Shown one piece after another: positions 1 through 64,000 of a stretch of 64,000 bases of DNA. The DNA lies in assembly GCA_009773495.1 (NCBI GenBank), contig WSXW01000007.1, positions 1 to 64,000 of the forward strand, written 5' to 3'. Within the stretch, counting starts at the first letter, position 1. Every line of letters starts with the position of its first letter. This DNA is from Bacillota bacterium (lineage in GTDB: Bacteria; Bacillota; UBA994). Made by a program: the position numbers and the translations under genes. The notes under the pieces are model-generated. The model was not told the origin of the DNA. It saw nothing but the letters and a program-made list of their open reading frames with translations, and made no database searches.

Positions 1-16
1 ATTAGATTGTGGTAAT

Positions 17-45
17 ATTATATCATAAAAGCACATACATGTCCA
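17..45 (-). promoter_or_regulatory. Promoter reading out of the left edge
   Basis: On the minus strand a TGGACA -35 box (40-45) and a perfect TATAAT -10 box (17-22) are separated by 17 bp. Transcription would run leftward out of the window, so a minus-strand gene probably begins just beyond base 1. Nothing coding is visible between here and the liv terminator. Confidence 0.55.
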
Positions 46-150
46 CATGTTCTCATATATGTTAATGTATGCACGGGCTTTTGAGACAGCCCCCTACAAA
101 AGTACCCCGTAGCAGCGCAGAACTTCTGGGGCATGACGGTATCACTAAAA

Positions 151-178
151 GAGAGCTAGGGCTGGTGCCCTAGCTCTC
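151..178 (-). terminator. Terminator of the liv operon
   Basis: A perfect 12-bp stem (151-162 with 167-178) has a 4-nt loop and is followed on the minus strand by TTTT. It lies 6 bases past the livF stop codon and closes the five-gene importer operon. Confidence 0.85.
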
Positions 179-184
179 ACTTTG

Positions 185-892
185 TTAGTGCCCTCCTAAG
201 TAGGCCTTTTGCACGGCGGGATTGTTGGCGATTTCTTGGGCCGTGCCTGCGAGGGTAATTGAACCTGTCTCGAGGACGTAGGCGCTGTGGGCGATGGATA
301 GGGCCATATGCGCATTTTGCTCTACGAGCAGAATGGTGGTGCCAGCTGCGTTAATCTCCCGTACAATAGAGAAAATCTCTCGCACCAAGAGAGGTGCTAA
401 ACCCATAGAGGGTTCATCGAGCAAGAGCAAACGCGGATTACTCATAAGCGCACGGCCTATAGCTAGCATCTGCTGTTCACCTCCGGAGAGAGTCCCCCCC
501 ACCTGTGTGAGACGCTCTTTTAAGCGCGGGAAGCTCAAGAAGACCCGTTCCATGCTCTGCCTAATTTCTTTGGGGTTAGTCCTGGTAAACGCTCCTAGCT
601 CCAAGTTCTCCAGCACTGTGAGGTTAGCAAAGATGCGCCGTCCTTCCGGCACATGGGATACCCCTAAGCTAACTATTTTGTGAGGAGAAGTGGTTAAAAG
701 GGAGCTCCCTTCAAAAGTAATATCCCCAGAGCGGGGCTTGAGGATATTGGATATGGCCTTAAGCGTAGAGCTCTTTCCTGCCCCATTTGCGCCAATTAGC
801 GCTACTATTTCGCCCTGCTTGACCTTGAGCGATACGCCTTTTATAGCGTGGATTCCGCCATAGAAAACGTTAAGGTCTTTAACCTGCAGCAT
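185..892 (-). CDS. livF: Branched-chain amino acid ABC transporter ATPase LivF
   Basis: This is one of the two cytoplasmic ATPases that power uptake of leucine, isoleucine, valine or a related substrate. In 235 residues it has Walker A GANGAGKSS (34-42), the ABC signature LSGGE (135-139) and Walker B LLLLDE (155-160), with the short length and C-terminal sequence typical of LivF rather than LivG. Its ATG overlaps the livG stop codon by one base, so the two are translationally coupled. It is the last gene of the livKHMGF operon and is followed directly by a terminator. The true substrate of liv-type systems varies (amino acids, urea, amides) and cannot be fixed from sequence. Confidence 0.93.
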   Translation of the reverse strand: MLQVKDLNVFYGGIHAIKGVSLKVKQGEIVALIGANGAGKSSTLKAISNILKPRSGDITFEGSSLLTTSPHKIVSLGVSHVPEGRRIFANLTVLENLELGAFTRTNPKEIRQSMERVFLSFPRLKERLTQVGGTLSGGEQQMLAIGRALMSNPRLLLLDEPSMGLAPLLVREIFSIVREINAAGTTILLVEQNAHMALSIAHSAYVLETGSITLAGTAQEIANNPAVQKAYLGGH

Positions 893-1662
893 TACGAGCT
901 CACCTCCTCGCCGAGATAGGCTTCGATTACCTTGGGGTTAGCACGAATCTCATCGGGCGTACCCTGAGCTATTATCCTACCATAATCTAGCACGACTATG
1001 CGTCTGCAAATGCTCATTACTACGTCCATGTGGTGCTCTATGAGCAAGATGGTTAGACCAAACTCATGGTGAATCCAGTCGATAAGGCGGACGAGGTCGC
1101 GGCTTTCGTTAGTATTCATACCGGCTGCTGGTTCGTCAAGCAGTAAGAGTTGCGGTCTCGCCGCAAGTGCCCGAGCAATTTCCAATCGGCGTTGTTCACC
1201 GTAGGGGAGGTTTCTGGCCTTCTCCTCTTTGCGTGGCGTCAGGCCAAAGATATCTAGTAGCTCTAGCGCCTTCTTAGTAATGATTTCTTCCCCAGCGAAA
1301 TGCTTTGAACCGTGTAGAACCGAAGCTAAAACGCCATGAGTGGCATGAAAGTGGTAGGCAATCTTGACGTTATCTAGCACTGAGAGGCTACCAAACAAGC
1401 GGATATTCTGAAACGTACGGGCAATGCCCGCCTGTGTAATGCGGCATGGTTTCTTGCCGGACAAATCCCCACTGTTTAATACTACAGCCCCGCAAGTCGG
1501 CTGATAGACCCCGGTTATAACATTAAAGACTGTAGTTTTGCCTGCACCGTTAGGCCCGATTAGCCCCACTAGTTCGCCTGGCACTAAATGGAGGTCGAAG
1601 TCGGTGACTGCTTTGATACCCCCAAAGTGCATACTGACTTGGTTTACATCAAGCAGACTCAT
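892..1662 (-). CDS. livG: Branched-chain amino acid ABC transporter ATPase LivG
   Basis: This is the second ATPase of the liv importer, 256 residues. Walker A GPNGAGKTT is at 36-44, followed by a slightly divergent signature (YGEQRR region) and Walker B LLLLDEP. The C-terminal extension (YGRIIAQGTPDEI...) is characteristic of LivG. A GGGGAGG ribosome binding site sits 7 bases before the ATG, inside the end of livM, which it overlaps by 14 bases. It probably forms a heterodimer with LivF under the LivH/LivM permeases. Confidence 0.93.
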   Translation of the reverse strand: MSLLDVNQVSMHFGGIKAVTDFDLHLVPGELVGLIGPNGAGKTTVFNVITGVYQPTCGAVVLNSGDLSGKKPCRITQAGIARTFQNIRLFGSLSVLDNVKIAYHFHATHGVLASVLHGSKHFAGEEIITKKALELLDIFGLTPRKEEKARNLPYGEQRRLEIARALAARPQLLLLDEPAAGMNTNESRDLVRLIDWIHHEFGLTILLIEHHMDVVMSICRRIVVLDYGRIIAQGTPDEIRANPKVIEAYLGEEVSS

Positions 1663-2653
1663 CCGACGACCTCCCCTCTTTGGTTTTGCCTAAGCGAAGC
1701 TTCTTTATTAGGAACTCCACCCACTTGTCAGGCAGTGCCAACTCCCTACCTGCGAGCAGACCCTGCGGGCGAAGGAGCATGATGCCAATTAACATTGCAG
1801 CGTAAACGAGCATACGGAGTTCGGCGAAGCGCCTCAGTAATTCGTTCATTATAGTAAGACCAACAGCTGCAGCAGCAGGGCCGGTTATACTGCCCCAACC
1901 ACCTACAACAACCATAACCAAATAGTCTACAGATTTCAAAAAGTCAAAACTGCTGGGGTGCAAAAATGTGAGCAAATGCGCGAACAGACCCCCTGCCAAG
2001 CCGGCAAAACCTGCACCTATAGAAAAAGCCATGACCTTGTACTTAGTAGTGTCTACCCCCATCGCCTCGGCAGCAATTTCATCTTCCCGTACTGCAAGGC
2101 AAGCTCGTCCATGGGTAGAATTAATGAAATGTCGGATAATCATAATTGTTATGACTGCAAATGAAAAGGCCCATGTGAAATTGGTTATGGATGGGATGCC
2201 AGTATACCCTCTCGAACCGCCGACGCGATCTAGATTGACTATCACTACCCGGATTATCTCACCAAAGCCCAATGTTGCGATGGCTAGGTAATCGCCGCGC
2301 AGCCGTAAGGTAGGCATACCCACTAAGAAACCTACTGTGGCCGCTGCTAATGCACCTACCGCCAGTGCTAAAAGAAAGGGGGCTTTAAACTCAGTGGTAA
2401 GAAACGCAGCGACGTAAGCCCCCACTCCCATAAAGCCAGCATGCCCAATGGAGAACTGACCTGTAAAGCCATTGATGAGGTTGAGTGATACTGCCAGGAT
2501 GATATTAATACAGGCTAGTGTAAGGATTTGCATATAGTAGGCATCGCCTGATACAGCGAACATTATGCCTAGGTAGAGCACTGAGACTAACGCTAGGCCC
2601 ATTGTCGTGCGCATCCAAGCCTTGCGTAGAGTTGCTTTGGTAACATCGTTCAC
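1649..2653 (-). CDS. livM: Branched-chain amino acid ABC transporter permease LivM
   Basis: Inner-membrane permease subunit, 334 residues, BPD_transp_2 family. About 9-10 hydrophobic segments are visible, with the family signature NGFTGQFSIGHAGFMGVGAY near residues 60-80 and a charged C-terminal tail. The GTG start at 2653 follows an AGGTGA site and begins 10 bases after the livH stop codon. LivM pairs with LivH to form the channel. The gene order K-H-M-G-F is the standard one. Confidence 0.92.
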   Translation of the reverse strand: MNDVTKATLRKAWMRTTMGLALVSVLYLGIMFAVSGDAYYMQILTLACINIILAVSLNLINGFTGQFSIGHAGFMGVGAYVAAFLTTEFKAPFLLALAVGALAAATVGFLVGMPTLRLRGDYLAIATLGFGEIIRVVIVNLDRVGGSRGYTGIPSITNFTWAFSFAVITIMIIRHFINSTHGRACLAVREDEIAAEAMGVDTTKYKVMAFSIGAGFAGLAGGLFAHLLTFLHPSSFDFLKSVDYLVMVVVGGWGSITGPAAAAVGLTIMNELLRRFAELRMLVYAAMLIGIMLLRPQGLLAGRELALPDKWVEFLIKKLRLGKTKEGRSSDESA

Positions 2654-2663
2654 CTTTTGTCAC

Positions 2664-3566
2664 CTACACTTTCTCGCTGACAGACTTACCAAACAAACCT
2701 GCCGGCTTAAAGAGCAGAATTAAGATGAGGATGGTAAAGGCTATGGCATCCCGGTAGGTAGACTTGCCATAGGCTAATACCATGGTCTCAGCACTACCCA
2801 TGACAAGACCGCCAAACATTGCCCCAGGGATAATTCCAACACCGCCTAGTACTGCGGCAACAAAAGCCTTGAGACCCGCGAGCACTCCCATGCCCGGGTC
2901 AATCCGCGGGTAGGCTATGCCCACAAGTACGCCAGCGGCGCCGGCGAGTGATGAGCCTATCGCAAAGGTGATGGTTATGATCCGATCGACATCAATGCCC
3001 ATCAGCCTTGCGGCGTCTTTATCGAAGGAAACTGCGCGCATGGCCTTGCCGGTCTTGGTTTTGCGCACAATGAATTGGAGCAAGAACATCAGTGTAAGAG
3101 CAGTTACCAACACTATGATTTGAATGTTGCTCACTGTTAAAGTTCTAAGCCCAAGTCCGCTACCTGCAGAATAGATTACGTAGCTCTGGCGCTTAAATAA
3201 TTCCGGAAAGGGGATGTAGTTTGGTCCAATAAAGTAACGCACAAGGTTTTGTAGAAGCAGCGAAACACCGATAGCTGTAGTTAGTGTAGCTATGCGCGGC
3301 GCCGAGCGCAACGGCCTGTATGCTATCTTCTCGATGGTCATGCCAAGTACAGCGCAAAATACCATGGCTGCAAATAGGCAGGGAAGAAATGGCCAATTGA
3401 GGCGGGTAGCAATCATATAGCCGGTATAAGCCCCAATCATGTAGATGTCGCCGTGGGCGAAGTTGATAAGGCGTACAATTCCATATACCATGGTGTAACC
3501 TAAAGCGATAAGGGCATAAATGCTACCTAGTTGCAACCCATTGATTAACTGCTGAAGAAATAACAA
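2664..3566 (-). CDS. livH: Branched-chain amino acid ABC transporter permease LivH
   Basis: Permease subunit, 300 residues from the chosen TTG start at 3566. The open frame extends upstream to 3731, but that part overlaps livK and is hydrophilic. The TTG gives a conventional N-terminus (LLFLQQLINGLQLGSIYAL) after a GGAAGGG site. The core motif GIVRLINFAHGDIYMIGAY is typical of LivH. Several membrane segments are evident, and the end of the protein (KPAGLFGKS) matches the family. A strong hairpin separates it from livK, which should leave the permease less expressed than the binding protein. Confidence 0.9.
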   Translation of the reverse strand: MLFLQQLINGLQLGSIYALIALGYTMVYGIVRLINFAHGDIYMIGAYTGYMIATRLNWPFLPCLFAAMVFCAVLGMTIEKIAYRPLRSAPRIATLTTAIGVSLLLQNLVRYFIGPNYIPFPELFKRQSYVIYSAGSGLGLRTLTVSNIQIIVLVTALTLMFLLQFIVRKTKTGKAMRAVSFDKDAARLMGIDVDRIITITFAIGSSLAGAAGVLVGIAYPRIDPGMGVLAGLKAFVAAVLGGVGIIPGAMFGGLVMGSAETMVLAYGKSTYRDAIAFTILILILLFKPAGLFGKSVSEKV

Positions 3567-3597
3567 GTTTTCACGCCCTTCCTGTTGACTATTGGTG

Positions 3598-3625
3598 AAA
3601 TGGCGGGGGCAACCCCCCGCCATTT
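3598..3625 (-). terminator. Hairpin between livK and livH
   Basis: A 12-bp GC-rich stem (3598-3609 with 3614-3625) with a 4-nt loop lies in the 76-bp gap after livK, followed by only TTT on the minus strand. It is probably a leaky terminator or a 3'-end stabiliser that raises livK mRNA over the rest of the operon, as is common after binding-protein genes. Confidence 0.6.
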
Positions 3626-3642
3626 GGTTATTTTGAGATGCT

Positions 3643-4797
3643 CTATGGGTTAATGACTGCTTCGAAGACCTGCTTACCACCCTGAACCTTGAGGATGACA
3701 GCTCCCTTGATGGGGTTACGGTTGCTATCAAAGCTCACATTTCCGGAAACGGCCTTGAAGTTTTTTAAACCGGCCATGGCGTTTCTAACTGCAGTACCGT
3801 CAGTAGTTTTAGCCTGTTTAATTCCCTCCATCAGTATATTTGCAGCGTCGTAGGCGAGAGCTGCGAGTGCATCTGGAGTTGCTTTGAAGGCCGCCTCGTA
3901 GGCGCTACGGAAGGACACGGCTTCGGGGCTGGTGCTGTCGGGGGAGTAGTGATTAGAAAAATATCCACCCTCGATGGCGTCTCCACCAATTTTCACGAGG
4001 TCCTCGGAATCCCAGCCGTCGCCGCCTAGGAAGATGGCTTTAATGCCCTGAGCACGCGCTTGCTTAGCGATTAAACCAACGGTGTTATAATAGTCGGGCA
4101 GGAAGAGAATCTCGGGGCCGAAGCTCTTAATCTTGGTGAGCTGGGCGTTAAAGTCTTGGTCACCTTTGCCATAAGTTTCATAAGCTAAAACCTTCCCGCC
4201 CATTTTCTCGAAGTTGAGCTTAAACTGTTCGGCTAAACCCTTGGTATAGTCATTGTCGATATCAAAGAGCACCGCTGCGGTTGTTTTCTTGAGGTTCTCC
4301 GAAGCGAACTTAGCCATTACAAGTCCTTGGAAGGGATCAATAAAACATGCTCTAAAGATAAAGTCGCCTACTTGGGTGACCTTCTCATTAGTAGAAGTAC
4401 CGGATATTAACGGGATTTTATTGCTCTGAGCAATAGGAGCCGCCGCCAGTGTACATTTACTAGCGACAGAGCCCACAATACCAATAACCTTATCTTTGGA
4501 GATTAACTTAAGGGCCGCATTAGCAGCCTCTACGGGGTCATTCTTGTCATCCTCGGCTTTTATGACCACCGTGCTACCGTTAATTCCGCCCTTGTCATTG
4601 ATTTGTTTGACGGCAAGCTCTACCCCTTGTCTAGTGGATTTTCCAAAGGTAGCTACATCGCCAGTCATAGGGGCGACTACGCCTATGACTATTTCTTTTA
4701 CTGTCGTTTGTACCGGAGCCTTAGTACATCCTACCAATGAGACGATCAGTGCTAGAACTAAGCACAAGGCCATGATGCGGATAGATACATTTTTCAA
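3643..4797 (-). CDS. livK: Branched-chain amino acid ABC transporter substrate-binding lipoprotein
   Basis: Extracytoplasmic receptor of the liv importer, 384 residues from a TTG start at 4797 with a GGGAGG site 8 bases upstream. The longer ATG start at 4833 has no comparable site. The N-terminus is a lipoprotein signal with lipobox LVGC, so it is anchored to the membrane outer face. The mature part is a type I periplasmic-binding fold (Peripla_BP_6): EIVIGVVAPMTGDVATFGK, then GSVASKCTLAAAPIAQ and ISGTSTNEKVT. It is the first gene of the operon and the closest to the promoter. Confidence 0.92.
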   Translation of the reverse strand: MKNVSIRIMALCLVLALIVSLVGCTKAPVQTTVKEIVIGVVAPMTGDVATFGKSTRQGVELAVKQINDKGGINGSTVVIKAEDDKNDPVEAANAALKLISKDKVIGIVGSVASKCTLAAAPIAQSNKIPLISGTSTNEKVTQVGDFIFRACFIDPFQGLVMAKFASENLKKTTAAVLFDIDNDYTKGLAEQFKLNFEKMGGKVLAYETYGKGDQDFNAQLTKIKSFGPEILFLPDYYNTVGLIAKQARAQGIKAIFLGGDGWDSEDLVKIGGDAIEGGYFSNHYSPDSTSPEAVSFRSAYEAAFKATPDALAALAYDAANILMEGIKQAKTTDGTAVRNAMAGLKNFKAVSGNVSFDSNRNPIKGAVILKVQGGKQVFEAVINP

Positions 4798-4858
4798 TTC
4801 ATTAACCTCCCCCATTAAATTAAAGATCAGCAAACCGATTAAACGTCAGCTCATTCCT

Positions 4859-4890
4859 CACCTCCTAGGCAATAAATATTCGAGATCTCG
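4859..4890 (-). promoter_or_regulatory. Orphan Shine-Dalgarno and palindrome in the liv leader
   Basis: The liv 5' untranslated region holds a perfect AGGAGG that leads only into mini-frames: ATG-AGC-stop, or a 13-codon GTG frame. It lies about 60 bases before the real livK start. A 10-bp palindrome CGAGATCTCG (4881-4890) lies next to it. The role is unknown; a short regulatory upstream frame is possible. Confidence 0.3.
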
Positions 4891-4989
4891 ACTAGGTAGT
4901 CCAATAGCAGATAAGATAAGATAAGAGGAACATCGTCAGACAATAGAGAAAGTACTTATTGAGGAATCTTTATTACTTCATTGTTCAGA

Positions 4990-5018
4990 ATATTAACACT
5001 AGTCTGTTCTTGTGTCAA
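4990..5018 (-). promoter_or_regulatory. Promoter of the liv operon
   Basis: On the minus strand TTGACA (5013-5018) and TAATAT (4990-4995) are spaced by exactly 17 bp. This is a near-consensus vegetative promoter driving livKHMGF, with a leader of roughly 190 nt. Confidence 0.8.
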
Positions 5019-5070
5019 TATATGATGGAGAAAACTTTTTTTATTGTTACGGGTTGGGTATGTCAAGCAA

Positions 5071-5114
5071 AACCATACGACAGGCAGGAGAGTGCTCCTG
5101 CCTGTCGTATGGTT
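5071..5114 (-). terminator. Perfect 20-bp palindrome, terminator after acr3
   Basis: Arms 5071-5090 and 5095-5114 pair perfectly over 20 bp with an AGTG loop. On the minus strand the stem is followed by TTTTG, so it can end the arsR-acr3 transcript. It lies about 100 bases past the acr3 stop, unusually far, with a small plus-strand frame in between. Confidence 0.6.
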
Positions 5115-5148
5115 ATTATAATCTATAGAGATTTTAGGAGGTTAGACA

Positions 5149-5220
5149 GTGCAATTTGTAGACCTTGAAAGGGACATAAAGAATATCGTAGCACGCATAC
5201 AAGAGACGCACCGCAGTTAA
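5149..5220 (+). CDS. Possible 23-codon small protein or gene remnant
   Basis: A GTG start has a perfect AGGAGG 7 bases upstream (5136-5141) and a TATAAT at 5117-5122. It encodes only 23 residues (VQFVDLERDIKNIVARIQ then ETHRS) before a stop. The peptide is charged and helical in appearance and ends inside the acr3 stop region on the other strand. No recognisable -35 box accompanies the TATAAT. It could be a real small protein, a leader peptide, or the beginning of a gene whose remainder was deleted. I do not recognise it. Confidence 0.3.
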   Translation: MQFVDLERDIKNIVARIQETHRS

Positions 5221-6314
5221 GCAGTGCGCTCGGGATAAGCGATCATTTTTTCTCCCTGTGGAAACCAGTGCCTCGTGTTATTAGCAATACGCACCAATAT
5301 GAGCATAACCGGGACTTCAACCAGCACCCCCACTACTGTAGCCAGCGCAGCACCTGAATCTAGGCCAAACAAGGATATTGCTACGGCCACTGCAAGTTCG
5401 AAGAAGTTGCTGGCACCAATCATGCCTGCAGGGGCGGCAATAGAGTGATCGATCTTCCAGAGCTTTGCCCAAACATAACCGATGAAGAAGATAAAGAAAG
5501 TCTGGATGATTAAGGGTACTGCGATCAATAGAATATGCAGTGGGTTGCCGAGGATTACGTTTCCTTGGAATGAAAATAGGATGATAAGGGTTAGCAGCAA
5601 CCCTACAATGGTGAACTTGCTAATACTTTTTACAAATATATTCTCAAACCAATCTTTACCTTTATTCTTGATAATGAGCACTCGAGAAACGTAGCCGAGG
5701 GTTAACGGTATAAGCACAAACAGGACCACGGATAACAACATGGTGTCTAGTGGTACTATTACATTGCTTACATTAAGTAAAAGCATTACTATCGGGGCGA
5801 AGGCAACGAGCAGAATAATATCGTTTACAGCAACCTGCACCAAAGTGTAACCGGGGTCCCCTTTAGTTAGGTAGCTCCATACAAATACCATCGCCGTACA
5901 TGGAGCAGCACCTAGTAACACAGTGCCGGCAATGTACTGCGTAGCAAGATTATCGGGGATAAAGGGTGCAAAGATAATTCTGAGGAACAACCAAGCAAAG
6001 AAAAACATGGTAAAAGGCTTAATCAACCAGTTTAAAGACAGGGTGATAATAAGGCCCTTGGGCTTCTTACCAGCGTTGACGATGCTGCCAAAATCTACTT
6101 GCGCCATCATCGGGTAGATCATAAGCCAGATTAAAATAGCTACAGGTATGGAAACGTTAGCTCTCTCCCATTGGCTTAGGGTCTGGGGAAAGGCAGGTAA
6201 CCAGTGGCCGATAGCAACACCCACGATAATGCATAGAGCGACCCAAATGGTTAGATAGCGCTCGAAAACACCTAAGCCTTTGTCGGCCTGATTCACTACT
6301 TGACTATTTTTCAT
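5217..6314 (-). CDS. acr3: Arsenite efflux pump, Acr3 family
   Basis: Membrane exporter of arsenite (and possibly antimonite), 365 residues with about ten hydrophobic segments. The Acr3 signature LLGAAPCTAMVFVWSYL carries the conserved cysteine (C139) needed for arsenite transport in this family. The ATG overlaps the arsR stop by four bases (ATGA), giving tight coupling to the sensor. No arsenate reductase (arsC) is adjacent, so the module handles arsenite directly or relies on a distant reductase. Confidence 0.93.
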   Translation of the reverse strand: MKNSQVVNQADKGLGVFERYLTIWVALCIIVGVAIGHWLPAFPQTLSQWERANVSIPVAILIWLMIYPMMAQVDFGSIVNAGKKPKGLIITLSLNWLIKPFTMFFFAWLFLRIIFAPFIPDNLATQYIAGTVLLGAAPCTAMVFVWSYLTKGDPGYTLVQVAVNDIILLVAFAPIVMLLLNVSNVIVPLDTMLLSVVLFVLIPLTLGYVSRVLIIKNKGKDWFENIFVKSISKFTIVGLLLTLIILFSFQGNVILGNPLHILLIAVPLIIQTFFIFFIGYVWAKLWKIDHSIAAPAGMIGASNFFELAVAVAISLFGLDSGAALATVVGVLVEVPVMLILVRIANNTRHWFPQGEKMIAYPERTA

Positions 6315-6649
6315 CTTTTCTCCTCACAATGTTTTTCCTTAAGATGCAGCTCTAATCTGTCAAGGTCTGAGTAGTGCTCCGGTGAGTTCTGCAGTTTAGT
6401 GTAGACATGGGCTAACAATTGACTATTCTCTACCGCGAACTCGGGTTTTACCTGATAATAAATCCATTGGGCTTTCTTACGCGTAGAGACTACCCCCGCC
6501 GACCTAAGTTTGCTAAGATGGCGGGATACGTTCGACTGGGTTGCTTCTAACACAGATTCCAAGTCGCAAACACACAATTCCCCCTTTTGTAGAAGGTTAA
6601 TAATGCGAAGCCTGAGTGGATCAGCCAATGCTTTTAACACCTCGTGCAA
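6311..6649 (-). CDS. arsR: ArsR-family arsenic-responsive repressor
   Basis: Winged-helix repressor of 112 residues from a TTG start at 6649, which has a GGAGG site 7 bases upstream. The longer ATG frame starting at 6802 would run through the promoter and into gltS. The metalloid-site motif ELCVCDL is at residues 24-30 (C26, C28), next to the recognition helix (SQSNVSRHLSKLRSAG type). Arsenite binding would release it from its own promoter and induce acr3, with which it overlaps. Confidence 0.9.
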   Translation of the reverse strand: MHEVLKALADPLRLRIINLLQKGELCVCDLESVLEATQSNVSRHLSKLRSAGVVSTRKKAQWIYYQVKPEFAVENSQLLAHVYTKLQNSPEHYSDLDRLELHLKEKHCEEKR

Positions 6650-6680
6650 GTCTACACCTCCAGTTATATTTATATATTTA

Positions 6681-6708
6681 ATTATACGTATATGCAATGT
6701 ATTGTCAA
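6681..6708 (-). promoter_or_regulatory. Promoter and probable operator of arsR-acr3
   Basis: TTGACA (6703-6708) and TATAAT (6681-6686), both perfect, are spaced by 16 bp on the minus strand. The spacer and -10 are AT-rich with partial dyad symmetry (ATACGTAT), the usual place for an ArsR operator. The -35 box directly abuts the T-run of the upstream gltS terminator. Confidence 0.8.
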
Positions 6709-6716
6709 TACAAAAA

Positions 6717-6753
6717 CGCACAACCGCAGGGGTCGTCCCCCTGCGGTTGTGCG
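6717..6753 (-). terminator. Terminator of gltS
   Basis: A 16-bp GC-rich stem (6717-6732 with 6738-6753) is followed on the minus strand by TTTTTG. It lies 8 bases beyond the gltS stop and insulates it from arsR. Confidence 0.85.
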
Positions 6754-6761
6754 TTTGGAGC

Positions 6762-7883
6762 CTAGAAAAACAACTGAATGATATAGGGATTGAGTAACGC
6801 AATCAGCCAAGCACCTACCGGGGGTACTACGAATAAGACCATGGGGATAGCCCCCATATTTTCACTTACGCACTGTAGAGTTGACATGGTGCTTGCTGGG
6901 ATACCAAGCGCAAAGCCGGGTAGCCCTGTAGCAATGTAAGCCGCTAGGGCATTATTGCCGTAAAGCTTGCGGATTACGAATACAGCCACGAGAAACACTA
7001 GGGCCGTTTGAACCACGGTGATTGCAATGCTGCTCGCGGTGAGCTTAGCGATGGTGTCCCACTTGAGGGTGGCAAAGACGAAAGTTAGGAATAGGGATAA
7101 GCTAAAGTTACCTATTAGGTTTACATGAGGTACTTGGAGCTCAAACCACTTGGTTTTGTCTAACACTAAGCGCACCATTAAACCAAACAGGAATGCTCCT
7201 CCAATAGGTGTAATCCACTTGCCAAGACCGTTTTGCAGGGGTAGAAAGCCTAAGCCCACTGTCAAACCAAAAATGAATAAATATTTAAGTGGCTCCATGG
7301 GGCCAAAGGGAGCTGCGGGTGGTTTAATGGTACTAGAAAGATCTGCCTTACCCTGCAAACATCTAAAGACCTGACCACCCAGTAGTGTTCCAACAATAAC
7401 TGCCAAGGTCGAGACCCCACCGAGGAGGGGTAGGCTGACTCCACCAAGCTCCGTGAAAAGTGGTCCAAGCCCCGCATCGCCCATAAACGCTAACGACCCA
7501 TGTAGCAGTGCCCCTTCACGGCCCAAACCAAAGGCGGCCGCGAGACCAATAGAGACGACATTCTGTAAAAATGCCAAGCCTACGACAATCGCCAAGAAGA
7601 GCATCTGCTTGCCGAAGCCTTGGCTAATAACGGTCTTATTACTTCTGAGCCCCACAGAGGCAAAAAAGCCGGCGACGAACACCACCATTAGGGAGGTATC
7701 TAGCTGAATCGTGATGTATGGAGTCAACGCTAGCATGAATACGCCGCATGCTAGACCGCCGATAAACGGTGCGGGGACAAAGTTATCTTTTAGGCTAGGA
7801 ATCTTTTTCTGGAGAGTATAACCGACGAGTAAAAACCCCAGTATTATAGCAATGCTTTGTATGGTGTTAAAGCTATATGTCAT
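6762..7883 (-). CDS. Sodium/glutamate symporter family protein (GltS-like)
   Basis: Integral membrane carrier of 373 residues with about ten membrane segments. The two half-repeats PAPFIGGLACGVF and FGLMVRLV... plus the AFMGDAGLGPLFTELGG loop resemble GltS, which imports glutamate with sodium. The usual GltS loop (SGGHGTG) is altered here to FMGDAGLGP, so the substrate could be another acidic compound. It starts 7 bases after the C_GCAxxG_C_C gene, with that gene's end supplying the ribosome binding site, so the two form an operon. Confidence 0.75.
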   Translation of the reverse strand: MTYSFNTIQSIAIILGFLLVGYTLQKKIPSLKDNFVPAPFIGGLACGVFMLALTPYITIQLDTSLMVVFVAGFFASVGLRSNKTVISQGFGKQMLFLAIVVGLAFLQNVVSIGLAAAFGLGREGALLHGSLAFMGDAGLGPLFTELGGVSLPLLGGVSTLAVIVGTLLGGQVFRCLQGKADLSSTIKPPAAPFGPMEPLKYLFIFGLTVGLGFLPLQNGLGKWITPIGGAFLFGLMVRLVLDKTKWFELQVPHVNLIGNFSLSLFLTFVFATLKWDTIAKLTASSIAITVVQTALVFLVAVFVIRKLYGNNALAAYIATGLPGFALGIPASTMSTLQCVSENMGAIPMVLFVVPPVGAWLIALLNPYIIQLFF

Positions 7884-7890
7884 ATGTATG

Positions 7891-8364
7891 CTACTCCACC
7901 TTGAGCGATAGCTTATCCGCTAGGTTCTCGTCCTTAAGTAACTGCTCGGCTACCCAGGCTGCGACTTCGCCGGTGATGTTAACGCAATGAGCCTTGCGCT
8001 CTGGGCTAGTAAATACGTAGTTCTTAACTAAAACACGGCAACACGTGCTCTCATACACATCCTTGATGTGATCATGCAACCTAGCCGCTACAGGGAACAT
8101 CCTTTCATTCATTGGTTCGCCGTGTTTGCGCCCGTAGGCCATACCCAAAGCCATACACCCTCCACTTACTGCGCCACAGAGGCAGCCTGCCTTACCGATA
8201 CCAATGGGGAAAGCAGAAGCTAGTTTAGTAATCTGTTCAGGAAAGGGCCAGCCCATCAGCTCATTAATGGTATGTATGACTGCCTCTGAACAAAAAAATT
8301 CACCCCGTTGAAAATATCCCTCTGCCCTTGCCCGCACTGCGTTGACTAGTTCTTGTTGTGTCAC
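7891..8364 (-). CDS. C_GCAxxG_C_C family putative redox protein
   Basis: Small protein of 157 residues with the family cysteines in place: C25 (FFCSEA), the core GCLCGAVSGGCMALG (C61, C63, C70), then C108/C109 and C127. The family is named for this pattern and is thought to be redox-active or metal-binding, but its function is not established. The GTG start is preceded by GGGGAG. It is the first gene of a two-gene operon with the GltS-like carrier. Confidence 0.85.
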   Translation of the reverse strand: MTQQELVNAVRARAEGYFQRGEFFCSEAVIHTINELMGWPFPEQITKLASAFPIGIGKAGCLCGAVSGGCMALGMAYGRKHGEPMNERMFPVAARLHDHIKDVYESTCCRVLVKNYVFTSPERKAHCVNITGEVAAWVAEQLLKDENLADKLSLKVE

Positions 8365-8393
8365 AAATATCTCCCCTTCAATAGTTCTTTATT

Positions 8394-8456
8394 GTCATAA
8401 GACATAAGTCGCAAGGGGCTCATTCCTTATGACTAATGACTTTTGACTTGCGACTA
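8394..8456. repeat. Inverted array of degenerate 7-bp repeats
   Basis: The right half reads TTATGAC-TAATGAC-TTTTGAC-TTGCGAC (8427-8454), four 7-bp units. The left half (8394-8414) is three units of the reverse complement. Together they can fold into a hairpin. It belongs to a family of 7-bp-period arrays seen at several other places in this window. Confidence 0.75.
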
Positions 8457-8542
8457 CCTCTATGCTCATATCATTAGAACTCCTTATATATATAATCACA
8501 AAACCTAATAGCATTCAAGAATATTTGAAAAAATCATTAAAA

Positions 8543-8568
8543 AACCGTTTGCGATCGCACAAACGGTT
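8543..8568 (-). terminator. Terminator of purA
   Basis: Stem AACCGTTTG / CAAACGGTT around an 8-nt loop containing CGATCG, followed on the minus strand by TTTTTT. It lies just past the purA stop. Confidence 0.85.
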
Positions 8569-8580
8569 AACTTATACTTA

Positions 8581-9849
8581 CTACCTGCTAAAGGTGGCTT
8601 CGCGCTCTGGCCCCACAGAGATGAGTGTGGCTGGTGCGCTACAGTAAGATTCGATTAGCCTAACATATTCTTGCGCCCTGCGAGGGAGTTGCTCCCAGCT
8701 ACGGGCACTTGCTGCTTTCTGCTTCCACCCCGGTAGGTCGATATACACAGGCTCGACACGGTAAAGATCATCTGTTAGAGGCATGTAACCTATTTCCTTG
8801 CCGTCAAGCTTGTATCCAACGCACACCTTCAGAGATTCTAGGCCATCGAGTGTATCAAGCTTGGTAATAGCTATTTCTGTAAAGCCATTGAGCATAGCCG
8901 CGTACTTGAGCCCCACTGCGTCTAGCCAACCACAGCGGCGGGGGCGCCCGGTAGTGGCGCCAAACTCAAGACCTACTTCGCGCAGATAATTCCCGACTTC
9001 ATTGTTCTGCTCAGTAACGAAGGGACCCTCACCTACCGAAGTAGAAAAAGCCTTGACTACCCCTAATACCGAAGTTATTTTGTGTGGCGGTATGCCTGCG
9101 CCTGCAGCTGCACCGCCCGGAAGTGGGTTAGAGGAGGTGACGTAAGGGTAGATCCCCCAGTCAAGATCTCGCATGGTGCCGAGTTGGCCTTCAAGGAGTA
9201 TATTCTTATTTGCAGTCAAACCCTGCTGAATAAAGCCTAAGGAGTCACAAACATAGGGCTCTAGGCGGCGCGCATGCCCAAGGTAGCGCTCCACAATTTC
9301 GTCTAAGTTAAGTGGCTCTGCGCCATAGATCTTAGTAATAAGCCTATTGCCGCCTTCCAGCACTTCTGTAAGGCCTGTTCTAAACTTGATTACGTTATGC
9401 AAACTGCCCATCTGCAAGCCCACACGCAGCGCTTTCGCAGCATAAGCGGGAGAAATACCACGCAATGTAGACCCCTGCTTGCGCTCGCCACGTTCTGTTT
9501 CGGACAACCGTTCGAGCTGGGAGTAGACGGGTAGCGAGATGTGTGCACGGTTAGAAATTCTTAGATTCGCTGTACTAATTCCCTTGTTTTCGAGCATATC
9601 AATCTCTTTGATTAGCTCGTCGAGATCAACCACAGTGCCTGTGCCAATTATATTTAGTGTATCAGGATTAAAGATACCACATGGTACTAGGTGTAAGGCA
9701 AACTTACCTAGTGAGTTTACTACCGTGTGCCCTGCGTTAGCACCACCTTGGAAACGAACAACGATATCGGCTTCTTGCGCAAGCAGGTCAACAATTTTGC
9801 CTTTCCCTTCATCGCCCCACTGAGCACCTACGACTGCCTTGACTGTCAT
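8581..9849 (-). CDS. purA: Adenylosuccinate synthetase
   Basis: First committed enzyme from IMP to AMP: it joins aspartate to IMP using GTP. The protein is 422 residues, normal for the family, from the ATG at 9849 with a GAGGGGG site. The open frame continues upstream but crosses the divergent lysR start. The nucleotide-binding loop QWGDEGKGK is at residues 10-18, and the family blocks QGGANAGHTV and TTGRPRRCGWLD are present. It stands alone, not in a purine operon, and has its own terminator. Confidence 0.96.
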   Translation of the reverse strand: MTVKAVVGAQWGDEGKGKIVDLLAQEADIVVRFQGGANAGHTVVNSLGKFALHLVPCGIFNPDTLNIIGTGTVVDLDELIKEIDMLENKGISTANLRISNRAHISLPVYSQLERLSETERGERKQGSTLRGISPAYAAKALRVGLQMGSLHNVIKFRTGLTEVLEGGNRLITKIYGAEPLNLDEIVERYLGHARRLEPYVCDSLGFIQQGLTANKNILLEGQLGTMRDLDWGIYPYVTSSNPLPGGAAAGAGIPPHKITSVLGVVKAFSTSVGEGPFVTEQNNEVGNYLREVGLEFGATTGRPRRCGWLDAVGLKYAAMLNGFTEIAITKLDTLDGLESLKVCVGYKLDGKEIGYMPLTDDLYRVEPVYIDLPGWKQKAASARSWEQLPRRAQEYVRLIESYCSAPATLISVGPEREATFSR

Positions 9850-9960
9850 CAATGATACCCCCTCAGTTGTTCTCCGTAGATATGTTAACAGAGTTGCTTG
9901 TTGCAGGGAAATAGCAGTCCGGAATGGAAAGGATAACTGTAGGGAATGGGGGAACAAATT

Positions 9961-10848
9961 GTGGACTTAAATACCCTTAGCACATTTATAAAAGTTACGG
10001 AACATCTCAACATTACACGGGCAGCAGAAGAACTCTTTCTCAGCCAACCCGCAGTTACTAAGCAGATAAAGGCGCTCGAAGCGGAATTAGGAGCAGAGCT
10101 ACTGATTAGAGGGCCGCGCAGTCTAGCCTTAAGCCCCGCCGGCATAGCCGTGCTCCCGGTGCTGCGGCAAGTAATAGACCTGTTAGCTAAATCCCGAGAC
10201 ATGGCACGGGAAGCCGGTAGCCCTGGACGAGGTCACATCATTATTGCATCCGGCACCGCAGTGATGAGCTACATCTTGCCAATAGTATTAGCTTCTTTTA
10301 GGCAACGGTATCCTGAAGCGGAGATTACCGTGCTTTCGGGCAAGACAACAGAGGTAGTGCGGCTAGTAGATGACGGGATTGCCCATGTGGGCCTCGTCAC
10401 GTCAGAGGTCAGCCACAAGTCACTTAGGGTTGAACCATTGTTCTGGGACCGCATGGGCATTTTCGCTTCCCCTAATCGGCGTACGGCGCAAACCTTGGAT
10501 GAATTGGCCAGAGAGCCATGGCTACTCTTTGCTCGTGGCACTGGTTTTCGCACTTTTATTGATAGCGTATTTGCAGTCGAAGAAGTAGCCCCTCGGGTGG
10601 TCATGGAGCTTGAAAGCGTTGAGGCCCTAAAAGAGATGGCAGCCATTGGGATGGGCTACACCCTATTGCCCCTTAAGGCAGTGACAGACCACCTCAGGGA
10701 GGGGCGTCTAGTACATATGCCCATAACCAGTAAAGTGCGCCTAGCGCGCCACAACTCCTTGGTATACCGCCAGGATATTGGTCTGAGTTTAGCTAATGAC
10801 TTTATCAGTTTGGCGCGAGAACTTCTGCATGAAGAGGCTGTAGAATAA
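9961..10848 (+). CDS. LysR-family transcriptional regulator
   Basis: A 295-residue LysR-type regulator. I chose the GTG at 9961 (DLNTLSTFIKVTEHLNITRA) because GGGGGAA lies 6 bases upstream and the start matches family N-termini. Residues 1-60 form the winged helix, with AAEELFLSQPAVTKQIKALE as the recognition region. Residues 90-290 form the substrate-sensing domain. It is divergent from purA with about 110 bases between starts and resembles the CysL/CbbR branch. The effector and targets cannot be read from the sequence, and purA control is only a possibility. Confidence 0.88.
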   Translation: MDLNTLSTFIKVTEHLNITRAAEELFLSQPAVTKQIKALEAELGAELLIRGPRSLALSPAGIAVLPVLRQVIDLLAKSRDMAREAGSPGRGHIIIASGTAVMSYILPIVLASFRQRYPEAEITVLSGKTTEVVRLVDDGIAHVGLVTSEVSHKSLRVEPLFWDRMGIFASPNRRTAQTLDELAREPWLLFARGTGFRTFIDSVFAVEEVAPRVVMELESVEALKEMAAIGMGYTLLPLKAVTDHLREGRLVHMPITSKVRLARHNSLVYRQDIGLSLANDFISLARELLHEEAVE

Positions 10849-10877
10849 TACATTTTACACGGAAGGGTGCGAAACAC

Positions 10878-10909
10878 AAAATGAGTAGATCATTTGATCT
10901 ACTCATTTT
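10878..10909. terminator. Bidirectional terminator lysR / GNAT
   Basis: A perfect 15-bp stem (10878-10892 with 10895-10909) with a 2-nt loop. A-rich and T-rich ends allow it to work in both directions. It overlaps the stop codon of the minus-strand acetyltransferase. Confidence 0.8.
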
Positions 10910-11406
10910 AAGTATTTTTCCATTATATAGCTTCGGTAGGTCTTTCCGTCCCACTGAACTTCCTCGATAATCTCAAAGCCTAGGCTCAGATATAGCTTAA
11001 CCAAATGAGTAGCGGGGGCTGCAGTATCGAGCTGTAAGCGATAGATGCCTTTCTCCTTGGCTTTTTCTTCCGCCCACCTCAACAGGATGCGGCCTAACCC
11101 CTGTCGCTTATACTTGGGTGCGACTGCTAGTTGGGTGAGATAGAGCACGGGTAACTTGCCTTTATGGGTTTCAACTTCAAGAGAAATAGTACCAACAAAC
11201 GCATCGTTTACAAAGGCAAGATACACGTCGTTATTTAGCATACGCTCTCGTGTAATCTCTTCATCCTGATAAGTACCTGTAAAGTTAAGGCCGAGATCAG
11301 CTAGCTGCTGATAGGCAGAATTAACTAAGATACGCAGCGCAGGCACATCCGCATCGGAAGCCAAACGAAACTGTATTGAGGCTAATCCCAAAGAAGTTTC
11401 TAACAC
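10903..11406 (-). CDS. GNAT-family N-acetyltransferase
   Basis: A 167-residue acetyltransferase using acetyl-CoA. The cofactor-binding motif is LAVAPKYKRQGLGRILLRWA (around residues 92-111), followed by the LYLSLGFEI strand-helix near the C-terminus. The GTG start has AGGAGG 7 bases upstream. The acceptor (an amine on a small molecule or protein) cannot be predicted. It follows the glnS terminator on the same strand and probably has its own promoter or read-through transcription. Confidence 0.85.
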   Translation of the reverse strand: MLETSLGLASIQFRLASDADVPALRILVNSAYQQLADLGLNFTGTYQDEEITRERMLNNDVYLAFVNDAFVGTISLEVETHKGKLPVLYLTQLAVAPKYKRQGLGRILLRWAEEKAKEKGIYRLQLDTAAPATHLVKLYLSLGFEIIEEVQWDGKTYRSYIMEKYLK

Positions 11407-11426
11407 ATTTCATCCTCCTAAAGGTT

Positions 11427-11454
11427 AAAGAACCCCGTATTCCCGGGGTTCTTT
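11427..11454 (-). terminator. Terminator of glnS
   Basis: An 11-bp stem (11427-11437 with 11444-11454) with a short T-rich tail on the minus strand, directly after the glnS stop codon. Confidence 0.75.
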
Positions 11455-11456
11455 TG

Positions 11457-13157
11457 CTAACTTTTCAGACCTTTAGACCAGCTGTCTTTTAGGCCCACGA
11501 TGCGGTTAAATGCCAACTGACCTTCCTTAGCGTCCACTGGGTCTACAAAGAAATATCCTTGACGCATAAATTGAAACCTATCACCTGGCTTCGCTTCAGC
11601 CAAACTAGCTTCAACCATGGCATCCTCGACTACTAGAGCATTGAGGTTAATTAGGGAGATAAAGTCCTCACCTTCTGGTGCCTGCTCAGGGTTCTCCTGA
11701 GTAAAAAGCGTGTCATACAACCTTACTTGGGCGGGAACTGCATGTTCAGCCGAAACCCAATGCGAGGTACCTTTGACTTTTCGGCCGCTAGCCGGCCCGC
11801 CGCTCTTGCTCTCGGTGTCATAGGTGCAACGCAACTCTATTACTTCACCAGTAACCTCGTCCTTAATTACCTGCTCACACTTTATGATATAGGCACCCTT
11901 TAAGCGAACCTCTCCACCAAGAACAAGGCGATGAAACTTCTTAGGCGGGTTCTCCATAAAGTCTTCGTGCTCGATATAAACTGTACGGGAGAATGGCACT
12001 TTGCGGCTTCCAGCCTCGGGGTTCTCGGGATTGTTCTCGATCTCAAGCCACTCTACCTGACCCTCAGGATAGTTTTCAAGTACGATCTTGAGAGGTTTTA
12101 GAACCGCCATGGTGCGGTGTGCAGACGCATTTAACTCCTCACGGATACAGTACTCAAGTAGAGCGAGATCCATGACCATGTTTTTGCGGGCTACCCCACT
12201 CTTTTCGCAGAAAGTGCGAATGGATGATGGTGTATAACCTCTGCGACGCAATCCTGAAATAGTAGGCATGCGCGGATCATCCCAGCCAGCCACATGACCC
12301 TCTTCAACCAGCCTGCGTAGCTTGCGCTTACTCATGAGAGTGTACGTCAGGCCTAATCTACCAAACTCGGTTTGACGCGGGCGACCAGGAAGTGTGGGGG
12401 TATGATCAATATTCTCGATTACCCAGTCATACAGGGGACGGTGATCAACATATTCCAGTGAACAGAGCGAGTGTGTAATGTTCTCTAGATAGTCACCGAT
12501 CGGATGCGAGTAGTCATACATCGGATAGATGCACCACTTGTCACCAGTGCGATGATGATGGGCGTGGCGAATGCGGTATAGGGCTGGGTCTCGCAACGTA
12601 ATGTTAGGGCTAGCCATGTCGATTTTGGCACGGAGGACCCTAGTACCATCGGCAAATTCGCCATTTTTCATGCGTTCAAACAGGTCGAGATTCTCTGCAA
12701 CGGAGCGGTCGCGGTAGGGACTATTCCTGCCAGGCTCGGTGAGAGTGCCGCGGTATTGACGCATCTCATCTGCACTTAGGTCTTCTATGTACGCGAGCCC
12801 CTTCTTAATTAGCCCAACGGCAAAATCGTATTTCTCTTGAAAATAATCCGAGGCAAAAAACAGCCTGTCCTCCCAATCAGCCCCAAGCCAGGCGACGTCA
12901 GCCATGATCGAGTCCACAAATTCCTGATCTTCTTTAAGAGGATTGGTATCATCAAAGCGCAAGTTGAACTTGCCACCGTTAGCGACCGCTAATCCATAAT
13001 CCAAATTAATGGCGAAGGCATGCCCAATATGGAGCCAACCGTTAGGTTCGGGTGGAAAACGCGTGTGCACCCGACCGGCATTCTTACCGGAGGCAAGATC
13101 CTCGTCGATAATATCCTGAATGAAATTACCTCTTACATCAGCTTCATTGACAGACAT
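11457..13157 (-). CDS. glnS: Glutaminyl-tRNA synthetase
   Basis: Class I synthetase charging tRNA-Gln with glutamine, 566 residues. The HIGH-type motif is [13 protein letters not shown] (HIGH at 43-46), and the KMSKS equivalent is the GlnRS-type MSKRKL near residue 273. The C-terminal anticodon-binding beta-barrels are complete. It lacks the YqeY-domain extension found in some bacterial GlnRS. Most Gram-positive bacteria lack GlnRS and make Gln-tRNA by the GatCAB route, so this gene is probably an old horizontal acquisition, shared by a subset of Clostridia. Confidence 0.95.
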
Positions 13158-13418
13158 TGTAACTTCCTCTTTTCCACAGCTTAATCAGTCTATAGCTTTT
13201 TTGTGTTCTACAGCGAACCGCGATTTCCTTCTTATTATCATGGACAATCTAGGGTTAGATTAACCGAAAATTGTTATGTACTCATAATACGATCAGTGCT
13301 GCTATGGCATAATTTAGCGATTTTGCGAAGGATATAGGTGGGTGTGCGGTTTGTGCTGGTTGTTATTGCTACTAAGGGTTACCCTAAGGCAAATGTTAGT
13401 CTATGTTAGTCTTTTTCT

Positions 13419-14807
13419 TTACTTGATGCGTTCCCCAATAATGCGGGCTACGTGCACACCACTAGCGCTAGCCTGAGCCAGCCCGCGGGTCACTCCTGCA
13501 CCATCACCTACAGCAAACATGTCAGAAATCTCTGTCTCCAATTCATTTGTAAGCTTAAGCCGCGAACTGTAGAACTTAACCTCAACCCCGTAGAGCAGCG
13601 TATCGTCATTAGCCATGCCTGGCGCAATCTTTTCGAGAGCATAAATCATCTCTACGATGTTATCTAAGTGCCGCTTAGGAAGTACCAGGCTCAAGTCCCC
13701 AGGTGTAGCTTGTAGCGTAGGCTTAGTAAAGCTCTGCACGAGACGGTGTTCATTTGTTCTCCTGCCCTTAATGAGGTCGCCAAAACGCTGCACTAGCACC
13801 CCCCCTCCGAGCATATTGGAGAAGGAAGCGATACGCTTACCGTACTGGTGGGGTTCATTAAAGGGGTGGGTAAAACGATTACTCACCAGTAGCGCAAAGT
13901 TGGTATTGCGGCTGTGGAGCTTTTCGTCGCGGTAGCTGTGACCATTAACGGTAATGATACCGTCTGTGTTTTCAGTTACTACATAACCGTTGGGGTTCAT
14001 ACAGAAAGTGCGCACCAGATCGCCGTATTGTTTGGTACGGTAGACTAGTTTTGCTTCGTATACCTCGTCGGTTATGTGCTGAAAAACCTCTGCCGGGATC
14101 TCTATGCGCACACCGACGTCGACTTGGTTATTATATAGACCCAAGCCTAGTCCCTTACACTGCCCTGAGAACCACTCTGAGCCGGCTCGCCCGGGTGCTG
14201 CAATTAAGTAAGCTGCCTCTAGAGAAGCTGGCACATCTTTACCCTTTAACTTGAGAGAAAACCCTGGCTTTTGCGGACATATCTCTACTACTTGGCAGTT
14301 AAACAATAGGGTTATGCGCGTTTTGAGGTGCTCGTATATCTCCTGCATAATGCGTAGGTTATTCTCTGTGCCGAGGTGCCTAACCTTGGCCTGTAATAAA
14401 TGTAGGTCGCTAGATAGCGCAAGCTTACGCAAGCGACTGTTGTGGGTGCTAAAGAACTCAGTCGGCGCCCCGTAACTGAGATTAATCTGATCAACATAGT
14501 CGATCAGATCTAGCACGTCTTGATCAGGTAGGTACTCTTGCAGCCATCCGCCAAATTCAGTAGTGAAGTTGTACTTACCATCAGAATATGCCCCAGCTCC
14601 GCCAAACCCACGCATAATACCGCAAGGTACGCAGCCAATGCAATGGCTAACTTTCTTCTGGGCGATAGGACATTTGCGAGTGTAGATGTCGGCTCCTGCC
14701 TCTATCATTACTACCTGAAGGCTAGGTTTCTTCTGTACCAGCTCATAGGCAGCAAAAATGCCAGCAGGACCTCCGCCAATAATCGCTACATCAAACTTTT
14801 GGCTCAT
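13419..14807 (-). CDS. FAD-dependent dehydrogenase (COG2509 type)
   Basis: A flavoprotein of 462 residues from the ATG at 14807 (GGGAG site 8 bases upstream). The longer frame would overlap the phosphoesterase gene. The dinucleotide-binding motif GGGPAG is at residues 11-16, and the C-terminal FAD motif is MFAVGDGAGVTRGLAQA. Four cysteines near the N-terminus (C46, C56, C59, C62; pattern C-x9-C-x2-C-x2-C) could hold a metal or cluster. The family is widespread in anaerobes and no physiological substrate is established. No partner gene is visible. Confidence 0.85.
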   Translation of the reverse strand: MSQKFDVAIIGGGPAGIFAAYELVQKKPSLQVVMIEAGADIYTRKCPIAQKKVSHCIGCVPCGIMRGFGGAGAYSDGKYNFTTEFGGWLQEYLPDQDVLDLIDYVDQINLSYGAPTEFFSTHNSRLRKLALSSDLHLLQAKVRHLGTENNLRIMQEIYEHLKTRITLLFNCQVVEICPQKPGFSLKLKGKDVPASLEAAYLIAAPGRAGSEWFSGQCKGLGLGLYNNQVDVGVRIEIPAEVFQHITDEVYEAKLVYRTKQYGDLVRTFCMNPNGYVVTENTDGIITVNGHSYRDEKLHSRNTNFALLVSNRFTHPFNEPHQYGKRIASFSNMLGGGVLVQRFGDLIKGRRTNEHRLVQSFTKPTLQATPGDLSLVLPKRHLDNIVEMIYALEKIAPGMANDDTLLYGVEVKFYSSRLKLTNELETEISDMFAVGDGAGVTRGLAQASASGVHVARIIGERIK

Positions 14808-14856
14808 TCGTAGCTCTCCCATCCATAAGATCTTTGTGCAACACTTCTTTGGAGCC

Positions 14857-15567
14857 TCAGGCTTTAAGTGCCTCGGCAAATTGCTCCGGTAGACCTGCAG
14901 CAATTATGGCGGCGGCGGCCTCAGCGTAAGAATAAGCTACTTCCACCGAGGTTAGAGTGATTCTGTCGTCCTTTATTTCAATGATGCCGTACACTGCATT
15001 ATCATTGCCGTGCTTCGGCTTTCCGACACTCCCCGGGTTAATGATGTGCCGCCCCTTGGCTACACGGTGGTAGGGTTGGTGTGTGTGTCCGCACAATAAG
15101 ACATCAAAGTCGACAGCGCTTGTGGCCTCAATTAGCTCTGCTTCACTCAAATATCTGTGCAAGTACTCGTTATTCTTGCGGGGGCTGCCGTGCACCACTA
15201 AAATGTTGACGTTTTCGACCTGTAGGCGCAGGTCCCTTGGCAAATTTCGTAGCCACTCCTTATTCTCGTCAGTGGTGTTATCAATACTCCAGTTGTTAGA
15301 AATCTCCCCTAGGCGTGCTGATTCGCCATCAGCAAAATCGCAGCCGCAGGTAATCAACTCTTCCCCCACACTTTCATCATAATTTCCCTGTATGGCTATA
15401 ATCTCTCGCCCACGCAGCTCTGCTACAACCTCGTTAGGGAAGGCTCCGTACCCAACATTGTCCCCTAGACAATAAATCCGCTCAATATCCTGCTTGTCAA
15501 TGTCTGCTAGAACGGCACATAGGGCGTGTATGTTAGAGTGTATATCTGATATTATGGCAAATCGCAT
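14857..15567 (-). CDS. Metallophosphoesterase (YfcE/MJ0936-like)
   Basis: A calcineurin-like phosphoesterase of 236 residues from the ATG at 15567 (AAGGAGG site). Metal-binding blocks are in order: FAIISDIHSN (D-x-H), YCLGDNVGYG (GD), GNYDE (GN-D), VVHGSPR (H) and CGHTHQPYHR (GH-x-H), ending with the NPGSVGKP motif. Such enzymes hydrolyse phosphodiesters or phosphomonoesters with two metal ions. The cellular substrate is not known. The gene stands 49 bases upstream of the FAD dehydrogenase on the same strand and may be co-transcribed with it. Confidence 0.88.
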   Translation of the reverse strand: MRFAIISDIHSNIHALCAVLADIDKQDIERIYCLGDNVGYGAFPNEVVAELRGREIIAIQGNYDESVGEELITCGCDFADGESARLGEISNNWSIDNTTDENKEWLRNLPRDLRLQVENVNILVVHGSPRKNNEYLHRYLSEAELIEATSAVDFDVLLCGHTHQPYHRVAKGRHIINPGSVGKPKHGNDNAVYGIIEIKDDRITLTSVEVAYSYAEAAAAIIAAGLPEQFAEALKA

Positions 15568-15655
15568 CAACAGCCCTCCTTATATTCATGTTCAAGAATG
15601 GACATAATCACTATAGATTGGAATTTGCCTTCGTATAAATCGCTACACCCCTTTT

Positions 15656-17419
15656 TTAGGAAATTCGCCAACCCCTTTCCTCTAACCGTTTATAGATAGA
15701 GTACCAGCCCTCTTTTTGGGCTAGTTTGTCCGGGCTCCCGCTTTCCATAACCCGACCGCGCTCCATGATGTGTACGACATCAGCGTCGATAATTCCGCTC
15801 AGCCGATGGCTAATAGTAATAATTGTCCGCTTAGTGCTCATCTTGCGAATGGCTGCGAGCACGTGCTTTTCTGTTACTGCGTCTAGACCCGAGGTCAACT
15901 CATCTAAAAGCAGAAGCGGAGGGTCCGTCACAATAGCTCGTGCTAAGGACAGGAGCTGTGTTTGCCCAAACGAAAGCGTGCTGGCGCCCTCGCCTATAAC
16001 CGTGTCCAACTGCTGCGGGAACTGCTTGATTGTCTCTAACAATTCTACAGTAGCGAGAGCTCTTTCTGCCTGTTCGCGGGTTATGGAGCGGTCGCGCAAG
16101 GTGATGTTATCATAGACGGTTCCATTGAATAAGTGCACGGTCTGTGGAACTATACCTATCAGTCTACGCCTGCTACTAGGGGTGAGCAAGTAGGGGTCTA
16201 CCCCACCTATGGTAATTTGCCCAGCTCGCAGGGGGTAGAGCCCTGCGATGAGGTTCATAAGGGTCGTTTTGCCTGAACCTGTTCTCCCGGCGATGGCGGC
16301 CTTTGCACCGGCAGGAAGGATGATAGTCGTGCCACGTAGTACGTCTTCGCTATTTTTATAGGCGAAAAATACGTCCTCAATCTTGACGGATACATCATTC
16401 TCATCCCACACCGTAGGGCCTTCGGGCCTCTCACCTTTTTCAGTCTCCTGCTCAAAAAAGCCATTAATCCTATTGAGGCCAGCCCTAGCCTGTTGAATAG
16501 TCTGGATTTCGGAAGATATAGCTTCGATGGGCTCGAAGAGGCGAATAAAAAGATCGGCGGCAGCAGCCAGTGTGCCTAGAGATAGACCTAAAGCAAGTGA
16601 TGTTGTGTTGTTCGACGCACCTATAAAGATGGCCAGAGCTATTACTGCGGCCCGCAGCGTCTGTGTGATACAGGGAAACCACGCCTCGTAGAAGCTGTTA
16701 GCATTCATTGCTAGGCGGTGATTTTCCAGCGTAGGCTCGAACCTCTCTGCAAAGAATTGTTCTCTGCCGAACGATTTAATTACCTTCATACCCGAATATA
16801 TCTCCTGTAGGCTCGTATTAATGTCCGATACTCTCTTGCGCACAAGAAGCTGTTTCTGGTAAATATTCTTCCTGAAGTAATCAGCCACCACATAGACTAC
16901 CGGCAATGCTCCCAGCGCAATCAGCCCGAGAGGTTTTGAGAGGGCGAAGAGAGCGATTACAAAACCCGCTATCTTGAGGAGATCCGCTGCAGCGCTTACC
17001 AGACCTGCAGAAAACAAAGTATTGACTGCGTCTATATCGGCTGTAAATCTCGATAGTGTTTCCCCCGTAGGAACATTCAAGTAGTAGGACATGGGCAGGA
17101 ACCTAAGTCGATCTAGCATTCTCACCCTGATAGCCAGCAGCGTACTCTGGCCAAACACAGTGGCACCATACTCGCGCGCTAGATCTACCAGCCCTATAAG
17201 CAGCATCGCACCTAGATATACGAAGGAGAGCAGCCACAGGTTTCCTTGCCCCGAGAGTAACGGTCCATCCACTAATCTCCTAAGCACTAATGACGGCCAT
17301 ACATTTATAATAGCTCCTGCTATTACTGCCAGGCTGAGTAAAACTGCGTGCATGTAGTTTTGCTTAAAGGTCTCTTGGAGCGCCCCTTTCAGGTAAGTGG
17401 CCTTAACCTGCTTGTTCAT
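15656..17419 (-). CDS. ABC exporter, second half-transporter
   Basis: A half-size exporter of 587 residues from the ATG at 17419 (GGAGGG site). Six membrane segments occupy roughly residues 20-300, followed by a nucleotide-binding domain with Walker A GRTGSGKTT, Walker B LLLLDE with the catalytic glutamate, and an atypical signature LSFGQ. The upstream partner has the opposite asymmetry, so the two should form a heterodimer with one working ATP site, as in TM287/288-type exporters. It overlaps the partner gene by 17 bases. The cargo is unknown (drug, lipid or peptide). Confidence 0.9.
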   Translation of the reverse strand: MNKQVKATYLKGALQETFKQNYMHAVLLSLAVIAGAIINVWPSLVLRRLVDGPLLSGQGNLWLLSFVYLGAMLLIGLVDLAREYGATVFGQSTLLAIRVRMLDRLRFLPMSYYLNVPTGETLSRFTADIDAVNTLFSAGLVSAAADLLKIAGFVIALFALSKPLGLIALGALPVVYVVADYFRKNIYQKQLLVRKRVSDINTSLQEIYSGMKVIKSFGREQFFAERFEPTLENHRLAMNANSFYEAWFPCITQTLRAAVIALAIFIGASNNTTSLALGLSLGTLAAAADLFIRLFEPIEAISSEIQTIQQARAGLNRINGFFEQETEKGERPEGPTVWDENDVSVKIEDVFFAYKNSEDVLRGTTIILPAGAKAAIAGRTGSGKTTLMNLIAGLYPLRAGQITIGGVDPYLLTPSSRRRLIGIVPQTVHLFNGTVYDNITLRDRSITREQAERALATVELLETIKQFPQQLDTVIGEGASTLSFGQTQLLSLARAIVTDPPLLLLDELTSGLDAVTEKHVLAAIRKMSTKRTIITISHRLSGIIDADVVHIMERGRVMESGSPDKLAQKEGWYSIYKRLEERGWRIS

Positions 17420-19154
17420 TGTTTTCACCCTCCATAAAGACCTGTGCCTTAAATATCTCGGCGTAAAGCCCAGCAGCATCTATCAATTCCTCATGTGTTC
17501 CATGCTCGGCTGTGCGCCCTTGGTCAAGTACTAAGATGCGATCTACATGCTTAAAAGCAGTTAAGCGATGAGTAAAGAGCAGCACAATCCTATCCTTGTA
17601 CTCACCCTTAAGGTGGTCGATGATCTCCTTTTCGGTAGCGATATCCACTGCGGAGAAGGGATCATCAAGCAGTAAGATACTTGCGTCGGAGTAAATGGCC
17701 CGGGCCAAAGCAATTCTTTGTCGCTGTCCACCCGAGACTCTCACGCCTTTTTCACCGACTTTAGTCTCAAGACCCTCATCAAACCGAGCGAGGTCCTGAG
17801 TCAAAGCCGCGGCTGAGAGGGCTCGTACAAGGCGATTAGCATCTCTGCCTCCACCTGCAAAAAGAATATTCTCTTCGATAGACATGGAGAACAGAAATTG
17901 CTCGTGGCCTGCGTAGGCAACCAGGTTTCTTCTCTGACTCTCGGATAGCTGCTTTAGCTCCATACTATCTAGCTTAATACTACCCCCATACGAGTAAAGT
18001 CCGGTTAACGCATGGGCAAGCGTCGTTTTACCCGACCCGACAGCCCCTGTTATACCGATAATCTGGCCCTTGTAAGCTGTGAGGCTTATATCTTGAAGTG
18101 TGTCGTTGCCACCAAGTCCGAAGGTCAGGTTAGAGACCCTCAAAGACTGACATCCCGTGCTTTGCGAAAAACCCGTTGGCTCAGGGGCGCTCTGCTTATT
18201 CATCTTTTCCTGGACCCTATTCCAAGACGCACGCGCGGCATGCCAACGATTAAATACCCGCGCGGCGACACGAGTCCTGCCCGAGAAGGCGATAAACATG
18301 ACCAAGTAAGCATTAAAACCACCTACGGTCCACTTACCCATCACTACTTTATGGCCCCCAAGCGCAACTACCACAACAACTCCTAAGCCCGCGATCAAGG
18401 CGTATATGGGTAGCAATGCCTGTTGCAGCAGCATTTCCTTAATGTTAAAGCGAGACTGCTCTGCAAACGCTCCCTGAATATCCTCGGATTCTGCCTCTTC
18501 CCTACCGAACAGCCTTAGCACTGCTACCCCATCAAGATAACGATACAATCCGCTATTTGAGGACGATGCTGCTCTACGCGCCGACATAGAGTATTGGTAG
18601 AGTACATGGCGCATTCTCTGCGCTAGGGCGATAGTCACAGGAACCATTACTGAAGCCGCTAGGGTGATCCTCCAATCCCAAAACATGAGGACCACGAAAT
18701 AGGAGACCATTAGTAGCCACGTGTCCCAGCCCTCATTAAGGGTGCTCATTACTGTGTCTACAACTAGAGTAATATCCCCTACTGTTCTAGACATCAGATC
18801 CCCAACTGTCTCTTGCTTGAGTTCCGGGAGCCTTTTACCCAATATGCGCTCCACAAAAGTCTGCCGCAAGTCGCAGGAAACACGGTTAAACTGGTCGCGC
18901 ATATACCACCTTTTAACGAAGCGGGCTAATTGAAAGAATGCCGTTACTCCCACGAAGTAGAGGGCTGAGAGCAGCACCTGTTGACCATTCCCCCCGCCGG
19001 CTGCATCAAGTAATCTGCCTAATAGTATCGGCCCTAGCACTATGGCCGTGTTGTAGATGATACCAGCCACCGACGAAATGACGAACTGAGGCATATATTT
19101 TGTCAGGTAACGGAGTAGTGTCTCCTTACCTTTGGGTGGCCCAAAAAGCTTCAT
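17403..19154 (-). CDS. ABC exporter, first half-transporter
   Basis: A half-size exporter of 583 residues with six membrane segments, then Walker A GAVGSGKTT, signature VSGGQRQR and Walker B LLLDDP. Aspartate replaces the catalytic glutamate, the hallmark of the degenerate subunit of heterodimeric exporters. It starts 13 bases after padR and overlaps the second half-transporter, so the three genes form one operon. Regulation by PadR suggests induction by a lipophilic or antimicrobial compound that the pump removes. Confidence 0.9.
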   Translation of the reverse strand: MKLFGPPKGKETLLRYLTKYMPQFVISSVAGIIYNTAIVLGPILLGRLLDAAGGGNGQQVLLSALYFVGVTAFFQLARFVKRWYMRDQFNRVSCDLRQTFVERILGKRLPELKQETVGDLMSRTVGDITLVVDTVMSTLNEGWDTWLLMVSYFVVLMFWDWRITLAASVMVPVTIALAQRMRHVLYQYSMSARRAASSSNSGLYRYLDGVAVLRLFGREEAESEDIQGAFAEQSRFNIKEMLLQQALLPIYALIAGLGVVVVVALGGHKVVMGKWTVGGFNAYLVMFIAFSGRTRVAARVFNRWHAARASWNRVQEKMNKQSAPEPTGFSQSTGCQSLRVSNLTFGLGGNDTLQDISLTAYKGQIIGITGAVGSGKTTLAHALTGLYSYGGSIKLDSMELKQLSESQRRNLVAYAGHEQFLFSMSIEENILFAGGGRDANRLVRALSAAALTQDLARFDEGLETKVGEKGVRVSGGQRQRIALARAIYSDASILLLDDPFSAVDIATEKEIIDHLKGEYKDRIVLLFTHRLTAFKHVDRILVLDQGRTAEHGTHEELIDAAGLYAEIFKAQVFMEGENNEQAG

Positions 19155-19167
19155 ATATCTCGCCTCA

Positions 19168-19476
19168 TCATTCTTTTATTTCCCTAAATAGTTCATAAGC
19201 CTTGGCCCTGGCCTCGGCTAGTACGGTAGCACCCGGCGGGGTAATAGAATAGTACTTACGAATTTTCCCTTCTACATTTAGCTCTTCTAGAGCGAGCAGT
19301 CCTTCGCGCTCCATACTGTGCAGTATAGGGTAGAGAGTTCCGGCACTCATGCTATACCCGTGGTGTCTTAGCTCTTCAATCATCCATGAGCCGTAAATTG
19401 GTTGTTTTTTTGCATGATACAAAATGTGAATACATATAAACCCTAGAAAAAGCCGCCTCTCAATTTTTGTCTGCAC
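19168..19476 (-). CDS. PadR-family transcriptional repressor
   Basis: A small winged-helix regulator of 102 residues. I chose the GTG at 19476 because GGAGG lies 8 bases upstream. The GTG three codons earlier falls inside that site. The family core YGSWMIEELRHHGYSMSAGT, then LYPILHSMEREGLL, is present, and the C-terminal helix is short. PadR proteins commonly sit in front of ABC exporters and repress them until a ligand binds. Here it leads the exporter operon and probably autoregulates through the palindrome at its promoter. Confidence 0.88.
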   Translation of the reverse strand: MQTKIERRLFLGFICIHILYHAKKQPIYGSWMIEELRHHGYSMSAGTLYPILHSMEREGLLALEELNVEGKIRKYYSITPPGATVLAEARAKAYELFREIKE

Positions 19477-19510
19477 TGATTTCACCTCCAGTTATCTAAT
19501 CTCGATATCG

Positions 19511-19549
19511 TATTATGATAATAATACTTGATAGAAGAACTTATGTCAA
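19511..19549 (-). promoter_or_regulatory. Promoter and operator of the padR-exporter operon
   Basis: TTGACA (19544-19549) and TATTAT (19521-19526) are spaced by 17 bp on the minus strand. A perfect 13-bp palindrome TATTATGATAATA (19511-19523) overlaps and follows the -10 box, and CGATATCG lies next to it. This placement fits an autorepressing PadR operator. Confidence 0.65.
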
Positions 19550-19678
19550 ACAAAAGTTAAAACTACGGCCCATGCATCTCGCCTTCGAGGCAGACCGTCG
19601 ACATGTATTAAATGACCATGAAATGGTGTCCACTCTCGGATATACTAACACCAACATCAGAATGAAAGGATGTTTACC

Positions 19679-21772
19679 TTGAATCGACTGGCTAAAGAAA
19701 AGTCGCCTTATCTTCTGCAGCATGCCCATAACCCCGTGAATTGGTATCCATGGGGTGACGAGGCATTCGCTGAGGCGCGGCGGAGGGATGTGCCGATATT
19801 CTTATCCATAGGCTATTCAACTTGCCATTGGTGCCACGTGATGGAGCGTGAGACCTTTGAGGATAAAGAGGCGGCACTAGCGCTGAGCGATGCCTTTGTT
19901 TGTATTAAGGTGGACAGAGAGGAACGACCAGATATTGATGCGACTTACATGGCAGTATGCCAGGCAATGACGGGGCAAGGCGGCTGGCCGCTAACCATCC
20001 TGATGACAGCGGATAAAGAGCCGTTTTTTTCGGGCACATACTTCCCTAAAAAGAGTAGGCATGGCCGTCCGGGGATCGTAGACGTCTGTGCTTCGGTAAA
20101 GAAGTCTTGGGCTGAGAAGCGCAGCGAGGTACTAGGGGTAGCTAGTCAGGTAACTGCACAGCTCAAGAAGATTGTCAGTGTTTCGCCCCTTACTGGGACC
20201 TTGGATGAGGGGACGTTTGAGCGAGCTTACAAGGGTTTTGCCAGTCGCTACGATAGTCAATTTGGAGGCTTTGGCAGTGCACCCAAGTTCCCGAGCCCGC
20301 ATAACCTCTCCTACTTGCTGCGTTATTATAAGCAAAGTGGAGAGAAAAAGGCCTTAGACATGGTGGTTGAGACTTTGCGCCACATGGGAAGAGGCGGGGT
20401 ATATGATCAGATTGGCTTTGGTTTTCATCGTTATGCCACTGATAGAGAGTGGCTACTACCCCACTTTGAGAAGATGCTCTATGACCAAGCGCTGATTAGC
20501 ATTGCCTACACAGAGGCTTACCAGATTACAAAGGATGAAGATTTAAAGCAAAAGGCTCAGGAGACTTTTGAGTATGTACTGCGGGACATGACCTCGACCG
20601 AAGGGGGTTTTTACTCTGCAGAAGACGCGGACAGCGAGGGCGAAGAAGGCAAGTTTTACGTATGGAGCATCGAAGAGCTACGAAGAGTCCTAGGGCAGGA
20701 TGCAGACTTAGCGCTATCGGTCTACAACGCCACACCTGAAGGCAATTTCATAAATGAGGCCACACATAAGCGCACAGGTACGAACATATTGCATTTACGC
20801 CAGCCAAGCGCAGAGCTAGCTGAGGCAGAAGGCGTTAGCCCAGAAGATCTTAAAGCCAGCCTAGAGCCACTCCGCACGAAGCTTTTTAGTGTACGCAAGG
20901 AGCGTATCCACCCCTATAAGGACGATAAGGTCCTCACCGACTGGAACGGCCTGATGATTGCAGCTCTCGCCATAGGGGGGCGGGCGTTCAATGAGCCGCG
21001 CTACCTCACCACTGCCACAAAGGCAGCCGACTTTGTTCTTGAGCGATTGCGAGATAAGGGTGGCAGGCTCTTAAAGCGCTACCGCGACGGCGAAGCGGGG
21101 CTACCAGCCCATGTGGATGACTATGCCTTTATGGTTTGGGGGATGATTGAGCTTTACCAGGCTACCTTCCTCCCTTGTTTCTTGAAAGCAGCGCTTGAAC
21201 TTAACGACACGCTCATAGAGCATTACTGGGACAAAGAACAAGGAGGTTGCTACATTACGGCCCACGACCAAACTGATTTACCGATCAGGCCAAAGGAAGT
21301 GCATGACGGCGCCATCCCATCAGGTAATTCGGTAGCAGCCCTAAACAACCTGCGCTTAGCTCGCCTTACAGGTAAGCAGGAACTTGAGGAAATCGCCGAG
21401 AAGACGATTTCTGCTTTCGCTGGCGACGTTGCTCGCCACCCCATGGCATATACGTACATGCTGATGGCGCTGGACTTTAGCCTCGGGAAGACACACGAAA
21501 TTGTGTTGGCGGGAGACATTGACTCGCCGGATACCAAAGAGATTATCCGCGGCATAGCTGAGAGTTTCTTGCCACGAACGGTTGTGTTATTGAACTCTCC
21601 TGAAGCTGAGCAAGAGCTAGCGAAATTGGCTCCGTTTACTGCCGGGCAAACGAAGGTTAATGACCGAGCTACAGCCTATGTGTGCAGTGACTTTGCCTGC
21701 ATGCAGCCCTCAGCAGATGTAAACGAAGTACTCCAAACCATTCAGTCCTTTTTACCCCTAGCCATCAAGTAA
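19679..21772 (+). CDS. Thioredoxin-domain protein of the YyaL/DUF255 family
   Basis: A cytoplasmic protein of 697 residues from a TTG at 19679 ([20 protein letters not shown]...), preceded by GAAAGGA. Residues 1-165 form the DUF255 thioredoxin-like domain with CHWC at 49-52. The rest resembles the alpha/alpha six-barrel of glycosidase-like enzymes or epimerases ([23 protein letters not shown]). The family spans bacteria to mammals (SPATA20) and its reaction is unknown. It stands alone between padR (divergent) and the metal operon (convergent). Confidence 0.88.
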
Positions 21773-21782
21773 AACATATTTC

Positions 21783-21917
21783 TTCCACGTTGGTATCTAC
21801 TATGGCCATAATCGTATGATACATGCCTGGCCTAAAGGCGGCGTAGGCATTGATACTCTTACACTAGCTACTTTAGAACCAAGTACCACAGCAGCAGAAC
21901 CTATCTGCGCTAGCTGA
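21783..21917 (+). pseudogene. C-terminal fragment of an NlpC/P60 endopeptidase
   Basis: The frame starting at 21783 encodes FHVGIYYGHNRMIHAWPK and continues with GGVGIDTLTL before a stop at 21915-21917. This matches the second catalytic block of NlpC/P60 hydrolases (HVGIYLGN...IHA), including the catalytic histidine. It is very similar to the same block of the intact gene at 62050 (SHVGIYLGNNEYIHA). No upstream domain, start codon or ribosome binding site is present: the fragment begins 10 bases after the YyaL stop codon. I read it as the tail of a gene removed by deletion. Confidence 0.6.
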
Positions 21918-21932
21918 CCACGACCACGCAAA

Positions 21933-21957
21933 AGGGGCTGTTACTGCAACAGCCCCT
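21933..21957. terminator. Bidirectional terminator
   Basis: A 10-bp stem AGGGGCTGTT / AACAGCCCCT (21933-21942 with 21948-21957) has a 5-nt loop, T7 on the plus side and TTTTG on the minus side. It closes the metal operon on the minus strand and the YyaL region on the plus strand. Confidence 0.85.
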
Positions 21958-21963
21958 CTTTTT

Positions 21964-23004
21964 TTATTTGCCTTTACCTTTGGAGGCATTGTTACCTTTA
22001 CTCTTGCTGCCCCATTTTAGTCGTTCACGGTTATCATCATCATCGTCATCATTCTCGCTCTCATCGTCGTCGTGCTCTTTCGCCTCGTCCTTGGAGTCTC
22101 TAACTAACCACTGCTTTTTGGCTTCCTTGTTTACTTGGCCTGGGTTAGTGTTAAAGGCCTTCATGGTTTGACCAATGCTCTTGTTCTCAGCGAATTTTGC
22201 TATTACTTGCTCCAATCTGTTATCCTTAGCCACTGCTTCCTCGGCTTCGTCATCGTCTTGGTTTTCGATTGAGAGAGTGGATGCTAGCTTGGTAAGCAAA
22301 GCAATTTGCCCATAACCTAACCCCTTAGTGCGCAGCTCGATGATAATTTCCTCGTCGATGCCTCTTACCACTGCAGCTTGAACCTTTATGGATTTGGTTG
22401 TCGTCTCAATTTTAGATTTGATTTCGTCTATCTTTTCAGTCCGGCGGACAACTTCTGGTAGCTCCAGACTATTCCCTTGCTGAGCTACTTGTTCTAGGGT
22501 CGTAATTAAATCACCGACCTCAACGCCCTTCTCAACAGCCTTAGTCACAGCATCGGATGCTTGTTGGAGTGTTACAGAGATTTCGTTTAGCAACCCATCA
22601 ATGTACTGGTTTAGTTTTTGGGGGTCAAGGGCTTCGATCTCCGCCAAACGCTCCTGAGAAAACGCTGTAAGTAAGGTTGCTTTGGCTTGTGGAGTTTTAG
22701 TGAGTGCGAGTTGGATGTCCTCTATAAGTTTATCAAGGAAATAAAATGCACTGTCAGGAGTAACTCCAGCAGAAACTTGATTAGCAGGGATCTCGGTTAT
22801 TGTCTCTGCACCTAAGTCATAAATGATCTGTGAAATTGCTTCCGCTTCAGTCACATCCATATTCGCGTCGTTAATCTCTGTTTTTTCTTGACCTTGGCTC
22901 GTGCTCGCCTTTTGCGTGTCTACAACAGGCTCTTCGGCGAGGGCAGGTAATGCGAGATTGAGGCAAAGGATCAGTGTTAGCACTAAGGAAAACATTTTTA
23001 TCAT
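21964..23004 (-). CDS. Secreted acidic DUF5667 protein in the metal operon
   Basis: A protein of 346 residues with a clear signal peptide (about residues 1-23, ending LPALAEE). A DUF5667 region (SAGVTPDSAFYFLDKLIEDI, about residues 82-101) is followed by helical segments. The C-terminal 43 residues hold a run of Asp/Glu, then a Lys/Ser/Gly-rich end. An AGGGGGG site lies 8 bases before the ATG. The gene begins only 24 bases after the P-type ATPase stop with no terminator between, so it is the third gene of the cadC-cadA operon. DUF5667 has no established function. The acidic tail and the context suggest binding of divalent metal outside the membrane, which is my inference. Confidence 0.8.
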   Translation of the reverse strand: MIKMFSLVLTLILCLNLALPALAEEPVVDTQKASTSQGQEKTEINDANMDVTEAEAISQIIYDLGAETITEIPANQVSAGVTPDSAFYFLDKLIEDIQLALTKTPQAKATLLTAFSQERLAEIEALDPQKLNQYIDGLLNEISVTLQQASDAVTKAVEKGVEVGDLITTLEQVAQQGNSLELPEVVRRTEKIDEIKSKIETTTKSIKVQAAVVRGIDEEIIIELRTKGLGYGQIALLTKLASTLSIENQDDDEAEEAVAKDNRLEQVIAKFAENKSIGQTMKAFNTNPGQVNKEAKKQWLVRDSKDEAKEHDDDESENDDDDDDNRERLKWGSKSKGNNASKGKGK

Positions 23005-23028
23005 TAATATAACCCCCCTATTTTCTGC

Positions 23029-25161
23029 TTACACTATAGTTTTCGGGGTTAACCTTACCCTTAGGGGGGTAGGACCTACTTCTTTGTATCGCAATACCCT
23101 AGTAGCGTTAAGCACGGCTAATACTGCTACCCCAACGTCCGCAAAAACTGCTCCCCAAATAGTAGTAATGCCGAGCACACCAAACAGCAGAAAGACTGCT
23201 TTTACTCCCAAGGAAAGAACTACATTTTGCCTAACAATCACTCCTGTATAGCGAGCAATTTCCACTGCGGTGGCTAACTTGCCTAGAGCATCCTGCATGA
23301 GTACTATGTCCGCAGCCTCGATGGCGGCGTCACTTCCCAAACTGCCCATAGCTACGCCAATATCGGAGCGAGCAATTACCGGTGCATCGTTGATTCCGTC
23401 ACCCACGAAAATTAGCTGACCTTTAGCAGAAGGTATAAGTTTTTTGAGAGACTCGATTTCCCCCACCTTGTGTTCAGGTAAGAGGTCGGCGATAAAGTCG
23501 TCTAGCCCTATCGCAGTAGCGATCCTTTCCGCGGCATCTTTGCGATCGCCCGTGAGCATCACGATCTTGCTTGCGCCAAGCGCCTTTAACCTCTCTACTG
23601 TGATTTGGGCCTCGTCCTTAAGCTCATCCGATACAACGATGTATCCTGCGTACTCTTCCTCTACAGCGATATAAACTATGGTGCCAAACGTGTCTACGGG
23701 AGCCACTAAGACACCGTACTCCTCAAGCAACTTAAGACTCCCAACCAGTACACGTTGTCCATCAACCATAGCGAATAAACCTTTACCTGAAAGCTCTCGC
23801 ACTTCGCTTACTTCTAAGCCAAGCGGTTTGCCACCCACAGCGGTGGTGATGGAGCGTGCTACAGGGTGATTGGAGTGGGACTCTACAGCACCTGCGATAC
23901 GAAGCAAAGTAGCCTCGGTATACTTAGTAGTTGGGCGAACATGAGTAACCTTGAATACGCCTTTGGTAAGGGTACCGGTCTTATCAAAAACGACTGTATG
24001 CATGTTAGACAAGGCGTCTAGATAATTAGCACCTTTGAACAATACGCCATAGCGAGAGGCTGCTCCAATTCCTCCGAAGTACGTGAGAGGCACAGATACA
24101 ACAAGTGCACAAGGACACGATATTACTAAAAGAACTAAAGCTCGGTATAACCAGTCGCTAAACAGTGCTCCAGGTATTAAGAGCGGTGGCAGCAGCGCAA
24201 TCAGAGCTGCGGAGATAACTACCACTGGGGTGTACACACGTGCAAACGAGGTAATAAATCTTTCAGCCGGAGCCTTGCGCTCACTAGCCCGTTCCACCAG
24301 CTCTAGGATCCTAGCTACAGATGAGTCGGCATAGGACTTCTTGACCTCTACAGTCAGTACACCTTCAAGGTTAATCACACCTGCAAGAATCCCGTCTCCT
24401 ACTGTTGCCTGCCGTGGCACAGCCTCTCCAGTTAAGGCTGATGTATCTAGGATAGAAGATCCATCCATTATTGTGCCATCTACAGGTACCCGCTCGCCAG
24501 GTTTAACCACTATCAGCTGTCCGACGCACACACTTTCAGGTGAAACTTGGCGTAGACCATGTGGAGTGGATAGATTAGCGTATTCCGGCCTAATATTAAG
24601 TAGTGCGGCGATTGATTTGCGCGAACGATTAACAGCTAGTTCCTGCAGAAACTCACCCACGGTATAGAAGACCATAACTGCGGCGGCCTCTGGTAATTCC
24701 CCTATGGCTATTGCACCAAGTGAGGCAATCGTCATCAGGAAGTTTTCGTCAAAAACCTGGCCACGCATAATGTTACGAATAGCCCGGTACACAATTCGCC
24801 AACCGACTAGTAAGAACGAAGACAAGAGAACTACGTACTCCCCTAATTGAAAGGGGGTTGCTTTTAGTTGTTTATTAAATACCACACCGAGCACTAGCAA
24901 CAGCCCGGAAATAGCGATGGTCGCTATTTCACGTGTATGAGACTTTGAAAAAACCTCTTCTCTGCCCTTTGTAATTAATGTGACGTCTGGCTCGAGCGAA
25001 GAGATTATCCGCTGTGCATCGCTTTCGTAGCCTCGGGGGAGTTCGACTGTCTTTGTAGCAAAGTTAACTGTGACTTCTTCGAGGCCACTAATTTTACGAA
25101 GCGCAGCCTCAATTTTAGCTGCGCAGTGTGCGCAATCAAGACCTTCAAGTATATAGCGCAT
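23029..25161 (-). CDS. cadA: Zn/Cd/Pb-type P1B ATPase
   Basis: A metal-exporting ATPase of 710 residues. It has an N-terminal HMA domain with DCAHC (C10, C13), the actuator TGE (244-246), the transmembrane metal site SCPCALVVSVPL (CPC at 349-351), the phosphorylation loop DKTGTLT (393-399), an SHSNHPVA nucleotide-domain motif and GDGINDAP. Lysine and aspartate in the last membrane pair (GVKAVFL, FADVG) are typical of the Zn/Cd/Pb class rather than the copper class. It lies between the SmtB/CadC-type sensor and the DUF5667 gene in one operon. It probably exports zinc or cadmium. Confidence 0.93.
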   Translation of the reverse strand: MRYILEGLDCAHCAAKIEAALRKISGLEEVTVNFATKTVELPRGYESDAQRIISSLEPDVTLITKGREEVFSKSHTREIATIAISGLLLVLGVVFNKQLKATPFQLGEYVVLLSSFLLVGWRIVYRAIRNIMRGQVFDENFLMTIASLGAIAIGELPEAAAVMVFYTVGEFLQELAVNRSRKSIAALLNIRPEYANLSTPHGLRQVSPESVCVGQLIVVKPGERVPVDGTIMDGSSILDTSALTGEAVPRQATVGDGILAGVINLEGVLTVEVKKSYADSSVARILELVERASERKAPAERFITSFARVYTPVVVISAALIALLPPLLIPGALFSDWLYRALVLLVISCPCALVVSVPLTYFGGIGAASRYGVLFKGANYLDALSNMHTVVFDKTGTLTKGVFKVTHVRPTTKYTEATLLRIAGAVESHSNHPVARSITTAVGGKPLGLEVSEVRELSGKGLFAMVDGQRVLVGSLKLLEEYGVLVAPVDTFGTIVYIAVEEEYAGYIVVSDELKDEAQITVERLKALGASKIVMLTGDRKDAAERIATAIGLDDFIADLLPEHKVGEIESLKKLIPSAKGQLIFVGDGINDAPVIARSDIGVAMGSLGSDAAIEAADIVLMQDALGKLATAVEIARYTGVIVRQNVVLSLGVKAVFLLFGVLGITTIWGAVFADVGVAVLAVLNATRVLRYKEVGPTPLRVRLTPKTIV

Positions 25162-25199
25162 GGGGTGTTCGCCTCCTTGTCTAGATGATCCGTATAATC

Positions 25200-25230
25200 G
25201 TTCCCTGTTCCTTGTTCCTCGTGATTCGCC
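25200..25230. repeat. Tandem 7-bp repeats between cadC and cadA
   Basis: Units GTTCCCT, GTTCCTT, GTTCCTC and GTGATTC run head to tail in the 77-bp gap between the two genes. It is a member of the heptamer repeat family. Confidence 0.7.
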
Positions 25231-25238
25231 ATCCTCTC

Positions 25239-25592
25239 TTACCGCTCCTCTGCAAAATGCTCCTGGGCTTCATGGATAATATGGAGAATATGCTCGTCTG
25301 CTAACGAATAGTACACCATTTTACCCTCTCGACGGTTCCTTACTAAGCGCATAGCCTTTAATAAGCGCAAATGGTGAGAGACCGCTGGCAAACTCATCTC
25401 CAAAACCGCAGCTAAGTCACAGACACAGAGCTCGCGATAAGACAATAGATAGAGAACCCGGGTCCTGGTTTCATCGCCAAGGGCCTTAAATATCTCTGAC
25501 AAACCGGCAACCTCTAGAATTTTATCTCTAAGCTCGCTAACCTGACACGACGGAGAAAATGTTTCACATAGGTCTCTCTTATCATGATCCAC
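25239..25592 (-). CDS. cadC: ArsR/SmtB-family metal sensor, CadC-like
   Basis: A winged-helix repressor of 117 residues from a GTG start with an AAAGGA site. Both known metal sites of the family are visible. One is the CadC-type site: N-terminal cysteines C9 and C16 plus ELCVCDL (C56, C58). The other is the SmtB-type alpha-5 site with exact spacing D99-x-H101-x10-H112-x2-E115. This predicts a response to Cd/Pb through the first and Zn through the second. It leads the operon with the P-type ATPase and DUF5667 gene and should repress it through the operator at 25618-25635. Confidence 0.9.
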   Translation of the reverse strand: MDHDKRDLCETFSPSCQVSELRDKILEVAGLSEIFKALGDETRTRVLYLLSYRELCVCDLAAVLEMSLPAVSHHLRLLKAMRLVRNRREGKMVYYSLADEHILHIIHEAQEHFAEER

Positions 25593-25617
25593 AATTACAC
25601 ATCCTTTCTCAACAACG

Positions 25618-25642
25618 ATTAAGCAATTGTTTAATAGTTATA
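25618..25642 (-). promoter_or_regulatory. Operator and -10 box of the cadC operon
   Basis: ATTAAGCAATTGTTTAAT (25618-25635) is an almost perfect 18-bp palindrome of the SmtB/ZiaR type. It directly follows a TATAAC -10 box (25637-25642) on the minus strand, so bound repressor would cover the transcription start. The -35 region is weak. Confidence 0.65.
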
Positions 25643-25678
25643 GCATATCGCTTGTTATTAAAACTGGCAACAAAAACC

Positions 25679-25695
25679 TGCGGCTAAGCCGCAGT
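25679..25695 (-). terminator. Terminator of the FapA-like gene
   Basis: Stem CTGCGGC/GCCGCAG with a 3-nt loop, followed on the minus strand by GTTTTTG, 10 bases past the stop. Confidence 0.75.
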
Positions 25696-25704
25696 TTTTA
25701 AACT

Positions 25705-27471
25705 CTAGTTTTTTATCATCAGTGTCCCGTTAACTAATCGAATTATAACGCCGTACTGTGTGGCATCAAATGTATGACGCTGCGCACCAATGATTACAGC
25801 AGTATTCTCATGGGCTTTGGCAATAGATACTACGGATGTACTGGGGCAAAAAACCAGAGTAAGTACACCGGACTCAGACCCCAACTCTTTAATGGACACA
25901 TTATCCCCTGCACGCAACTCGCCACCTCGAAAAACGCCATTTATCAGTATCTTGCCACCTGCCAGCAAACGGGAGTTGTAACAGCCACCGCCCACTATAG
26001 TAATGTTTCCAGAAGCTGTTAGGCTAGAGTTTATAATATTTTTCGCCACACCATGAGCCTGAACAATCTCGTTAGTACTGAGCTTTTCATTTACCTCGAC
26101 AACTTGCTTTTGAAGTTTTAACAGAACCGCATCAGACTTTAATCCCATGTCTACCTCCCGAAGCAAATCTGTAAAAGCATCCACAACCTTACCTCCCACA
26201 ACTTCTAACAGGCGCGGCGACAATTTTATGAACTCCTTTTTTAAAAAAGCGACCCTGTCATACAGATCCGGGGTCTTCTGAGCGACTAATGACGTCAGTA
26301 ATTGCGGCAACATGGCCTTACGATTTTCCGGTATACGCTCTTTTAGTTGAGGATACGCCGATAAAAGTTGCTGTAACATCTCCTGCACATTCTCCAACAC
26401 TGGATTTACCGTCTTGAGGAACATAGGAGAAACTCCCGCAGAAACTTGTGATGAAATAATATTACCCACCACCGACACTGAGCCACATGCCTGCAGAACT
26501 GCCTGCTCTACGAGGCCACTCACTTTAATGACTCCGCCGGCATAGACAGAGCAACCCGCCGTTACGTCACCTGCAATTACTACGTCTCCCACAAAAGAGA
26601 CGTTACCTGTGCCCAAATCAACGTTGCCCTTAATCATGAGGTCTGGCATGACATCAACCCGTGCTATTGACCCCGCCCGACGCAGCACCGGACGGCCCGC
26701 TTTGGTTGCCACTAATTGGTTTGACCACTCTTGTAGAATAACCCCCTGCCCCGGTACTAACTCTACATCACGCGGTTCAGGAGGGAAAACAGGTGCGCCG
26801 TACACTCCGGTACCAGGTCGGCCCGGCAAGGGAGGGGTCCGTTTAACCAGAACTTGCCCCTGCTCCACAGCTGTAAATTCAAAGCGCTCTCGAAAATTTA
26901 TCTCGCCCTCTTCTTCAATTTCCTTAAGAGATTTAGTTTGTGTATCAAAATACACTTGCACATCAGCATGTGTTCCAGGCACAGGAGGTATCCCTTCTGC
27001 CACTATTACTTCCTTTTTTTCCATAGCGGTGACTAGTTCGGCATACGAACTAACGTTTAGCCCAAAGGTGACCCCTTTTTGCCGCAAGACTTGGGCCAAC
27101 TCGTCCATAGTAAGAGGTGAACTCGAGGTACGGTTCTCTACAGTTGTAATGACGAGGTGAGGTGCAGGGTCTAGGTTGGGAATAGCCCTAGAGACAACCA
27201 CCCGTGGCACTACACACACACGAGCAGTAAGATCATCTGGCGAGACTATAAGTGACCAATGTCCGTCTTGCACCTCGGCAAGAGACTCCAGCTCAATTGT
27301 GTCGTCCTTACGCACTGACACGTTTTGACGCTGTTCTACCCCATTTACCTTAAGTTTTAAACCCAAGGTTGGAATGAGCGTTGGATAAGGCCCTTGGCTG
27401 TCGTGTTCAACTACCACTTGACCCGAGCGAACCATTGCCCATGGCAGCTTAATCTGGTTCTGTACTGACAC
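25705..27471 (-). CDS. FapA/DUF342 domain protein
   Basis: A protein of 588 residues of the DUF342 (flagellar assembly protein A) family. The N-terminal region carries the conserved KKEVIVAEGIPPVPGTHA block (about residues 152-169). The central part is a repeated beta-structure (GNVDLGTGNVSFVGDVVIAG, then GCSVYAGGVIKVSG) interrupted by a coiled segment near residues 370-450. The GTG start has a GGGGGG-rich site and overlaps glycerate kinase by 23 bases. No flagellar gene is nearby, so a role in flagellar assembly is not supported by context. Polymer or surface binding has been suggested for this fold, but the function is open. Confidence 0.82.
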   Translation of the reverse strand: MSVQNQIKLPWAMVRSGQVVVEHDSQGPYPTLIPTLGLKLKVNGVEQRQNVSVRKDDTIELESLAEVQDGHWSLIVSPDDLTARVCVVPRVVVSRAIPNLDPAPHLVITTVENRTSSSPLTMDELAQVLRQKGVTFGLNVSSYAELVTAMEKKEVIVAEGIPPVPGTHADVQVYFDTQTKSLKEIEEEGEINFRERFEFTAVEQGQVLVKRTPPLPGRPGTGVYGAPVFPPEPRDVELVPGQGVILQEWSNQLVATKAGRPVLRRAGSIARVDVMPDLMIKGNVDLGTGNVSFVGDVVIAGDVTAGCSVYAGGVIKVSGLVEQAVLQACGSVSVVGNIISSQVSAGVSPMFLKTVNPVLENVQEMLQQLLSAYPQLKERIPENRKAMLPQLLTSLVAQKTPDLYDRVAFLKKEFIKLSPRLLEVVGGKVVDAFTDLLREVDMGLKSDAVLLKLQKQVVEVNEKLSTNEIVQAHGVAKNIINSSLTASGNITIVGGGCYNSRLLAGGKILINGVFRGGELRAGDNVSIKELGSESGVLTLVFCPSTSVVSIAKAHENTAVIIGAQRHTFDATQYGVIIRLVNGTLMIKN

Positions 27472-28627
27472 AGTGTTCCCCCCTCCCCATCCTTTTACCC
27501 TCTATGACAGCACGCATAACGTTATACGACGCTTGCACAATTAAATCTCCTGCCTGCTGCATTGCCACGTCTAGATCCATAGGCCGACAACAAAGGCTAA
27601 ATGCTGCCGAGAATACTCCAGCGTTAGCCGACGCAGCAGATTGGTCTATTCCACCTGCAATGGCTATAACCGGAACACCTAAGATGCTTGCTACTTGTGC
27701 TACCCCCCACGCTGTCTTACCCCGGACTGTCTGATAGTCTATCTGCCCCTCCCCCGTTAAGACAAGGTCTGCCCGAGCAATTTTCTCCTTAAGTTGTAAA
27801 GCCTCGCACACAATATTAATACCCTTCTCGAGCTTAGCTCCAAGGAAGGCCATAAGGCCAGCCCCCAGACCGCCAGCTGCACCAGATCCAGGGACAGCTG
27901 CGACTTCCATCTTGAGGCAACGCATTATAGCCCGTGAATACGCTTGTAAGCCTAAATCAAGTACGTCAACCATTTCGGCAGTTGCGCCTTTTTGTGGGCC
28001 ATACACCACTGCAGCTCCATTTACACCGAACAGGGGGTTATCTACGTCACAAGCTACAACAAACTCCATATTTTTTACACGGGGGTCCATACCCGATACA
28101 TCAATGTCGGCGATCTTTGATAGATACAGACCCCCTGCTTCTACGGCTTTTCCTGTGCAGTCGTAAAACTGAACACCTAGGGCCTGGGCCATACCTACGC
28201 CACCATCGTTAGTGGCACTGCCGCCAATACCAATAATCATGCGCCGACACCCGGCATCTAGTGCTGCTAAAATTAATTGTCCCGTGCCAAAAGTGGTTGT
28301 GTAGTAAGGATTTCTTTTATGTAAGGGTACAAGAGTAAGCCCCGAAGCAGCTGCCATCTCTATAACTGCGGTTGAGCTACCATCTCCCAACAGGCCCCAT
28401 TCAGCAACCACCGCCTCACCAATAGGGCCTGTTACGAGAGTCTGATGCAATGTGCCTTCTGTAGCCGCAACTAAGGCTCGTACCGTCCCCTCTCCACCAT
28501 CAGCCATAGGAACCTTAATTACCTCGATTGCAGAACAGGCGCGGTGAATTCCTTCTTCCATGTGAAGAGCTGCTTCTTCGGCTGTTAAGCTCCCTTTAAA
28601 GGAGTCCGGGGCAACCACGACTCTCAT
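27449..28627 (-). CDS. Glycerate 2-kinase (GarK/GlxK family)
   Basis: A kinase of 392 residues that phosphorylates D-glycerate with ATP. GarK/GlxK-type enzymes give 2-phosphoglycerate. The N-terminal MRVVVAPDSFKGSLTA and PMADGGEGTVRALV are signatures, and IGIGGSATNDGGVGMAQALG and LTGEGQIDYQTVRGK complete the active site. It links glycerate from glyoxylate or sugar-acid breakdown to glycolysis. No such pathway genes are adjacent. The gene is divergent from the APH-type kinase and overlaps the FapA-like gene at its 3' end. Confidence 0.92.
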   Translation of the reverse strand: MRVVVAPDSFKGSLTAEEAALHMEEGIHRACSAIEVIKVPMADGGEGTVRALVAATEGTLHQTLVTGPIGEAVVAEWGLLGDGSSTAVIEMAAASGLTLVPLHKRNPYYTTTFGTGQLILAALDAGCRRMIIGIGGSATNDGGVGMAQALGVQFYDCTGKAVEAGGLYLSKIADIDVSGMDPRVKNMEFVVACDVDNPLFGVNGAAVVYGPQKGATAEMVDVLDLGLQAYSRAIMRCLKMEVAAVPGSGAAGGLGAGLMAFLGAKLEKGINIVCEALQLKEKIARADLVLTGEGQIDYQTVRGKTAWGVAQVASILGVPVIAIAGGIDQSAASANAGVFSAAFSLCCRPMDLDVAMQQAGDLIVQASYNVMRAVIEGKRMGRGEHCVSTEPD

Positions 28628-28795
28628 AATCCCTCACCTCATAATCTAATAATTTCGCTATAGAGAATCTTTTTCCTTGCTCCCATGTTAAGCTTAAGAA
28701 AGCATTTCTTAGTCTATTGGAGCGTCTGTCCTAAAGAATTATTGATAGTCAAAGCGAAGAGTGTAGAAAACCACTTTGCGTAGGAGGAATGTATA

Positions 28796-29806
28796 GTGCA
28801 ACACCTTACTAATTTACTGCAAGAATATATCTTCAGCAAAATAACCTACTTAAAAGATCCCTCCGTTGCTGAGCTTAAGAACCTCAACAATGGCTGGGAA
28901 AGTGACGTCTACTCGTTTATGCTAAGCTACACAGACAGCGGCTTGCCGTATCAGCGAAAGATGATTTTACGTTCTTACACTGGTAAGGAGGTTCCCCTCT
29001 TTCCTAACAAACCCTTGCATGAGTTTAACGTACTCAGACAACTGTGCCTCGATGGTTATCCGGTGCCAGAGGTATACCTCTTAGAATGCGACGCCAGTTA
29101 CCTAGGGAGCCCCTTTGTAATTATGGAGCTCATAGAAGGAGATGGTCTGGATCAAGTATTCTACCATGCTACTGCTGCGGAGCGGGGCGAGTTGCTCAAG
29201 CTTGGTGCTGAACTCTTTGTTGCACTCCACAACTTGGATTACAAACCCTACATGGGAGATGACGCTTGCACAAAGTGTGGCGCTATTTTACGGGAAATTA
29301 ATCGGCATGCAGCAATCGCCGAACACTTTAAGGCCAATTATACTCTGCCAGGTTTGGAGTGGCTACGTACGCAAGCGGCAGCGATAACTCAGGGGAGGCT
29401 TGCTTTGGCCCACTGGGACTATCATTTTGGCAACATCATCTTAACTCCGAATAAGCAACCGGTGGTGATCGACTGGACCATATCCGCGGTGACGGACTAT
29501 CGCTTTGACCTAGCATGGAGCCTGCTTTTCCTTGGGGATGCTGCCGAGAGCTTCGTGGCCTTGTATGAAGAGGCTAGCAAAAAAACGGTTGAGCACCTGG
29601 ACTTCTTTGTAGCCTTTGCCTGCTTGCGGCGTTTGCTCACCATGCTTATTTCGCTTGAGCACGGGGCAGAAGTCCTAGGGATGCGCCCCGGAGCAGAACA
29701 CATCATTCGCAAACACAAGGCACATCTGCAGGGTCTTTATACGAAATGGCTCGAGCTTACCCAACAGCCAATTCAACATGTAGAGACCGTTATAGCTGGT
29801 CTGTAA
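28796..29806 (+). CDS. Aminoglycoside phosphotransferase-fold kinase
   Basis: A protein of 336 residues with the APH/choline-kinase fold: a N-lobe with MILRSYTG, the hinge FVIMELIEGDGL, the catalytic loop LAHWDYHFGNII (Brenner-type H-x-D-x4-N) and the metal site VVIDWTISA. The GTG start has AGGAGG 8 bases upstream. Members phosphorylate antibiotics, sugars or other small hydroxyl compounds. The sequence does not decide which, and resistance should not be assumed. It is divergent from glycerate kinase. Confidence 0.85.
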   Translation: MQHLTNLLQEYIFSKITYLKDPSVAELKNLNNGWESDVYSFMLSYTDSGLPYQRKMILRSYTGKEVPLFPNKPLHEFNVLRQLCLDGYPVPEVYLLECDASYLGSPFVIMELIEGDGLDQVFYHATAAERGELLKLGAELFVALHNLDYKPYMGDDACTKCGAILREINRHAAIAEHFKANYTLPGLEWLRTQAAAITQGRLALAHWDYHFGNIILTPNKQPVVIDWTISAVTDYRFDLAWSLLFLGDAAESFVALYEEASKKTVEHLDFFVAFACLRRLLTMLISLEHGAEVLGMRPGAEHIIRKHKAHLQGLYTKWLELTQQPIQHVETVIAGL

Positions 29807-30126
29807 CAGAATAGTGCTGGCGCATGGCGCGGAGCGTTCCTGCGTTTTATCAGAAATTAGGAATTGAATAATCTGCACTGTATCCCTTGGCTCTGCGCCT
29901 AACTATGCCCCAGAACTCAGCGAATGTTCCTCCTACCTGAGAGAATATGCCCTGTGGCGGGAATGCTGCGCTTCTGTAAACCGATTGACAGTTTTAATGG
30001 ATGGAAGCTAAACTAAGAGTGTGCAAGATATAGAGAGGAGAGAGTCTCACTAAGATAGTGTGTCACCTACACAGGCCTGACGAAAAAACATGGAATCTTC
30101 TTTTTAGGTTGATTGGAGGAGTAGAA
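29807..30126. other. 320-bp intergenic region with a promoter
   Basis: No convincing gene is seen. A promoter TTGACA (29985-29990) with an 18-bp spacer and TAAACT (30009-30014) faces the MFS gene. On the minus strand a 46-codon open stretch ends at about 29857 but has no start signal. The segment ATGCCCCAGAA (29904-29914) also occurs, inverted, near the left edge (124-134), perhaps by chance. Confidence 0.45.
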
Positions 30127-31449
30127 GTGAACTCAGTTGCAAAACCCCCGTCTTGGCTCGGGGTGGACTTGGTTAAACATCGTTGGTTGTTCCCTCTCAT
30201 GGGTGCTCTGACAACGCTCATGGGCGGCTCGAGTTACGCGTTCAGCGTTTTCATTAGGCCCCTCGAAGCCGAATTTGGATGGACTCGGCCTGAAACCGTG
30301 GCTGCTTTTTCGGTAGCTATGTTTGTGATAGGCGCTTTTATGTGGATCACCGGTTTTTTTGTGGACAAATACGGCCCTCGTATTCCCTTCTTGATAGGTG
30401 CCTCTTTAATGGTATTATCGCAAATCTTATCTGCCCGAGTAGACAGCGTGACAGAGCTCATCATTACCTATGGCATTATCGGCGGCATGGGTATCGGAAT
30501 GACCTATTGCGCTTCAACTATTGCTACGACCACCCGATGGTTCCCTGAACCTAGTAAGCGAGGCTTGACGGTAGGCTTGTCCTTGGCAGGCTTTGGCATG
30601 GGTTCAGCCTTTGCTAGCCCCATTTGGACCGCTGCTATTGCTGTGTACGGATGGCGTACCACCTACACCCTGACCGGTGTAGTATTTGCAGTGGTTTTGG
30701 GGGTCATCGGCTCAATTCTGCGCTTCCCTCCTAACACTTGGGAATTTACTCCGAGAGAGGGTTGGCAACCACGCAAAACCACCAAAGCGAAAATGAGTAA
30801 AACTCTTCCCGCAAATAACAGTGATTTTAATTTCGCCCAAGCTATAGTAACACCACAGATTTGGATAACTAGCTTTATGTTCTTTGCCAGTATTTTCGGC
30901 GGCCTCATGGCTGTTAGTCAACTTGCGGCATTTGCTACCGACAAACCACCGGCTGGTATCGGAGTGGCTCCAGCAATTGCTGCCATGGCCATTACGATAC
31001 AGGCGGTGTTCAATGGTATAGGCCGCCCAGCTTGGGGCTTTATTTCTGGCAGAATTGGCACTAGGACAGCCTATCTCCTATCAATTTCTATGATGATTAT
31101 AGCCATGGTGACACTAGCGAATGCTACTAGTTTGCCTGTGTTAATATTGGGCGCTGTGCTTAACGGCTTTGCTTTTGGCGGCACTCTGGCGCTTAATCCT
31201 ATTATAACGACTGCGTTCTTTGGCTCCTCGTTCATTGCTGCTATCTACGGTTTCGTATTTTTCTTGGGCTTTGGATTTGGCGGCCTTTTCGGCCCTATGG
31301 CAGGGGCCTTCATACGTGACAGCACTTCCACCTACCAGGCAGCCTTTTATGCTGCTGCTGGTGTAGCACTGTTGTCCCTAGTGGTTGCTGCCCTATTTGT
31401 TCCCAAAGCTGGGCAAGAGAAACTCTCTGTCCCCAAGAAACAACTTTAA
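30127..31449 (+). CDS. MFS transporter of the oxalate/formate antiporter (OFA) family
   Basis: A 12-segment carrier of 440 residues from the GTG at 30127 with GGAGG 7 bases upstream; the longer open frame lacks a site. OFA features include MGALTTLMGGSSYAFSVFIRPLE, the GFFVDKYGPR loop between helices 2 and 3, and GGMGIGMTYCASTIATTTRWFP. The family exchanges small carboxylates such as oxalate/formate, or monocarboxylates. The actual substrate is unknown. It is followed by the YoaK-like gene 43 bases later, and both end at the terminator near 32278. Confidence 0.85.
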   Translation: MNSVAKPPSWLGVDLVKHRWLFPLMGALTTLMGGSSYAFSVFIRPLEAEFGWTRPETVAAFSVAMFVIGAFMWITGFFVDKYGPRIPFLIGASLMVLSQILSARVDSVTELIITYGIIGGMGIGMTYCASTIATTTRWFPEPSKRGLTVGLSLAGFGMGSAFASPIWTAAIAVYGWRTTYTLTGVVFAVVLGVIGSILRFPPNTWEFTPREGWQPRKTTKAKMSKTLPANNSDFNFAQAIVTPQIWITSFMFFASIFGGLMAVSQLAAFATDKPPAGIGVAPAIAAMAITIQAVFNGIGRPAWGFISGRIGTRTAYLLSISMMIIAMVTLANATSLPVLILGAVLNGFAFGGTLALNPIITTAFFGSSFIAAIYGFVFFLGFGFGGLFGPMAGAFIRDSTSTYQAAFYAAAGVALLSLVVAALFVPKAGQEKLSVPKKQL

Positions 31450-31492
31450 GCTAGGTGGAAGATGGCTTCAATTATGAAAGGATGACACCTCT

Positions 31493-32206
31493 ATGGGCAC
31501 GGCCAACAACGATGCAGCGAAGTTTGAATGGAGTGTATTACAGAATCCAACGGCGCTCCGAGTTACTGCCGGGGCACTGACATTTTTGGCCGGGATCATA
31601 AATGGGTTAGCTTCAGTAGCTTTGGTTTTTGCTCGGGTTTCACACATGTCCGGGCGTATCATCGACCAAGCTCAGTACTTGCTTATTTGTCCAATACATG
31701 CGCTCTTTGTCAGTACTTTAATTTTTTCTTTTTTTGCTGGCACTATCCTTGGTTCAATTGCCTTACAGCGCTTTAAGTTGACTGGGGCCTTGCTCTTAGC
31801 TACTGTGCCTATTCTTGCGGCAGCCCTAGTGGTAACTCTAGGTATACATGGCAGTAGTGCGAATAGCTATGAGCCGGCGCGCTTTCTTATCGCTTTTCTA
31901 CTGCCCCTCGGTATGGGCTGGCAGAACAGTGTTACGTCGCAGACCCGCCTTGGGCGCACCACGCATATGACCGGGGAATTGACGGATTTAGGCGTATGCA
32001 TATCCAAGGGTTATTGGGAGCGTGCTGGTTTCTTGTTCATCAAGTATGCCGCTTTTTTCTTAGGAGCAATATTTGGGTATGTGGGAGCAAAGTTCTCACC
32101 AGCTTTGACGTTACTACTTAGTGCGGCAGGCATCGTCGTGACAACTCTATGTTTACAGTACTGGGATAGCATCTCAGTTAATTCAGCTACCAAAACACAG
32201 AGTTGA
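31493..32206 (+). CDS. YoaK/DUF1275 family membrane protein
   Basis: A protein of 237 residues with about six hydrophobic segments. The pattern FLAGIINGLASVALVFARVSHMSGRI and the later RTTHMTGELTDLG resemble DUF1275, whose typical motifs contain TGN and THVTG. The family is thought to be membrane transport related but is uncharacterised. A GAAAGGA site precedes the ATG. It shares a transcript with the OFA-type transporter, so it may act in the same process. Confidence 0.65.
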   Translation: MGTANNDAAKFEWSVLQNPTALRVTAGALTFLAGIINGLASVALVFARVSHMSGRIIDQAQYLLICPIHALFVSTLIFSFFAGTILGSIALQRFKLTGALLLATVPILAAALVVTLGIHGSSANSYEPARFLIAFLLPLGMGWQNSVTSQTRLGRTTHMTGELTDLGVCISKGYWERAGFLFIKYAAFFLGAIFGYVGAKFSPALTLLLSAAGIVVTTLCLQYWDSISVNSATKTQS

Positions 32207-32243
32207 CCATCTCGCTACAATAATCATATATCCAGGCTCAGAG

Positions 32244-32278
32244 GTCCTTGGACCAGCCCGAAAGACTAGTCCAAGGAC
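32244..32278 (+). terminator. Terminator after the MFS-YoaK pair
   Basis: Stem GTCCTTGGAC / GTCCAAGGAC (32244-32253 with 32269-32278), followed by TTTA. Confidence 0.7.
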
Positions 32279-32355
32279 TTTACTCCTGTAAACATGAATA
32301 GGAGTTGTTACAGAATGGTCAGTACATTAACTGCCATCATTATAGGGGTGAGACG

Positions 32356-33021
32356 GTGTTAAATACATATGAGGAGTTTAAGAGCTACTTACAAAATGTC
32401 GGCTTCATGCCTTTGTCGAACAACAAGGTGGGATTCCCCTCGCTTTCTAGCCTCACGGCGGAAGAAGCATGGCACACCAATGAGGCTAACGACCCTTGGA
32501 TTTGGAGGCGTGTAATTGCTGAGGAGAAACTAGCAGCCTACGGCAAGTTCTTTGACAAGAAGCCTTCGTTTATTACCCTGGAGTGGCTGCCGTACTTCTT
32601 AGCAGTTCGACGGGGGAAGAAAAGTATTACGTCTCTATATGAAACCGGCAAACTTAGCACAACTGCCAAGAACATTTATGCTCTGCTCGAAGAACACGAG
32701 CAAATCGCGGCACATGATGTAAAGCCCCTCTTGGGATTAGGTAAAGACAGCAAAACGGAAATTGAAAATGCCATGATCGAATTACAGATGGGCATGTTTG
32801 TGACCATATCCGACATGGTTCGAAAAGTCAGTGCCGATGGGAGTCCCTATGGTTGGCCATCCGTGTGCCTGATGAAAATTGAAGATTGGGTGGGAGACGC
32901 AATTATGGCTAAGGCTGCGGAACTTGACCCGACTGGAGCCCGCGCTGAGATAATTGCCAAGGCCCGAGAGTTTAGCCCAGATGCCAACGAAAAGCAATTG
33001 ACACAGTTTTTGACCGTGTAA
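32356..33021 (+). CDS. AlkZ-related winged-helix protein
   Basis: A protein of 221 residues from the GTG at 32356 (AGGGG site). The first 80 residues (GFMPLSNNKVGFPSLSSLT..WIWRRVIAEEKLAAYG) are well conserved in Firmicutes proteins that I recall being annotated as AlkZ-related. The second half looks like a winged-helix segment (KLSTTAKNIYALLEEHEQI, then IENAMIELQMGMFVTISD). I see no QxQ or QxD catalytic motif of true AlkZ/YcaQ glycosylases, so an enzymatic role is unproven. It stands alone downstream of a terminator. Confidence 0.55.
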   Translation: MLNTYEEFKSYLQNVGFMPLSNNKVGFPSLSSLTAEEAWHTNEANDPWIWRRVIAEEKLAAYGKFFDKKPSFITLEWLPYFLAVRRGKKSITSLYETGKLSTTAKNIYALLEEHEQIAAHDVKPLLGLGKDSKTEIENAMIELQMGMFVTISDMVRKVSADGSPYGWPSVCLMKIEDWVGDAIMAKAAELDPTGARAEIIAKAREFSPDANEKQLTQFLTV

Positions 33022-33112
33022 TTAATTTCGTTTTTAGCTCCAAGCAACACCTCGGGCCCTGTTGCTATGCAGGCTAGGCTGGCGACCTTAGCGTGGTCTT
33101 TCCATCAAACAC

Positions 33113-33386
33113 TTGACATGCTAGCATAGCCGTGCTAATGTAACTAGCAATAGCATGAAGAGTGGCTGTGAAGAGAATTAGTAGCAGTAAGACCCACTGT
33201 AAAGAGAGCCGGTGGATGGTGTGAACCGGCACATGGTTAGCTGCGAATTACCTCTCTGAGCTCTTCCCGTGAACTCAAGTAGCGGGGGGCGGCACCGAAC
33301 CGTTATTTCGCCGAGTGGGAAGCTATGCTTTCAACAAGGGTGGCACCGCGTTAACAACGTCCCTTACCTATATGGGTAAGGGACGT
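33113..33386 (+). ncRNA. Tyrosine T-box leader of tyrS
   Basis: Upstream of tyrS lies a full T-box riboswitch. A promoter-like TTGACA is at 33113-33118. Stem I begins with the AGAGAG region and closes with CTCTCT near 33252-33257. A UAC tyrosine specifier is at 33249-33251. The T-box AAGGGTGGCACCGCG is at 33336-33350, and a 12-bp terminator stem (33357-33368 with 33375-33386) is followed by TTTTATTTT. Uncharged tRNA-Tyr should stabilise the antiterminator and turn on tyrS. Confidence 0.92.
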
Positions 33387-33411
33387 TTTATTTTACTAAG
33401 GGGGAGTCGCG

Positions 33412-34641
33412 ATGGCTACTACATCAGAACAACAGCCAGAGATCAACCGCCAGATAGATATTTTGTCTAGGGGCATTGTAGAGATTATTCCAGCGGAGGG
33501 GCTTCGGGAAAAAATCACACACTCCCTCTGTACAGGCCGGCCCCTTAAGGTAAAACTGGGCTTAGACCCAACAGCACCCGATGTGCACCTAGGGCATACG
33601 GTAGTGCTCCGCAAACTACGACAGTTCCAGGACCTAGGCCATGAGGTGCAACTAGTTATCGGTGACTTCACTGGCCGCATTGGGGACCCCAGTGGTCGCT
33701 CGGATGCCCGCAAACAACTAACCGATGCTGAAGTAACAGCCAATGCCAAGACTTACGTTGAGCAGTTCGGAAAGGTTATGGATAGCTCTAAAATCAAAGT
33801 GCATTTCAATTCCGAATGGCTGAATAAGCTCAATTTCTCCGATGTAGTGCGCCTATCAAGCCAGATCACCGTTGCTCGCATGCTCGAGCGCGACGACTTT
33901 GAGAAACGCTACAAAGCCAACCTACCTATTTCTGTCCACGAGTTCTTCTACCCGCTCATGCAGGGCTACGACTCCATTACCCTAGATACTGATATAGAGC
34001 TAGGCGGCACGGACCAGAAGTTTAACCTTCTTATGGGCCGTCAGCTACAGGAGGCGTATGGGCAGGAGAAACAAATAATCATGACTTCCCCGTTACTCGA
34101 AGGGCTCGACGGAGAACGCAAAATGAGTAAATCCCTCGGTAATTGCATTGGAATTAACGAGACTCCTAATTCTATCTACGGCAAGACCATGTCTATACCT
34201 GATCATCTGATGCTGAGATACTTCATGCTAGTCACGGATGTAACCAATGAGACGCTCCAAGAGATGGAAGCTGGTCTTAAAGAGAACACCCTTCACCCAC
34301 GTGATCTCAAAATGAGACTGTCTCGCACTATAGTTACCATGTACCATGGTGAACAGGCTGGCCAGGTGGCGGAGCAGCACTTTGTTACTGTGTTCCAGGA
34401 AAGGGCGCTGCCTGAAGACATCAACGAAGCACAGTGGAAGGGCAAGGCAAGTGTGGGGGTAGTAAAACTGTTGAGCGAATTAGGATTGACCGCATCCAAT
34501 AGCGAGGCCCGGCGGATGATTCAAAGTGGAGCCGTACGGGTAAACGGCGAGCGTATGGTTACAGATGAACAGGTTGTAAATGTGGAGAGCGGTACAATAG
34601 TACAGGTAGGCAAGAGAAAGATCGTGCGAGTGAGGGTGTAG
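33412..34641 (+). CDS. tyrS: Tyrosyl-tRNA synthetase
   Basis: Class I synthetase, 409 residues, charging tRNA-Tyr. The HIGH-type motif is HLGHT (59-63), the tyrosine-binding block is GGTDQKFNLL (about 198-207) and KMSKS is at 237-241. The C-terminal S4 RNA-binding domain (ARRMIQSGAVRVNGERM) completes it. The sequence is of the long-branch TyrRS type (TyrZ-like), with the domain order usual for Firmicutes. It is controlled by the T-box directly upstream. Confidence 0.95.
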   Translation: MATTSEQQPEINRQIDILSRGIVEIIPAEGLREKITHSLCTGRPLKVKLGLDPTAPDVHLGHTVVLRKLRQFQDLGHEVQLVIGDFTGRIGDPSGRSDARKQLTDAEVTANAKTYVEQFGKVMDSSKIKVHFNSEWLNKLNFSDVVRLSSQITVARMLERDDFEKRYKANLPISVHEFFYPLMQGYDSITLDTDIELGGTDQKFNLLMGRQLQEAYGQEKQIIMTSPLLEGLDGERKMSKSLGNCIGINETPNSIYGKTMSIPDHLMLRYFMLVTDVTNETLQEMEAGLKENTLHPRDLKMRLSRTIVTMYHGEQAGQVAEQHFVTVFQERALPEDINEAQWKGKASVGVVKLLSELGLTASNSEARRMIQSGAVRVNGERMVTDEQVVNVESGTIVQVGKRKIVRVRV

Positions 34642-34656
34642 GCAGAGAGGTTTTGC

Positions 34657-35088
34657 CTACCTCTCTAGTAATTTTCTCAGAGTAGCTTCAAATCTCGTAT
34701 CGTCATTGCCAGTACGTTTGCGCGGTCCCTTAGTTCTGCCCCCACCCCGCCGGAGCTTTGCCTTGACCTCTCGCTCTTCTAACAGAAAGGGCATATCTGC
34801 CTGAGTAAACTCACGACCCACTGGGCTCAGTGCTTTCGCCCCTTTACCTAGCACAATTGCTGCTAAGCCAATATCTTGCGTAATAACTACGTCGCCCTTA
34901 GCCGTCAAGTTCATGACCTTTAAGTCTACCTCTTGCGAGTTATCTCCCACCACAATGTGGTTTAGACTCTGCACAGCGTGATTAAAGCTAGCTACGGTGT
35001 AAGCAGGAATGCCTAACGCGCTAGACAGTTCCAGACAAATAGCTAGTGCCCCACGGGGGCAGGCATCGGCATCTACTATTATCTTCAT
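34657..35088 (-). CDS. YaiI/YqxD family protein (DUF188)
   Basis: A protein of 143 residues with the PIN-like DUF188 signature [14 protein letters not shown] at the start, [20 protein letters not shown] in the middle and a basic C-terminal tail ([13 protein letters not shown]). The fold suggests a nuclease or RNA-binding role, but none has been shown. It begins 16 bases after the methyltransferase stop and is convergent with tyrS. Confidence 0.85.
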
Positions 35089-35104
35089 ACAGCGCGTCCA
35101 CGGA

Positions 35105-36154
35105 CTACTTGTATTTCTTACTTGATGCCATCCGCTTTTCGTGCTTGCGGGTGGTTTTTATTTCTTTGACGGGCTTGCGTAGTACTTCGCGTTTTTCGGC
35201 GGTGATGATTGCATACCCATCTTGTTCTATGACCCTAGATCCGCCGAAAACAGTCTTCATCTTATTGCGGTACCAGTCTGAGTTCTTTACCACAAGCCAT
35301 ATTGATCCACCCATGGCTAGAGCCTTGTAACCATCCTCTATAAATCCTTTGGCTACACTATAGTCACTATTGTAAGGTGGATTGGACAAGATCATATCAA
35401 ATTGCTGGCTGCCTTCAAGCTCCTTAAGCCCATCGCTGGAAACGATTTGTACACGGGAGTGGTTACGCTCAGCGTTTTCTCTCGCCCAGCGTAGCGCTCG
35501 CAAATCTGAGTCAATCATGGTGACCGCTGTCGCGCCCTTGGCATGTGCGTAAAGACCCACGACCCCGTTACCGCAACCAAGATCAAGCACCCTACCCGAA
35601 TGCCACTGAACTACGTCTAGCAACGCCTTTGTACCGGCGTCTAGTGCGTCACTGGAGAAAACCCCGGCCCCTGCTTGCAGGGTAAGGGTCTTATCTCCCG
35701 CTTCAAGGGTATACCTTACAGGTCTCTCATCGGCGTCAATAGGGCCATCCCAGCGGGTGAACGTTAATATCTTTTCTCCTACAAGAGACTCGTCGACAGT
35801 GTAGGGAATCATTAATTCATCAAAGGGAGTAACGGTATAGCCACGCTCTAGCAGCACATACAGTTTGCGGCCAGGCACAAGGACGCTGAGCAACTCTCTG
35901 ACTAATTGCATATTCAGCGCTGTTGAGAACTGGGCGGTGAGAATGATTGCATGATATGTCTCGGGGAGTTCTTGAACTCTAGACACATAATGAGCCTGTA
36001 CCCCCGATGAAGTATTGGATATTCTGTGGTCAGCAAAGGAGCACTCTAGTGTTAAGGCAATTTCGGCGTTACGGCTACCGTAGTCTAGCAGATTGCCTCG
36101 AAGTGTGGTCTGAAAACTATCTAGAAAAAACTTGCTAGGACGTGTCATTTCCAT
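35105..36154 (-). CDS. Class I methyltransferase, RsmC/RlmG-like
   Basis: A protein of 349 residues with two related halves, as in RsmC and RlmG. The N-terminal half lacks the SAM motif. The C-terminal half has [15 protein letters not shown] (about 190-204) for SAM and [11 protein letters not shown], whose NPPY motif is typical of N-methylation of guanine or adenine in RNA. A basic tail ([17 protein letters not shown]) could bind RNA. The specific target nucleotide is uncertain. Confidence 0.82.
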
Positions 36155-36339
36155 ATAAGAAAGCCCCTTTCGGTTTTGTGATGAGGACCATTAATGTCTG
36201 CACAGGCGATGCATTGATTCGTTATTCTGGTTCTTGGAACCGTTGCCTCCTTGCTAGATCTCCACTACCCCAGAATTATACCAGAACACTGTGGTCACGG
36301 TAAGAGGGGGCCGCCCACAGCCTCATCCTTGATCTTAAC

Positions 36340-36435
36340 TTTATTAATAATAACCCTAATCTTTTACTTGGCAGCTGTTGACTTTAAAGCTAATACGTGA
36401 TAAAAATAAGGCATAGTCTTAATATTATTAATAAA
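36340..36435 (+). promoter_or_regulatory. Promoter of the MFS gene bracketed by inverted repeats
   Basis: TTGACT (36378-36383) and TAAAAA (36401-36406), 17 bp apart, form a likely promoter. A perfect 13-nt inverted repeat, TTTATTAATAATA (36340-36352) and TATTATTAATAAA (36423-36435), flanks it on both sides, the downstream copy lying just before the ribosome binding site. This looks like paired operator half-sites for an unknown regulator. Confidence 0.55.
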
Positions 36436-36453
36436 AAACCTAGGAGGCGCGAA

Positions 36454-37716
36454 ATGAGCAATAAACTTTTTACCCGAGACTTTTCTCTGCTGTGGCTAGG
36501 TAAATCAGTTTCGCAATTGGGCGATGGCGCTGGATTTATTGGCCTCATGTGGTGGATTCAGAGTAGTACGGGGTCTGCATCCGTACTTGGACTGATGGTA
36601 ATGATATCTACTTTAATCCGCGTCTTCCTAAGCCCTTTTTCAGGCGTTATTGCAGATAAGTTTAATAAGAAGACAATTATGGTTTTGACAGACACCATAA
36701 GGGGCCTAGTTTACTGCATACTTGCTTACCTTGCTTTCACGAACCGATTAACAATGCCGCTGCTCTTAACATGCTCTGCTGTGAATGCGGTAAACTCCGT
36801 GTTCTTTGGCCCTGCCATTAGTGCTACTGTTCCCCTGCTTGTTTCATCTGAGAACCTACCTCGCGCTAATTCGTTTATGCAGATGACATCATTCATTGTT
36901 TCGATAGTAAGCTATACCGCTGGTGGCCTGCTTGTGACGCTACTGGGCCTGCCGTTACTGTTCCTCATAGACGGGGTTTCCTTTCTATTGTCGGCCTTAT
37001 CTGAGACATTTATAAACATACCGCACATTTCTGCTGGTACAACATTTAAGTCTCGCCAATTCGCTAAGAACATTCGCGAGGGATTCGACTATGTAAAGAA
37101 AAATCATGTCCTTTTCGAGATTATGAAGGTCGCTGCGCTCCTCAACTTTGTGGCCGCACCAACGTTTGTTCTCTTACCAAAGTTCGTCAATGATTACTTG
37201 GGCGCCCCTGCCAGTATGTACGGCTACCTGTTAGCTGCATCCATGGTCGGAACATTATGCGCTAGCCTTGTCATTGCTCTGACCAAGATAGTAGAACGCA
37301 ACGTGTGGATGGTTATGCACAGCCTTACCGTTCAAGGCGCTCTTTTCGTTGGCCTGGTACTGATACCAAAACAGGCGCACTACGGCCACCTCTTTATCTT
37401 TGGACTAGTAGGTTTCGCGAATGGCATCTGTAATGTCTATTTTTCATCTATAATGCAAAGAGTAACCGCTAAAGAACACATGGGTAGGGTCTTTGGCCTA
37501 TTGGATACGATGGGGAGTGCCTTGCAGCCGATCTCTCAAGGCCTTAGTGGGCTCGCGGGTGACCGCTTTGGTATACCCCTTATCTTTGGACTAAGCGGCG
37601 CATCCCTAGGAGCAGGTGGAGTAAAGTTTTCACTTATTCCAAACCTCAAGCATTTTCTAGCCTCAGAGCCAGCAGCGAGCTGCGCCACTACTGCGCCTGC
37701 AATAGCAGATGATTAG
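36454..37716 (+). CDS. MFS transporter of the macrolide-efflux (MefA-like) type
   Basis: A 12-segment exporter of 420 residues from the ATG at 36454 with TAGGAGG upstream. The N-terminus NKLFTRDFSLLWLGKSVSQLGDGAGFIGLMWW and the loop GVIADKFNKKTIMVLTD are typical of the MFS_3 group, which includes Mef-type drug pumps. The end of the protein holds the matching GDRFGIPLIF motif. The substrate cannot be read from the sequence. It has its own promoter and a strong terminator. Confidence 0.82.
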   Translation: MSNKLFTRDFSLLWLGKSVSQLGDGAGFIGLMWWIQSSTGSASVLGLMVMISTLIRVFLSPFSGVIADKFNKKTIMVLTDTIRGLVYCILAYLAFTNRLTMPLLLTCSAVNAVNSVFFGPAISATVPLLVSSENLPRANSFMQMTSFIVSIVSYTAGGLLVTLLGLPLLFLIDGVSFLLSALSETFINIPHISAGTTFKSRQFAKNIREGFDYVKKNHVLFEIMKVAALLNFVAAPTFVLLPKFVNDYLGAPASMYGYLLAASMVGTLCASLVIALTKIVERNVWMVMHSLTVQGALFVGLVLIPKQAHYGHLFIFGLVGFANGICNVYFSSIMQRVTAKEHMGRVFGLLDTMGSALQPISQGLSGLAGDRFGIPLIFGLSGASLGAGGVKFSLIPNLKHFLASEPAASCATTAPAIADD

Positions 37717-37757
37717 AAGATGGGGCCACCACAAATCCTGTGGTGGCCCCATCTTCT
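37715..37757. terminator. Perfect 19-bp bidirectional terminator
   Basis: Arms 37715-37733 and 37739-37757 pair perfectly with a 5-nt loop. The stem covers the stop codons of both the MFS gene and niaR. Confidence 0.85.
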
Positions 37758-38283
37758 ATTGGTAATCCTTTTCTAAGAAGCCACGTCTTGCTAGTTCCTC
37801 TACTATGCGCGTGAGGGTAGCTTCATCTTTAGCTTCAATCGTATGAAGATGCAAGCCACCAGTCAGAACAGAGAGAGGTTCAGCATGAGTGTCCTGCAGC
37901 TTTTTGATAAAGACTTCGACATCGTGGCGCGAACTCAGATGTAAACTTCCGGTTATTTCACCATAGAGGGGATGCTCAATTATAACGTCAAGTATAGTGC
38001 CGCCATAATCCACTACTACATTTAGTTCTTCTCTAATATGCTCTAGTGCGGCACTGTGCCTAGAAGCCAAGGCCCTCCTCGGTCGTTTATTCATAGAAGG
38101 GGCACGCAGATAGCCCTGAGGCGTGGCTATTATCCCCTCACCCGCTGCCCGTAACAGAGCAATATCTGCAACTATAACCTGCCTTGTGACACCTAAACGC
38201 TCGCTTAATTGGCTACCAGTGAGTGCATGAACACTCTCCCGCAGGATCTCGGCTAACTCAGCACGTCTTAATTCGCTGCTCAT
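37756..38283 (-). CDS. niaR: Niacin-responsive repressor NiaR
   Basis: A regulator of 175 residues. An N-terminal helix-turn-helix (TGSQLSERLGVTRQVIVADIALL, about 22-44) is followed by the 3H domain, where conserved histidines (HPLYGEITGSLHLSSRHDVE, then GGLHLHTIEA) bind a metal used to sense nicotinic acid. NiaR represses NAD synthesis or niacin uptake genes when niacin is present. It is divergent from the niaX-type transporter gene, an arrangement that supports the assignment of both. Confidence 0.88.
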   Translation of the reverse strand: MSSELRRAELAEILRESVHALTGSQLSERLGVTRQVIVADIALLRAAGEGIIATPQGYLRAPSMNKRPRRALASRHSAALEHIREELNVVVDYGGTILDVIIEHPLYGEITGSLHLSSRHDVEVFIKKLQDTHAEPLSVLTGGLHLHTIEAKDEATLTRIVEELARRGFLEKDYQ

Positions 38284-38345
38284 AAAACACCTCGCTAGGT
38301 ATTGCTTAACATACTACTTTCATGATACCATACTAACAATGACAG

Positions 38346-38363
38346 CAGGTGTATATACATCTG
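38346..38363. promoter_or_regulatory. Candidate NiaR operator
   Basis: CAGGTGTATATACATCTG is an 18-bp palindrome with two mismatched positions. It lies between the divergent niaR and niaX genes, 21 bases before the niaX start. Position and symmetry fit a NiaR site controlling the transporter. Confidence 0.6.
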
Positions 38364-38384
38364 TAAAGAAAGGTGTGTAGTTGT

Positions 38385-38876
38385 ATGAAAATTAACACAA
38401 AGGAATTGCTTTACGGTGCATTACTGACGGCCCTAGCCCTAATGATACCATTACTATTTCGCGGATGGTTACAAATTGTCATACCGCCTTTTACTGCAAC
38501 CTTAGGAAGCCATGTGCCAGTGATGCTAGCAATGTTTATAAGCCCTTTAGTTGCAGCACTGGTAGGGGTGGGCTCGACGGTGGGCTTTCTCATAACTCTA
38601 GGACCCGTTGTGGCTGCCCGTGCAGCCATCCACATCATCTTCCCTGCGATAGGAGCGGTGATGTTACGCAAGGGGTTCAAACCTTGGCAAACTCTAGTAA
38701 TTATCGGTCCAATACATGCTGTAGGCGAGGCCCTAGTAGTCATGCCTTTCGGGTTCACAGCCTACTCTGCACTAGTTGTAGTAGGAGTAGGAACGCTTCT
38801 CCATCATAGTGCTGATGCAGCTATTACTATTGCTTTGCACGGTGCATTAAGTAAAGCTGGCGTCAAGTTTACATAG
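38385..38876 (+). CDS. niaX: Niacin transporter NiaX
   Basis: A hydrophobic protein of 163 residues with about five membrane segments, the size of an ECF-type substrate-binding (S) component. The N-terminal KELLYGALLTALALMIPLL and the loop IIFPAIGAVMLRKG match predicted niacin transporters of Firmicutes. The ATG at 38385 is preceded by AAAGG at a slightly long spacing of 11. Its place across from niaR supports niacin as substrate. An ECF energy module must be encoded elsewhere. Confidence 0.82.
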   Translation: MKINTKELLYGALLTALALMIPLLFRGWLQIVIPPFTATLGSHVPVMLAMFISPLVAALVGVGSTVGFLITLGPVVAARAAIHIIFPAIGAVMLRKGFKPWQTLVIIGPIHAVGEALVVMPFGFTAYSALVVVGVGTLLHHSADAAITIALHGALSKAGVKFT

Positions 38877-38973
38877 GAAATGGTAAACTAAATTAGGACT
38901 TCAGAGCACGGGAAGGGAATCAGAGGGGCAGGATGCGGCACCTCTAAAGTGGTATACTTGCAGATTAAGGAGT

Positions 38974-39066
38974 GAATCCGTATTTAGATGGATTGCCAGA
39001 CTTGTTGAGATTATTAAAGGATGGGCCACACACTTTCTGTCAGATTATCTGCCCCGTTGAATAGAA
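38974..39066 (+). CDS. Possible 30-codon frame, unrecognised
   Basis: A GTG frame encodes NPYLDGLPDLLRLLKDGPHT followed by FCQIICPVE and a stop. It has no ribosome binding site at proper spacing (GGA directly touches the GTG) and an in-frame stop just upstream. The peptide looks protein-like and could be a remnant of a longer gene or chance. The rest of the 38877-39085 gap shows nothing I can name. Confidence 0.15.
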
Positions 39067-39085
39067 TGTCATAGGGGGTGAAGCA

Positions 39086-39526
39086 GTGCCCAGCTTTTCT
39101 ACCTTTCGACCCAGCGGCAGGTTAGCACAACTACTACTGTCCCTAGGGCTTTGCTATGGGGTCTTGTTGTACCTGCTCTTAATCCTACCTCCGGGCTCGA
39201 CTCTGGTAATCTCTTGCATGATCCTCGTTCTCTTCGCAACCGTAACGCTTACCATGTATCACCGATCTCTGGCGGAACGGCGCGTTAGCGTGGGCATATT
39301 CGGGGTACGCATTCACCGTGCAAAGCGCTTTGTTCATGTCCCATGGTCCCAAATAAGCGGAGTCAATGAAGTCTGGATAGGATATGGTCACCAACGCCAT
39401 AGGCGCTTCTACTTAATCACTGTCAATGGCGAGATAATTGAGTTGATGCGTGATGGCGAGTATGCTCACCCGGACCAGATAATTGAACTGATAGAAAACT
39501 ACAAAATAGAGACCGCGAGGCAATAA
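39086..39526 (+). CDS. Small membrane protein with two helices and a PH-like tail
   Basis: A protein of 146 residues, GTG start with an AGGGGGTG site. Two adjacent membrane segments (about residues 13-36 and 38-58) are followed by a soluble part of mainly beta-strand character (VSVGIFGVRIHRAKRFVHVP, WSQISGVNEVWIG, FYLITVNGEIIEL). This layout is like bacterial PH-domain (YcxB/YdbT-type) membrane proteins. I do not recognise a named family with certainty. It has no clear operon partner. Confidence 0.6.
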   Translation: MPSFSTFRPSGRLAQLLLSLGLCYGVLLYLLLILPPGSTLVISCMILVLFATVTLTMYHRSLAERRVSVGIFGVRIHRAKRFVHVPWSQISGVNEVWIGYGHQRHRRFYLITVNGEIIELMRDGEYAHPDQIIELIENYKIETARQ

Positions 39527-39606
39527 CCTCACTGTCTCTATTCATATTCCCTTTCTGCCATGAGGACAAGCGTGTCTGACGCGGCTACGAGTGGAGCCAT
39601 TCTACC

Positions 39607-40128
39607 CTAGGCACTCCGATAACGGTGTAATGGACACTCGTCCTTGGCACAACCTACGCCACAACGCAAACAGAGCTGCTCCCAATTAGGCCACTGCTGT
39701 ACAGCGGCGGCAACTAAGGCTTCGAGCCCTTGCTGAAGCATCTGACGGTCTGGTTGGGGCATGCTGTTGAACAGGCTGGCGTAAGCCTCAATTTGCAGCT
39801 GCAAGTTTGCCTTAGCCACGTTCTTACCCCTAGGGGTAAGAACTGCTTTCACTTGGCGCCTATCTGAACCTTGAACACGGACTACCAGACCTTTGCGTTC
39901 CAGACGATCCATTACCTTTGTGGCTGCCGGGTTAGAAATATCAAGGCCATTAGCGAGAGCTGATAACGCGCAATCAGGATGGAGCAGGATATGCCGTAAC
40001 GCTAGAAGTTGACTCGTGGTTAGGTCATCGTCAAAACTGGCTAAAGGTTCAACTGTTGTCCTTGCGCCAATTTGCATAAATAAGTCTGCTAAGTGCTTAA
40101 GAATATCTATTTGTTCCAAGTTTCTCAC
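39607..40128 (-). CDS. MarR-family regulator with a four-cysteine tail
   Basis: A MarR-type winged-helix regulator of 173 residues. The core LTTSQLLALRHILLHPDCAL and LDISNPAATKVMDRLERKGL, then VVRVQGSDRRQVKAVLTPRG, is standard. Beyond the family's usual end it carries QLCLRCGVGCAKDECPLH with cysteines at 153, 156, 160 and 165. Four cysteines at C-x2-C-x3-C-x4-C spacing suggest a bound metal or an iron-sulfur cluster, making it a possible redox or metal sensor. The target is unknown; the gene at 40256 lies upstream on the same strand. Confidence 0.85.
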   Translation of the reverse strand: MRNLEQIDILKHLADLFMQIGARTTVEPLASFDDDLTTSQLLALRHILLHPDCALSALANGLDISNPAATKVMDRLERKGLVVRVQGSDRRQVKAVLTPRGKNVAKANLQLQIEAYASLFNSMPQPDRQMLQQGLEALVAAAVQQWPNWEQLCLRCGVGCAKDECPLHRYRSA

Positions 40129-40228
40129 CCACCTATATTATGATACCGAACAATATTAACTATCATTATACTACAGCGTTAAGTATTTCCACACAAATGA
40201 TTCTGAAACATTAAAACTTTTGTATTGT

Positions 40229-40254
40229 AAAAGGCAGTGCGAGCACTGCCTTTT
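40229..40254 (-). terminator. Terminator of the 40256 gene
   Basis: A perfect 12-bp stem AAAAGGCAGTGC / GCACTGCCTTTT with a 2-nt loop. The stop codon lies 2 bases upstream on the minus strand. Confidence 0.8.
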
Positions 40255-40255
40255 A

Positions 40256-40900
40256 TTATGGGTCGGTTGGTTCTTTAGATTCTATAATCCCAGTTATCAG
40301 TCCATTGTACACCCTTTGGATTATTTCGTCTTTACCTACGGTCTTGTAGTAATGCACCACATCAAGAGCGTGTTCTGCGGTAAAGTATAGATTATAACCC
40401 TCAAGCTCAGTGGCTGTTATCTGATGCACAACCTGCAATGAATAATATCCGCTGTTGTCGGACTCCGGGTGAATTATCTTAAAGTCTTTATTCTTAAGTG
40501 CAGCCTTAACATCGGCCAAGATAGCAGGTACGGTCCGATACTTATCAGGAACAGCGTTAGCAGCATACTCGGTACTTTCCTTATCTTTACTATCAATCAA
40601 GGTTACCATATCTCCCGCCTCTTTTACCTGATACTGCACTGGGTCCTCTGCGTCAGCTGCAGAATAGGAATACGTAAATTCTAGGGGAGATTTCTGTCCA
40701 ACATTAGCTATTGCACGGTTAATGATTATTTTCTGGACACGGGGACTACTTGCGTAAGCCCGAGCGTTAATCTGTGGAACAAAATAAGAGAATAAGGCGG
40801 TTGCTGTGAAGAAAGCCAACACCGCATAGACAATAATCATGTCCCACCTAAACTTCGGGCCTGTCTGGCGCAAGCGTCTTCTGCGTTCCTGTCTGCTCAT
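40256..40900 (-). CDS. Single-pass membrane protein, unrecognised
   Basis: A protein of 214 residues. The N-terminus is very basic (SRQERRRRLRQTGPKFRW), then one membrane segment (about 20-42), then a soluble domain expected outside the membrane. That domain has two charged helical parts (PAILADVKAALKNKDFKIIH and TAEHALDVVHYYKTVGK). I do not recognise the family. A terminator follows directly, and the upstream gap up to 41130 contains no other gene. Confidence 0.6.
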   Translation of the reverse strand: MSRQERRRRLRQTGPKFRWDMIIVYAVLAFFTATALFSYFVPQINARAYASSPRVQKIIINRAIANVGQKSPLEFTYSYSAADAEDPVQYQVKEAGDMVTLIDSKDKESTEYAANAVPDKYRTVPAILADVKAALKNKDFKIIHPESDNSGYYSLQVVHQITATELEGYNLYFTAEHALDVVHYYKTVGKDEIIQRVYNGLITGIIESKEPTDP

Positions 40901-41130
40901 ATACGTTTCCTCCTCAACTATTGACTGCTAGACAATTATTAGTTCTCTGCGAGCAGGAAATATCCCTGCCCAACGCTTAGACGAAAAAAATAAGAATGAG
41001 TTACGCAAAAATGACCCGATATTGGTAATGGGCAGGACGCATAAAAGAATACACCCCCTTCCTGCAATAAATTCGCTGAAGAGGGGTATAATCCTGCGCC
41101 GAACTATTGAACATACCTGAACATCTATGA

Positions 41131-41889
41131 CTACTTTAGCTTACCTTGAATTCCTACATTAACGTCCATGACCGGAACATACACGCCAGCGCGCTTGATA
41201 GCCTCAGCTACTATACGTCCTAAGCCAAAGCAACAAGGGACTTCCATGTGTGCAATGGTAATGCTCCGAAAGTTATTTTGGCGGATCATTTCTGCAAGCT
41301 TTTCAACATAATGCTCGGCGTTATCTAACTTAGGGCAGGCGATAACGAGTGAGCGACCCTTGAGTAACTTGCGGTGGAAGTCCGGGTATGCAAAAGGAAC
41401 GCAGTCTGCCGCAACAAGCAAGTCAGATTCTTGCAGAAAGGGAGCAGAGGTCGGAACTAACATAAGTTGCACTGGCCATTGCTGAAGCTGAGATTCACCT
41501 GCGCTTACGGTGGCATCGGCTGTCTCAGGCTTCTTGGCAAAGCTCATCATGCGGGACCCCGGGCAGCCGCCACCGTGACCATGTGTCGGCTGTGGAGAGG
41601 TTTTTTGCTCAGCTTGGCCATGGCTAACTGGAATAGGTGTCCGACCAATGCTCTTAAGCCACACATTAGTGGCTTCTTCATTAAACTCCTCAGAATCACG
41701 TTCTTCGATAGTAAGGGCACCAGTGGGACACTCACCTAGACACGCTCCCAGACCGTCACAGTATTGTTCCTTAACAAGCTTAGCTTTACCGTCTATTATC
41801 TGTAAGGCTCCTTCAGCACAACCAGGAACACATGCACCGCAGCCATTGCAGAGTTCCTCATCTATTTTTATAATCTTACGTATTGCCAT
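41131..41889 (-). CDS. Ferredoxin-like protein of the FrdX type
   Basis: A protein of 252 residues. The N-terminus has a complete 4Fe-4S motif CNGCGACVPGC (C14, C17, C20, C24). The second motif CDGLGACLGEC lacks the second cysteine (leucine at 47). It is followed by a Gly/His segment with GGGCPGSRM and a C-terminal domain with ADCVPFAYPDFH and PCCFGLG. Proteins of this build are common in anaerobes and are often in HcpR/Fnr-type regulons with hybrid-cluster protein. AGGAGG lies 8 bases before the ATG, and a Crp/Fnr-type site controls it. No hcp gene is adjacent here. Confidence 0.82.
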   Translation of the reverse strand: MAIRKIIKIDEELCNGCGACVPGCAEGALQIIDGKAKLVKEQYCDGLGACLGECPTGALTIEERDSEEFNEEATNVWLKSIGRTPIPVSHGQAEQKTSPQPTHGHGGGCPGSRMMSFAKKPETADATVSAGESQLQQWPVQLMLVPTSAPFLQESDLLVAADCVPFAYPDFHRKLLKGRSLVIACPKLDNAEHYVEKLAEMIRQNNFRSITIAHMEVPCCFGLGRIVAEAIKRAGVYVPVMDVNVGIQGKLK

Positions 41890-41924
41890 CTTAAAAACCT
41901 CCTAAAAATATTTATCCTGTTTAA

Positions 41925-41968
41925 AGTTTAACTTAAGATAGCTGCGAGTATTGTGACCGAGGTCACAG
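41925..41968 (-). promoter_or_regulatory. Crp/Fnr-type operator at -41.5 of the ferredoxin gene
   Basis: TTGTGACCGAGGTCACAG (41951-41968) contains a perfect TGTGA-N6-TCACA palindrome. On the minus strand TAAACT (41925-41930) is a -10 candidate. It places the start near 41918 and the palindrome centre at -41.5, the exact position of a class II activator site. The sequence fits HcpR or Fnr-like regulators. Confidence 0.75.
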
Positions 41969-42006
41969 TTACGATATTTATCATGGCTCCTAGTTCCTTG
42001 TGGGAC

Positions 42007-42043
42007 GTACACGGAACACAGTACACAGTGGCCCAGAAGGCTA
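42007..42043. repeat. Tandem 7-bp repeats with AGAAGGCTA flank
   Basis: Units GTACACG, GAACACA and GTACACA, then GTGG, are followed by AGAAGGCTA. The array in pyrD (50051) has the same unit and the same GTGG...AGAAGGCTA flank, so the two are copies of one dispersed element. Confidence 0.75.
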
Positions 42044-42108
42044 AGCCAAGGGCTTTATTCATCTGAGGCGTGTTGGAGAGTCTTCTGCATCGAGAGCGTA
42101 CAGTTAAA

Positions 42109-42876
42109 TTAGCTAAAACACAATTCTGGCCCGACATGCCACTTACCTATGTGTCCAGCATGCTCGGCTGCTAATTCAAAGTGGAGCATAGCAATACCTA
42201 GGTCCATATATGTGAACCCTCCTTGCCTAGATGGCTTAAGGACAACTCTTGCAGGCGTACCACTTAGAAACCACGGTTGCCGATGTATAGCAGAAGGAGC
42301 TACCCGTACGGCATCCGCTGCAGAACGGACCCATCCCGCACTCTGCAGAAGGTCCTTATCAACTATTTGCTCTAGAGTTTTGCGCTTTACAAAAAAGTGG
42401 ACTAGACTTCCCATTGGGTCTGTCTTGCTTATGGGCCAACCCACTGAAATAATAGCTGCCACCTTCTCGGCTGGCCCTATCGATAGACGGCCCATCAGGG
42501 TTTTAAAGTGAAACATACCGCCCACCCAACATGTGGCCAAACCCAAAGAGGTGGCGCGCAAAACATATTGCTCCCCGACATAGCCTGCCTCAAGCAACCC
42601 TAGTTCTCCACTGTCCTCAGGAACCAATAAAGCAATGAGCGCACTAGGCCCCTTTATTTTACCGTAGTTACCGATTATCCCTGAGAATACGTCATCAAGT
42701 TCTCCGGGCGCATGCGCCAACTCTACTCGGCATCCAGTTAAGTCTAAACGCCTAATGCCCTCAGAAACCATAAGTCGATTACGCAAGTCATTGGGAATCT
42801 CTTTGGCTGTGTACTGTCGCACCGAGTAACGCCTGGGAATAGCTTCTACCAAATCCCTAATATACATATTGTTCAA
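42109..42876 (-). CDS. Nitroreductase-fold protein
   Basis: A protein of 255 residues with the flavin-dependent nitroreductase fold: IPRRYSVRQYTAKEIP near the start (FMN contact RYSVRQY), GYVGEQYVLRATSLGLATCWVGGMF in the middle and the C-terminal second half-domain (YMDLGIAMLHFELAAEH), as in TM1586-like double-length members. A TTG start has GAGGTG 7 bases upstream. The substrate is unknown. It lies upstream of the ferredoxin-like gene on the same strand, but a 219-bp gap with its own promoter separates them. Confidence 0.85.
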   Translation of the reverse strand: MNNMYIRDLVEAIPRRYSVRQYTAKEIPNDLRNRLMVSEGIRRLDLTGCRVELAHAPGELDDVFSGIIGNYGKIKGPSALIALLVPEDSGELGLLEAGYVGEQYVLRATSLGLATCWVGGMFHFKTLMGRLSIGPAEKVAAIISVGWPISKTDPMGSLVHFFVKRKTLEQIVDKDLLQSAGWVRSAADAVRVAPSAIHRQPWFLSGTPARVVLKPSRQGGFTYMDLGIAMLHFELAAEHAGHIGKWHVGPELCFS

Positions 42877-42944
42877 CTATAAACACCTCAGCTTATTATT
42901 ACCGCAAGCAATCATAAAATCCTTCCCGCTGAGTGCAGAACATT

Positions 42945-43000
42945 AGTAGTCAGTCACTAGTCGTCAGTCACTAGGAGGCGTTCTTCTGAAGACTGAAGAC
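42945..43000. repeat. Two tandem 7-bp repeat runs before the M3 peptidase
   Basis: AGTAGTC-AGTCACT-AGTCGTC-AGTCACT (42945-42972) and CTGAAGA-CTGAAGA (42986-42999) both keep a strict 7-bp period. The following 40 bases (GGAACTG, GTAACTT, GTCTCTT) may be a more decayed continuation. Confidence 0.7.
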
Positions 43001-43105
43001 AATTGCAGCTACGGGCTGGGGAACTGGTAACTTGTCTCTTGTGGCAGCAGGACTTTTCCTTTCGCTAGTCGAACTGTAGTTAGTAACAAAACAGGGAGGA
43101 TGATC

Positions 43106-44605
43106 ATGATGAAAACGGAAAACGAGCTGCTTTTGTACTTAAATGAAATTGAGAGACGCCTAGAAAAGATTGGACAGGAATCCGGTTCTCTAAGTTTTGA
43201 GAAATTTGTAGATAAACAGCCCAAACCCAGGCTTGTTGAGCTTGAGAAAGAACGTAGTGAAATCGTGCTCGACCCTGTACTCCACGAGGTGATCAATACA
43301 TGGGCAGAGCGTATTAGCGACCCCCTCTTAGCCCGCCGCGTGGAACTGTGGCAAAACACATTACTGGGGTCCAAAGTTGCCGCCCGCCCAGACGTACTTA
43401 AGCTTACCCGTGAGCTAGGTGATAAGATTATTGCCCACAAATATAACGTTAACGGGGAGTACATTGACATTGGTGCGCTGCGTAGCATTCTCAGAGGCAA
43501 CCCCGATCGAGCCTTGCGTCAGGCAGCATTTGAGTCGCAAGCAGAGCTGTCTCAGAGCCTTGAAAAATGCCTCGTGGAATTAACTAACTTACGAAATTTA
43601 GCTGCGCAAGAAGCAGGCTACGCCAACTATGTCGATCTCAGCATACATTTAGGCGGCATGTCTACAGAGCAAGTTGAAGGCATTCTTCGCGAGCTCACTA
43701 AAGCGACTGACACCACCTACCTAGCAATTATGCAGCGCGGCGCAGAAGAGTTAGGCATACCTAGCATTGAGCCGTGGGATGTACAGTATTTACTTGAGCA
43801 AAGTGGCCAGATTGACAAGTCTAAGTTCCCTGTGGACAAGATCAATTCAAGCCTAGAGACCTATGTTCAGAGCATGGGATACGCTTCGCTAGAGGCGCTT
43901 AATATCACACCTTGCGTGGTAGACATTCCTTATAACGGATTATGCATGGGTATCACTCGTAAAGATATTCGTATTCTTTTTAATCCTCGCGACGGGTTCG
44001 CCTACTACAAAACAGCCTTCCATGAATTGGGGCATGCCCTACACTCCTCCCTAAATACACAGGAACATCTGGGAATGAGGCGCGAGTCGGGTATCTTTAC
44101 AGAAGGCATTGCTGAGATATTTGGCTATATCCCACAACATCCAGATTTCTTGCGGAGCATGGGGCTTTCCGACGAAGAACTAAGTGGAGCCCGTCAGGCC
44201 TTATTGGGACCTCTCTTCCACTATTTACGCCAACGCACGGCCTACTGTCTATTTGAACATGCCATGTACAAAGACACCACCCAGGACCTTGATGCCTTGT
44301 TGGGACAGGTCGAGAGTGAGATATTGAGGTGTAGCCTCAATCCTAGCCCACGCTGGGCTTCAAACGCGTGGTATGTGAATTACCCAGTTTACTGGCACAA
44401 TTATGTGCTTGCGGATGTGATCGCCAGCCAAGTACACGAACATCTAAGGCAAAACATCGGTGATTTGTACAACTCTAAGGCTGCCTTTGACTACTGCATT
44501 AATGCCTATATAGCGCCAGGAGCGAGAATCCCCTGGCTAAAAAAAATAGCCGAAAGCACAGGTTACGAGTTGCAGGCCAAGGCCCTCATTCAAGATCTAT
44601 CCTAA
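43106..44605 (+). CDS. M3-type zinc oligopeptidase
   Basis: A metallopeptidase of 499 residues from the ATG at 43106; the ATG two codons earlier lies inside the GGGAGG site. The zinc motif HELGH is near residue 306, with the downstream glutamate ligand in ESGIFTEGIAEIFGY. The overall helical make-up, with no signal peptide, is that of M3 oligopeptidases, although some similarity to M2 peptidases cannot be excluded. It should trim short peptides in the cytoplasm. It has no operon partner and follows a heptamer repeat region. Confidence 0.82.
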   Translation: MMKTENELLLYLNEIERRLEKIGQESGSLSFEKFVDKQPKPRLVELEKERSEIVLDPVLHEVINTWAERISDPLLARRVELWQNTLLGSKVAARPDVLKLTRELGDKIIAHKYNVNGEYIDIGALRSILRGNPDRALRQAAFESQAELSQSLEKCLVELTNLRNLAAQEAGYANYVDLSIHLGGMSTEQVEGILRELTKATDTTYLAIMQRGAEELGIPSIEPWDVQYLLEQSGQIDKSKFPVDKINSSLETYVQSMGYASLEALNITPCVVDIPYNGLCMGITRKDIRILFNPRDGFAYYKTAFHELGHALHSSLNTQEHLGMRRESGIFTEGIAEIFGYIPQHPDFLRSMGLSDEELSGARQALLGPLFHYLRQRTAYCLFEHAMYKDTTQDLDALLGQVESEILRCSLNPSPRWASNAWYVNYPVYWHNYVLADVIASQVHEHLRQNIGDLYNSKAAFDYCINAYIAPGARIPWLKKIAESTGYELQAKALIQDLS

Positions 44606-44751
44606 ATTTAGAAATCAGGCGCGCATTTCCACACTTGCGTTGTGTATTTTAAGTAGTCTTTGATCTTCGCCTGAGCATGGTAGCAACTGGGGTGAATATT
44701 CTAGCCTCGTGGAGAATATCATTTCGTTAGAGAAAGGACGGTGCATACGTT

Positions 44752-45207
44752 ATGCAGAACCAAAAGAAGGCTGAGCTGACTAAAAGGCTTATTGCTGCAC
44801 TGATCGACGGAATTATCTCATCTATTATTGCCGTCATCCCTGTAATTGGTGCCATTATTGGCGCTGCTTACACTTTGACCAAGGACGGAATTATGTTTCA
44901 GGTGACGAAAGACGCGCAGTGGAAAAACCGTAGCATCGGTAAAAAGCTCCTAGGTCTTGAAGTCGTGACTGCTAGTGGGGCAGAGATTGATATCGTGGCA
45001 TCATGCATGAGGAACTGGCCACTAGCAATCGGGATCATTATTATGATCGTCCCGATAATCGGCTGGGTTATTGGCGGACTCTTAGCCTTTGTTCTCGGCA
45101 TGATCGAGCTCGTACTTGTTCTGATTGACCCAAAGGGTCGCCGTCTTGGTGATAAGACCGCCAGAACTATGGTAGTAGAATCTGCAACTGCTCAAGACGC
45201 AGCCTAG
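44752..45207 (+). CDS. RDD family membrane protein
   Basis: A protein of 151 residues with three membrane segments. The RDD family residues are in place: Arg and Asp in TKRLIAALIDGIISSIIAV, and RRLGDKTARTMVV at the end. GKKLLGLEVV between helices is also typical. The family has no settled general function; some members affect ion or compatible-solute transport. It has no evident operon partner and ends at the shared terminator with pyrI. Confidence 0.85.
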   Translation: MQNQKKAELTKRLIAALIDGIISSIIAVIPVIGAIIGAAYTLTKDGIMFQVTKDAQWKNRSIGKKLLGLEVVTASGAEIDIVASCMRNWPLAIGIIIMIVPIIGWVIGGLLAFVLGMIELVLVLIDPKGRRLGDKTARTMVVESATAQDAA

Positions 45208-45216
45208 ACCGGTATA

Positions 45217-45250
45217 AAAATGCCCTGGAGTACCAGCTTTGGGGCATTTT
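45217..45250. terminator. Bidirectional terminator RDD gene / pyrI
   Basis: Stem AAAATGCCC / GGGCATTTT (45217-45225 with 45242-45250) with an inner CTGG/CCAG pair serves the plus-strand RDD gene and the minus-strand pyrBI operon. Confidence 0.75.
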
Positions 45251-45251
45251 G

Positions 45252-45683
45252 TTATGCAAGATTAACTCGGGTAATCTCTTCGCAGTACTCACAACTATAC
45301 GAACAGGATTTCTTGTCATGCAAACGAAAGCTAGGCATGACATATGAATCCGTATTAGTGACACAACGAGGGTTACTGCAAGTAAAGAGACCCTTTACGT
45401 CCTGCGGTATGGAAACCCTAACTTTGTTAGTAACATGCTCGCTCTCAATGACATTGACGGTGATAGATGAATCAATCAGCCCAAGCATGGCTGTATCTAC
45501 ATCAACGAAGTTTTCAATCTTAATAATGTCCTTCTTGCCCATACGGCCACTTGGCACGTTCATCAGGAGTACTACAGGATAACCTAAGCTAGCCAGATTG
45601 AGCTTGTTAAAGATGAGTAGCCCTTTACCTGCCGTAATGTGATCAATAACGATGCCGCGCTTAATGGATGCTACTTCTATCAT
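45252..45683 (-). CDS. pyrI: Aspartate carbamoyltransferase regulatory chain
   Basis: The regulatory subunit of ATCase, 143 residues. The N-terminal half binds allosteric nucleotides. The C-terminal zinc domain has cysteines C102, C107, C131 and C134 with spacing 5-24-3, identical to that of the E. coli protein. It contacts the catalytic trimers of PyrB. Its presence means that this ATCase is the allosteric class B-like form, which only some Firmicutes have. The ATG overlaps the pyrB stop by one base. Confidence 0.93.
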   Translation of the reverse strand: MIEVASIKRGIVIDHITAGKGLLIFNKLNLASLGYPVVLLMNVPSGRMGKKDIIKIENFVDVDTAMLGLIDSSITVNVIESEHVTNKVRVSIPQDVKGLFTCSNPRCVTNTDSYVMPSFRLHDKKSCSYSCEYCEEITRVNLA

Positions 45684-46615
45684 TATTTACTCACCCCCAA
45701 CAAGTGTGCCATTAAGGCCATTCTTACATAAACACCAAGCTCCGCCTGGGGGAAGTATACCGCACGTGGGTCGCGGTCTACCTCGTAGCTTATCTCGTTA
45801 ACCCGTGGCAAGGGATGCATCACTATCATGTCTGACTTTGCTAGTTTCATTTTTTCTGCATCAAGAATGAAGCTATTTTTAAGGCGCAAGTAGTCGGCCT
45901 CATTAAAGAAACGCTCCTTTTGAATACGGGTCATATAGAGTATATCCAGATGCGGTAGTGCTTCTTCCATGCGCCTACATTCAATGATTTCACTGCCATA
46001 TTTCTTAACAAGGTGCTCTTTTTGGCGTAGCGGCAGGACCAATTCTTCCGGGCTCACCAGATAGAATTTGCAGCCTTGGTAACGAGCCAGCGTCTCAATT
46101 AGGGAGTGAACAGTGCGTCCGTACTTGAGGTCTCCGCAGAAAGCCACACTAAGTCCGTCTAACCGTTGCCTATAAGTATCAATAGTCAAAAGGTCGGTAA
46201 GGGTCTGTGTAGGGTGCTGATGCCCGCCGTCTCCGCCGTTAATAAGCGGAATCGCAGAGAACTCTGACGCTAGCTTTGGTGCCCCTTCACGAGGGTGCCG
46301 CATAACGGCAATATCTGCGTAGCTACCAAGAACCCGAATGGTATCGGCAATGGATTCTCCCTTGGCTACTGCACTTGTGTTCGCATCGCTAAATCCGAGG
46401 ATGCTCCCGCCCATGCGTAACATAGCAGATTCGAAGCTCAACTTCGTACGAGTACTGGGCTCATAAAACAGAGTAGCTAGTATTTGTCCCTGGCAGAGAG
46501 TTGAGTACTTGGATCTATTACGCTTCATGTCGTGCGCAAGTTCGATAATCGCACGGATTTCTTCTAGGCTGAGATCGTTCGGACTAATAAGATGACGCCC
46601 CTGCAAATTCTTCAT
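45683..46615 (-). CDS. pyrB: Aspartate carbamoyltransferase catalytic chain
   Basis: Catalytic subunit, 310 residues from the ATG at 46615; an ATG three codons earlier is also possible. It joins carbamoyl phosphate and aspartate. The carbamoyl-phosphate motif [11 protein letters not shown] and the aspartate-side [18 protein letters not shown] and MHPLPR are all present. pyrB and pyrI form an operon that is divergent from pyrCFKDE and is preceded by a PyrR-type attenuator and a strong promoter. Confidence 0.95.
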
Positions 46616-46667
46616 GAAAAACATCCCTTCCTTCTTAGCTTCTCCGAGCTATTTTAAAGGCGGCAAC

Positions 46668-46737
46668 AAAAAACCTTCCCACGGCGGGAAGGTAAATAGC
46701 AAAATGAATATTGCTGCCTTCCCAGCCTCACAGGGCT
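46668..46737 (-). promoter_or_regulatory. PyrR-type attenuator of pyrBI
   Basis: On the minus strand the leader contains the PyrR-binding core CCCTGTGAGGCTGGGAAGG (within 46713-46737), then a terminator stem ACCTTCCC / GGGAAGGT (46673-46680 with 46686-46693) followed by TTTTTT. PyrR with UMP would stabilise the anti-antiterminator and stop transcription before pyrB. Confidence 0.88.
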
Positions 46738-46780
46738 ATACCACAACTCGTGCGGCGAAATTAAAGGCTCACTGCTAGTT

Positions 46781-46809
46781 AGTCTATCGCTCCTTACCGA
46801 CTGTGTCAA
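46781..46809 (-). promoter_or_regulatory. Promoter of pyrBI
   Basis: TTGACA (46804-46809) and TAGACT (46781-46786) with a 17-bp spacer on the minus strand, upstream of the attenuator. Confidence 0.8.
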
Positions 46810-46872
46810 GAGGCAACAATTAATAGGCAGAACGCAATACACCTATCCGACGACAGCTTTCCGGGTGAGGAC

Positions 46873-46899
46873 TTGACATCCTCCCCTCTTTCGTATAGT
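46873..46899 (+). promoter_or_regulatory. Promoter of pyrCFKDE
   Basis: TTGACA (46873-46878) is followed by TATAGT (46894-46899) at a short 15-bp spacing. TAGTGT at 17 bp is the alternative -10. It lies just upstream of the second PyrR element. Confidence 0.6.
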
Positions 46900-46925
46900 G
46901 TTTATCAAAGTAAGTGTTCCTTTAA

Positions 46926-47010
46926 CCTTGCCCGAGAGGCTGGAAAGGAAGTCGCCCTTAAATTAGTTTTGGGCTATTTAGCTTTCCTGCTTTGGCAGGA
47001 AAGCTTTTTT
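46926..47010 (+). promoter_or_regulatory. PyrR-type attenuator of pyrCFKDE
   Basis: The leader holds TTGCCCGAGAGGCTGGAAAG (within 46926-46950), the same PyrR-binding core as on the other strand. An 11-bp terminator stem (46980-46990 with 46995-47005) with T6 follows. Both divergent pyr operons are therefore predicted to respond to PyrR and UMP. Confidence 0.88.
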
Positions 47011-47032
47011 GTATTTGAGAGGAGTTGTGGGG

Positions 47033-48322
47033 ATGAAGATCCTAATTAAAGGAGCTCGTGTAATCGACCCGCTAAATACTATTGATGCTGTTCAAGACGT
47101 ATTGGTAAACGGGAACCTGATAGTCAGAGTGGGAGATGAACTCACTGCAGACAATGCCGAGGTTATTATGGCCCACGGAAAGTTTTTAGTCCCGGGGCTA
47201 GTAGACATTCATGTTCATCTACGCGAACCTGGGCGAGAACATAAGGAAACAATCCACTCAGGCTGCCGGGCGGCTGCAGCGGGGGGATTTACCACGGTAT
47301 GCTGTATGCCAAACACCCTTCCGCCTATCGACAGCGCCTCTACCGTAGAGTTTGTATTATCTAAAGCAGCTACTGCGGTTATTAACTGCTACCCCATCGC
47401 AGCCATTACTGTAGGACAGCGAGGCGAGACACTAACCAATGCCAGCGGGCTTAAGACGGCAGGAGCGATAGCTTTTTCTGATGACGGCGAGCCGGTCAGT
47501 AACTCTCGTCTACTATACGAAGCTTTGATAGCCAGCAAAGAGCACGGTCTGCCGATAATCGTACATTGTGAAGACAAGCATTTAGCAGGCAAAGGAGCGA
47601 TGCATGAGGGGTATCGATCTATGGTACTCAACATCCCCGGCATTCCTGCCGCTGCAGAGGACGCCATGGTGGCAAGAGACCTAACACTAGCTGAATTAAG
47701 CGGCGGCAGGCTACATATAGCGCACGTCAGCACTCAGGGTGCCATTACCCTTATCCGCCAAGCAAAAGACCGCGGCGTAAATGTGACATGCGAAGTTACC
47801 CCACACCATCTCTGTCTCACCCACGATCATGTGAATATAGATGATGCCAATACTAAGATGAATCCTCCGCTACGAACACACGAGGATGTCGCAGCGCTTC
47901 GCAAAGCACTACAAGATGGCACAATAGATTGTATAGCCACTGATCATGCCCCTCACCATAGTGATGAAAAAGCACAGGGGTATAATGAAGCCCCCTTTGG
48001 AATAGTGGGGTTAGAGACAGCACTACCGCTTATGGTTACAGAACTTGTCCTGACAAATGTCATCTCCTTGACACGTTTGGTGCAACTCATGTCCGCCAAC
48101 CCAGCGAGGATTTTAGACTTAGAATGTGGGGAAATTATACCTCAGGGGCTAGCTGATCTTACCTTAATTGACTTGGATACGACACGGCAGGTAAACTCCA
48201 GCCGTTTTTACTCCCTTGGCCACAATACGCCCTTTGACGGCAAAAACCTTAGAGGATGGCCTGTTATGACAATGGTAAGCGGTAAGATTGTAATGAAGGA
48301 TGGTGTAGTAGTGCATGCCTAA
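47033..48322 (+). CDS. pyrC: Dihydroorotase
   Basis: A zinc enzyme of 429 residues from the ATG at 47033 (GAGGAG site 8 bases upstream) that closes carbamoyl-aspartate to dihydroorotate. The metal motif is VDIHVHLREPG near residues 58-68, and the second signature is ATDHAPHHSDEK. Length and motifs mark the class I, multifunctional-type dihydroorotase used by Firmicutes. It is the first gene of the pyrCFKDE operon and overlaps pyrF by 8 bases. Confidence 0.95.
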   Translation: MKILIKGARVIDPLNTIDAVQDVLVNGNLIVRVGDELTADNAEVIMAHGKFLVPGLVDIHVHLREPGREHKETIHSGCRAAAAGGFTTVCCMPNTLPPIDSASTVEFVLSKAATAVINCYPIAAITVGQRGETLTNASGLKTAGAIAFSDDGEPVSNSRLLYEALIASKEHGLPIIVHCEDKHLAGKGAMHEGYRSMVLNIPGIPAAAEDAMVARDLTLAELSGGRLHIAHVSTQGAITLIRQAKDRGVNVTCEVTPHHLCLTHDHVNIDDANTKMNPPLRTHEDVAALRKALQDGTIDCIATDHAPHHSDEKAQGYNEAPFGIVGLETALPLMVTELVLTNVISLTRLVQLMSANPARILDLECGEIIPQGLADLTLIDLDTTRQVNSSRFYSLGHNTPFDGKNLRGWPVMTMVSGKIVMKDGVVVHA

Positions 48323-49256
48323 GCTTTTTTCAACCAGACTTAACGAGGCCATTATCAGCAAGAAGTGCTCTCTAGTGGTTGGCCTAGACCCACGAGTGCA
48401 AAGCTTGCCAGAAGAACTACTTGCCGCTGCTATTTCTATGCATGGCAATACTCTACAAGCTGCTGCGGCGGCTGTACTGGAATTTAACAAGGGTCTTATT
48501 GATGCGGTAAGCGACATAGTGCCAGCCATGAAACCACAGCTTGCATTCTATGAGCAACTTGGCGTCGCCGGTATGCAAGCCTTTGCGGAGACTGTCACCT
48601 ATGCACAGGAACAAGGCCTGCTAGTAATTGCTGACGGCAAGCGCAATGATATTGGCTCTACAGCGGCAGGGTATGCGGACGCGTACCTCGGTCTTACAGA
48701 GCTAACCGCTAACGAATCAGCCCGGGCCTTTGCGTGTGATGCACTTACCACGAACCCTTACCTTGGCAGTGATGGTGTAAAACCCTTGATAGAGAGTGCG
48801 TTGCATCATAGCGGTGGTTTGTTTGTCTTAGTAAAGACCTCTAACCCCTCTAGCTCTGAACTACAGAACCTTGTGAGTAACGGCAAAAAGATCTACGAAA
48901 TAGTAGGCGAACTGGTGCATACCTGGAGCAGAGATTACCTTGATGGGTTCGGCTATTCTCCTGTAGGAGCAGTGGTTGGCGCTACATTTCCTGCCGAAGC
49001 GCAAGAATTACGGACCATAATGCCCCACTCCATCTTCTTGGTTCCAGGCTTTGGGGCACAAGGTGGCGGCCCAAAAGATGTGGTCCCCTGCTTCAATACT
49101 GACGGTTTAGGAGCAATTGTAAACTCCTCGCGGGATATCATCTTTGCATTCAGAAAACGTTCCGGCGACTACAAGTCCAGGGCGCGCGAAGCGGCTTTAG
49201 AATCTCGCGACGCCATAAACAAAGCTCTAGGAGAGGCTGGTAAGAACGCATGGTAA
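48315..49256 (+). CDS. pyrF: Orotidine 5'-phosphate decarboxylase
   Basis: The last enzyme to UMP, 313 residues, the longer (type 2) form. The catalytic motif ADGKRNDIGSTAAGYA carries the essential Lys-Asp network, with LVVGLDPRV near the start and VGATFPAEAQELR near the phosphate site. It overlaps pyrC upstream and pyrK downstream by 8 and 7 bases, so translation of the operon is coupled. Confidence 0.94.
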   Translation: MPKLFSTRLNEAIISKKCSLVVGLDPRVQSLPEELLAAAISMHGNTLQAAAAAVLEFNKGLIDAVSDIVPAMKPQLAFYEQLGVAGMQAFAETVTYAQEQGLLVIADGKRNDIGSTAAGYADAYLGLTELTANESARAFACDALTTNPYLGSDGVKPLIESALHHSGGLFVLVKTSNPSSSELQNLVSNGKKIYEIVGELVHTWSRDYLDGFGYSPVGAVVGATFPAEAQELRTIMPHSIFLVPGFGAQGGGPKDVVPCFNTDGLGAIVNSSRDIIFAFRKRSGDYKSRAREAALESRDAINKALGEAGKNAW

Positions 49257-50038
49257 ACACAATTGCTATTTCACAAGCACGAGTAACCGAGCACAACTTC
49301 GTCGCCCCTAATATTAAGCGTTTGGCTCTTCAGGCGCCCGGTATTGCGCGCCAGGCCCAACCCGGCCAGTTTGTAAATATGAGATGCAGCCCGACTCTCG
49401 ATCCACTCCTGCGCAGGCCGTTTAGCATTAACCGCATCGACCCAACTAGCGGGACAATTTCTGTTTTATATAAAGTTGTAGGCAGGGGCACAGAGCTCCT
49501 CGCTAATATACATCGCGGCGATAGCATCGATGTGCTAGGGCCGCTAGGCACTGGCTTTGAGCTAAAACCGCAGGGTCGCAAGGTTGTACTCATAGCCGGA
49601 GGTATAGGAGTAGCTCCGTTTCACCCCTTGGCTGAGCAACTCGTGAATACTGGCTATGACGTCACTTGCCTAGCAGGAGCTCGTTGCGATGAAGAATTTG
49701 CAGAGCTCAATGACCTAGCGGAATTAGGCGTAGAAATGTACTGTGCAACAGAAGACGGCAGCCGGGGGGAACAAGGCCGGGTAACTAATCTACTAGAGAA
49801 CACCTTGCACAAGAGAAACTTCGATATGGCGTATGCCTGCGGCCCCAATGCCATGCTGGCCGCAATCAAGCAAATCTGTGGTCGGGCGCAATTGCCGCTG
49901 CAACTGAGCCTCGAAGAAATCATGGCCTGCGGTCTAGGCGTGTGCCTCGGCTGCACGTGCGAAAAAGAGAAGGAAAATGGTTTTCTCCATGTATGCACCG
50001 ATGGACCAGTAGTATGGGCTGAGGAGGTGAAGCTGTAA
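49250..50038 (+). CDS. pyrK: Dihydroorotate dehydrogenase electron-transfer subunit
   Basis: A protein of 262 residues that passes electrons from PyrD to NAD. It has an FAD domain (RRPFSINRID near 60), an NAD domain (VLIAGGIGVAPFHPLAEQ) and a C-terminal 2Fe-2S site CGLGVCLGCTC plus a later cysteine in HVCTDGP. Together with PyrD this forms the NAD-linked class 1B enzyme. The stop codon overlaps the pyrD ATG. Confidence 0.94.
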   Translation: MVNTIAISQARVTEHNFVAPNIKRLALQAPGIARQAQPGQFVNMRCSPTLDPLLRRPFSINRIDPTSGTISVLYKVVGRGTELLANIHRGDSIDVLGPLGTGFELKPQGRKVVLIAGGIGVAPFHPLAEQLVNTGYDVTCLAGARCDEEFAELNDLAELGVEMYCATEDGSRGEQGRVTNLLENTLHKRNFDMAYACGPNAMLAAIKQICGRAQLPLQLSLEEIMACGLGVCLGCTCEKEKENGFLHVCTDGPVVWAEEVKL

Positions 50039-51045
50039 TGGACGAACATAGTACACGGTACACGGTACACGGTGGAGAGAAGGCTAGCGAGCCCCAGGTA
50101 AAGAGCGGATTGCGGACAGCGGAAAGCGATTCAAGGCTCACCACCTCTCTCTGCGGCATCAAATTGAACAGCCCCATTCTAAGTGCTTCAGGCACTTATG
50201 GCTACGGAAAAGAGTTTTCGCGGTTATATGATCTAAGCCTGCTCGGTGCAGTAGTGGTAAAAGGAATCACCCTTAACCAGAGAGCGGGCAACCCGGGGCG
50301 TCGGTTAATAGAAACCCCAGCAGGGCTAATTAACTCCATCGGCCTTGAAAACCCAGGGTTAGAAGGCTTCATTTCCCAGGAGATGCCTTTCCTGCGCGAA
50401 CAAGGCGTACCCGTCATCGTTAATATCTCAGGTAACACTCCCGAAGAATATGCTGCTCTTGCCGAGCGACTAGATGAAGAGCCAGGTGTTTCGGCATTAG
50501 AAGTCAACATCTCCTGCCCTAACGTAAAACAAGGCGGGATGGCCTTTGGAGTTACCTGTGATATGGCAGCTCAGGTAACCACAATCGTGCGCTCGCGCAC
50601 CAATCTTCCTATGATAGTAAAACTTTCGCCTAACGTAACTGACATCGCCGGGATTGCGCAGGCGGTTGAGGCTGAAGGCGCAGATTGTATTTCCCTTATC
50701 AACACCTTGCTAGCGATGGCCATTGACATTCATACCCGCAAGCCGCTTCTGAAAAATACTTTTGGCGGCTTATCTGGGCCTGCCATTAAACCTGTAGCCC
50801 TGCGCATGGTATGGCAGGTTGCAGGCGCCATAAAAATCCCGGTTATCGGCATGGGTGGAATCAGTTCTTGGCAGGATGCGATGGAATTTATTTTAGCTGG
50901 TGCATCAGCTATAGCCATAGGCACAGCTAACTTCGTGAACCCCTACGTTGTTCCCGAAATTCATGCTGGCTTGAGTAAGTACATGGAAGAACAGGGCGTC
51001 AAAAATATATCGGAACTGGTGGGTGCGGCCCGCATTAATAGGTAG
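50038..51045 (+). CDS. pyrD: Dihydroorotate dehydrogenase, class 1B catalytic subunit
   Basis: An FMN enzyme of 335 residues that oxidises dihydroorotate to orotate. The active-site segment NISCPNVKQGGMAFG (with the catalytic cysteine) and GMGGISSWQDAMEFILAGAS near the FMN phosphate are present. The first 33 or so residues are unusual: homologues start close to LTTSLCGIKLNSPILSASG. This extra N-terminus is encoded by two 7-bp-repeat arrays. The ATG overlaps the pyrK stop, which favours 50038. A TTG in frame at 50110 would skip most of the repeat-coded part. Confidence 0.92.
   Translation: MDEHSTRYTVHGGEKASEPQVKSGLRTAESDSRLTTSLCGIKLNSPILSASGTYGYGKEFSRLYDLSLLGAVVVKGITLNQRAGNPGRRLIETPAGLINSIGLENPGLEGFISQEMPFLREQGVPVIVNISGNTPEEYAALAERLDEEPGVSALEVNISCPNVKQGGMAFGVTCDMAAQVTTIVRSRTNLPMIVKLSPNVTDIAGIAQAVEAEGADCISLINTLLAMAIDIHTRKPLLKNTFGGLSGPAIKPVALRMVWQVAGAIKIPVIGMGGISSWQDAMEFILAGASAIAIGTANFVNPYVVPEIHAGLSKYMEEQGVKNISELVGAARINR
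50051..50131. repeat. Two tandem 7-bp repeat arrays inside the 5' end of pyrD
   Basis: GTACACG three times (50051-50071), then GTGG and AGAAGGCTA, as in the copy at 42007. After about 20 bases a second array follows: AGCGGAT, TGCGGAC, AGCGGAA, AGCGATT (50104-50131). Both keep a strict 7-bp period and read through in the pyrD frame without a stop. Confidence 0.8.
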
Positions 51046-51058
51046 GAGGAAATAAACA

Positions 51059-51634
51059 ATGCTTACAAAGGATCAGGTTTCCGAGATCTTTATAACTACA
51101 GGCACAATTATGGAAGGTCACTTCCGCCTAACCTCAGGACTTCACAGCGGACTATACGTAGAGAAGTTTCGCGTACTAGAACACCCCAAGTACACCGAAA
51201 TCTTGTGCCGCGAGATAGCTAGGCGATATGAGAACAATGGCGTCACCCTAGTTGTTGGCCCCGCCATCGGCGGCGTTATCATTGCTTATGAAGTAGCCCG
51301 AGTACTGGGAGTGCGCTCTATTTTCTGCGAGCGCGAAGAAGGCAAACTCGTCCTAAGGCGCGGGTTTCAGATTAACCCCGCAGACCGCGTTTTGGTCGTG
51401 GAGGACATTGTTACCACAGGCAGTTCTGTAAAAGAAGTGCTAGATGTAGTAGCTTCATCTGGCGCGACGATCGTGGGTGTTGGCCTGCTAGTTGACCGCA
51501 GCAATGGCAACGTTAACCTTGGGTATCGCACGGAGGCCCTGCTCACTATGCAGGTTACCACGCATCAGCCTGACGACTGTCCACTCTGTAAGCAGGGACT
51601 GCCGGTTGTAAAGCCAGGCAGCAGGAAGATATAG
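51059..51634 (+). CDS. pyrE: Orotate phosphoribosyltransferase
   Basis: An enzyme of 191 residues that adds ribose phosphate to orotate. The PRPP-binding loop VLVVEDIVTTGSSVKE is near residues 104-119, with LTSGLHSGLYVEKFRVLE at the start. The C-terminal cysteine pair (DDCPLCKQGLPVV) is typical of this clostridial group. AGGAGG precedes the ATG. It is the last gene of the pyr operon. Confidence 0.94.
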   Translation: MLTKDQVSEIFITTGTIMEGHFRLTSGLHSGLYVEKFRVLEHPKYTEILCREIARRYENNGVTLVVGPAIGGVIIAYEVARVLGVRSIFCEREEGKLVLRRGFQINPADRVLVVEDIVTTGSSVKEVLDVVASSGATIVGVGLLVDRSNGNVNLGYRTEALLTMQVTTHQPDDCPLCKQGLPVVKPGSRKI

Positions 51635-51640
51635 CCTAGT

Positions 51641-51685
51641 TATAATACAAGGGGCACAGCAGTATGCTGTGCCCCTTGTATTATA
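51641..51685. terminator. Perfect 21-bp bidirectional terminator
   Basis: Arms 51641-51661 and 51665-51685 pair perfectly with a 3-nt loop. It separates the pyr operon (plus) from the convergent ABC importer operon (minus). Confidence 0.88.
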
Positions 51686-51714
51686 AGCCTGCAAGATACC
51701 GAATGAAGAACGCT

Positions 51715-53010
51715 TTACGCCTGCAGCTTCTTCTTCCCGGCCATGGCTCGCTTCCATGCATACATAGCAAGAGATGCGGCAATTACGCCGTATGCTACAA
51801 AAGCACGGAAAAACTCGCCGAGCTGAGCATCTCCAAGAAGTGTCTTTCCTGCGTTTGGAGATACGATAAAGAGTGTGTGGAACAATACCATACCAATAAG
51901 CGCTTGCCCGACAGTCGCCTTAGCGACTGATGCACCCCCGATGAGTAATGCAGCAATAGCAAACATACCCACCGACTCGTGACTGCCATAGGTGTTTAGG
52001 TTGCCAAAATTCTGTAAGAGCAGCAGTTGCCCCCAGGCTGCCAGAACGGTTGATATTGTAATAGCGATAATCCTAGTTTTGTTGACATCAATCCCCGAGA
52101 CTTTAGCGATATGCTGGTCCTGCCCAACAGTTCTAAAATCCTGGCCCAGCTTTGTCTTGATGATAAAGAGATTAAAAAGACACGCAATAGCAATCAGGGC
52201 GAATGTTACTGCAGGTACTTCTATGAAATTTATGAGCGAGTCCGAAGACTTGACCATCATAGAGCCGGCAGCAATTACTGCAGCCAAGCCAAGATAGAGA
52301 AACGACTTATTGCGGGCTGCAGCAGTACTGTGGCTTTGTCCAAACAGCGAAAATAAGTAGTAGGCCCCCATTGCAGCGGCCACAGCAAAACCGAATACAG
52401 GTAGCGACACTATATACATGCCATCAATAGCATTCGTTACGATTCTAAGGTCAACTGTATTCTTCACCCCGATACCGTTCCCGAGCAACAACTCAGGATT
52501 ATTGATTTTGATCAAGGTGCCAACCAATACCAAAAGCAACAGTTGATACAGCCCGTTGGCAAAGAAACCTGTGACCATACTGGTTATCATCTCTTGACCG
52601 CGGGTTTTGTTAAGCAATCTGCCGGTCATCACGCCAAAAAGCATTGCTAGTGGCGTTGATATAAGAACTGCCAGCAAAAAGCCAACAAGCCCCCCTATTT
52701 GCCAGTGCACAACCATGAGTATGGCCAACTGCCCGGCCATTGCTCCCAAAACAATTGCGAAGTTTAATCCCATACCCGCCATGACCGGGATGAGCAGAGC
52801 GAGAATTAGAAAAGCATTACGCGCTATCCGCACAACAAGGTCGCTCAAAATAAACGAAATTGGTAGCTTAGAAAACCAAATCCCTAATCCACAAATCACT
52901 ACAAAGAGCAGCATAACCATATTGTCGAATAGAAATGACCTGACGTTACTTATGCCTTGACCAGTCTTCTTCGGCAGATTACCGACGTTAGTTTTAATTT
53001 CTGTTCTCAT
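51715..53010 (-). CDS. ABC importer permease 2 (BPD_transp_2)
   Basis: An inner-membrane permease of 431 residues from the ATG at 53010, with GGAGG 8 bases upstream that overlaps the end of permease 1. About ten membrane segments are visible. The motif GAMAGQLAILMVVHW plus LNKTRGQEMITSMVTGFFANG matches the EAA-like loop of sugar/nucleoside importers. The N-terminal 30 residues are hydrophilic. It is the last gene of the operon with the DUF3798 binding protein. Confidence 0.87.
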   Translation of the reverse strand: MRTEIKTNVGNLPKKTGQGISNVRSFLFDNMVMLLFVVICGLGIWFSKLPISFILSDLVVRIARNAFLILALLIPVMAGMGLNFAIVLGAMAGQLAILMVVHWQIGGLVGFLLAVLISTPLAMLFGVMTGRLLNKTRGQEMITSMVTGFFANGLYQLLLLVLVGTLIKINNPELLLGNGIGVKNTVDLRIVTNAIDGMYIVSLPVFGFAVAAAMGAYYLFSLFGQSHSTAAARNKSFLYLGLAAVIAAGSMMVKSSDSLINFIEVPAVTFALIAIACLFNLFIIKTKLGQDFRTVGQDQHIAKVSGIDVNKTRIIAITISTVLAAWGQLLLLQNFGNLNTYGSHESVGMFAIAALLIGGASVAKATVGQALIGMVLFHTLFIVSPNAGKTLLGDAQLGEFFRAFVAYGVIAASLAMYAWKRAMAGKKKLQA

Positions 53011-53011
53011 C

Positions 53012-54052
53012 TTAGTCACCTCCGCCAACCTGTGCCAAAGCGTACAGAATAATCCCGTTAGAGACTATTATTCTGGCTATTTCCGCCACACCACCCACAG
53101 TAATAATCTTGTTGGCCACTGGAAGGGCTATGACAAGAAGACCCTGCAGCAATATTGCACCGATAATAACATTAGAAATACTTGCTTTGCGCACGGTAGC
53201 TCCGCCAATCAGAATCGAGGCTACTGCCGCAAAACCCATAAACATAGGGGCTTCATAGAGCTGGAGAAAACCGAAGCTTTGTGAAAAAACTACGATACCG
53301 ATGGCGCCAAGAGCAGTGGACAGGACGGTGCCTAGGATACGATTTGTGTCAACGCTGAGGCCACTGGCAACCGCAAATTGACGGCTATCCCCAACTGCTT
53401 TCATAGCAATCCCTGTCTTGCTCCTCATGAACAGCCACACCAGAAGACAAAGCACCAAGAATACTAAAATCAACCCGGTAGGAATTGTAAATCCGCCAAT
53501 ATTAATGGAAAATATCTTGTTAAGAACTTGGTCATAGCGATCTTCCAAGGATATAGTGACACGTAAACCGCGTCCTATGGGCCAACGCATAGCCGCGCTT
53601 GTAAAGGGTAGCAAAGTCCATCCAATATTCATGAGCGAGACAAACGAAAAACCAACATAGGTCGAAACCATCATCTCAGAGCCCTTAACCTTGTTGAGCA
53701 ACCAACCGTAAGCCATACCAATTAAAACGGCTAGTGGCAAGCCTGTTAAAATTGCCACTATGATGGCGGTAAGACCAGTTAAGTTCCACTCTATAGCTAA
53801 TAAAGCACCCACTAGACCACCTAATATACCTAATGGCAATCCAAAGTTTGGACCTATGCCGCTGACAATGGCTGGCAACATCGCTAAAACAAAGATACCG
53901 TTCATCCCTACGCGTACTAATAGGTCCGACATTAGTGCTGGCAAGGGAATGTCGTAAATAGCGGCCAATATAACTAATACAGCTAGAAATGAAACTATAA
54001 TAGTGCGGGGCAGTCCTAATTCCTTCAGCAATAAGCGTATCCTATCAAGCAT
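53012..54052 (-). CDS. ABC importer permease 1 (BPD_transp_2)
   Basis: A permease of 346 residues from the ATG at 54052 (AAGGGGG site), overlapping the ATPase stop by 8 bases. Membrane segments and the loop LLNKVKGSEMMVSTYVGFSFV mirror those of the second permease, so the two form a heterodimeric channel. Similar pairs serve nucleosides (NupPQ/BmpDEF) or simple sugars in other bacteria. Confidence 0.87.
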   Translation of the reverse strand: MLDRIRLLLKELGLPRTIIVSFLAVLVILAAIYDIPLPALMSDLLVRVGMNGIFVLAMLPAIVSGIGPNFGLPLGILGGLVGALLAIEWNLTGLTAIIVAILTGLPLAVLIGMAYGWLLNKVKGSEMMVSTYVGFSFVSLMNIGWTLLPFTSAAMRWPIGRGLRVTISLEDRYDQVLNKIFSINIGGFTIPTGLILVFLVLCLLVWLFMRSKTGIAMKAVGDSRQFAVASGLSVDTNRILGTVLSTALGAIGIVVFSQSFGFLQLYEAPMFMGFAAVASILIGGATVRKASISNVIIGAILLQGLLVIALPVANKIITVGGVAEIARIIVSNGIILYALAQVGGGD

Positions 54053-55655
54053 GCTGCGCAGCCCCCTTGCCACGGAATTTGTGATAGTCGCCGGACATCA
54101 TCAAACCATAGTCGACATCACTATCATCTGGAGATAAAATGCCTTCGACCTGCCCATGACAGATGATTACGATACGGTCGCAGACAGAACGCAGCTCGGC
54201 TAGTTCGCTCGAGGTCATGATTATGGTCATTCCCAGTTCCTTATTAAGCTTGACTAATGTTTCCATAACCAATTTCTTAGCGCCTACATCTATCCCGCGA
54301 GTCGGTTCCGAAACAAAGAGAATGGTTGGATCAATAGCCAAGGCGCGAGCAATACATACCTTCTGCTGATTCCCCCCGCTGAGGCGTCGAGTCAGCTGCG
54401 TAGGCCCCGTGCAGCGAATATCCAAACCCTTAATCATTTTAAGAGCGTGTTGCCTAATCGCGGATGAATCAACTTGACTGAAGAGTCCAAATTTCTTTAG
54501 GAACTTGTCCTTCATCTGCATTGCAGTAAACGCTATATTTAACTCAATTGACGAATCCAGAAGTAGTCCTACACCGCGACGATCCTCGGACACAAAAGCT
54601 AAACCAGCATGGTATGCCGCCCTTGTGTCGCTGAGGGCCAGTTTTGCTCCCTTTATAACTACCTCACCGATTGCGGGGTAGAGCCCCATAATACCGTTGG
54701 CGATGCCGATCTTACCTTGCCCCCCCAAACCACCAATGCCTAAGATTTCCCCTTGGTAAACATCTAGATCGACCTTGCGGACCTCTTCTCCAGGCATAAG
54801 GACTCTGAGCCCACGCACAGAAAGTGCAACATCACTGTTGGAAATGTTGACTTCTCCTCTGTCAAGCTTCTGAATCTCGCGTCCTACCATCAGTTCAGCA
54901 AGTTGGAAAGTATTTGTATCCTGCTTCTTAAGAGTGCGCACGAGTTCGCCATCACGCAAGACAGTAATGTTATCAGCTGCTGTCATTACTTCGTCTAATC
55001 TATGTGTAATAAAGAGAATTGCAATTCCTGACTCTGCAATTGCTTTCATTGCATTAAGAAGTGTGGAAGCCTCGCTCTCAGTCAGCACTGCGGTAGGCTC
55101 GTCGAAGACCAACACTTTCACATTGCTCTTATCAATTTCGCGGGCTATTTCTACGAACTGCATATATCCCACAGGAAGCCCGGCAACCTTTACCCACTCG
55201 TCAATATTCATACCTACGGTATCAAGCGCTTTGCGGGCGTCCTTATTCATCGCATCCATATCTAAACTCTTTAGAGCAGACCCAAACAAACGGCTTACAA
55301 CATTGTGCTTGGTGATCTCACGGTTGACTTTTATATTCTCGGTAATGGTGAACCCAGGAATCAACATGAATTCTTGGTGCACCATGCCTATACCAAGGTT
55401 CATGGCGTCATATGGAGATTTTACTTCTATTGGCTGTCCATCGATTAGTATTTCGCCTTCATAGCCCCCGGTGGAATGAATCACCGACATACCGAAGAGA
55501 ATATTCATAAGTGTGGATTTTCCAGCACCATTCTCACCCAGAACGGCATGAATCTCCCCGGGCTTTAGCTGAAGGCTCACATTCTTCAACACCCTGTTGC
55601 CAGCGTACTGTTTACTGATGCCCTTCATCTCAAGGACAAAATTATCCTTCTGCAA
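54045..55655 (-). CDS. ABC importer ATPase with two nucleotide-binding domains
   Basis: A double-domain ATPase of 536 residues of the sugar/nucleoside (MglA/NupO-like) class. Domain 1 has Walker A GENGAGKST (about 40-48), a degenerate signature and VLVFDEPTAVLTESE. Domain 2 has a degenerate Walker A (GGLGGQGK), signature LSGGNQQK and Walker B TILFVSEPTRGIDVG. Such asymmetry is normal for the class. It lies between the DUF3798 gene and the permeases. Confidence 0.92.
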   Translation of the reverse strand: MQKDNFVLEMKGISKQYAGNRVLKNVSLQLKPGEIHAVLGENGAGKSTLMNILFGMSVIHSTGGYEGEILIDGQPIEVKSPYDAMNLGIGMVHQEFMLIPGFTITENIKVNREITKHNVVSRLFGSALKSLDMDAMNKDARKALDTVGMNIDEWVKVAGLPVGYMQFVEIAREIDKSNVKVLVFDEPTAVLTESEASTLLNAMKAIAESGIAILFITHRLDEVMTAADNITVLRDGELVRTLKKQDTNTFQLAELMVGREIQKLDRGEVNISNSDVALSVRGLRVLMPGEEVRKVDLDVYQGEILGIGGLGGQGKIGIANGIMGLYPAIGEVVIKGAKLALSDTRAAYHAGLAFVSEDRRGVGLLLDSSIELNIAFTAMQMKDKFLKKFGLFSQVDSSAIRQHALKMIKGLDIRCTGPTQLTRRLSGGNQQKVCIARALAIDPTILFVSEPTRGIDVGAKKLVMETLVKLNKELGMTIIMTSSELAELRSVCDRIVIICHGQVEGILSPDDSDVDYGLMMSGDYHKFRGKGAAQHA

Positions 55656-55691
55656 ATTAACCCACCCCTTGTTTTCTAGAAAATTTAAAAA

Positions 55692-55722
55692 TGCAGGGGC
55701 ACCAATTGCTGGTGACCCTGCA
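55692..55722 (-). terminator. Hairpin after the DUF3798 gene
   Basis: Arms 55692-55704 and 55710-55722 (one mismatch) are followed on the minus strand by TTTTTAAATTTT. It probably limits read-through from the binding-protein gene into the ATPase gene, as at livK. Confidence 0.6.
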
Positions 55723-55741
55723 CCACTGCTAAAACGCTATG

Positions 55742-57235
55742 TTATTTGGAGAAGTCAACGTAGTCAGATAGGAATAGGAAATAATGAGGATAGAGTACGC
55801 CGGTTTTGCTGCTCTTCAGGTTACTAAGGTATACAGGACCTCCAGCCTTGGCCATGAGAATGCCTTCAAGCGATACCATGTCAACCATGCCGTTAGTCTG
55901 ATTGTTGAGATAAGCCATAGCATAGTCTACACCGGCTTCGATATAGAGCATGTTAACAGGTACTGGCCAGGTCGAAACACGCTTTTCCATACCAACCTTA
56001 GTGAGAGCGATCTTGATTTGCTCGATAACGTAAGGAACATTACCTTGCTTATCAGTCGGAATAGAGATACCTAATGCGCCGGGATAAGCATGGTAAGGCG
56101 ATGGGCAGCATTGTACTGGGAATATGGCTTTACCTGCAATAACTTGCTTAATCATTGGCTCCATCATGGAGCAGTTAGTGCCAAAGAAAGCCGTATCTTT
56201 GCCGTATTGAGCGATTTTGCGAGGAACGTCTTCCATGATAAATTGTTGAGTACCCGGAGTACCGCCTTCACCTGTTGGATCTGGTGCATCAGCGAATACA
56301 AACTTAATGCCTAGCTTCTCACAAGTTTTTTCCATAAGAACTCTTCTGTCATACAGGGTGGCATTAGACATATGGCGAGCGAAAGAGTAGTGTACAAAGG
56401 TCTTAGCACCCATTTTGTGGGCTTGTTCGATAATATTTACGCCACGCTCGATGTCGTTAAGCTGCATGAGAATGTCTGCCTTGCCCGCCATTAGATCGCG
56501 ATCTTCACCGGGTGTACCCGCGATGATGAGCATGTCTGGTCTCATCTTCTTAACTGCATCAATAGCAGAAGCAGATCCAACTACTGCTTGATTGATGATG
56601 ATAGCCTTAACGCTCTTGTCAGAGGCAATCGCCTTGAGATTAGAGATGGTCGTTTCAGTTTCGGTGGCGAATTTTGCTGGATAAGTGGTAAGAACGATAC
56701 GGTCTCCGTATTTCTTCTTAGCGTTTTCAGCAGCGCGCAGTTCTTCTTCGTTCTGAACCGCGGTACCGGTCATAATGCCAACCTTAAAGGTGGTGGCAGG
56801 AGCTGGGCCCCTAACTACTACTGTTTGCTTGGATGGGACCCATGTAACATCAGCACCGAGGTTCTCGGAAACGAAACGGACAGGAACTAAAGTACGACCT
56901 TTAATGATGGTTGGTGCAACGTCAAGCTTTATGGCTTTGCCGTTAACGGTAGCATTGGTGCTACCGATTACCAACGAAACGGTAGTGCTTCCCTTTACGC
57001 CTGTTACCGTACTGGTAGCGTCGTTCCACTGAACCGAAGCTCCTAGGGCCTCAAAGAGCACGCGGAACGGTACCAAAGTACGGCCACTCTGGATAACGGG
57101 CGCCACGTCAAGGGTCAAGTACCTCCCGTTAAACATGAGTTGTATGGTTGATGCCTGCGCTGAGTTCTGTCCCATGCCAAGTAGACCTACTACGGCAAGG
57201 GCAAAAATTGACACTAGAGCTATTACCTTCTTCAC
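55742..57235 (-). CDS. DUF3798 binding protein with an N-terminal stalk domain
   Basis: A secreted protein of 497 residues from a GTG start (AAGGAGG 7 bases upstream). A signal peptide covers about 1-28. Residues 32-145 form a copper-amine-oxidase N-terminal-like (stalk) domain with the twin motif LDVAPVIQSGRTLVPFRVL and LDVAPTIIKGRTLVPVRFV. From about residue 150 the DUF3798 domain (KVGIMTGTAVQNEEELRAAE) has a periplasmic-binding-protein look. It leads an importer operon with an ATPase and two permeases, so it should be the receptor. There is no lipobox; the stalk domain may attach it to the envelope. The ligand is unknown. Confidence 0.83.
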   Translation of the reverse strand: MKKVIALVSIFALAVVGLLGMGQNSAQASTIQLMFNGRYLTLDVAPVIQSGRTLVPFRVLFEALGASVQWNDATSTVTGVKGSTTVSLVIGSTNATVNGKAIKLDVAPTIIKGRTLVPVRFVSENLGADVTWVPSKQTVVVRGPAPATTFKVGIMTGTAVQNEEELRAAENAKKKYGDRIVLTTYPAKFATETETTISNLKAIASDKSVKAIIINQAVVGSASAIDAVKKMRPDMLIIAGTPGEDRDLMAGKADILMQLNDIERGVNIIEQAHKMGAKTFVHYSFARHMSNATLYDRRVLMEKTCEKLGIKFVFADAPDPTGEGGTPGTQQFIMEDVPRKIAQYGKDTAFFGTNCSMMEPMIKQVIAGKAIFPVQCCPSPYHAYPGALGISIPTDKQGNVPYVIEQIKIALTKVGMEKRVSTWPVPVNMLYIEAGVDYAMAYLNNQTNGMVDMVSLEGILMAKAGGPVYLSNLKSSKTGVLYPHYFLFLSDYVDFSK

Positions 57236-57425
57236 CTGATCTCCTCCTTAAGTAGATTTGTACCGATTGCTCTGCAGACACCTCTGCGAACTATCACCTC
57301 CTTCAACTGATGCTACTTTCCGTCAACTCTTTTGCCAGCCCTTCAAGTTGATGATACAACTCAAATTAACTAACACACCTCTACTGAGAATAGCACTATT
57401 ACTAGTTACATTCTGCACTTTGTAT
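57236..57425. other. Leader region of the DUF3798 operon
   Basis: I find no clear promoter. On the minus strand a perfect anti-Shine-Dalgarno complement AAGGAGGTGAT (57294-57304) is not followed by a usable start codon. A GTG overlapping it opens a 20-codon frame that ends on the GTGA of the binding-protein start. GTTG/CAAC dyads occur near 57347-57360. Regulation is unresolved. Confidence 0.3.
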
Positions 57426-57455
57426 AAAAATCCTTCGCTGAATCTTAGGATTTTT
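57426..57455 (-). terminator. Terminator of the beta-CASP gene
   Basis: Stem AAAAATCCT / AGGATTTTT (57426-57434 with 57447-57455) with T-rich ends on both strands, after the nuclease gene. Confidence 0.7.
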
Positions 57456-57499
57456 TTGATAGTTCTATTAGAATCGAGCTTTTGAGATACTCCCTGCTA

Positions 57500-59095
57500 C
57501 TATTGCGCCTTGGTGATAATTTGACGTAACAGGTTCTGCACGCGCTCTGCCGATTGGCGAGCTTCCCTAGCATCACGTTTAGTACCACGCTGCAACTGTC
57601 CATCCAGTGCTGCTCTCGCTTGTTGCCACAACAGATCCATCTCATCACTGGCCGACTTGGGAGCTGGCAGTACTTGAGCATGTCTAGTCATTTCACCACC
57701 CAGTAGATCATATTGGGTATAACAAGCAGGGACCTCTGTCCTTACACCCATGCGCCCCATCAAGAGATCCGCAAAAACACGTCGACTATCCGCCTCGCCG
57801 TGGGTTACAAACACTTGCTGCAGGTTATTCTTGAAGCCCTGCATCCACCAAAGCAGACCTTGTTGGTCGGCATGGGCAGAGAGACCCTCAATGCTGTGCA
57901 CATGAGCCCTAACAGCAATTTCCTCACTAAAGATAGTGACGAAAGGCTCCCCGTCACGAATTCGTCTGCCTAAGGTGCCTTCGGCTTGATAACCAACAAA
58001 CAGAATGTGTGCTCCAGCTCTCCACAGGTTATGCTTGAGATGATGTTTTATTCTCCCGGCCTCGCACATGCCACTGGCAGAGATAATTACACAGCCCTGC
58101 TCTACTTCATTCAGCCCTTTGCTATCTTCCACTGACCGGGTAAACTGCAAACCTGGGTAATCGAAGGGCGACATATTCTCCCTGAGCCTGTCCTTCGTTT
58201 CGTCGTCATAGTACTCTTGGTATTTCTGGAATACCTCTGTGGCTGAAATGGCGAGGGGGCTGTCAATATAAACTGGGATGAGGGGTATTTCTTCCGCGAG
58301 GTAGAGCTCGTTAATTTCATACAGTACATCCTGAGTACGCCCCACAGCAAAGGCCGGTATGATAACCTTCTCCTTAGTTGCGACGGCCTGGAGTAGAATA
58401 TCTCTTATTTTGTCCCTACGGACATGCGTCGCGTCGTGAAGGCGGTCACCGTATGTAGATTCTACAATGACAAAATCAGCCGCTTCAACCAGAGTGGGAT
58501 CGGCGACTATAGGTCTGCCCCGCTCCCCGAGGTCGCCTGAGAATACAATCTTTTTATCAATATCATTATGCTGAACAGTAAACTCTGCGATTGCTGAGCC
58601 TAAAATATGACCTGCGTCGTAAAACCTTAGGCTTAGTCCAGGCAAGAGCTCACGTGAGGCACCATAAGTCATGCCCCTAAATTGTTTAAGAGCTCGTTCT
58701 GCGTCTTCCATAGTGTATAACGGCGCCGCCGACTCAGAGCCTGCGCGTTTGCTTTTACGGGCTTGCCATTCTGCCTCAGATTCTTGGATGTGCGCTGAGT
58801 CCCTCAGCATTAGGTCGCACAGGCTGGATGTAGCCCGTGTGGCAATAATCTCTCCCTTAAAGCCATCGCGTACAAGTTTAGGTATTAGCCCGCTGTGGTC
58901 AATATGAGCGTGAGTTAACACAACGCAGTCAATGTCTTGGGGTGAGAAGGGAAACGGCCGCTCGTTTCTTGTTCTTAGCTCCTTGCCCCCCTGAAACATT
59001 CCGCAGTCTATTAAGACACGGCCGGTGTCGGTCTCGAGCAAGTAACATGACCCTGTAACAGAGTCGCATGCCCCGAAGAATGTTAGTTTTAGCAT
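57500..59095 (-). CDS. Beta-CASP metallo-beta-lactamase nuclease
   Basis: A protein of 531 residues. The metallo-beta-lactamase core has THAHIDHSG (HxHxDH at 62-67), DAGHILGSA and FSGDLGERGRP. The beta-CASP insert has PAFAVGRTQDVLYEI and the final histidine in VTHGEADSRR. Such proteins are RNA endo/exonucleases of the RNA-specificity type. The C-terminal 70 residues form a charged extension. Its ATG overlaps the stop of the glycosylase-like gene by 7 bases, so the two are coupled. A single terminator follows. Confidence 0.88.
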   Translation of the reverse strand: MLKLTFFGACDSVTGSCYLLETDTGRVLIDCGMFQGGKELRTRNERPFPFSPQDIDCVVLTHAHIDHSGLIPKLVRDGFKGEIIATRATSSLCDLMLRDSAHIQESEAEWQARKSKRAGSESAAPLYTMEDAERALKQFRGMTYGASRELLPGLSLRFYDAGHILGSAIAEFTVQHNDIDKKIVFSGDLGERGRPIVADPTLVEAADFVIVESTYGDRLHDATHVRRDKIRDILLQAVATKEKVIIPAFAVGRTQDVLYEINELYLAEEIPLIPVYIDSPLAISATEVFQKYQEYYDDETKDRLRENMSPFDYPGLQFTRSVEDSKGLNEVEQGCVIISASGMCEAGRIKHHLKHNLWRAGAHILFVGYQAEGTLGRRIRDGEPFVTIFSEEIAVRAHVHSIEGLSAHADQQGLLWWMQGFKNNLQQVFVTHGEADSRRVFADLLMGRMGVRTEVPACYTQYDLLGGEMTRHAQVLPAPKSASDEMDLLWQQARAALDGQLQRGTKRDAREARQSAERVQNLLRQIITKAQ

Positions 59096-60246
59096 GAAAT
59101 TGATCCCACCTTCAAATTTAAATATTGGGCTATGTCCTCAATAGTTTGCCTGATGGCATCCCTGACGTCAGGAGTAGCTTTGTCTAGCCACATATTCATT
59201 ATTTTCAGTTGCCCCTTGTCTCTGAGAGCTTTTAACTCAATTCGCCCTACGAAAGAGTTATCATATAGAATGGGCAGTACGTAATAACCATACTTCCGCT
59301 TTACTTCTGGCGTGTAAACTTCCCAACGATAGTCAAACTCAAAGATATCTAGGAGCCTATCGCGGTCCCACGCCAGGTTATCTAGGGGGGCGACGAATAC
59401 TGCTTGCTGCACTTCCGGTAGAATTGTAGCCTCTAACTCTGGAAGTAACGCGCTCGGACAATAGTATTTGCGCTTCACCCCTCCTATCTCTACCTCTGTT
59501 ACGCTCCCGGCATCAATCAGGCTAGATAAGTGTTTTTTCTTGGCGCCATCAAGCCAACCAAATCTAAATAGACTGCTTTGGCTCAGGCCATACGCGTTTA
59601 GGAACTTCATAAAGATAAAGTCCCGGTAATCGCTTAGACTAACATCTCTATTCATTAAGCCTAGGGGAACAATGCGCTCCGGAAGGTCATAGGTCCTTTG
59701 CATGCCCATACGACCCGAAATCATGACTTTCCCCACATAATGAAGAATGTCTAAGGCCTTTTTCTCAACCTTGGTTGACAATACATTTTGGGAATCCCAA
59801 AAACCACTGATTCTTTCGACGGAAGCGAAGTGCCGTGAACCGAGCGGGCCTTCGGACTCTAATCTATCAAGAATGTGAGCGGCTGCCTTGGCAACCTCTG
59901 GTTCCATAGTGTACTCCTGCTGGTGTTGTCGCATGCTGTAGGCAAAGTAAGGATAGTCCTCCATAGGGAGGATGCACAAGGCGTTGGCAAAGTATTCAAA
60001 AGATGACTTAGCCGTATAAAGCTCATGCTCCAACATTTCTGGGCGATAGCCCTCTACCCTGCAAAAGAGTGCATGGTGATGATTGCGCTCAAACACGTTA
60101 ATCGGGTCTATCTGCACTGCGCCCAGATGCCTAATGGCATCGCCCACTCCTGCCTGACCGCTAAACTTCGGCCCATAGGCCCTAAACGTCTGCCGATTTA
60201 TGAGAAACCTGCGGGCCTGCTCCCGCGATATTTTTATACTCGTCAT
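59089..60246 (-). CDS. YcaQ/AlkX-type DNA glycosylase family protein
   Basis: A winged-helix protein of 385 residues of the DUF1006/YcaQ family. The catalytic-type motif LGAVQIDPINVFERNHHH contains Q45-I-D47, matching the QxD form of YcaQ/AlkX rather than the QxQ of AlkZ. It also has FAPLDNLAWDR-like VAPLDNLAWDRDRL (about 308-321). Characterised relatives remove alkylated bases and open DNA interstrand crosslinks. It is co-transcribed and overlaps with the beta-CASP nuclease gene. Confidence 0.88.
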   Translation of the reverse strand: MTSIKISREQARRFLINRQTFRAYGPKFSGQAGVGDAIRHLGAVQIDPINVFERNHHHALFCRVEGYRPEMLEHELYTAKSSFEYFANALCILPMEDYPYFAYSMRQHQQEYTMEPEVAKAAAHILDRLESEGPLGSRHFASVERISGFWDSQNVLSTKVEKKALDILHYVGKVMISGRMGMQRTYDLPERIVPLGLMNRDVSLSDYRDFIFMKFLNAYGLSQSSLFRFGWLDGAKKKHLSSLIDAGSVTEVEIGGVKRKYYCPSALLPELEATILPEVQQAVFVAPLDNLAWDRDRLLDIFEFDYRWEVYTPEVKRKYGYYVLPILYDNSFVGRIELKALRDKGQLKIMNMWLDKATPDVRDAIRQTIEDIAQYLNLKVGSISC

Positions 60247-60328
60247 AATCTAACCTCGCTATACTGTTACTCTATTATTTATACCGTTCTACAAATAACC
60301 GCAATATCCCTTATTTCAGCATAAAAAA

Positions 60329-60351
60329 AGACCCCCTAAGGTAAGGGGTCT
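60329..60351 (-). terminator. Terminator of the serine hydrolase gene
   Basis: Stem AGACCCC / GGGGTCT, followed by TTTTTTT on the minus strand. It lies about 110 bases past the stop. Confidence 0.75.
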
Positions 60352-60460
60352 CCTACCGAGTTCAGTGTAAGTAAGTGTCTTTTTGTGCCAGAACAGCCAT
60401 ATGCAAAACACAATGGCGCTAGGGGATCAGTCTACGGTCAGTGTTACCGTTTCCCTCCGC

Positions 60461-61873
60461 TTATGCCCTAGGGATGATACGCACGCCGATGCCTACTCCC
60501 CAGGACTTGCCTGTATCGTCTAGATTAAAGCGTATCTCCATCTCTTGTCCCTTAAGCACAAACAGACCGGTTATATCGTTAAGGCGCTTAATTACGCAGT
60601 GATCCTTCTTATACTTAATCCATAGTTCGCCTTCTTCGATGACAATGTCGAACTCAGCGCCTTCGCCGGACTTATATGGCCCAGTAAAGCGATCCCTATC
60701 TACCTGTGCCCATTCAGACGTCTCGTACACCACTTTTGGTGTATCAATGGGGAGCCCTAAGCCTAGGTTTATGGCTGCAAGCCATACCTTTGCTACAGGA
60801 ACCGCGCTGAGGTTACAGAGGACAACTGCCGAAAGACCCTTCTCAGGCACGAAACCACCATTAGACGAAACGCCCTTGAGTGCCCCGCCGTGCTCCACTA
60901 GTGTTACCCCATGATAATTTGGTTTAACACGTAGCCCATGGCCATAGGAGTCGTATAGCGAGACATTGTGATTCATGGCAATATTCTTCTTCACGCTCTC
61001 ATGCTTAAGCAGCCTCACACCCTTGTATTCGCCTCCATTAGCTAACATCTGAAAGACCCGAATTAGATCAGTAGCGCAAGTCTTGACCCACCCACAGGCA
61101 AGGTACGGCGGGGCAACCTGCCAATGAGTTGAAACCTGCATTTCATCGTCTTCGTTCTTCCAATATAGATCTGTAACGTCGTTGTGCTCACGCATTTCTT
61201 CGAAGTTTAGGAAACTCCGCGTCATTTTGAGGGGTTTAAAAATGTTCTCCCGGACGTATTCAGAGTAGGTCAACCCACTTACCTTCATGACAATTGCTCC
61301 AAGCAATGCATAGGCGTCGTTGGAGTAGCTAAAATACTCTCCCGTTTTTCCCAAGAGATCGCACTCGTGCGAAGCAATATAGTCAATGAGTTCAGAGTAA
61401 GTGTTAACGGGTGGCTCTTCCTTTTGCTCTTTGGCAGGCTCAGTGATTTCTTTCTTGTCGGGTACGAGCTTATCTGGCACAGTGTTGCCACGTATGGATA
61501 TGCCTAGAGCCGGCAAGGGTGGCATGCTACTGGTGTGAGTTAAGAAGTGGTGGATAGTTACGTCCTCCCCACCCCCGCCAGGTAACCTAAAATCGGGTAG
61601 GTATTTGATGACAGGGTCAGAAAAAGACAACAAGCCCTGCTCCACTAACTGCGCAACAGCGATGCCGGTTATAGTTTTGGTGATCGAAGCGATCCCAAAG
61701 ATTGTTTCTGTAGTGGCAGTAATCTCTCTCTCTTTGCTTCGGTAGCCAAACGCCTTGGTGTAGATAACTTTGTTTCCTTTAGCTATGGCTACTGTAAGTC
61801 CTGGTGCGCACTGTTCATCCATTGACTGTATGACGTACTCCTCAAACTGGGTCACTCTTTTTGTATCTAGCAT
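60461..61873 (-). CDS. Serine hydrolase of the beta-lactamase/penicillin-binding fold
   Basis: A protein of 470 residues from the ATG at 61873 (GGAGGAG site). The active-site serine is in SITK (63-66), the second motif is YSND (Y-x-N, near residue 190) and the third is HGG in VEHGGALKG. A charged Pro/Glu/Lys-rich linker (about residues 130-155) interrupts the catalytic domain, and the C-terminal 100 residues resemble a lipocalin-like barrel. No signal peptide is seen. It could act on D-amino-acid peptides or esters. It is divergent from the NlpC/P60 gene, which suggests a link to cell-wall peptides. Confidence 0.85.
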   Translation of the reverse strand: MLDTKRVTQFEEYVIQSMDEQCAPGLTVAIAKGNKVIYTKAFGYRSKEREITATTETIFGIASITKTITGIAVAQLVEQGLLSFSDPVIKYLPDFRLPGGGGEDVTIHHFLTHTSSMPPLPALGISIRGNTVPDKLVPDKKEITEPAKEQKEEPPVNTYSELIDYIASHECDLLGKTGEYFSYSNDAYALLGAIVMKVSGLTYSEYVRENIFKPLKMTRSFLNFEEMREHNDVTDLYWKNEDDEMQVSTHWQVAPPYLACGWVKTCATDLIRVFQMLANGGEYKGVRLLKHESVKKNIAMNHNVSLYDSYGHGLRVKPNYHGVTLVEHGGALKGVSSNGGFVPEKGLSAVVLCNLSAVPVAKVWLAAINLGLGLPIDTPKVVYETSEWAQVDRDRFTGPYKSGEGAEFDIVIEEGELWIKYKKDHCVIKRLNDITGLFVLKGQEMEIRFNLDDTGKSWGVGIGVRIIPRA

Positions 61874-62049
61874 CTGCAACTCCTCCGTCCTTAGGGATTT
61901 ATTTCTACAACCGATACTTAAATCCTGCGAGTAAGCGACACTGCACGAAACCTTTAATAGCTTATGCTATAGTGACTTTAGATTTCAGAAGGAATAAATA
62001 AGCACTCTATAGAATTTATAAGTCATGCCGTGAAAAGGGGTGTCTAGAA

Positions 62050-62892
62050 TTGACCTATGGTTTTATTGCTCGTGAATACGTAAGCTTGGGAGAAGCGCCA
62101 CATAAAAATGTAGTGAAGACGGTATTATCTCAAGCGCGGTTAGCAGAACCAATTAAGATTCTGCAACAGCAGGATGGGTGGTACGAAATCGAACAGTCTG
62201 ATACATATCGAGGCTGGGTGTCTTCAACTGATGTAGTATTGACGACAAAGGAGTACTGGGAAGGCTATCAAAACTCTAGCTTGGTATTAATCACTAGTCC
62301 TTTTGTTTACATTTACCCTACGACTGACTGTTGTCCCCAAGGCAAGGATGCAACCACACTAGTAACTGGAGCAACCCTAGGCACGATGCTTAAACTCGTG
62401 AGCGAGGACAGCTCAGTATATGAAGTGGCTCTACCTGATGGAAGAATAGGCTATGTACCAGTAGAAAATGGCTATATTATAGAAGCCTTTAATAAAATAG
62501 CGCGTGGTACCGCTGACAGCATTATTGCTCTAGCCAAACAATTCTTAGGTTTACCCTACTACTGGGGCGGAACCACTCCTTACGGTTACGATTGCTCTGG
62601 GTTTATGCAGACCGTATATAAGATGAACGGCATTGACTTACTGCGTGATGCCCACCAACAGTACGAACAAGGCGAGGCCGTGGGGAGCAGAGACGACTTA
62701 GCCAAGGGAGACATGGTCTTTTGGTCCACCTACAGAGCCGGGGCTTCTCATGTGGGTATCTACCTTGGCAATAATGAGTACATCCATGCAGGTAGCTCGC
62801 GCGGTGTAGCAATTAACAGCTTTGACCCGACCCAATCAAACTACAGCGAAGAGCTAGACAAGAAATACTTGGGCGCCAGAAGAGTACTGTAA
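62050..62892 (+). CDS. NlpC/P60 endopeptidase, probable muropeptide recycling
   Basis: A protein of 280 residues from a TTG start (AAGGGGT site 8 bases upstream). The N-terminal 150 residues contain two SH3-like segments (GWYEIEQSDTYRGWVSSTD; YEVALPDGRIGYVPVENG). The catalytic domain has C182 (YDCSGF), H234 (SHVGIY) and H246 (YIHA). No signal peptide is present. This layout is that of YkfC-type gamma-D-glutamyl-L-diamino acid endopeptidases, which act on wall peptides inside the cell. The dipeptide epimerase follows 13 bases later. Confidence 0.88.
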   Translation: MTYGFIAREYVSLGEAPHKNVVKTVLSQARLAEPIKILQQQDGWYEIEQSDTYRGWVSSTDVVLTTKEYWEGYQNSSLVLITSPFVYIYPTTDCCPQGKDATTLVTGATLGTMLKLVSEDSSVYEVALPDGRIGYVPVENGYIIEAFNKIARGTADSIIALAKQFLGLPYYWGGTTPYGYDCSGFMQTVYKMNGIDLLRDAHQQYEQGEAVGSRDDLAKGDMVFWSTYRAGASHVGIYLGNNEYIHAGSSRGVAINSFDPTQSNYSEELDKKYLGARRVL

Positions 62893-62905
62893 GGGGGAGT
62901 TAATA

Positions 62906-63994
62906 ATGAAGATTACCTCTATCGAAATTGGTAAGCTCACAATCCCACTTATAAAGCCGTTTAAGACAGCCTTGCGCGTGCTATCCGTTTCTGAGACTTA
63001 CGTGATTAAGGTTACCCTTGAGAACGGCATGGTAGGCTGGGGCGCAGCTTCGCCCACAGCAGTAATCACCGGGGATACTCTTGGCTCTATTCGCGGGGCT
63101 CTTACCGAAGTGCTTATTCCCCAACTAGTGGGGGCGGACGTTGAAAACTACGAGAGCATCTTGACTAAGATTAATGCTGGAGTAGTTCGAAATTCTAGCG
63201 CTAGGGCTGCGCTAGACATGGCAGTGTACGACCTAGTCGGTAAGCTCCATAATGCTCCATTGTACAAGTTCCTAGGTGGCCACAAGAATTCGTTTGAGAC
63301 AGACATCACTGTAAGCGTTAACAGCCCTAAAGAAATGGCGGACGACGCTCGCAAGTTTGTGGTCGATAAGTTCAGTACCCTTAAGCTAAAGGTGGGCATT
63401 GACTCCACAGTAGATATTCAGCGGGTAAAAGGAATCAGAGAGGCAGTCGGCCCGAGCATCAAGATTAGGCTAGATGCCAACCAAGGCTGGACAGCTAAAG
63501 AAGCCATCCGCGTTATCACCAAGATGGAAGACATGGGATTAGCCATTGAACTAGTAGAGCAGCCAGTTAAGGCCCACGACATCGACGGACTCAAATATGT
63601 TACTGACCGCGTGCTTACACCCATCCTTGCTGATGAGAGCGTGTTCTCCCCCGAAGACGCTTTTAGAGTTCTGCAAATTAGAGCAGCCGATATCATCAAC
63701 ATCAAGCTTATGAAGGCCGGCGGCATCTACAACGCCCTTAAGATTAACGCCATGGCCGAGACATGTGGCGTAGAATGCATGATCGGCTGTATGATCGAAA
63801 ACAAAATCGGCATTGCTGCTGCTGCTCATCTAGCTGGCGCCAAAAAGAACATTACCCGCATGGACCTCGACGCACCCTTTCTGCTCGCCCATGAGCCTGT
63901 GGAAGGCGGCATTAGCTTTGACGGACCGCGCATAATTCTTTCTGATGCGCCAGGCTTGGGGATTACGGCAGTGCATACGCTGGAGGCATTGTAG
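62906..63994 (+). CDS. L-Ala-D/L-Glu dipeptide epimerase
   Basis: An enolase-superfamily enzyme of 362 residues. The catalytic lysines are in LKLKVG (K160, K162) and NIKLMKAGG (near 267-270). Metal ligands are D190 (RLDAN), E218 (VEQP) and D243 (ADES). This is the muconate-lactonizing subgroup typical of YkfB/YcjG, which converts L-Ala-D-Glu to L-Ala-L-Glu so that wall peptides can be used as food. It shares an operon with the NlpC/P60 enzyme that would release its substrate. The gene ends just inside the window. Confidence 0.9.
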   Translation: MKITSIEIGKLTIPLIKPFKTALRVLSVSETYVIKVTLENGMVGWGAASPTAVITGDTLGSIRGALTEVLIPQLVGADVENYESILTKINAGVVRNSSARAALDMAVYDLVGKLHNAPLYKFLGGHKNSFETDITVSVNSPKEMADDARKFVVDKFSTLKLKVGIDSTVDIQRVKGIREAVGPSIKIRLDANQGWTAKEAIRVITKMEDMGLAIELVEQPVKAHDIDGLKYVTDRVLTPILADESVFSPEDAFRVLQIRAADIINIKLMKAGGIYNALKINAMAETCGVECMIGCMIENKIGIAAAAHLAGAKKNITRMDLDAPFLLAHEPVEGGISFDGPRIILSDAPGLGITAVHTLEAL

Positions 63995-64000
63995 AACTAC

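Follow-up and report, generated by a model that had tools for sequence, protein, structure and literature searches.

A frdX-type gene and its promoter

The window analyzed here, a stretch of 64,000 nucleotides from a Bacillota genome assembly of 2.52 Mb in 76 contigs (97.8% complete), carries a gene on the minus strand (positions 41131 to 41889) encoding a ferredoxin of 252 amino acids with an N-terminal 2x[4Fe-4S] domain and a C-terminal domain that contains five further invariant cysteines. An earlier note on this DNA, made from the sequence alone, had proposed that the gene is of the frdX type, and homology bears this out, as the protein is 43 to 48% identical over nearly its full length to the products of frdX genes adjoining both hcp and a Crp/Fnr (HcpR-type) gene in other genomes (G033, G040, G043, G047, and G103). 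The five C-terminal cysteines (C109, C163, C185, C219, and C220) are invariant in an alignment of 47 homologs from many phyla and may form a further metal site. Sequence matches in the PDB covered only the N-terminal ferredoxin part, and a fold search with a model of FrdX returned no match at an E value of 0.001 or better. The next gene upstream on the same strand (42109 to 42876) encodes a TM1586-type nitroreductase, which also adjoins frdX in six of seven other genomes of the same family.

The frdX start codon, ATG, lies at 41889 to 41887 and is preceded on the minus strand by a ribosome-binding site, AGGAGG (41898 to 41903, read directly), and a -10 box, TAAACT (41925 to 41930). Further upstream is a Crp-type operator, TGTGACCGAGGTCACA (41952 to 41967; assigned to neither strand), which matches TGTGA-N6-TCACA without a mismatch, in agreement with the perfect palindrome claimed in the earlier note. 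The operator is centered at 41959.5, 29.5 bases from the first base of TAAACT. With this -10 box and a class II geometry, transcription is predicted to start at 41918 on the minus strand, which puts the operator center at -41.5, the distance originally proposed. A scan of positions 41850 to 42150 on the minus strand for a sigma-70-like consensus pair found none, and the operator takes the place of the -35 box, as in class II CRP-dependent promoters. Because the operator stands between the nitroreductase gene and frdX, the nitroreductase gene cannot clearly be assigned to the regulon.

This operator is the only perfect copy among the 21 matches in the window with up to two mismatches, a number that shows no enrichment over the 22.5 expected; by a simple base-4 estimate, 64 kb should contain the perfect 10-base motif about 0.06 times. 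Across the genome there were four perfect copies of TGTGA-N6-TCACA, compared to one for the reversed control. Since matches with two mismatches are not enriched and the genome-wide excess is only four to one, the motif alone is weak evidence, and the case for a function before frdX rests on conservation.

An unlinked hcp gene with the same promoter layout

The only hcp gene found in the genome is on another contig, C47, in line with the earlier observation that none adjoins frdX. It encodes a short-form (434-amino-acid) member of the Prismane family that scores above the cutoff of the hydroxylamine reductase model TIGR01703. Upstream of this gene is a perfect TGTGA-N6-TCACA site with a -10 box, TATAGT, at 29.5 bases, the spacing seen before frdX. 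The four perfect sites in the genome thus comprise those before frdX and hcp and two that lie inside open reading frames. The earlier note had suggested a split regulon and that hcp be sought elsewhere with the same site upstream, and the unlinked hcp gene supports that suggestion because its site is perfect and its -10 spacing identical. frdX (contig C39), hcp (C47), and the candidate regulator described below (C44) are all unlinked and do not form an hcpR/hcp/frdX cluster, and the common operator before hcp and frdX gives the genome the target pair of an HcpR regulon. From sequence comparison, an unlinked two-gene regulon of hcp and frdX with a single promoter design is well supported.

Conservation of the operator and its spacing

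The upstream regions of orthologous genes were compared by taking one locus per genome and scoring the best-matching site within 250 bases upstream; the genomes compared are related, so the counts that follow are not independent. Among the 30 closest frdX orthologs, a set that includes the source genome, 27 had a site with at most one mismatch (no mismatch in 16, one in 11, two in 1, and four in 2), compared to 0.23 loci in shuffled sequences and 1 of 30 with the reversed pattern. Sites of the same quality preceded hcp at 27 of 30 loci (no mismatch in 14, one in 13, two in 2, and one miss, as which L092 of G001 was scored), where shuffling gave 0.26 and the reversed pattern 0 of 30. Of the crp genes, 1 of 29 had such a site in its own upstream region (30 loci, one of them without upstream sequence). 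At 44 of the 57 loci having sites with up to two mismatches, a -10-like hexamer was found at exactly 29.5 bases, while any other offset was mostly seen at 1 to 6 loci and never at more than 13. The palindrome might be taken for a chance occurrence without function, since the genome contains four perfect copies, of which two fall within open reading frames, and matches with two mismatches are not enriched; the conservation before both genes and the fixed spacing make this extremely improbable, and on these comparisons the palindrome before frdX is a real, conserved switch.

The same geometry bears on the direction of control. In Desulfovibrio, the HcpR sites at sat and apsAB lie across -10 boxes, and repression is predicted for them (PMC545781; this and the other published systems are cited from excerpts of the papers), and the site before frdX could likewise be a repressor operator. 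It stands, however, at the -35 position with the fixed class II spacing, leaves the -10 box free, and replaces a -35 element for which there is no match, so that we give repression little credence.

A minority of promoters (L045, L054, L057, L061, L063, L085, and L087) have a perfect site 51.5 to 52.5 bases before the best -10-like box. At L045, the perfect site is accompanied by a weaker one 22 bases downstream, an arrangement that suggests tandem sites.

Less similar orthologs weaken this picture, as sites with at most one mismatch preceded only 6 of 24 further full-length frdX genes and 9 of 20 further hcp genes of the short type (54 to 74% identity; four of the 20 are additional copies from genomes that had already contributed one); the hcp counts cover the short type, with long-type hcp of lower identity and G059 outside them. 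In a separate set of 80 named frdX loci, eight had such a site (0.8 expected from shuffling and none with the reversed pattern), of which at least five (L125, L126, L130, L141, and L151) overlap the 30-genome set and three (L154, L163, and L175) are additional; L154, from the cultivated Thermotalea metallivorans, has its site in the corresponding position with one mismatch. Seven of the eight are labeled as Bacillota groups; the eighth, L125, carries the label NPL-UPA2, and its upstream sequence is that of G003, a genome of the same family as the source. Four loci with Bacillota-type labels (L129, L147, L190, and L197) had two to four mismatches before frdX.

A candidate Crp-type regulator

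Two proteins of the source genome contain a Crp/Fnr sensor domain and are referred to here by their contigs as C44 and C39. A search of the genome with HTH_Crp_2 gave six matches, three of them over the cutoff (C44, C39, and C35); the C35 protein (L009) had the helix-turn-helix match only, without a cNMP-domain match, looks GntR-like, and was dropped. The C44 protein (C44:15169-15834) has the recognition helix ARETVSR, with R180 and E181. Escherichia coli CRP has an R-E-T..R recognition helix, and its operator and class II position are the same as those found here. Its cAMP contacts, R82 and S83, are replaced in C44, where the corresponding stretch reads YPATA; similar stretches occur in many R-E-T relatives. 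C44 also has a single cysteine (C143) and lacks the cysteine set with which FNR holds a [4Fe-4S] cluster. Given the single cysteine and the YPATA stretch, neither an FNR-like cluster nor cAMP binding is expected for this protein. Rodionov et al. (2005) linked R180 with position G3 of the site and E181 with position A6 (PMC1274295), and by this rule C44, which has both residues, fits TGTGA and C39 does not. The earlier reading depended on the genome encoding a Crp/Fnr-family protein with a matching recognition helix, and C44 is such a protein.

The gene for the other protein, C39 (C39:64106-64783; L015 2107-2784), lies about 100 bases past the end of the window and encodes an FNR-like protein with an N-terminal CPCEHIC motif. 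It is followed by an FNR-like TTGATatatATCAT site (L015 2911-2924; 0.18 expected) that precedes the neighboring genes for a thioredoxin-like protein and a P-type ATPase. C39 lies on the same contig as frdX, 22 kb away, and might be the reader of the frdX site. It has F at position 180 (TFENFSR), groups in the tree described below with proteins that have N-terminal cysteines and lack R180, has the TTGATatatATCAT site before its own neighbors, and shows no positional link to hcp or frdX; we regard it as very unlikely to read the site, and on the grounds of its helix and its own FNR-like site it was set aside. CooA was also rejected as the reader, as its TGTCGGCnnGCCGACA consensus (PMC545781) does not fit.

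A census of 34 genomes connects the operator to the R-E-[TS] type of Crp protein, which was found in 26 of 28 site-bearing genomes (G014, with two mismatches, counted as site bearing) versus one of six comparison genomes (Fisher p 4e-4; helices read by hand, leaving aside long matches of about 640 to 684 amino acids, G092:C33, G092:C146, G103:C1:330758, and a 431-amino-acid G047:C10 protein, which has no R-E-T helix by pattern). The one comparison genome is G103, which has an R-E-T Crp and yet an HcpR2-type site before frdX. The two site-bearing genomes in which the type is missing from the proteins read, G007 and G088, are incomplete assemblies (96 and 95%). G007 encodes an AREVVSR protein; such AREVV-type proteins (G002, G005, G007, and G043) also have the R and E but form a separate group in the tree. 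Four genomes (G050, G065, G108, and G128) encode a single Crp/Fnr protein each (E at most 1e-6), in every case of the R-E-T type, and their frdX sites have zero, one, one, and one mismatches, respectively; G065 and G108 have no perfect site anywhere in the genome. Among the matches listed, an R-E-T crp gene adjoins hcp in two genomes (G060 and G098) and frdX in one (G128).

A quick tree was built from 96 proteins, leaving out rows shorter than 190 amino acids (including a G006 fragment) and three further rows. Its R-E-T group comprised 27 rows with an SH-aLRT value of 85, which is moderate, and many inner branches were weak. The HcpR1-type group (11 rows; 96) and the HcpR2-type group (14 rows; 99), labels that were assigned here by position and helix, were both separate from the R-E-T group. 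Neither Crp/Fnr protein of the 97.8% complete assembly falls into the HcpR1- or HcpR2-type groups. The proposal that the site is HcpR-like was right with respect to the target pair and the operator; the HcpR label for the reader is not supported by descent in these sequence comparisons.

A true HcpR could have been missed in the gaps of the assembly and read the sites as in Desulfovibrio, whose HcpR shares both the consensus and the pair of targets (PMC545781). We consider this very unlikely, as neither protein found is of either HcpR type, the four relatives with a single, R-E-T Crp/Fnr protein still carry the site, the HcpR-type proteins examined depart from R180 (S, P, or Q) or from E181 (P, S, or T), and none of the 80 named frdX loci outside the Bacillota (with L125 counted as Bacillota) has a site with at most one mismatch. 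The site is most likely read by a Crp-type protein rather than a classical HcpR.

From the computed sites, their geometry and conservation, and the co-occurrence of the Crp type, we infer binding, activation, and which protein binds. In the proposed mechanism, C44 would occupy the palindrome, through its ARETVSR helix, where a -35 box would otherwise stand and would activate frdX by bringing RNA polymerase to TAAACT. It would act in the same way on the short, stand-alone hcp of contig C47, whose promoter has the same layout, and the ferredoxin and the hybrid cluster protein would thus be induced together though their genes are unlinked. Class II activation of both genes by C44, a Crp-type regulator without cAMP contacts or FNR-like cysteines, is probable on this sequence evidence.

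Two frdX architectures and two operator types

Among 54 frdX upstream regions, 33 contained a TGTGA site with at most one mismatch, and none of these 33 genes was seen with hcp adjoining (within a flank of up to 1.5 kb or among the matches listed), versus at least 10 of the remaining 21 that adjoin hcp among the matches listed (Fisher p 1.5e-5; the counts were compiled by hand from related genomes, so the test is indicative only). The GTAACN4GTTAC pattern was present with at most one mismatch in 7 of the 54 (L064, L253, L259, L320, L322, L323, and L333), and no promoter among the 54 carried both site types at that threshold. G033, whose single Crp/Fnr protein is of the HcpR2 type (RPSLSR), has a perfect GTAACN4GTTAC before frdX. 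The frdX promoter at L323 (G130) carries GTGACATATGTTAC, which is halfway between the two operator types. TGTGAC-N4-GTCACA and TGTAAC-N4-GTTACA are one symmetric base pair apart, and for an exchange of HcpR for Crp, little might therefore be needed beyond that substitution and a corresponding one at position 181 of the helix.

Comparison with known systems

The Desulfovibrio HcpR regulon (Rodionov et al. 2004, 2005; PMC545781 and PMC1274295) has the same targets, hcp and frdX, the same operator (wTGTGAN6TCACAw; TTGTGAN6TCACAA is the consensus given before hcp-frdX in PMC545781), and predicted positive control. In Desulfovibrio, however, hcp and frdX are co-expressed and adjoin hcpR, whereas the present genome has them apart, yielded no HcpR-type protein, and has a likely reader from another group of Crp proteins. 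In Desulfovibrio desulfuricans 27774, HcpR1 (Ddes_0528) binds TGTGAN6TCACA, has an R-E-R helix, and is encoded away from hcp and frdX, as is the candidate regulator here; unlike here, hcp is controlled by another protein, HcpR2 (PMC5701242). The HcpR2 of Clostridia (PMC1274295) and the hcpR of Clostridioides difficile (PMC12915319) again have hcp and frdX as targets, and both genes are strongly induced by NO in C. difficile in an hcpR-dependent manner (PMC12915319). These systems differ from the present one in their operator (GTAACN4GTTAC, with a variant of its own in C. difficile), their RPSLSR-like helix, and their clustered genes. Porphyromonas gingivalis HcpR is described as binding heme (PMC12750200).

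One precedent is crp2 of Thermoanaerobacter tengcongensis, where a CRP-like site precedes hcp and the regulator is called an ortholog of Bacillus subtilis fnr, not HcpR (PMC1274295). That description concerns one genome, and frdX goes unmentioned in the excerpt; here, hcp and frdX are both involved, with the -41.5 geometry and in many Bacillota. The literature searched held no further report of Crp2 with hcp in Thermoanaerobacter beyond PMC1274295. Nothing in that literature described how widely the system extends among the Bacillota, its fixed geometry, or its pairing with a distinct Crp clade, though a prediction present only in RegPrecise may exist. Novelty is limited because the crp2/hcp precedent and the HcpR/frdX regulon are already in print.

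Wider targets and implications

A genome-wide search for TTGTGAN6TCACAA with up to two mismatches gave 93 matches versus 111 for the reversed control, from which no wider regulon can be read. Among the matches listed, six places had one mismatch without the perfect core (L020, L021, L023, L024, L025, and L029), of which only L024 is promoter-like, lying 122 bases ahead of a PALP-family gene; the L025 place (1041 to 1058) is inside an open reading frame (761 to 1828). In related genomes, perfect promoter-like sites (L301, L303, L302, L304, L309, L315, and L311) precede a DctQ-type TRAP transporter gene in G004 and G007, a gene for a solute-binding protein, read as tungstate type, in G004 and G006 (97% identical DNA and hence one case), an ATP-synthase gene-1-type gene in G050 and G126, and a lysine-2,3-aminomutase-type gene in G128. 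Other perfect sites in relatives lie inside open reading frames (L294 and L307) or beside a small, unassigned one (L310). The promoter-like sites hint at a broader, energy-related regulon and weaken the assumption that NO is the signal.

These results turn a guess about a single site into a regulon of two genes that can be tested and for which a candidate regulator is named. The TGTGA, GTAAC, and TTGAC operators on related promoters constitute a natural series for studying the exchange of regulators. For the many Bacillota that have a stand-alone frdX and a short hcp without an adjoining HcpR gene, both genes would be assigned to a Crp-type protein. It is possible, and we propose it tentatively, that many anaerobic Bacillota have rewired the NO defense pair hcp and frdX from HcpR to a cAMP-independent Crp clade, which may also watch over energy metabolism.
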